Positions 1-22,962 of a stretch of DNA of 22,962 nt are shown piece by piece. Under the pieces are notes generated by a model that saw only the letters and a list, made by a program, of their open reading frames with translations, was not told the DNA's origin and ran no database searches. Numbering within the stretch: position 1 is the first letter of the stretch; each line of letters opens with the position of its first letter. The translations under genes were made by a program, and so were the position numbers. This stretch comes from a virus, in the IMG/VR virus record IMGVR_UViG_3300007512_000214, positions 1 through 22,962 of that record. One strand, written 5' to 3'.

Positions 1-159
1 GAAGATACCGAACGAATGGGTTTATACCTTAGGCAATTCAAAAAACAAACCCACATAGCAACTTCCTCCAGTATTGACTTTCCAGAAGATGACGGAGCAC
101 CAGAAGGTTTTGATGCCCGTGCAAAACTTGGACAAGCAATGCAACTCGCATGGTCCTAA
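1..159 (+). CDS. 3' end of an unknown protein (partial)
   Basis: Frame 1 is open from the window edge to a TAA at 157-159 and gives the last 52 residues of a protein. The fragment is mixed charged and polar and ends in LGQAMQLAWS. I do not recognise the family. It runs in the same direction as everything downstream, and the next small ORF starts one base after its stop, so the two could be translationally coupled. Its start and most of its body lie outside the window. Confidence 0.6.
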   Translation, partial: EDTERMGLYLRQFKKQTHIATSSSIDFPEDDGAPEGFDARAKLGQAMQLAWS

Positions 160-160
160 T

Positions 161-247
161 ATGAAATTTTTTATTTTAGAAACTGCAAAGGCAGTAATGT
201 TGTTTAGTATAATGTATGTTTGTTCAGTTATTTTCCTCTCATTATAA
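161..247 (+). CDS. Possible 28-residue single-span membrane peptide
   Basis: An ATG one base after the preceding stop opens a 28-codon frame ending at TAA 245-247. The peptide (start MKFFILETAK) is mostly hydrophobic from residue 11 onward and could form one membrane helix. There is no Shine-Dalgarno sequence, so expression would depend on coupling to the upstream gene. The frame ends inside the late-promoter box of the next gene. In AT-rich DNA an ORF this short can arise by chance, so this is a tentative call. Confidence 0.3.
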   Translation: MKFFILETAKAVMLFSIMYVCSVIFLSL

Positions 248-250
248 ATA
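243..250 (+). promoter_or_regulatory. Late promoter box TATAAATA
   Basis: TATAAATA is the exact T4 late-promoter core recognised by the gp55 sigma factor family. A start about 6 bases after the box would fall at or next to the ATG at 256, so the late message would have almost no leader. A TATAAT at 208-213 lies upstream but lacks a convincing -35 element. Confidence 0.55.
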
Positions 251-255
251 GAACT

Positions 256-1428
256 ATGGCAACGAAAAGTAATTTGTTAAAGAAGGTACCAAAGAAAAAA
301 AAGCGAATGACTCTAGTTGATGCTGATGAAAAGTATACAGGTGTAGAGCCTGACTTTTACGAAGACGAAACAACCCGGGACAAAATTATGCAAGGGCTTA
401 ACTATTATGCCTATCATAAAAATGTCAAAGACGCTAAAAAATACATTGTAGATTACTTGAATGCCGTAGAAGATAAAGAAAAGGCAAAGCAAGTTAAAGC
501 ATGTCCAGACGTATTTGTTATTCCTACATATGGTTATTTGGCACGAATGGCAACTAAAGGAGCTAAGTTTGATGTAGAGATGGATGTAGAAGATAGACTT
601 AACCAACATATTAATTATCTTGCTAGCCAAGGTACTATTAAGAAAGAAGTAACTAAGGAAAAGCAAGAACAACGAGCCGCTGGTCCTACTATACAAGATA
701 GGATTAGAGAGCAAGCAGGCGAGATGGATGCACAATTTTTGGAGTGGGTAGATACATACGTTGGCAGTCCTAACCTGTTTAATCCGGTAATTATTGATCC
801 TTATGCACATTTGCAAAGCAATGGCTGTACACAAGCTCATGCAAGACGTATTAAAAAGGATTGGGAAATTGAGTTAGATGAATATAACGAAGCTCTTAAA
901 GGAGAAGATGAAGACCTTAAAGAAGCGTATAAGCATTTAATGAAACATAAACGGTTACAAGGACTTATCGAACTTGTAACTAGATTCATTGATGCCTGTG
1001 ATGTAATTATAGGTGAATCAAAGGCAACACGAAAGCAACGTAAGAAAAAGCCGGTAAGTGTTGAGAAACAAATCTCTAAACTTAAATTTAAACAAACAGA
1101 TGCTGGACTTGGAATCACTTCCGTTAACCCTGCTAACATTGTCGGTGCTACTATGGCAGTTATATATCAGTGTAAGTATCGTAAACTTGGTGTTTATGTA
1201 GCAAGCGATGAAACAGGATTTAAGGTAAAAGGTACATCGTTACTTAATTACGATGAAGATAACTCCACTAAAAAGACCCTCCGTAAACCTAAAGAGCAAT
1301 TAAGTTTTGCTAAGAAGGCTACACGACATAAGTTTGGTAAATGGTACGAGTCAGAAGTAAAGACTACAGAAACCAAACTTACAGGACGTTTTTCCGACGA
1401 TACAGTTATCCTGCAAGTATTCAAATAA
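256..1428 (+). CDS. Unknown lysine-rich phage protein, 390 aa
   Basis: The frame can be extended upstream to a TTG at 220, but the ATG at 256 is preferred because the T4-type late box ends six bases before it. There is no Shine-Dalgarno sequence at either start. The product is 390 residues. Its N-terminus is very basic (KKVPKKKKRM), followed by acidic and helical segments, a second basic patch near residues 262-276, and a C-terminal part that looks globular. No signal peptide, membrane segment or catalytic motif is apparent. It sits directly before the neck gene under a late promoter, so a late, possibly virion-associated or DNA-binding role is an inference only. I do not recognise the family. 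Confidence 0.8.
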   Translation: MATKSNLLKKVPKKKKRMTLVDADEKYTGVEPDFYEDETTRDKIMQGLNYYAYHKNVKDAKKYIVDYLNAVEDKEKAKQVKACPDVFVIPTYGYLARMATKGAKFDVEMDVEDRLNQHINYLASQGTIKKEVTKEKQEQRAAGPTIQDRIREQAGEMDAQFLEWVDTYVGSPNLFNPVIIDPYAHLQSNGCTQAHARRIKKDWEIELDEYNEALKGEDEDLKEAYKHLMKHKRLQGLIELVTRFIDACDVIIGESKATRKQRKKKPVSVEKQISKLKFKQTDAGLGITSVNPANIVGATMAVIYQCKYRKLGVYVASDETGFKVKGTSLLNYDEDNSTKKTLRKPKEQLSFAKKATRHKFGKWYESEVKTTETKLTGRFSDDTVILQVFK

Positions 1429-1435
1429 CATACAA

Positions 1436-1465
1436 GGTCTCCGATAAATAATATATGCGGAGACT
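1436..1465 (+). promoter_or_regulatory. Hairpin with late promoter in its loop, covering the gp13 RBS
   Basis: GTCTCCG at 1437-1443 is perfectly complementary to CGGAGAC at 1458-1464, and a G-U pair (1436/1465) adds an eighth pair. The 14-base loop holds most of the late-promoter box GATAAATA (1443-1450). The 3' arm contains the GGAG ribosome binding site (1459-1462) for the ATG at 1469. RNA reading through from upstream would form the hairpin and hide the site. RNA starting from the late promoter, expected near 1456, would lack the 5' arm and leave it free. There is no U-tract, so it is not a terminator. Confidence 0.6.
1443..1450 (+). promoter_or_regulatory. Late promoter box GATAAATA before gp13
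   Basis: GATAAATA matches the NATAAATA late motif of T4-like cyanophages and lies 18 bases before the gp13 ATG. The wider context CCGATAAATAAT is repeated exactly at 2267-2278 before the sheath gene, which supports it as a functional element. Confidence 0.6.
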
Positions 1466-1468
1466 AGT

Positions 1469-2212
1469 ATGGCTACAACCCGACAAGAACTTACAAAAGA
1501 AATAGAATTATCCCTAGGCGGAGGGATGATAGATATTGAGTTAGATCCTGAACATTACGATTTAGCAATAGATAAAGCATTATCGAAATATCGGCAACGA
1601 AGTTCTAGATCAACAGAAGAATCTTTCATTTCTTTAACTTTGGCAGAAGAACAAACAGATTATACTCTCCCTTCAGAGGTAATAGAAGTAAAGGATATAT
1701 ACAGAAAACACACAGGTTCGTTTGGAGCTTCGTCTGGTTCTGATATAGAACCTTTTGAGGCCGCTTATCTTAATACATATCTATTACATTCAGGTAGAGC
1801 AGGGGGCTTAGGTACTTTTGATGCTTATCATTCTTATAGAGAACATTTAGGTAAAATGTTCGGTGCAGAATATATGTTTACATGGAAACCTTGGAATAAT
1901 ACGTTAACAATTCATAGAAAAATAAAAGCAGAGGATAATGTGTATGTCCATTGTTTTAACTATAAACCAGATAATACTATTATATCAGATACATATTCTG
2001 GTTCATGGTTACGAGAATGGTCTATAGCAGAAGCAAAAATGATGCTGGCGGAAGCAAGAGGAAAATTTTCTTCAATCGCAGGTCCCCAAGGTGGTACCAC
2101 TCTTAATGCAGAAGTATTAAGAGCCGACGCCACACAAAGTTTTCAGTCATTAGAAGAAGATTTAAAGACATATGTCGATGGCGGCGAAGGTTTAGGCATT
2201 ATAATTGGATAA
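1469..2212 (+). CDS. 13: Neck protein, gp13-like
   Basis: This 247-residue protein has the layout of T4-type neck protein gp13 (T4 about 309 aa). Early on there is a predicted helix with regularly spaced acidic and aliphatic residues (HYDLAIDKALSKYRQR). A YTLPSEVIEVKDIYR strand region follows, then a long middle part, a WLREWSIAEAKMMLAEARGK helix, and a C-terminal GGTTLNAEVLRADATQSFQS segment ending in a glycine- and isoleucine-rich tail. In T4, gp13 with gp14 forms the neck that seals the filled head and joins it to the tail. The start at 1469 has GGAG six bases upstream and a late promoter before that. It is followed by the sheath gene. The identification rests on pattern similarity; a gp14 or other neck relative is the main alternative. 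Confidence 0.7.
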   Translation: MATTRQELTKEIELSLGGGMIDIELDPEHYDLAIDKALSKYRQRSSRSTEESFISLTLAEEQTDYTLPSEVIEVKDIYRKHTGSFGASSGSDIEPFEAAYLNTYLLHSGRAGGLGTFDAYHSYREHLGKMFGAEYMFTWKPWNNTLTIHRKIKAEDNVYVHCFNYKPDNTIISDTYSGSWLREWSIAEAKMMLAEARGKFSSIAGPQGGTTLNAEVLRADATQSFQSLEEDLKTYVDGGEGLGIIIG

Positions 2213-2268
2213 ATTGTTTATTTTTTAAAATACTCCCTTGTATAACCAGCCGGTTTTACTGATTTACC

Positions 2269-2276
2269 GATAAATA
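2269..2276 (+). promoter_or_regulatory. Late promoter box GATAAATA before the sheath gene
   Basis: The box lies 41 bases before the sheath ATG. A start near 2282 would give a leader whose 5' end folds into a 6-bp hairpin (TAATGA 2284-2289 with TCATTA 2296-2301). GAGG at 2307-2310 is the ribosome binding site. A 5'-terminal hairpin of this kind could stabilise an abundant message. The stretch 2213-2268 upstream shows no other clear element. Confidence 0.55.
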
Positions 2277-2317
2277 ATTTAAATAATGAATTTAGTCATT
2301 AATAGTGAGGAAATAAT

Positions 2318-5140
2318 ATGGCAACATTAGCATCTCCTGGTGTATCAGTATCCGTCATCGATGAAAGTTTTTATGGATCTGCTGGAGCAGGTACTGTACC
2401 TTTAATCATAGTTGCGACAGGTACAAACAAAGCACATGTCAGTGGTACGGGAACTGCATCAGGTACAACAACATCAAAAACACCTCAGTTGGTAACTAGC
2501 CAACGAGAACTTATTCAAACATTCGGAACACCTTATTTTAAATCAGTGTCCGGAACTGCTCAACACGGATATGAGACAAATGAATATGGATTATTAGCGA
2601 CATATAGTTATTTAGGTTCTGCTAATAGAGCATATGTCGTAAGGGCAGATGTTAATACAACAGAATTAGAGCCAAGTGCAACAGAGCCTACCGGAGCTCC
2701 TGCAGATGGCGCATTATGGTTAGATACTACGAACTCTTCATTTGGTGTATTTAGATATAATGCAACTACAGGTGCATGGGATAAGAAAACAGTTAAAACA
2801 CCTGTAAGCTCAGATATGGATAATAGTGGTACTAAAGATACACCAGCTGCCGGATTTGGATCAGATGGTGATTATGCAGTTTCAACTGAAGATTTTGTCG
2901 GTTTAGCATTAGGCACAACAGCCGAACCTATTAAGTTTTGGCAAAAGGTTAGTGGTACGTGGGAAGCGGTTACAGATACCAATAAAGGAAGTTTAAGTCC
3001 TGCAGCGAATACGTTTACTATGGGAGGTACTTCTGCTCAGCCTAGTTCACCTGTAGGAGATGATATTTGGATTAAAACAGAAGCGGCAGGAAGTGGTACT
3101 AATCTTGTAATTAAAGAATATAATTCCACTACAAGTGCATTTACTACAAAAACAGTTAAGCCTTATGCAGATGATAATGAGGCTGCACAACCAGGTAATT
3201 TTGATTCGAATAGAAAAGCAGATATTATGATTACTTCATTAGATACTAATAAGTTATATCATTCAGTAGGTGGGGCCAATAGTGCATCGTTTACTATTTT
3301 AGATGGTGGTTCAGGATACGACCCAAATAATCCTCCAACTGTTACTATTGCAACGTCAGAAAGCAGTCCTGCAGCGGCTCCAACTACTCAACCTACCGCA
3401 GTAGTTGATAGTACAGGTGCTATTGTTGCTATTGTGACAGCATCAAACGATGCAGCAGGGTTAGGTGCATCTCTAAGTGATATTTCGGCAGTATCTATTA
3501 CATTAAATGGCGGAGCAAAACCTGCAGAAGGTTCTTTATATGTTGTTCCGGGTGGGACGGCAGGATCATTTCTTTTTAAGAGATTTCCGGGTGCGTCTGG
3601 AACATCAGCGACTGTAGCAAAGCAAACAGATACAACAAATTATTTTGCAGCCGACAATGAATTAGAAACAAGTGCAACCGCGATTGTAGGATCTCCGACA
3701 ACAGGTACATATTGGTATGATTCGAGGTTGCTTGCAACTTCTTTTGATATTTACAAAAAAGGAAATGGTGGTTGGCAATCAGTAACTAGAGTAACAGGAG
3801 CAGGTGAAGGAGGTTTAGGACTTACATTAACTGTAGGCACAACAGCACCGGCTTCAGGTGCAGGTACAGGCGATCTTTGGTTTGACACTAATTTCTTAGA
3901 AACTTTTACTATTAAAGAATATAATGCAGCAGGTAAATGGGTAGCAAGGGATTCGTCAGATCAAACAACATCAAACGGTGTTGTGTTTGCAGATTTAACT
4001 GCTACTGCCGAAGATAATACTACAACATTATCTGGTTCTAATAATTTAGGTGCAACTAGAATTGCTAATGCTCCTAATCCAGCATTATATCCAGATGGAA
4101 TGATTTGTGTTAATATGATTCATAGTTCGTATCACGTTAAAAAATATGACTCTACATTAACTACAACAACAAAATGGAGAAGTGCAGCCGGTAATAAAGC
4201 AGATGGTTCTGCTTATATAGGTAGAAAAGCACAACGACAAGTAGTTGTAAAAGCTCTTCAGGCAGCGATAACAACCAATTCTGATATTAGAGAAGATACA
4301 TTAAATTATACATTAATTGCAACTCCAGGTTATCCAGAATGTGCAGACGAAATGATGGCATTAAATGTTGATAGAAAAGAAACCGCTTTTGTAATTATTG
4401 ATTCACCATTTAGATTAGCACCAACAGGCGTAACTGCATGGAAAGCAGGTACTAATGGTACAGAAAATGGTGAAGATGCATTGACCGCATCTGGATCACA
4501 ATGTGCAACGTATTATCCAAGTGGATTATCTACAAATACTGATGGAACATCGGTAGTTGTTCCTGCATCTCATATGGTACTTCGTACAATAAGTTATAAT
4601 GATTCTATTGCTTATCCTTGGTTTGCTCCTGCAGGACTAACTCGAGGTCGTATTAATAATGCAACTAATGTAGGTTACATAGATAGTGAAGGTGAATTTA
4701 AAGCATTAGCATTAAATGAAGGACAACGTGATACATTATATGGTTCAAAAGTTAATCCTATTACAAATTTTCCAGGACAAGGTTTGTTTATATATGGACA
4801 AAAAACATTACAAGCAGCATCTAGTGCATTAGATAGAATTAATGTTGCTAGATTAATTGCTTATATGAGAGAGCGATTAGATCCATTGGCAAGACCTTAT
4901 GCTTTTGAACCTAATGACGAATCTACTAGAGCAGCAGCACAAGAGTCTGTTTCTAGATTTTTAGCTGATATCATGTCAAAACGAGGTATATCGGATTTTG
5001 CAGTTGTTTGTGATACTACAAACAATACTCCTGCAAGAATAGATAAAAATGAATTATATATAGATGTTGCTATAGAACCAACAAAAGCAGCAGAATTCAT
5101 TTATATTCCGATTAGAATTGTAAATACAGGTACATTATAA
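2318..5140 (+). CDS. 18: Contractile tail sheath protein, gp18-like, enlarged
   Basis: The product is the tail sheath subunit, which polymerises around the tail tube and contracts on infection. The N-terminus (MATLASPGVSVSVIDESFYG) is typical of phage sheaths. The C-terminal part is also characteristic: residues about 835-940 include RLIAYMRERLDPLARPYAFE, a predicted long helix, and a final IEPTKAAEFIYIPIRIV strand. At 940 residues it is much longer than T4 gp18 (659). The extra length is a Thr/Ser/Gly/Ala-rich insertion, roughly residues 125-625, built from repeated tryptophan-containing units. The start has GAGG seven bases upstream and a late promoter. A strong terminator follows directly, so the sheath is probably made mainly from its own late message. 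Confidence 0.93.
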   Translation: MATLASPGVSVSVIDESFYGSAGAGTVPLIIVATGTNKAHVSGTGTASGTTTSKTPQLVTSQRELIQTFGTPYFKSVSGTAQHGYETNEYGLLATYSYLGSANRAYVVRADVNTTELEPSATEPTGAPADGALWLDTTNSSFGVFRYNATTGAWDKKTVKTPVSSDMDNSGTKDTPAAGFGSDGDYAVSTEDFVGLALGTTAEPIKFWQKVSGTWEAVTDTNKGSLSPAANTFTMGGTSAQPSSPVGDDIWIKTEAAGSGTNLVIKEYNSTTSAFTTKTVKPYADDNEAAQPGNFDSNRKADIMITSLDTNKLYHSVGGANSASFTILDGGSGYDPNNPPTVTIATSESSPAAAPTTQPTAVVDSTGAIVAIVTASNDAAGLGASLSDISAVSITLNGGAKPAEGSLYVVPGGTAGSFLFKRFPGASGTSATVAKQTDTTNYFAADNELETSATAIVGSPTTGTYWYDSRLLATSFDIYKKGNGGWQSVTRVTGAGEGGLGLTLTVGTTAPASGAGTGDLWFDTNFLETFTIKEYNAAGKWVARDSSDQTTSNGVVFADLTATAEDNTTTLSGSNNLGATRIANAPNPALYPDGMICVNMIHSSYHVKKYDSTLTTTTKWRSAAGNKADGSAYIGRKAQRQVVVKALQAAITTNSDIREDTLNYTLIATPGYPECADEMMALNVDRKETAFVIIDSPFRLAPTGVTAWKAGTNGTENGEDALTASGSQCATYYPSGLSTNTDGTSVVVPASHMVLRTISYNDSIAYPWFAPAGLTRGRINNATNVGYIDSEGEFKALALNEGQRDTLYGSKVNPITNFPGQGLFIYGQKTLQAASSALDRINVARLIAYMRERLDPLARPYAFEPNDESTRAAAQESVSRFLADIMSKRGISDFAVVCDTTNNTPARIDKNELYIDVAIEPTKAAEFIYIPIRIVNTGTL
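2693..4189 (+). repeat. Degenerate Trp-repeat insertion within the sheath
   Basis: The encoded insertion carries repeated units of the form G-x-x-W-x-D-T, then an aliphatic/aromatic strand with a tyrosine, then G-x-W. Tryptophan pairs exactly 20 residues apart occur at W134/W154, W466/W486 and W521/W541. Further units are W208/W215, W251 with no second Trp, and a variant at about C597/W620. Units often begin after Pro-rich linkers such as EPTGAPADGALWLDT. This is protein-level repetition; the DNA copies are diverged. Confidence 0.6.
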
Positions 5141-5148
5141 TATAATAT

Positions 5149-5180
5149 AAAGGTAGTAAATTTATTTTACTACCTTTTTT
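5149..5180 (+). terminator. Rho-independent terminator after the sheath gene
   Basis: AGGTAGTAAA (5151-5160) pairs perfectly with TTTACTACCT (5166-5175) around a 5-base loop and runs into T6 at 5175-5180. Flanking A residues at 5149-5150 extend the pairing into the T run. It separates the sheath from the tube gene, which has its own late promoter just downstream. Confidence 0.9.
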
Positions 5181-5206
5181 CTTGATCAAAAATTCTGACG
5201 GAATCT

Positions 5207-5214
5207 TATAAATA
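5207..5214 (+). promoter_or_regulatory. Late promoter box TATAAATA before the tube gene
   Basis: This exact T4 late core lies 27 bases after the sheath terminator and 34 bases before the tube ATG. The expected start is near 5220, giving a leader of about 29 bases with TAGGAG at 5235-5240. Confidence 0.65.
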
Positions 5215-5248
5215 CATATAATATAGAACACGATTAGGAGAGTTATCA

Positions 5249-5857
5249 ATGGGAGCATTATCAAAATTTGGTGTCCCTACAGGCGACGGCGGCGCAGTAA
5301 TAATGCCAAAACTATCGTATAGGTTTCGGGTTACTTTTAATAATATAGGCGGACAAACTAATTCAAAAGCATTAACACATCAAATTGTTAGTGTAACCAG
5401 GCCTACATTAAGCCATGAACCGATTACTTTAGATGTATATAATTCTAGAGTTTATTTGGCAGGTAAACATACATGGGAACCTATCACTATTGTAGTAAGA
5501 GACGATGTAGACGGAGAAGTTATTTCTTTTGTAGATAAACAGGTACAAAATCAGATTGATCATAATGATCAATCTGCACCATTAGCAGGAGCCCAATATA
5601 AATTTTCAACAGTCATAGAAACTCTCGACGGTACAAATGTAGCCAATGAAGCTGGTACATTAGATACATGGACTTTATCTGGTTGTTTTATTACCAATGT
5701 AGGTTATGGCGAAAATGATTATGCAAATAGTTCGCCTATGACAGCTTCGATGACAATTCAATATGACAATGCCAATCATTTGGATAAGAATGATGCTAAC
5801 TTGTTATCAGGTATTAGTATATCAGATACTGACCTTACTGGTGCTACATCAGGATAA
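5249..5857 (+). CDS. 19: Tail tube protein, gp19-like
   Basis: This 202-residue protein fits the tail tube subunit (T4 gp19 is 163 aa), whose hexameric rings form the DNA channel inside the sheath. Visible family features are an early beta strand (LSYRFRVTFNNIGG), a segment ending in SVTRPTLSHEPITLDVYNSR, then KHTWEPITIVVRDDV, and a C-terminal WTLSGCFITNVGYGENDY followed by a strand with the MTIQYDN ending. The position straight after the sheath matches the conserved 18-19 order. AGGAG lies about 8 bases before the ATG. The gene contains a 25-base near-perfect inverted repeat. Confidence 0.88.
   Translation: MGALSKFGVPTGDGGAVIMPKLSYRFRVTFNNIGGQTNSKALTHQIVSVTRPTLSHEPITLDVYNSRVYLAGKHTWEPITIVVRDDVDGEVISFVDKQVQNQIDHNDQSAPLAGAQYKFSTVIETLDGTNVANEAGTLDTWTLSGCFITNVGYGENDYANSSPMTASMTIQYDNANHLDKNDANLLSGISISDTDLTGATSG
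5552..5576. repeat. 25-base near-perfect inverted repeat inside gene 19
   Basis: CAGATTGATCAT (5552-5563) and ATGATCAATCTG (5565-5576) are perfect reverse complements around a single A. The repeat contains two GATC sites. It encodes the QIDHNDQS segment of the tube protein and is the longest intragenic inverted repeat I noticed. Confidence 0.85.
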
Positions 5858-5876
5858 TTCATGAATAGGAGTTAAA

Positions 5877-6821
5877 ATGGCATATTTCGGTAAGGTTCTC
5901 CGTAACTATGCCGATATGGCCTTTGGTACTGTTACGGATTATAACAGAACATTAACAGATGTACCTCGGCTTAAATTCCAATTTGTAGTAGAATTTAAAA
6001 CTACATTAGGTATAGGAGGCGGAGATAAGAACTATAGAGAGATGATAAAAGATTTATCATTAGTGGTTCAATCCGTCGAATTACCTAGTTTTCAATTTGA
6101 TACCCAAACATTAAACCAATATAATAGAAAACGAATTATACAAACAAAAATGAATTGGAATCCTATTAGTATTTCTTTTCATGATACCAGAGATAATAAA
6201 TGGTTAAATGTTTGGAAAGAATATATGAAATTTCACTATAAAGATGGAAGAGAAAAGTTTTCTAATTTTGGTGCAGGGAACCTAACACCTGATATTGTTC
6301 AAGTAGAGCCTAACATAGACGATTTTGGTTTTCAAACACCGTTTTCAAAAACTAGTATAGCAAATCCTGATTTAACAAATGTAAATTCTTCTCCTGGAGA
6401 TACACAAGGTGCATTAGAACCAGAAGAAGAAATGGGAGCAGGGGAAGTGCAGGTTGGAGGAGCCGGATGGGAAAAATATTACTTTTCACAAATTAAAATT
6501 TATAAACAATTCGGCGGAAGAAATGGTCCTATTGCAGATCCTATAACATTATATAATCCTGTAATTTTATCGGTAAATAACGATTCATTATCTTATGCAG
6601 ATTCAAGTCCTGTGCAATGGAGTATACAATTTGGATATGAAGGTGTATCATATGATAAATCAGTGGTTCCTAAGAATAGTTATACAAGCATGTGGGCCAG
6701 TGCCCAAGATACAGTAACAAGCTGGTTTGGTGATGACGGATCACAAAGCGGAGAAACTCCTGTAGGCGATAGTACTTTAGTATCAGATAACTTTGGAGCA
6801 GGCGATCCTGAGGTGTTATAA
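5877..6821 (+). CDS. Second tail-tube-fold protein (gp19/gp54 type)
   Basis: The 314-residue product repeats the tube-protein layout of its neighbour. It has a strand (RLKFQFVVEFKT), a segment VVQSVELPSFQFDTQTLNQY that parallels the gp19 'SVTRPTLSHEPITLDVYN' region, then KMNWNPISISFHDTRDN. A C-terminal strand pair follows (NNDSLSYADSSPVQWSIQFG). A Gly/Glu-rich insertion separates the halves, roughly residues 150-200. In T4, gp54 shares the tube fold and initiates the tube on the baseplate, and its length (about 320 aa) is similar, so this may be a gp54-like initiator or another tube paralogue. AGGAG precedes the start, and it probably shares the late message with gene 19. The downstream gene overlaps its stop (TAATG). 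Confidence 0.72.
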   Translation: MAYFGKVLRNYADMAFGTVTDYNRTLTDVPRLKFQFVVEFKTTLGIGGGDKNYREMIKDLSLVVQSVELPSFQFDTQTLNQYNRKRIIQTKMNWNPISISFHDTRDNKWLNVWKEYMKFHYKDGREKFSNFGAGNLTPDIVQVEPNIDDFGFQTPFSKTSIANPDLTNVNSSPGDTQGALEPEEEMGAGEVQVGGAGWEKYYFSQIKIYKQFGGRNGPIADPITLYNPVILSVNNDSLSYADSSPVQWSIQFGYEGVSYDKSVVPKNSYTSMWASAQDTVTSWFGDDGSQSGETPVGDSTLVSDNFGAGDPEVL

Positions 6822-7216
6822 TGGCAAATTCTAATTCCTCTAGCAGTTTAGACGAAGCAAAACGATTACGATCTTCGTTAGGTGTTGAGTCAGTATATTT
6901 TGATCAAAAATTAATAGGATTAGAAGGTAATATATATTCAGAATTTAATCCTAGCCAATATGATGCTATTATGGCTAATATACAATCATCTGGTGTATCT
7001 CTTGAATCTGCAAAAATATTAGCATATGAAGTTTTAGCATTGGCTAATTACTATAACGAACCATATGATAAATATCTACCTTTAATTTTATCAGGTGCTA
7101 TTTCTGTAACTAAAGATAAAATAGAAAAATTAAATATTACCAGGCCTTCAACAAATCAATTAAATTTAATAAATTCAGAAATAAATTCAGAAATAAATAA
7201 AGAACAGGTCGATTAA
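6821..7216 (+). CDS. Unknown small protein between tube and head-completion genes
   Basis: This 131-residue protein starts on the last base of the previous stop codon (TAATG) and ends on the first base of the next start, so it is tightly coupled within the operon. The N-terminus is Ser/Asn-rich. The middle is predicted helical, with an ALANYYNEPYDKYLPLILSG segment. The C-terminus carries a short tandem repeat (NSEI twice). I do not recognise the family. Its place between tail and head-completion genes suggests a late virion or assembly role, by inference only. Confidence 0.8.
   Translation: MANSNSSSSLDEAKRLRSSLGVESVYFDQKLIGLEGNIYSEFNPSQYDAIMANIQSSGVSLESAKILAYEVLALANYYNEPYDKYLPLILSGAISVTKDKIEKLNITRPSTNQLNLINSEINSEINKEQVD
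7172..7195 (+). repeat. 12-base tandem duplication in coding sequence
   Basis: AATTCAGAAATA occurs twice in perfect tandem (7172-7183 and 7184-7195), encoding NSEI twice near the C-terminus of the 131-residue protein. It looks like a recent slippage duplication. Confidence 0.8.
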
Positions 7217-7659
7217 TGGCTAGAAAAAGTCATAAGTTTAAGCAAGGATATTTTCAGCCAAAAAATCCTAATAAATATCGAGGCAAGCATGTTCCTATTT
7301 ATAGATCAGGATGGGAATTAGCATTTATGCGACTATGTGATGATCATCCAAATGTAGAATGCTGGGCATCTGAAAGTCACCAAATACCTTATCGTAATCC
7401 TTTTACAGGCAAAATTACACGATACATACCAGATTTTTTATTATCATATGCAGATAAAAATGGTAAAAAACACATAGAACTTGTGGAAGTTAAACCTAGT
7501 AAGCAAGCAGGCATTACAGAATCACGTAGTAGAAAAGACAAAGCCGCGGTTATATTAAATAAAGCAAAATGGGCCGCTGCACAAGAATGGTGTAAACGTA
7601 GAGGAATTAAATTTAGAATAGTAACAGAAAATGAAATATACCACAAACCACAAAAATGA
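7216..7659 (+). CDS. 4: Head-completion protein, gp4-like nuclease fold
   Basis: The 147-residue protein matches T4 gp4 (150 aa), which acts on the filled head before tail joining. The family has a TnsA-type endonuclease fold. Visible features are YRSGWELAFMRL with a conserved Glu near residue 34, the strand CWASESHQIPYRNPFTGKI, RYIPDFLL with Asp about 73, and LVEVKPSKQ with Glu 91 and Lys 93. Together these form the E-D-ExK set of PD-(D/E)xK nucleases. A late helix (AAAQEWCKRRGIKFRIVTE) is also typical. An AATAAATA at 7192-7199 could serve as an extra late start, but it lies in the upstream coding region. The stop overlaps the gp16 start (ATGA). Confidence 0.88.
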   Translation: MARKSHKFKQGYFQPKNPNKYRGKHVPIYRSGWELAFMRLCDDHPNVECWASESHQIPYRNPFTGKITRYIPDFLLSYADKNGKKHIELVEVKPSKQAGITESRSRKDKAAVILNKAKWAAAQEWCKRRGIKFRIVTENEIYHKPQK

Positions 7660-8174
7660 CAAAGAAACTTGAAGAAACATTTAACTTACCAGATATAGCA
7701 GAATTAGCACCAGAAGATCAATTAGATAAAGTCTACGATCCTTCTGGTGAAGTTGCTTCTGCTCCACCTGAGTTAATTCAAACAAAAGAAGCATTGTCTC
7801 TAGCAGATAAGATAGATAGTGCATTACCCGAAGTAAAAGATATAAACACAAGTGATAGAGACATGGATCGTTATGCCGATAAAGCAGAAAAGGCATTTGA
7901 AGATTTAATGGATTTAGGTTTTAATGTAGAAGATAGAAATGCAGGACATGTATTTTCTGCAGCACAAACTATGTTAAAAAATGCTATAGATGCTAAAAAT
8001 GCAAAGGCAGACAGAAAGTTACGTGCAATAGAATTGCAACTTAAAAAATTAAGATTAGATCAAAACGAAACAAAAAATGCATCATATAGTGAAGTTATAG
8101 ATGCAGACTATATTGTTAGTGATCGTAATTCTCTAATAAATGAGCTTACGAAAAAACTAATTAATGATAAATAA
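7656..8174 (+). CDS. 16: Terminase small subunit, gp16-like
   Basis: The 172-residue protein is close in length to T4 gp16 (164 aa), the small terminase that regulates packaging by the gp17 motor. Features I associate with marine T4-like gp16 are the N-terminus KKLEETFNLPDIAELAPE, a central acidic helix (MDRYADKAEKAFEDLMDLGF), and the AAQTMLKNAIDAKNAKADR / KLRAIELQLKKLRLDQNE helix pair that forms the oligomerisation coiled coil. The C-terminus is VSDRNSLINELTKKL. It starts inside the gp4 stop (ATGA), so the two are translationally coupled. Unlike in T4, the large subunit is not next door: about 2.8 kb of other genes intervene. Confidence 0.85.
   Translation: MTKKLEETFNLPDIAELAPEDQLDKVYDPSGEVASAPPELIQTKEALSLADKIDSALPEVKDINTSDRDMDRYADKAEKAFEDLMDLGFNVEDRNAGHVFSAAQTMLKNAIDAKNAKADRKLRAIELQLKKLRLDQNETKNASYSEVIDADYIVSDRNSLINELTKKLINDK
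8166..8173 (+). promoter_or_regulatory. Late promoter box GATAAATA overlapping the gp16 stop
   Basis: The box overlaps the gp16 TAA (8172-8174). A start near 8179 would give a short leader carrying AGGAG at 8184-8188 for the ATG at 8195. Confidence 0.5.
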
Positions 8175-8194
8175 AATAACAATAGGAGTTTACT

Positions 8195-8353
8195 ATGGAT
8201 ATAAAAAATACGCATGAATCTTCAACTTCTATGCTTCGTAAATATTCTGATATGGTAAAAGAAATGTATAATCCTTCAGAACAGGTCAACGAAGAAGAAA
8301 TTGAAGAAAATAAAGAAGAAATCGAAGAAGAAGAAACAGACGACAAGGAATAA
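8195..8353 (+). CDS. Small acidic protein, 52 aa
   Basis: A 52-codon frame begins at ATG 8195 with AGGAG six bases upstream and a late box just before that. It ends at TAA 8351-8353, two bases before the next ATG. The N-terminal half is Ser/Met/Lys mixed. The C-terminal half is almost entirely Glu with Lys and Ile (repeats of EEIEE), probably helical and strongly negative. Such peptides occur among scaffold or internal head components, but I do not recognise this one. Good signals and tight spacing make it a credible gene despite its size. Confidence 0.72.
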   Translation: MDIKNTHESSTSMLRKYSDMVKEMYNPSEQVNEEEIEENKEEIEEEETDDKE

Positions 8354-8355
8354 TT

Positions 8356-8898
8356 ATGAAAAGATTTGAGCAATACCTAGCTGAATCAGAAAAAGAGTAT
8401 GCTTTTAGGCTTAGATGTGCATGTGACTTAACAGAAGATTATATGGACAAAATAGAAAATAGACTTAAAAAGTATGAAGCATTTTCTGTATCGGCTCCTA
8501 AAAAAACTATGTTTCAATCTGCACCTCCTGGTTTTAACCATTTGTCTGGAGCAGAAGTTAATATAGTAGATTTTAAAACAAGAATGCCGGTAGCCCCACA
8601 TGTATTGCTCCAAGATATCATAGAATGTTCTAAGTTACCCGAAAGCCATGTTAGAGTTTCAAATGCAAATGAACCATTAGAGGAAGAATTTGAAACACCG
8701 GAAGAACCAACAGGTGCAATTTTAGAACAACCATATGAAGAAGTAGATAATAGTCATTTATATGGTCCTAAATTAATAGGTAATCTCTTAGGAGATTTGG
8801 CAAAAGAAGCTCGTAAATTAGAATTTGCAAAACCAATAGAAAATATGCCAGAATCTGTAGCAACAGAAGATGGCACTAAAAGCCCAGTAGGAAGTTAA
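8356..8898 (+). CDS. Probable head/internal protein with capsid-targeting-like N-terminus
   Basis: The 180-residue product begins MKRFEQYLAESEKEYAF. This resembles the capsid targeting sequence of T4 internal proteins (MKTYQEFIAE type), and the LAE fits the L/I-x-E cleavage consensus of the gp21 prohead protease. The rest contains a basic helix, a TRMPVAPHVLLQDIIE segment and an acidic, Pro-rich tail with many Glu. No enzymatic motif is visible. It lies between the terminase subunits under the late promoter at 8166, and the next gene starts two bases later with AGGAAG. An internal or scaffold-core head role is inferred; it could instead be another virion component. Confidence 0.78.
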   Translation: MKRFEQYLAESEKEYAFRLRCACDLTEDYMDKIENRLKKYEAFSVSAPKKTMFQSAPPGFNHLSGAEVNIVDFKTRMPVAPHVLLQDIIECSKLPESHVRVSNANEPLEEEFETPEEPTGAILEQPYEEVDNSHLYGPKLIGNLLGDLAKEARKLEFAKPIENMPESVATEDGTKSPVGS

Positions 8899-8899
8899 A

Positions 8900-9289
8900 A
8901 TGGAAATAAAACCAGAAGAATTATCCCAATTAATGCAATTAGCAGGTATTTCACATCAACCAGAACAAGAGCCAGTCGCAGTTGCTATATCGGCTGAGGA
9001 TAATATATCCGATAGTAATTGTAGTAATACTTCAACAATGCGGGGTTTGTTAGATGCCTTAAACGCCGACGAACCTGAAATTGAAGAAGAAATTGAAGAA
9101 GAAACCGAATGGGAAAATGCTTCTAGAGATTTTAGTAAATCAGCACATCCAGTACAAAATAATTATGATGATTTTTCATATCATCCCGCTAAAAATCACA
9201 TGCAACGTAGAACAAACGGATACGGTGACAATCCATTGCGTGAAGAAGAGTTAATCAAAGAATACACTGAGTTCAAAAAAAAAGACTAG
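8900..9289 (+). CDS. N-terminal (0-frame) part of a probable frameshift protein
   Basis: This frame gives 129 residues and stops at TAG 9287-9289, just after an A9 run. The N-terminus (MEIKPEELSQLMQLAGI) carries an LxxLAGI motif also seen in two other proteins of the block. The middle is acidic (EIEEEIEEETEWE) and the end is LIKEYTEFKKKD. SD-like AGGAAG precedes the ATG. The -1 frame is open from 9271 right across the A-run and on to 10974 and has no start codon of its own, so most likely this is the front of one 691-residue protein made by a -1 slip. The 129-residue form would be the unshifted product. Function unknown; probably structural. Confidence 0.75.
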   Translation: MEIKPEELSQLMQLAGISHQPEQEPVAVAISAEDNISDSNCSNTSTMRGLLDALNADEPEIEEEIEEETEWENASRDFSKSAHPVQNNYDDFSYHPAKNHMQRRTNGYGDNPLREEELIKEYTEFKKKD

Positions 9290-9311
9290 ACGAATTTAGT
9301 TGGAGGCAACT
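9275..9311 (+). other. Candidate -1 frameshift site with downstream hairpin
   Basis: Nine A residues (9275-9283) are read in the 0 frame as three Lys codons, giving an A AAA AAA slippery heptamer. The -1 frame has a TGA at 9268-9270 and the 0 frame stops at 9287-9289, so the overlap is only 9271-9289 and centres on the A run. A small hairpin follows: AGTTG (9298-9302) and CAACT (9307-9311) around GAGG. A one-base homopolymer error or mutation in a single gene would look the same. Confidence 0.65.
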
Positions 9312-10974
9312 TCTACCACAAAATTGGGGTAAAAACGAAGAAGAAGTAGATCTTCAACAAAAAGTAGATGCCCTCAAAGACGCCGGTAAAACAGATTCAT
9401 ATGCATTCAAAAAATTAAATAAAAATTTAGAAAGATTAATACGACGTAGAGAAAAGAAAGGTCATGGTTGGTCTGGTGTCGATAAAAAAATCGGCGATCT
9501 AGTTCGACCTGCAGCTAATGCTGCAGAAGAAGAATGGAGAGCTTATAAAGAGAAACGAGACCGACGGGAAAAAGCAGATAATAAAGAACAACAAGATAGA
9601 GATAAATTATTTACAGCCGCAATGGGAGATGTTGATAAACAACTTGCAACAACGGGTGTAGAACCACTAGATAATCAAGGTAGTAAAGTATCTGTAGAGA
9701 AACCAACTGCTAAAGATCTATATGCCGCAAGAAATCAAGAAGGTATTGCATCGTATAATGCCTTATTTGATAATCCGGGTAAACTTAAAAAAACTTTATT
9801 AGCATATCAAAAAGCATATAACGCAGGTGACTTCAACGCACAAAACGATATAGTAAAAGCCAATCCTGAAATAAGAGGATTGCTCGACAATAATTATAGA
9901 GATATTGTATCGGACAAAGGCGATTATAGCGATGTTCGACATACAGATATTGCAATGCCTGTACGAAGATGGTTGTCAGGCGAAAGAGATATAAAATCAT
10001 TAGTAAGTAACTTTGATAAAAGTTTTACAAAATTAGGTATTGAAAATAATATTAGAAAGTACGAACCATCTAAGCCTGAACGTGATCCTTCTATTTTAAG
10101 AACCAATGATGATGAGGATACACAACCTGCATCAATGGGTGTAGAACTAGGAGATCCAAATCCAGAAATTAAAACAATAATTCCTGGCAAGACCATGGAT
10201 CAAGCAAAGCGAGATGCAGAAGAAAACCGTAGATATGAAATGGCAATAGCAAAGTTTAAACGATCTGGCAATATAAGCGATTTATCAGATAATTCAAACA
10301 TGAGCGATGCCCTTCGAGCTAGATTAAAAAATGCCCGAATAGCATTAAACAGAGCAACAAAAGGTAATGACAAAGCAGGGTTCGATTCAGATCTTGAACA
10401 TGAGAGAACAACCGATCCTGAACATGAGAGAACAACCGATCCTCGATACAGAGATCATAAAACTCTTAGAAGTGCATCTCCGGTCTATACACCAATAGCA
10501 AGCACATCTAAATATGAACCAGAAGATACAGACTATTTAGATACTAGCTCAACCAGGCCTGTAAATTATAGTAAACAAGACATTAAAAGATTGTCTAAAC
10601 TTGCTAGTGCAGGAAAAGCAGCCACATACGCAAAACCTAAACCTAAAAAAATATCTACCGCATTAAAAGAGCCAAGAAACCTAGGTAGTTATTTTACCCA
10701 AAAGGGAGGTTCTAATCAGCCAGCAACATCTAAAAGTTTAAGTTCTAATGTTCTTAATACCCCATCTAGTCAAAAAGCAATGGGGTTAGGAAGTAATAAA
10801 CAACCAACAACTAAAGGTTTAACCAAAGGTGCAAATAGTGGTATTTCTAATATGTCAAGCAGCGGAAAGAATACATTTTTAAATTTAGATAAAAATGACT
10901 ATACAATTCCTCCTTTTAATAGAGAGAAAGCATTGAAAAAAATACCTAAAGGCAACAAACAAGATTATATCTAA
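9280..10974 (+). CDS. C-terminal (-1 frame) part of the probable frameshift protein
   Basis: Counting from the slip, this frame encodes about 564 residues. The first ATG in frame is 9622, but it has no ribosome binding site, and about 340 bases of open, protein-like coding sequence lie before it (starting RLDEFSWRQLLPQNWGKN). There is no ATG, GTG or TTG between 9271 and 9622. The product is charged and low in hydrophobics. It has helical Lys/Glu/Arg-rich stretches, a tandem EHERTTDP repeat, and a Ser/Asn/Lys/Pro-rich C-terminus resembling unstructured internal head or scaffold proteins. It ends two bases before the gp17 start. No family is recognised; translation by -1 slippage from the gene at 8900 is the simplest reading. 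Confidence 0.75.
   Translation, partial: KRLDEFSWRQLLPQNWGKNEEEVDLQQKVDALKDAGKTDSYAFKKLNKNLERLIRRREKKGHGWSGVDKKIGDLVRPAANAAEEEWRAYKEKRDRREKADNKEQQDRDKLFTAAMGDVDKQLATTGVEPLDNQGSKVSVEKPTAKDLYAARNQEGIASYNALFDNPGKLKKTLLAYQKAYNAGDFNAQNDIVKANPEIRGLLDNNYRDIVSDKGDYSDVRHTDIAMPVRRWLSGERDIKSLVSNFDKSFTKLGIENNIRKYEPSKPERDPSILRTNDDEDTQPASMGVELGDPNPEIKTIIPGKTMDQAKRDAEENRRYEMAIAKFKRSGNISDLSDNSNMSDALRARLKNARIALNRATKGNDKAGFDSDLEHERTTDPEHERTTDPRYRDHKTLRSASPVYTPIASTSKYEPEDTDYLDTSSTRPVNYSKQDIKRLSKLASAGKAATYAKPKPKKISTALKEPRNLGSYFTQKGGSNQPATSKSLSSNVLNTPSSQKAMGLGSNKQPTTKGLTKGANSGISNMSSSGKNTFLNLDKNDYTIPPFNREKALKKIPKGNKQDYI
10396..10443 (+). repeat. 24-base perfect tandem duplication
   Basis: Two identical 24-base copies (10396-10419 and 10420-10443) encode EHERTTDP twice. 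The identity at DNA level points to a recent duplication in a probably disordered part of the protein. Confidence 0.9.
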
Positions 10975-10976
10975 TA

Positions 10977-12536
10977 ATGAGTGCAAAGTTTGATACAACC
11001 CTTGTAAAACGTCCACATCAATCTGAAAAGTATACCAACGAAGAAATACAAGAACTTGCAAAGTGTATACAAGACCCTATATATTTTATAGGCAACTATT
11101 GTAGTATTCAGCACCCTACTAAAGGCAGAGTAAAATTTGATCTATTTGGCTATCAAAAAAGATTAATAGAAACATATAATAATTATAGATATGCAATAGC
11201 ACTTCTTCCTAGACAAACAGGAAAGTCTACTGCGGCTGCAGCATATTTGTTATGGTATGCTATGTATAAACCTGACTCTGTTATATTAATTGCGGCACAC
11301 AAATACGCAGGGGCCCAAGAAATAATGCAAAGGCTACGTTATATCTATGAAATATTGCCTGACTTTGTACGTGCAGGTTGTACAAGTTACAATAAAGGAT
11401 CTATAGAGTTTGATAATGGTTCACGTATAGTTTCACAAGCAACAACAGAAACTACCGGACGGGGTATGAGTTTAACACTCATTTATTTAGACGAGTTTGC
11501 ATACGTACAACCCCGTATAGCAGAAGAGTTTTGGGCTGCATTATCTCCTACACTATCAACCGGTGGTAAATGTATTATTACTAGCACACCAAATCAAGAT
11601 AATGATCAGTTTGCACAAATATGGAAAGCGGCAATAGATAATACAGATGATTTTGGTAACGAACAAGAAATAGGCAAAAATGGATTTAAAGGGTTTACAT
11701 GTCATTGGAGCGAACATCCAGATAGAAATCAAAAATGGGCAGATGAAGAAAAGGCAAAAATAGGAGACGAGCGTTTCAGACGAGAGCATGGATGTGAGTT
11801 TATTACTGCTGACGAAACACTAATTAGTCCGTTAAAACTTGTATTATTAGAACATAAAGATCCTGTACGCAAAACAGGACAAGTTCGTTGGTTCTCGGAA
11901 ATTAATAAAAACTCTACATATTTTATAGGATTAGATCCGTGTATAGGTACAGGTAGTGACTTTAGTGCCATTGAAGTTTTCAGTATGCCAGGTTTACAAC
12001 AAGTAGCAGAATGGAAACATAACAAAACAGATGTACGTAGTCAAATGTTAATATTACAAGGTATATTACAAGATATTTACGACGAAACAAAAACTGAAGA
12101 AAACATTTATTTTAGTTTAGAAAATAATGGTATAGGTAGAGCATCTATACAATCATTAGAAGAATTAGGTAGTACCAATTTTTATGGTAATTTAGTTAAT
12201 GAACCCAAAAATAATAGAACTTTTCGGTTTACAAAAGGATTTACTACAACATTAAAAAGTAAATTAGAAGCATGTAGTAGACTAAAATACTTTATAGAAA
12301 ACGACAAAATTAAAGTATATAGTAAAAATTTAATACAAGAATTAAAGACTTTTGTAGCTAGAGGCAGAGGTTTTGAAGCAAAAGATGGCGAACATGACGA
12401 TTTAGTTATGGCTTTGGTGTTATGTGTACGAATTATTGATCAAATTACCAAACACGACGAAGATGCATTTAATGAATTAATAGATCCTCTTAGTATGGAC
12501 CCTGTCGATATGCCCATGCCAATTGCCTTAATCTAA
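10977..12536 (+). CDS. 17: Terminase large subunit, gp17-like packaging motor
   Basis: The 519-residue protein is the DNA-packaging ATPase-nuclease (T4 gp17, 610 aa). Motifs appear in order: Walker A LPRQTGKS at residues 77-84, Walker B LTLIYLDE at 166-173 with the catalytic Glu, coupling motif TSTP at 202-205, then the RNase H-like nuclease with Asp 320 in FIGLDPCIGTGSD, Glu 382 in FSLENN, and the Asp pair 474-475 in GEHDDLVMAL. These match the D-E-D metal site of gp17. It is shorter than T4 gp17, mainly at the ends. The start at 10977 follows the preceding stop by two bases, so it is probably coupled to the frameshift gene upstream. It drives ATP-powered DNA entry into the prohead and cuts the concatemer. 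Confidence 0.96.
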   Translation: MSAKFDTTLVKRPHQSEKYTNEEIQELAKCIQDPIYFIGNYCSIQHPTKGRVKFDLFGYQKRLIETYNNYRYAIALLPRQTGKSTAAAAYLLWYAMYKPDSVILIAAHKYAGAQEIMQRLRYIYEILPDFVRAGCTSYNKGSIEFDNGSRIVSQATTETTGRGMSLTLIYLDEFAYVQPRIAEEFWAALSPTLSTGGKCIITSTPNQDNDQFAQIWKAAIDNTDDFGNEQEIGKNGFKGFTCHWSEHPDRNQKWADEEKAKIGDERFRREHGCEFITADETLISPLKLVLLEHKDPVRKTGQVRWFSEINKNSTYFIGLDPCIGTGSDFSAIEVFSMPGLQQVAEWKHNKTDVRSQMLILQGILQDIYDETKTEENIYFSLENNGIGRASIQSLEELGSTNFYGNLVNEPKNNRTFRFTKGFTTTLKSKLEACSRLKYFIENDKIKVYSKNLIQELKTFVARGRGFEAKDGEHDDLVMALVLCVRIIDQITKHDEDAFNELIDPLSMDPVDMPMPIALI

Positions 12537-12542
12537 TAAATA
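12535..12542 (+). promoter_or_regulatory. Late promoter box AATAAATA after gp17
   Basis: The box overlaps the last bases of the gp17 stop and lies 23 bases before the next ATG at 12566. A start near 12548 would leave an 18-base leader with only a weak ribosome binding site (GGATG at 12553-12557). Confidence 0.45.
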
Positions 12543-12565
12543 TATTAAATAATGGATGTAATCTT

Positions 12566-14269
12566 ATGGCAGTAAATAATAATATTATAGCACATGATTT
12601 ATTTAAGACAATTAAAGGTTTTAATTTAAATGTTCAATTGTTTAATGAAGATGGTAAACGGGTAATAGATCCTGCTGAAGCAAGAAAGTTTTATGCTACA
12701 GATAAAAAATTTATGGTTACATATGAATCAGACGAAGATCCTCAAAGTATAAAAGTTTACTTTGGTAAAAATTTTACACTTGACGAAGGAGGAGATTTTC
12801 CGTACAATAAATTTATTAAACAAGTTAGGAATTTAGCACATAGAAAAAATGCAATAGATTTTACTGTTAAAAATTACGGCAAAGAAATTCAGCCTAAGGA
12901 TTTTGCATACCAAGCAATAAATAGGAACGCAGATATGGGAAACATAGCAGAAGGTTTATCACCAGCATACGGGTCGAGTAAATCTAGTTATCAAACATTA
13001 GACAACGCAAAGTTAGTTATACGGCATAACAAGCCAGTAGACGAAAGTGCTCGAGGGTCTCGAGCAAGAAACATTACTGCATTATTTGTAGAAAATAGTG
13101 CCGGTGAACGTTTTAAGTATCCATACAATCATTTGGCAGCCGCAAGAGCAATGACACGGCATGTCGCAGAAGGCGGAACGCCATATGATAATATTGGCTC
13201 ATATATTACAAAACTTTCAGAAGAAAGTTTAGGGTTAACTAAATTTATGCGTTATTCTAAATCAAATGGTTTAATGAATGAAGATACAGAACCAGTTATT
13301 GGTGGTATTAAAACACGATTAAATCAAGTTAGAGAATCATTAAAGCGTATGTCTACACACAAAGGGTATGCAAGTGTGGTAGAAACCTTAGGTGAAACTA
13401 AAAAAGAGTTAGACGAAGAGTTAGTAACAGAACTTAAAGATAAGTTTACAGTAGTACGATTTGACGAGGACATGGAATCAGTTCTTCCGTATGTTGCTAG
13501 GATAGTATCTGAAATGAATAATTCAAATAGAATATCAGAAACCTACAACGAGTTCAAAGAGGCAATCAGCAATGCTGGAGAAATTCAAGTGCAAATGGTA
13601 GAGGATGATCATCCAGAAAATCCTGCTAATTTAGCATTCGATAGTGTAACGAAGAAGAATCAGCATATTATTAATTTTATGGCAGAGCATATTGTAGATG
13701 AGAATATTCAAACATTGATGAAGCAGGTAGCAGTAGATTATCCAAGATATGACGTGCCTATGAAAAATGAGTCATTGGCATTAGTGAAATCTATTATGGA
13801 AACAGGACAAACTCCTGTTGCTGAACAGCCTGAGGCTCCAATGGAAGAAACATTTGTAGATGAACTCGACGAATCACTTAGTAAGTTTGCAAGTAATGAT
13901 ATCTTTTTTGAAAAGGGACATCCTCATCATCAAAGTCACAGGCACTGGCACATAGCCAAAGTTCAATCAGATGATAAGCTAAACAATATCTCTCCTAACA
14001 ACGACTCGGCAGAAGGATTTGGAATAGATGCATCGGTAGGTGTAAATAAACTTCTACCTAAAGCTAAAGGTGACATGTCAACTAAAGGTAACATAGCACC
14101 TAAAAGTAAAATGAGTACAATGGCACCTAAAAGTAAAATGAGTACAATGGCACCAACACCAAAAAAGAAACAAGATGATTCAGAATGGCGAAACATGACC
14201 TTAGCGAAAAACGAATCTAAGAGTGAAGTAGACGAAACCATTTTAAAACTCGCAGGGGTATACAAATGA
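12566..14269 (+). CDS. Large unknown, probably structural protein (567 aa)
   Basis: This 567-residue protein has no recognised enzymatic motif. The N-terminal ~220 residues look globular (FNLNVQLFNEDGKRVIDPAE, and a region around GERFKYPYNHLAAARAMTRH). A helical middle follows. Near residues 451-462 is a His-rich cluster (GHPHHQSHRHWH). The C-terminal ~110 residues are Lys/Ser/Met/Pro-rich with a tandem 9-residue repeat, ending in ETILKLAGVYK, a variant of the LAG(I/V) motif found at the start of two other proteins here. Position between gp17 and gp32, under a late box, suggests a conserved virion or assembly protein of marine T4-like phages. Its stop overlaps the next start (ATGA). Confidence 0.8.
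   Translation: MAVNNNIIAHDLFKTIKGFNLNVQLFNEDGKRVIDPAEARKFYATDKKFMVTYESDEDPQSIKVYFGKNFTLDEGGDFPYNKFIKQVRNLAHRKNAIDFTVKNYGKEIQPKDFAYQAINRNADMGNIAEGLSPAYGSSKSSYQTLDNAKLVIRHNKPVDESARGSRARNITALFVENSAGERFKYPYNHLAAARAMTRHVAEGGTPYDNIGSYITKLSEESLGLTKFMRYSKSNGLMNEDTEPVIGGIKTRLNQVRESLKRMSTHKGYASVVETLGETKKELDEELVTELKDKFTVVRFDEDMESVLPYVARIVSEMNNSNRISETYNEFKEAISNAGEIQVQMVEDDHPENPANLAFDSVTKKNQHIINFMAEHIVDENIQTLMKQVAVDYPRYDVPMKNESLALVKSIMETGQTPVAEQPEAPMEETFVDELDESLSKFASNDIFFEKGHPHHQSHRHWHIAKVQSDDKLNNISPNNDSAEGFGIDASVGVNKLLPKAKGDMSTKGNIAPKSKMSTMAPKSKMSTMAPTPKKKQDDSEWRNMTLAKNESKSEVDETILKLAGVYK
14096..14149 (+). repeat. 27-base perfect tandem duplication
   Basis: Two identical 27-base copies (14096-14122 and 14123-14149) encode APKSKMSTM twice. 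A partial third start follows (APTPKKK) and a degenerate copy precedes it (MSTKGNIAP). Confidence 0.9.
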
Positions 14270-14904
14270 TTCCTAATATTAAGAATGAAAATGATTTAAG
14301 AAAATTAGCAGGAATTCCTATTAAAGAAGATCCTTTTGATATTCCGCCCGATGACGACGATGAAGCAGAAGATTGGGGTGCACCAAGTAAACCAAGCGGA
14401 AGTTTAGATAATATTCTTGCTAAACATAGAGAATCATTTGAATCTGTAATGCGGGGAGAATCTGCATTATACGATCATAATGAGTTCTTTGACGAGTTAT
14501 ACGAATATTATGTTAATTCAGGCGAAATGCCATATGGTATTGCTAAAGCAAGAGATGGCGACCCTGACCAATGGATTCAAGAAGAACTAGATCGTGAATA
14601 TGGTGATGATTTTGCTACTGACGATGTACCCGATTCAATGGATGGGGATTTTGATTCAGGTATGGCTTCGGCTGGTATGGGCACCGATGAAGATTATGGC
14701 TATTATGGTGAAGGTACAGAACTAACTTTTAAAGAACAATTAAAAATGGTTCAAGAAGGTGGCACATACATGGGAGATGATGCATACAAGTCTTTGGAAA
14801 AGAAAGCATCAGATAATCCAGACGGGTATAAAAAAATGCCTGAATGGTTGCGAAAAGCCCATGTAGAGGCTAAAGCTCGCAGAAAAAAGCAAAAAAAGAC
14901 TTGA
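14266..14904 (+). CDS. Unknown acidic protein with LAGI motif, 212 aa
   Basis: The 212-residue protein starts inside the previous stop (ATGA), so it is co-translated with the gene upstream. The N-terminus NDLRKLAGIPIKEDPF contains the LAGI motif and an I-K-E that would fit the T4-type prohead protease consensus. A run of Asp (DDDDEAEDW) follows. The middle is acidic and Gly/Met-rich. The C-terminus is a strongly basic helix (AHVEAKARRKKQKKT), giving the protein opposite charges at its two ends. No family is recognised. Its stop codon TGA (14902-14904) lies inside the -35 element of the gp32 promoter. Confidence 0.78.
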   Translation: MIPNIKNENDLRKLAGIPIKEDPFDIPPDDDDEAEDWGAPSKPSGSLDNILAKHRESFESVMRGESALYDHNEFFDELYEYYVNSGEMPYGIAKARDGDPDQWIQEELDREYGDDFATDDVPDSMDGDFDSGMASAGMGTDEDYGYYGEGTELTFKEQLKMVQEGGTYMGDDAYKSLEKKASDNPDGYKKMPEWLRKAHVEAKARRKKQKKT

Positions 14905-14929
14905 CGTTGATAAATAGATTTGTTATAAT
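14901..14929 (+). promoter_or_regulatory. Sigma70-type promoter for gene 32
   Basis: TTGACG (14901-14906) and TATAAT (14924-14929) are separated by exactly 17 bases, close to the host consensus, predicting a start near 14936. The upstream gene's stop codon is embedded in the -35 element. The strength suits early expression of the ssDNA-binding protein by unmodified host polymerase. Confidence 0.85.
14909..14916 (+). promoter_or_regulatory. Late-type box inside the gene 32 promoter spacer
   Basis: GATAAATA sits in the 17-base spacer of the sigma70-type promoter. A late start would fall near 14922, about 14 bases upstream of the early start, so gene 32 may be expressed both early and late from overlapping promoters. 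Confidence 0.45.
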
Positions 14930-14931
14930 AA

Positions 14932-15002
14932 GTTCATGATGTTTGTCATGGACACTAGGCTAATAAAAGCAATAGAAATTTAGGCACAAACATAGGCTAA
15001 TA
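14932..15002 (+). promoter_or_regulatory. Gene 32 leader: possible pseudoknot and direct repeats
   Basis: GTTCATGA (14932-14939) pairs with TCATGGAC (14946-14953), eight pairs including one G-U. The six-base loop TGTTTG (14940-14945) is complementary to CAAACA at 14987-14992. Together these could form an H-type pseudoknot with a long third loop. The decamer TAGGCTAATA occurs at 14956-14965 and again at 14993-15002, with an extra TAGGC at 14981-14985. T4 gene 32 is autoregulated through a leader pseudoknot that nucleates gp32 binding, so a similar control is plausible here. AGGAG at 15004-15008 is the ribosome binding site. Confidence 0.5.
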
Positions 15003-15015
15003 TAGGAGAAATAAT

Positions 15016-15984
15016 ATGGCTACACTAGCAGAAATACGAGCAAAGCTCTTAGAGAAAGAGCAGAAGTCCGGTGGGAACTTTCAATCCGACAACGCAATTT
15101 ATCCATTCTGGAACATCCCAGAAAACACAACAGCAACATTAAGATTTTTACCAGACGGAGATGAATCTAATACTTTCTTTTGGAAAGAAAGACAAATGAT
15201 TCGTTTAGCATTTCCGGGTGTCAAAGGACAAGACGAATCTCGTTCTGTAACAGTACAGGTTCCTTGTGTAGAGATGTGGGGCGATGCATGTCCAGTTCAT
15301 GCAGAAATTCGACCTTGGTTCAAAGATCCAAGTCTCGAAGATGAAGGTCGTAAGTATTGGAAAAAGCGATCTTATATTTTTCAAGGATTTGTTACTGACA
15401 ATCCAATGAGCGACGACCAGCCTCCAGAAAATCCAATTCGCAGGTTTATTATAAATCCATCTATCTTTAAGATTATTTCATCTTCTTTAATGGATCCAGA
15501 CTTTGCAGAAATTCCAACAGATTACGAACAAGGTACTGACTTTAAACTTACAAAAACACAAAAAGGTCAGTATGCAGACTATTCTACTTCTAATTGGTCT
15601 CGTAGAGAGAGAAGTTTAGATCAAACAGAAAGAGATGCAATTCAATCACATGGTTTGTATACTCTTAATGATTTTATGCCTAAGCGACCAAACAACGAAG
15701 AAATTAAAATCATTTTCGAAATGTTTGAAGCATCGGTCGCAGGCGAATTGTATGATCCAGAAAGGTTTGGATCATATTATACTCCACAAGGTGTTCAACT
15801 TAATACTAGACCGGCACCTAGAACACCTGAACCAGTTGTTACACAATCTGCAACACCTGAACCTGTTGCAGAAGCAGCAACTCCTACCGAAGAGAAAGTA
15901 GTTGAAACAGAAACTAATACTACAGAAGAAAAGCCTTCGGCGGATCAAATTCTTAAGATGATCCGAGATCGCAAATCTCAATAA
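15016..15984 (+). CDS. 32: Single-stranded DNA-binding protein, gp32-like
   Basis: The 322-residue protein fits gp32 (T4, 301 aa), which coats ssDNA during replication, recombination and repair and binds partner proteins through its acidic tail. Landmarks are a basic N-terminal helix (AEIRAKLLEKEQKSGG) for cooperative binding, and a core with WKERQMIRLAFPG and a small metal-site-like segment VPCVEMWGDACPVHAE (Cys 84, Cys 92, His 95). YWKKRSYIFQGFVTDNP and GLYTLNDFMPKRP are also typical. The Glu/Thr/Pro-rich C-terminus ends in SADQILKMIRDRKSQ. T4 gp32 binds zinc with one His and three Cys, so the ligand set differs here. AGGAG is seven bases from the ATG. It has its own promoter and a structured leader. 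Confidence 0.92.
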   Translation: MATLAEIRAKLLEKEQKSGGNFQSDNAIYPFWNIPENTTATLRFLPDGDESNTFFWKERQMIRLAFPGVKGQDESRSVTVQVPCVEMWGDACPVHAEIRPWFKDPSLEDEGRKYWKKRSYIFQGFVTDNPMSDDQPPENPIRRFIINPSIFKIISSSLMDPDFAEIPTDYEQGTDFKLTKTQKGQYADYSTSNWSRRERSLDQTERDAIQSHGLYTLNDFMPKRPNNEEIKIIFEMFEASVAGELYDPERFGSYYTPQGVQLNTRPAPRTPEPVVTQSATPEPVAEAATPTEEKVVETETNTTEEKPSADQILKMIRDRKSQ

Positions 15985-15990
15985 TTAGTT

Positions 15991-16052
15991 AGTTATATAA
16001 CTCCTGGTTATATAACTAAGAGGTATATAACCAGGGGGGCAAAAGTCCCCCT
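15991..16052 (+). terminator. Structured gp32-uvsX spacer with a terminator-like hairpin
   Basis: Three palindromic copies of a TATATAAC-type core occur at 15991-16002, 16007-16017 and 16022-16032. CCTGGTTATATA (16003-16014) pairs perfectly with TATATAACCAGG (16024-16035). A second hairpin, AGGGGGGC (16033-16040) with GTCCCCCT (16045-16052) around AAAA, overlaps it by AGG and is followed only by TTTA. The two hairpins are mutually exclusive in part. The G/C-rich one may be a weak terminator or a processing/stability element between gp32 and uvsX. Confidence 0.6.
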
Positions 16053-16067
16053 TTACTCAGGAAAAAT

Positions 16068-17147
16068 ATGAAACCATTTGATATATCTAAATTTAGAAAA
16101 AGTATTACAAAAGCAGTACCAGGAATGTCCACAGGATTTCACGACCCCGTAGATTGGATCAGTACTGGTAATTTAGCCCTTAATTTTTTAATTTCAGGGG
16201 ATTTTAATAGAGGAATACCATTAGGGAGGGTTACATGTCTTGCTGGTGAAAGCGGAAGCGGAAAAAGTTTCATTGCCAGTGGAAACTTAGTGCGTCATGC
16301 CCAACAACAAGGCATCCTCCCTATTTTATTAGATACAGAAAATGCATTGGATTCAGATTGGTTGCAAGCATTGGATGTAGATATTTCAGAAGATAAATTA
16401 TTACGGTTCGGCGTATCAATGATTGATGAAGTTGCAAAATTTATCAGTGAGTTTATGAAAGGCTACCGCGATCAGTATGCAGATGTACCTTATGAAGAAC
16501 GCCAAAAAGTTCTCTTTGTTATAGATTCGCTAGGTATGCTACTTACCCCAACTGATAAAGATCAATTTGAAAAAGGTGACATGAAAGGTGACATGGGTCG
16601 TAAACCTAAGGCATTAACGGCCCTTGTTCGTAATAGTGTTAATTTAATTGCAGGTAATCCTGTAGGAATAATTGCTACTAATCATACATATGCATCACAG
16701 GATATGTTTGATCCTGATGATAAGATTAGTGGCGGACAAGGTTTTATATATGCTTCGTCTATTGTTGTTGCAATGCGAAAACTTAAACTTAAAGAAGACG
16801 AAGACGGTAATAAGATATCAGATATTAGAGGTATTAGATCTGCATGTAAAGTAATGAAAACACGTTTTGCAAAACCATTCGAAAGTGTGCAGATTAAAAT
16901 ACCTTATGATACAGGTATGGATCCATATAGTGGATGTTTAGACTTGTTTGAAAAAGCAGGTGTAATAGTTAAAGAAGGTAATAAATTAAAATACACTACT
17001 ACAACCGGAGAAGAAATTAAAGAATTTCGTAAAGGTTGGGGTGCAGAAAACCTTCAAAAAGTTATAGATGATTTCAAAGAAAATGACGCTCCTTTGGTAA
17101 ATAACGATGACGTATTACCAGAGGAGGTTGTCGATGAAGATGAATGA
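16068..17147 (+). CDS. uvsX: UvsX recombinase (RecA family)
   Basis: The 359-residue protein is the T4-type strand-exchange recombinase (T4 UvsX, 391 aa). Walker A GESGSGKS is at residues 60-67, the catalytic-type Glu 91 is in DTENA, Walker B LFVIDSLG has Asp 153, and GIIATNHTY plus SGGQGFIYASSIVVAM provide the L2/dimer region. It forms ATP-dependent filaments on ssDNA and, with gp32 and a mediator, drives recombination-dependent replication. AGGA lies about five bases before the ATG. It follows gp32, a natural functional pairing, and overlaps the next small gene by 14 bases. The acidic C-terminus (NNDDVLPEEVVDEDE) resembles that of other RecA-type proteins. Confidence 0.96.
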   Translation: MKPFDISKFRKSITKAVPGMSTGFHDPVDWISTGNLALNFLISGDFNRGIPLGRVTCLAGESGSGKSFIASGNLVRHAQQQGILPILLDTENALDSDWLQALDVDISEDKLLRFGVSMIDEVAKFISEFMKGYRDQYADVPYEERQKVLFVIDSLGMLLTPTDKDQFEKGDMKGDMGRKPKALTALVRNSVNLIAGNPVGIIATNHTYASQDMFDPDDKISGGQGFIYASSIVVAMRKLKLKEDEDGNKISDIRGIRSACKVMKTRFAKPFESVQIKIPYDTGMDPYSGCLDLFEKAGVIVKEGNKLKYTTTTGEEIKEFRKGWGAENLQKVIDDFKENDAPLVNNDDVLPEEVVDEDE

Positions 17148-17382
17148 ACAAGAAGTACATTTAATACATGATTTATGGGATGTTATTAAATCATATTCAT
17201 CATCTAAGGATCACGAAATAGCATGTGAAGAACTTTTAGAAAAGTTCGATAACAATGGATATGTTATCGAAGATAATATAAGAGAGTTAAAAGGTTACGA
17301 TGGAGTGATGGATGATGTGTTGGCGAGTATGTTTTATGAAGAAGAGGAAGAGGACGAAAACCCCGAAGTATACGACTATTAA
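17134..17382 (+). CDS. Small acidic protein after uvsX, 82 aa
   Basis: The frame could start at 17107, but GAGGAGG at 17121-17127 is spaced six bases before the ATG at 17134, so that start is chosen. It overlaps the uvsX end by 14 bases. The 82-residue product has helical segments (EVHLIHDLWDVIKSYSSSKD, HEIACEELLEKFDNNGY) and a very acidic tail (EEEEEDENPEVYDY). It ends on the first base of the next ATG (TAATG). No family is recognised; co-translation with uvsX hints at a recombination or regulatory accessory role. Confidence 0.82.
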   Translation: MKMNEQEVHLIHDLWDVIKSYSSSKDHEIACEELLEKFDNNGYVIEDNIRELKGYDGVMDDVLASMFYEEEEEDENPEVYDY

Positions 17383-17840
17383 TGAGTACATGGTATAGAA
17401 AAGTCCAACAAGACTTAGGCGAACTTGTAAACTGCATATTAGCATACGAAGAGCAGTTAGAGAAAGCACGAGTCGAGTGTGGCATGAAAGGCAACCTAGA
17501 AAGATTATCTCGTGAGATGCCTGGCATCGTAGAACATCGATTTAATCAACTGCAAGAAATAGAAGCAATCTTAGAATTTCTAAATATAGAGCTTCGTAAG
17601 AAACGATCCCACGTTTTTAGACAATATACTGAACATTATAATAAAATGTTAAGTTCTCGAGATGCTGAAAAGTATGTTGATGGCGAAGATGAAATTGCAG
17701 ACTTTCAACACTTAGTAAATGAGTTTGCATTACTAAGAAATCGTTTTCATGGTCTTATAAAAGCCTTAGACGCAAAGCAATTTCAAATTAATAATATTGT
17801 TAAACTGCGAGTAGCAGGATTAGAAGATATTGGATTATAA
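17382..17840 (+). CDS. Helical protein in uvsY-like position
   Basis: The 152-residue protein is almost entirely predicted helix: LEKARVECGMKGNLERLSRE, HRFNQLQEIEAILEFLNIEL, a basic LRKKRSHVFRQYTEHYNKM, SSRDAEKYVDGEDEIADFQH, and a C-terminal QFQINNIVKLRVAGLEDIGL. Length and location near uvsX resemble T4 UvsY (137 aa), the mediator that loads UvsX onto gp32-coated ssDNA. However, I do not see the UvsY sequence signature known from cyanophages, so this is a conserved unknown with a possible mediator role. Both ends overlap neighbours by one base (TAATG), which indicates tight translational coupling. Confidence 0.82.
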   Translation: MSTWYRKVQQDLGELVNCILAYEEQLEKARVECGMKGNLERLSREMPGIVEHRFNQLQEIEAILEFLNIELRKKRSHVFRQYTEHYNKMLSSRDAEKYVDGEDEIADFQHLVNEFALLRNRFHGLIKALDAKQFQINNIVKLRVAGLEDIGL

Positions 17841-17992
17841 TGGGTAGCACAGAAGATTATTATTATGATGTTTTTTTACCTAAACAAGAAAAAGAACAAA
17901 AAGAACAAAAAACGGCTGAAAGTTTAGTAGAAATAGTAGAAAAAATGAAAAAAGATAGAAAAAAAGAAGAAAAAAATGCCAAAAAAGGTTGA
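17840..17992 (+). CDS. Small lysine/glutamate-rich protein, 50 aa
   Basis: A 50-codon frame starts on the last base of the preceding stop (TAATG) and ends at TGA 17990-17992, inside the -35 element of the next promoter. The N-terminus is MGSTEDYYYDVFLPKQ; the rest is Lys/Glu/Gln-rich and probably helical. It is the third consecutive gene joined by a one-base overlap after uvsX, which favours it being real despite its simple composition. Function unknown. Confidence 0.62.
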   Translation: MGSTEDYYYDVFLPKQEKEQKEQKTAESLVEIVEKMKKDRKKEEKNAKKG

Positions 17993-18016
17993 CTTTTTTG
18001 TTGCAGATAGTATAAT
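17989..18016 (+). promoter_or_regulatory. Sigma70-type promoter for the ATPase gene
   Basis: TTGACT (17989-17994) and TATAAT (18011-18016) are separated by 16 bases. The predicted start is near 18023. The -35 element contains the TGA stop of the upstream small gene, the same arrangement as at the gp32 promoter. Confidence 0.82.
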
Positions 18017-18067
18017 ACTTACATGCTGAACGAGAGAGTAAACATTAACAACGAACAAGGATGCACT

Positions 18068-19102
18068 ATGCAAATCAACGCAAAAGTACATAACGGTGAA
18101 TACGGCGGCAAGCAGATACTTAACGAAACTTTTCCTTTAGTGAAAGGTTTTTCGGTAGGTAAGAACGGCGGCTTTATTACTGTTGATGGTGCCCAGGTTG
18201 ATGGATATCCAGACAGAGAAATCCGTATTAAACTTGTTAATAAAAACGACTACGAAGTTGTTAATTTTTATGGAGCAGAAGTGAAGCAAGAACTTGTTGA
18301 TAACACACCACAAGCAGTAAAACAAGAGCTCAGCGATGAAGAGAGGCTTGCAGAAATCCGAGAGCGTTTTGAAATACTAGACGAAATGACACAAGGCTCC
18401 ATAGATGGAGTTGTACGTGGAATGGTTGTAACAGGACCTCCAGGAGTAGGAAAAAGTTACGGTGTTGAAAAAGTTATTGAAAAGAACAGTATGTTTGATA
18501 AACTTGCAGACAAGCCAGTTAGGTTTGGAACTGAAAAAGGTGCTGCAAGTGCAATTGGTTTGTACCAGTTACTTTACAGGTATGCTGATCCAGGAAGCGT
18601 GTTGGTACTTGATGACTGTGATAGCATCCTTTGGGACGAAGTTAGTTTGAACTTGCTGAAGGCGGCACTTGATTCCAGTAACAAGCGAATGATTAGTTGG
18701 AACACAGAGAGTTCAGCATTACGCAGAGAAGGTGTTCCGGAGAAATTCGAATTTTGCGGATCAGTTATTTTTATTACAAATCTTAAATTTGATAATGCCA
18801 AAGGCAAGATCAAGGATCACTTAGATGCAATTCTTTCAAGATGTCATTACTTGGATTTGACACTTGATACGATGCGTGATAAAATGCTCCGTGTAAAACA
18901 GATAGTAGGAGACGGTATGCTTACAAAGTATGGGTTTGATAAAGCAGAGCAGAATGAGATTATTAGTTACATGGAAGATAACAAAGATAAGTTGCGTGAG
19001 TTGAGTTTGCGAATGGTAACTAAGGTTGCAGACCTCAAGAAGATGTCACCAACACGTTGGCAAAGACTTGCAGAAAATACTTGCATAAAGCGTGGCAAGT
19101 AA
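18068..19102 (+). CDS. AAA+ ATPase of unknown role
   Basis: An in-frame ATG at 18023 coincides with the predicted transcription start. The ATG at 18068 has AAGGA six bases upstream and is preferred, giving 344 residues. The first ~100 residues are a beta-rich domain (GGKQILNETFPLVKGFSVGK). The ATPase core has Walker A GPPGVGKS (123-130), Walker B VLVLDDCD (178-185), sensor 1 in VIFITNLKF (Asn 238), and an SRC segment with a candidate arginine finger (Arg 258). Walker B has Asp-Asp rather than Asp-Glu. The C-terminus is helical. It has its own promoter and terminator. T4-like phages carry such ATPases without a settled function; the DNA-metabolism setting suggests a role there, unproven. Confidence 0.85.
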   Translation: MQINAKVHNGEYGGKQILNETFPLVKGFSVGKNGGFITVDGAQVDGYPDREIRIKLVNKNDYEVVNFYGAEVKQELVDNTPQAVKQELSDEERLAEIRERFEILDEMTQGSIDGVVRGMVVTGPPGVGKSYGVEKVIEKNSMFDKLADKPVRFGTEKGAASAIGLYQLLYRYADPGSVLVLDDCDSILWDEVSLNLLKAALDSSNKRMISWNTESSALRREGVPEKFEFCGSVIFITNLKFDNAKGKIKDHLDAILSRCHYLDLTLDTMRDKMLRVKQIVGDGMLTKYGFDKAEQNEIISYMEDNKDKLRELSLRMVTKVADLKKMSPTRWQRLAENTCIKRGK

Positions 19103-19121
19103 AATTAATTAACCTTTAACT

Positions 19122-19148
19122 AAAAGGAGTCTTAGGACTCCTTTTTTT
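19122..19148 (+). terminator. Rho-independent terminator after the ATPase gene
   Basis: AAAAGGAGTC (19122-19131) pairs perfectly with GACTCCTTTT (19136-19145) around TTAG and runs into T7 (19142-19148). It ends only nine bases before the uvsW start. Confidence 0.92.
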
Positions 19149-19156
19149 ATGACTTA

Positions 19157-20608
19157 ATGCCTGAATGTACAATTGAAATAAAAGACGAAGTAAATGTTAA
19201 AATACATGATCTTGATTTAGTTACAAGAAGACAACTAGAAAAAAAGTTCAAGTATTTTTTACCACATGCATTCCATGTACCTGCTTATAAATTAGGACGA
19301 TGGGATGGGTGTGTTTCCTTCTTTGGTGTAGGTGGTGTTACATACCTTAATTTGCTTGATGACATAATACCTATATTAAATGAGAAGTATGTCATTAACA
19401 TCAAAGACCATCGTAAGAATCAAACATTTAGTTTTGACGAAGTAACAGATACTATACATGGTAAACTAACATGGCCCAAAGGACATACACACGAAGGCAA
19501 AAACATAGTATTACGTGATTATCAAGTAGAAATAGTTAATCAGTTTTTAGCAGAACCACAATGTTTGCAGGAGATTGCTACAGGAGCAGGAAAGACGCTA
19601 ATTACGGCTACTTTAAGCTATTGTGTTGAACCTTATGGGCGTAGTATAGTCATAGTACCTAATAAAGACCTTGTTACGCAAACGGAAGACGACTATAAGA
19701 ACTTAGGGCTCGATGTTGGGGTATTCTTTGGGGATAGAAAGGATATTGGTAAGACTCATACGATATGCACCTGGCAGAGCCTTAATTCTATGGACAAAAG
19801 ATACAAGGACGGGGAGATAGATATAGGACTTAAATTATTTGCTAAAGGTGTAGTATGCATTATGGTAGACGAAGTACACATGGCTAAAGCAGATGTATTA
19901 CGCAAGTTGTTAACAGGGCCATTTGCATCTATACCTATACGTTGGGGACTTACTGGTACTATTCCGCAAGAAGAACATCAGTATGCAAGTCTTAAAGCAT
20001 CCTTAGGCAATGTAATAAACAGATTAAGTGCGTCTGAATTACAAGAGCAAGAAGTTCTTGCTAACTGCGAAATAAATATAATACAGATACAGGATACAGT
20101 TCAATATCCTAATTACCAGTCCGAGTTAACTTACTTAACAACAAACTCAGATAGATTAGATTATCTATCAGAATTATTCAAAGACATTGTCAAAGAAGGC
20201 AATACACTTGTTTTGGTAGATCGTATTAAAGCAGGTGATATGCTACAAGAAAGGCTAGGAGATGAGAGCGTTTTTATATCAGGTTCCGTTAAGTCAGCAG
20301 ACAGACGAGAACAATACAATGAAATACAAGACTCTGACAACAAAGTCATTATCGCTACTTATGGTGTCGCATCTGTTGGTATCAATATACCTAGGATATT
20401 TAATTTGGTCTTATTAGAGCCTGGCAAAAGTTTTGTTAGAGTTATTCAATCAATTGGGCGAGGTATACGAAAAGCACAAGACAAAGACTTTGTAAAGATA
20501 TGGGATATAACATCCTCTGCAAAGTTTAGCAAGCGACATTTAACTAAACGTAAAAAGTTTTATACGGAAGCAAAATATCCGTTTACAATTCAAAAGACCA
20601 CAATATGA
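19157..20608 (+). CDS. uvsW: UvsW helicase (SF2)
   Basis: The 483-residue protein matches T4 UvsW, which unwinds branched DNA and R-loops and helps switch from origin- to recombination-dependent replication. The N-terminal domain contains the family's YKLGRWDGCVSFFG segment (residues 44-57). Helicase motifs are Q 123 (LRDYQ), Walker A ATGAGKT (141-147), DEVH (238-241), LTGT (265-268), YGVASVGINIPR, and motif VI QSIGRGIRK (near 430-438). No ribosome binding site precedes the ATG and a terminator ends just upstream, so the way it is expressed is unclear. Its stop overlaps the next start (ATGA). Confidence 0.95.
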   Translation: MPECTIEIKDEVNVKIHDLDLVTRRQLEKKFKYFLPHAFHVPAYKLGRWDGCVSFFGVGGVTYLNLLDDIIPILNEKYVINIKDHRKNQTFSFDEVTDTIHGKLTWPKGHTHEGKNIVLRDYQVEIVNQFLAEPQCLQEIATGAGKTLITATLSYCVEPYGRSIVIVPNKDLVTQTEDDYKNLGLDVGVFFGDRKDIGKTHTICTWQSLNSMDKRYKDGEIDIGLKLFAKGVVCIMVDEVHMAKADVLRKLLTGPFASIPIRWGLTGTIPQEEHQYASLKASLGNVINRLSASELQEQEVLANCEINIIQIQDTVQYPNYQSELTYLTTNSDRLDYLSELFKDIVKEGNTLVLVDRIKAGDMLQERLGDESVFISGSVKSADRREQYNEIQDSDNKVIIATYGVASVGINIPRIFNLVLLEPGKSFVRVIQSIGRGIRKAQDKDFVKIWDITSSAKFSKRHLTKRKKFYTEAKYPFTIQKTTI

Positions 20609-21108
20609 AAGTATTAACATTAGAAAATAAACCATTAGAAGTAGATAATTTACCAGACGAAATAGATGATATAAGGTATAATGTATTAGATTGTTCTGAT
20701 CCAAATGACATAGATTATATTTTTGTTCCTTTAGTATTTTTAGAATCTTTTAATTCTCCTGCGGCAGTTTGTAAAATAGGTAATAATATAATAAACATAC
20801 CGTTAGATTGGAGTTTAGTTATTAGTGAACCTGATGTAGGCGATGCAGAAATAATGCCATTGATGTCATTAAATGATAGAAATTTTAAAGCATTTTCTTT
20901 AAATCCTTTAACAGATATAATGCCTAGTTTTTTACCTATAACTATAGAAAATGTATATTCTGAAACTAAATGGTTTGTTCCTAAATTGAAACCAGGACAT
21001 ATTTTAACTATGCCTTTAAATAATCAAGATAAACCTCAATGTGCATTTTTTCTAAAAGAAACCAATAAAGTTCCTGAAGTTCTTGACATAGGTCAAATAT
21101 GGGTATAA
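20605..21108 (+). CDS. Unknown protein downstream of uvsW
   Basis: The 167-residue product is coupled to uvsW by an ATGA overlap. It looks like a compact beta-rich protein (YIFVPLVFLESF, NIINIPLDWSLVISEPDV, HILTMPLNNQ, a C-terminal Cys-Ala-Phe-Phe strand). No membrane span, signal peptide or catalytic motif is evident. I do not recognise it. The sequence is distinctly AT-rich, like the oxygenase gene that follows three bases later. Confidence 0.75.
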   Translation: MKVLTLENKPLEVDNLPDEIDDIRYNVLDCSDPNDIDYIFVPLVFLESFNSPAAVCKIGNNIINIPLDWSLVISEPDVGDAEIMPLMSLNDRNFKAFSLNPLTDIMPSFLPITIENVYSETKWFVPKLKPGHILTMPLNNQDKPQCAFFLKETNKVPEVLDIGQIWV

Positions 21109-21111
21109 AAT

Positions 21112-21624
21112 ATGTTGTTATTTGATGATATATTAACTCTTGACGAACTAGAATTTTATTCAAATAACATACTACAAGAAAATACCGAACCTTATATATT
21201 TGATAAAACCAAAAAACCTAAAAATTTGCAAGAAGAGCTAATATTAAAAATATTTAATGAAAAATTGAATATGATGCATATTGCTAATTTTATTGAATAT
21301 TGGATAAACACAAATGACAAAGATCATAATGAATATTACCATATAGATAAAAACGAGTTATTATTAGAACAAAAAAATATATTATCTGTACCATTATATA
21401 GTGCCGTAATGTATTTATGGAAAAATAATATACAAGGAGGATACTTACGTATATACGAAGGACCAACTAAAACAGAATATTATGAAAAAATAAAACCTGT
21501 TCAAAATAGATTATGTATTTTTGAAGGTGGATATACTTTGCATGGCGTAGAAAAAATTTATAGTGGTATTAGATGTTCATTGGCAATAAGCTTCTGGGAA
21601 GAAAAACCATTATTTTATGAATAA
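21112..21624 (+). CDS. 2-oxoglutarate/Fe(II)-dependent oxygenase
   Basis: The 170-residue protein has the metal-binding triad and co-substrate residue of the 2OG-Fe(II) oxygenase superfamily. His 77 and Asp 79 lie in YYHIDKNE, the distal His 144 in YTLHGVEKIY, and Arg 154 in SGIRCSLAISFW. Between them lie the core jelly-roll strands (LSVPLYSAVMYLW, GGYLRIYEGPT, NRLCIFEGGYTLHG). Such genes are common in marine T4-like phages; substrates could be proteins or DNA and cannot be told from sequence. One sampled 60-base stretch (21121-21180) is only about 23% G+C, poorer than the replication genes. Its end overlaps the next gene by eight bases. Confidence 0.85.
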   Translation: MLLFDDILTLDELEFYSNNILQENTEPYIFDKTKKPKNLQEELILKIFNEKLNMMHIANFIEYWINTNDKDHNEYYHIDKNELLLEQKNILSVPLYSAVMYLWKNNIQGGYLRIYEGPTKTEYYEKIKPVQNRLCIFEGGYTLHGVEKIYSGIRCSLAISFWEEKPLFYE

Positions 21625-22069
21625 AATAAATTTAAAAGATGTCTGTTTAGCAATAGACAAACGTAACAAAGAATTTTATAATAGTTTAGATAAAGAACAA
21701 CAAAAGAAGTTTAGCACATGGCTTTATATGCGGTATGCTTCTAGTGTTGATAGTCCTATATTCCGTGATCATTATTTGCAAATGGTTAATGACCTTGTAA
21801 ATGTTAACTTTAATGACTTACGACATCATGTAGAATTGCAATGGTTATTAATGTCGTTATGTGGTATAGGCAAAAAACAATTTCATCCTTGGGTAAAACC
21901 AGGTAAACGCAAAGAAAAGCCTAAAGTAAAAACATGGCTAGCAAAAGCATTTCCAGAATTAAAAGATAGCGAATTGGACACATTGATAGAATTAAATACA
22001 ATTGATGAACTTAAAGACTACGCCAATCAACAAGGACTCACAGATAAAGAAATTGACAGAATCTTTTAA
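21617..22069 (+). CDS. 62: Probable clamp-loader small subunit, gp62-like
   Basis: The 150-residue protein is predicted all-helical. FSTWLYMRYASSVDSPIFRD, a central LRHHVELQWLLMSLCGIGKK, the basic HPWVKPGKRKEKPKVKTWLA, and a C-terminal LDTLIELNTIDELKDYANQQ resemble the clamp-loader A subunit family (T4 gp62, 187 aa). In T4, gp62 joins four gp44 ATPases to load the gp45 sliding clamp. The pattern, size and replication-gene context support this, but gp44 and gp45 are outside the window, so the call is moderate. The start lies eight bases inside the oxygenase gene. Confidence 0.62.
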   Translation: MNKINLKDVCLAIDKRNKEFYNSLDKEQQKKFSTWLYMRYASSVDSPIFRDHYLQMVNDLVNVNFNDLRHHVELQWLLMSLCGIGKKQFHPWVKPGKRKEKPKVKTWLAKAFPELKDSELDTLIELNTIDELKDYANQQGLTDKEIDRIF

Positions 22070-22745
22070 ATGTAAGTATTGCTTCAAATCATTTAAACGT
22101 GAGAGAACTCTCACAGTTCATATGTGCCAGCAAAAACATAGATGGAATACTAAAGACGAAATACCTAGTAGATTGGCATATGAAGCATATTGTGTATTTC
22201 ATAAAACTTGTATGCCTGGCGGAATACATAAAGATAAACAACCATTAACTAAGTTTATTAGTTCGCCTGAATATAATGGATTTTATACATTTGGAAAATA
22301 TCTTGCTGATTTAAAATTACCTATGAATCAACAAGAAGAGTTTATTAAATTTGTTATGCAACAAGGCGTTAAAATACGAGACTGGTGCAAAAGTTTTGTA
22401 TTAGAAGAATTTATTAAACAGTATTCTTTAAAAGAAGACCCTAAACGGGCAGTTGAATCTGTCGTATTATTAGCAGAGGAGTGGAGCAATGAAACTAACA
22501 GACATTGGACAGAGTTTTTTGATCAAGTATCCCCGAGCAGGGCAACTCATTTTATCATCACCGGACGTATTAGCCCTTGGATTATTTATGGTACTAGTGC
22601 TGGTCAACGTATGGTTGATCGATTAAATGAAAAAGAATTAGAAATAGTAATCAATCATATTAATGTTAACACATGGAAACATAAGTTAAAAAAATATCCT
22701 GCATCTTTGAATGCATTAGAAGTAATTGATGAAACTTGTAAATGA
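22002..22745 (+). CDS. C2H2 zinc-finger protein of unknown role
   Basis: The product, up to 247 residues, has a canonical C2H2 finger at the N-terminus: Cys 24, Cys 27, His 40 and His 46, spaced C-x2-C-x12-H-x5-H. About 200 residues of mostly helical sequence follow, with landmarks RLAYEAYCVFH, PEYNGFYTFGKYLADL, VKIRDWCKSFVLEEF and FIITGRISPWIIYGTSAGQR. The ATG at 22002 would overlap the upstream gene by 68 bases and has no ribosome binding site. TTG at 22053 is the alternative and would keep the whole finger. I recall related unnamed proteins in marine myoviruses. DNA or RNA binding is inferred from the finger. The stop overlaps the next start (ATGA). Confidence 0.78.
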   Translation: MMNLKTTPINKDSQIKKLTESFKCKYCFKSFKRERTLTVHMCQQKHRWNTKDEIPSRLAYEAYCVFHKTCMPGGIHKDKQPLTKFISSPEYNGFYTFGKYLADLKLPMNQQEEFIKFVMQQGVKIRDWCKSFVLEEFIKQYSLKEDPKRAVESVVLLAEEWSNETNRHWTEFFDQVSPSRATHFIITGRISPWIIYGTSAGQRMVDRLNEKELEIVINHINVNTWKHKLKKYPASLNALEVIDETCK

Positions 22746-22962
22746 CAGATATTGATATCGACTTAAAAAATAGAGATGATGTGCTAAACAAGTTAAAGCA
22801 CATACCGGCAAGTATTATTACTAATACAGTAAAAAAACACAATACAGGTGTTTATTTTCACGACATTCCGCATGATCCTACAACAAATTTATCTACGATT
22901 AACTATAAGGAAGCCGAAGAATTAGGTTATTTTAAACTCGATTTACTCAATGTAAACATCTA
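22742..22962 (+). CDS. DnaE-like mini protein (partial, C-terminus beyond window)
   Basis: From ATG 22742 (ATGA overlap with the previous stop) the frame is open to the window edge, 73 codons. The first residues, TDIDIDLKNRDDVLNKL, resemble the PDIDIDF...R catalytic strand of bacterial DNA polymerase III alpha (DnaE). KKHNTGVYFHDIP and EAEELGYFKLDLLNV follow, in the same order as the H..GV and GLLK-D-LG segments of DnaE but with far shorter spacing. This suggests a miniature or degenerate DnaE-like core. Whether it polymerises DNA, modulates polymerase or has another role is unknown. Confidence 0.65.
   Translation, partial: MTDIDIDLKNRDDVLNKLKHIPASIITNTVKKHNTGVYFHDIPHDPTTNLSTINYKEAEELGYFKLDLLNVNI

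Follow-up and report, generated by a model that had tools for sequence, protein, structure and literature searches.

A conserved run of nine adenines in a gene beside the terminase of marine T4-like phages probably gives rise to a short protein and a C-terminally extended form

Next to the terminase gene of a T4-like phage, an open reading frame of 129 codons ends just past nine A residues, and a second frame, displaced by −1, continues from the same point for several hundred codons. Is this one gene with two products, one gene broken by an error, or two genes? The question was addressed in the window, which is the whole 22,962-nt stretch of DNA analysed (IMG/VR virus record IMGVR_UViG_3300007512_000214), and in relatives (L numbers) gathered via TerL, N-domain and DNA-pattern searches. 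The locus has the following features.

8356–8898, plus strand: upstream neighbour, matching phrog_14802, 'virion structural protein'
8900–10974, plus strand: entire putative recoded gene; predicted long form of 691 aa (128 aa from frame 0 and 563 aa from frame −1)
8900–9289, plus strand: short-form frame (frame 0), 129 aa, acidic N-domain, with LMQLAGI close to the N-terminus and YGDNPLREEELIKEYTEFKKK at the C-terminus
9271–9289, plus strand: overlap of the two frames, 19 nt, the sole stretch permitting a shift
9275–9283, plus strand: A9 slip site, with the heptamer A AAA AAA at 9277–9283 in frame-0 register, followed by G
9283–10974, plus strand: −1 frame extension, 563 aa after the slip, basic, with low predicted order
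9298–9311, plus strand: hairpin AGTTG-GAGG-CAACT, 5-bp stem, beginning 14 nt after the slip site
10977–12536, plus strand: downstream neighbour, TerL (gp17)

An earlier note on this DNA had described a frame from 8900 that ends at 9289 just past nine A residues, and inspection base by base bears this out: the last residues are EYTEFKKKD, followed by a TAG stop at 9287–9289. The −1 frame is, as claimed there, closed upstream by a TGA at 9268–9270, open from 9271, and terminated by a TAA at 10972–10974; the gene adjoins gp17. The 19-base overlap does contain the A AAA AAA heptamer, in register, and the earliest start codon of the −1 frame is indeed the ATG at 9622, 339 nt beyond the slip site. 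The junction region of the predicted long form reads FKKKRLDEFSWR.

From the junction, the −1 frame is open for 563 codons, compared with a mean of 14 and a maximum of 114 in 5000 Markov simulations. About 0.0016 runs of at least nine A residues are expected within the 19-nt overlap. The A9 is the sole A-run of nine or more in the window; because about two such runs are expected by chance across the whole window, its length by itself is unremarkable. Its remarkable features are its position and its conservation.

According to the earlier note, conservation of a split frame with an A-rich junction would favour a programmed event. Such a junction, TTC-A9-GAY-TAR, was found in six distinct split sequences (window/L001, L002/L138, L097, L012–L014, L099 and L016) belonging to two clades of the N-domain tree. 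Specifically, the junction TTCAAAAAAAAAGAYTAR with a continuing −1 frame is present in L002/L138, L012–L014, L099 and L016. A long −1 frame follows the junction in five of the six sequences, and the contig of the sixth, L097, ends 14 nt further on. Every A-run family member found has exactly nine A residues in the context TTC-A9-G, and scans for A10 or A8 in the same sequence context turned up no family member. Neither A10 alleles nor a family of uniformly intact homologues devoid of the run, either of which that note would have held against its reading, appeared in the assembled sequences. Two hallmarks by which recoding is judged are thus present: a slip-prone site within the frame overlap (A AAA AAA G and A9, in 19 nt), and retention of both site and split in divergent relatives.

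L002 and L138, the latter from a separate MAG assembly, align without gaps across 6977 nt and differ by 8 substitutions (99.9% identity); L137 and L098 are 97–99% identical, with gaps. All four keep A9. The window and L001 are identical across 7159 nt and were therefore counted once. Much of the assembly-level support for conservation is not fully independent. The N-domain tree is poorly resolved, with a long window branch and a clustered 'split' label, so the number of independent origins of the split is uncertain. L137 (CAJIZS010000002.1) and L138 (NZGL01000011.1) are MAG contigs whose bins are labelled Methylophilaceae and Gammaproteobacteria, which is a weak host hint or a binning artefact.

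A third hallmark is coding constraint on the downstream frame. Pairs of distinct members from the L013/L099/L016/L098 clade have dN/dS values of 0.36–0.70 in the extension frame, and within the same clade third codon positions change most; constraint is therefore evident in the L013 clade and weak in the window/L002 pair. The latter has a dN/dS of 0.81 and no third-position excess in a 93% identical block, which indicates that this extension evolves fast; it nevertheless retains 563 (window) and 392 (L002) open codons despite large indels. The near-identical L013/L014 pair has a dN/dS of 0.95, based on few changes. Complete extensions of the other split phages are 95–392 aa long. All 15 sequences, whether split or in-frame, combine an acidic N-domain (pI 4.1–4.8) with a basic extension (pI 8.4–11.4), a contrast that supports coding but does not prove it, because Lys is frequent in every frame of A-rich DNA. 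By these comparisons, the −1 extension is coding.

Other relatives carry the gene in other states. In L098, L102 and L137, A9 is present and the extension follows directly after it in frame 0. This extension aligns lengthwise with the −1 extensions of L099 and L016, and all five share the C-terminal end PGYKSxLRRRQEAxxRNQ. An in-frame extension without A9 occurs in L117–L120, L011, L125–L127, L005, L132, L133, L135 and L136; in-frame counterparts of the 691-aa form are found in L098/L137, L017/L118, L011 and L005. L009/L010, L128–L131, L123 and L124 lack the extension and end about where the short form does. Thus, the short form is complete in some phages and the long form is a single reading frame in others. 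In L013/L014, a 229-codon frame sits between the extension and TerL, and their extension ends early (SRELQGFN) relative to that of L099, as if trimmed by an insertion.

On this evidence we consider it probable, at roughly 0.83, that the conserved A9 junction lets one gene encode a short protein and a C-terminally extended form by slippage. Recoding that would give these two forms is well supported by the comparisons, which show, at the level of sequence, that the slip site, the split frame and the coding of the tail are conserved; that slippage occurs, and with what efficiency, we infer. In this scheme, normal reading of the gene would give the 129-aa acidic protein, and a minority event at A9 would shift reading by −1 and append a basic, fast-evolving tail, 563 aa long in the window. 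By analogy with T7 gp10A/gp10B or lambda gpG/gpGT, the short form would make up the bulk and the long form would be a minor, tail-bearing version. Either the ribosome would slip on A AAA AAA G, or RNA polymerase would insert an extra A or skip two. The earlier note had claimed a programmed −1 ribosomal frameshift. A programmed event joining the frames agrees with the conserved split and A9 and with the frame-0 relatives; for the ribosome as the agent, as against transcriptional slippage, the odds are about even.

A −1 shift by the ribosome on A AAA AAA G is thus a tentative reading. The heptamer is perfect and in register, and the frame-0 stop lies just downstream, an arrangement seen at known shift sites; in E. 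coli dnaX, ribosomal shifting results from tRNA-Lys pairing (PMC5009743). L013 and L099 have in common a small hairpin just past the slip site. The hairpin that the earlier note had pointed out at 9298–9311 does exist, but it has a stem of only 5 bp, is confined to the window and differs from the hairpin of L013/L099. A conserved stimulatory hairpin or Shine–Dalgarno-like element, which is common at recoding sites though not required, was sought across lineages and not found, folding being different between lineages; the lack of a stimulator kept across clades counts against the ribosome. So does, as weak evidence, codon choice: ribosomal shifting would tolerate, at the third Lys, the codon AAG, which accounts for 26% of Lys codons in the window, but all A-run members use AAA AAA AAA.

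Slippage of RNA polymerase at A9, which would produce mRNAs with extra or missing A residues to be read normally, has the same tentative standing. The invariant nine A residues match the length at which bacterial RNA polymerase slips efficiently, since runs of nine A's or T's are described as efficient slippage sites in PMC5009743. In each of the seven junctions tested, both non-extension frames close no more than 8 codons after A9, as described for Thermus dnaX (PMC5009743), and polymerase slippage would fit the absence of a conserved translational stimulator. On the other hand, the all-AAA run may simply mirror AT-rich codon use (34.8% GC).

We regard it as improbable that the run is instead a contingency locus, mutating between A9 and A10 in the population so that the long form is turned on or off in the DNA itself. 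Homopolymers are mutable and related lineages alternate between in-frame and split states, but only A9 was seen in assembled contigs, which show the major allele only, and in L098/L137 the extension is in frame while A9 is kept, not through A10. Still less probable is a local indel or a sequencing or assembly error in a gene that is truly a single intact frame. Such an error would fit the proneness of long homopolymers to error and the in-frame extension of some relatives; it is opposed by the six distinct split sequences with A9, by strain-level differences between some assemblies, and by the failure of the A10/A8 scans to find a family member. Least probable is that a short protein is followed by an independently started one, for which the ATG at 9622 could serve in the window, because more than 230 nt after the slip lack a start codon in the window (339 nt) and L002 (234 nt), leaving no plausible separate gene start, and because the only nearby starts of L013, L099 and L016, GTG or TTG, vary and precede A9, and fused relatives align through the junction.

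Within the reading as one gene with two products, L098/L137 raise a further point. Their long form lies in frame 0, so slippage at their A9 would yield the short product. The run in these phages may be a relic, or it may likewise be there to provide two products, with the opposite default. A broader proposal is that a virion-type family keeps exact A9 in order that slippage by RNA polymerase supplies the short form as well as the tail-bearing one in every case, the default being the short form in most A9 phages and the long form in L098/L137; this is possible but on balance unlikely.

What might the protein do? The window contains a series of matches to T4-like families (PHROGs/Pfam): a head-tail adaptor (start 1469), sheath (2318), tube-like proteins (5249 and 5877, spanning 5249–6821), a head closure homologue (7216) and a RecA-like gene (16068); a gp32-like gene (15016) gave a weak match below the curated cut-off. 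The gene at 7656, whose sole match is phrog_16202, of unknown function, is presumably gp16-like, judged from its position. The nearest annotated relatives of TerL are in jumbo phages, e.g. Pseudomonas phage PA5oct, at ~52% identity. Lying between TerL and the gene for a virion protein, the putative recoded gene may well encode a protein of the virion or of its assembly. Pfam and PHROGs gave no convincing family for the short form, the extension or the fused relatives, and tblastn with both halves and two relatives, together with blastn of the region, found nothing among annotated phages. A portal-protein match for L005 (E 0.007) was judged spurious, and weak Xanthomonas tail-fibre matches over the extension (E about 0.1) were attributed to chance. 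PA5oct gp281, an annotated structural protein detected by ESI-MS/MS, also adjoins TerL. The resemblance is limited to an LRLAGV N-terminus plus a GDNAL stretch and is too slight to establish homology, hhalign having aligned 18 columns at 15% probability. AlphaFold gave a mean pLDDT of 45.3 for the window extension and 49.5 for the L098-type fused protein, so no fold can be assigned to the latter; its model is mostly of low confidence and places short helices at LAG and GDNPL motifs.

A motif of LxKLAG[VI] type occurs at a terminus of both proteins after TerL. Specifically, the protein encoded at 12566–14269 ends in ETILKLAGVYK and that at 14266–14904 starts with NDLRKLAGI, resembling the LMQLAGI start of the short form; the L117 long form ends in LKILAGI. 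That LxxLAG-type motifs constitute a shared docking element is speculation. A 2OG-Fe(II) oxygenase domain lies at 21112–21624 of the window (PF13640, E 9.7e-9). In L029, a methyltransferase-like frame and another unrelated frame (6001-1389 to 6001-15) precede TerL, indicating that this slot is variable in wider relatives.

Known systems resemble the locus in part. In the coat shifts of T7 (gp10A/gp10B), T3 and Listeria phage, as is proposed here, the shift falls near the end of a structural gene and gives a C-terminal extension, and the frameshifted extension differs between the related T3 and T7 (PMC5009743). The base protein there is a coat protein, whereas the window protein belongs to no recognised family and neither the short form nor the extension has a family match that would mark a major capsid protein; the T7 gene 10 slip site is of the G_GU type (same source), in contrast to A9. 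Lambda gpG/gpGT, to which the earlier note had likened the gene, has the same layout, one short form and one extended, but the window gene differs from a tail-assembly chaperone in locus, neighbours and protein type. The gpG/gpGT gene adjoins the tape-measure gene, whereas the window gene lies between a virion-protein gene and TerL and not between major tail and tape-measure genes: the order is tube-like proteins, head-closure homologue, further genes, recoded gene, TerL. Neither half matches a chaperone family in Pfam or PHROGs. T4 is named as an exception to G-T frameshifting in PMC5009743, and T4-like phages use another mechanism according to a later paper cited in PMC10885494. In dnaX of E. 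coli and Thermus thermophilus, as is predicted here, an A-run at a Lys stretch gives two isoforms. L098-type phages resemble Thermus dnaX, with the long form in frame 0 and the other frames closed within 8 codons (PMC5009743); the dnaX protein is unrelated, and in the window it is the long form that would require the shift. The open-access titles and abstracts searched on recoding in T4-like, jumbo and other phages do not report this gene.

The predicted 691-residue protein would be missed by ordinary gene calling, and the locus would add a recoded gene beside the packaging terminase of marine T4-like phages. Its exact A9 offers a clean test between ribosomal and polymerase slippage. If the proposal of a swapped default were true, a virion gene would make its two isoforms by slippage, with a default state that differs between relatives. 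Because the family includes split, in-frame, inverted and extension-free states, these can be compared directly, and the evolution and purpose of short and long isoform pairs in phage genes become testable.
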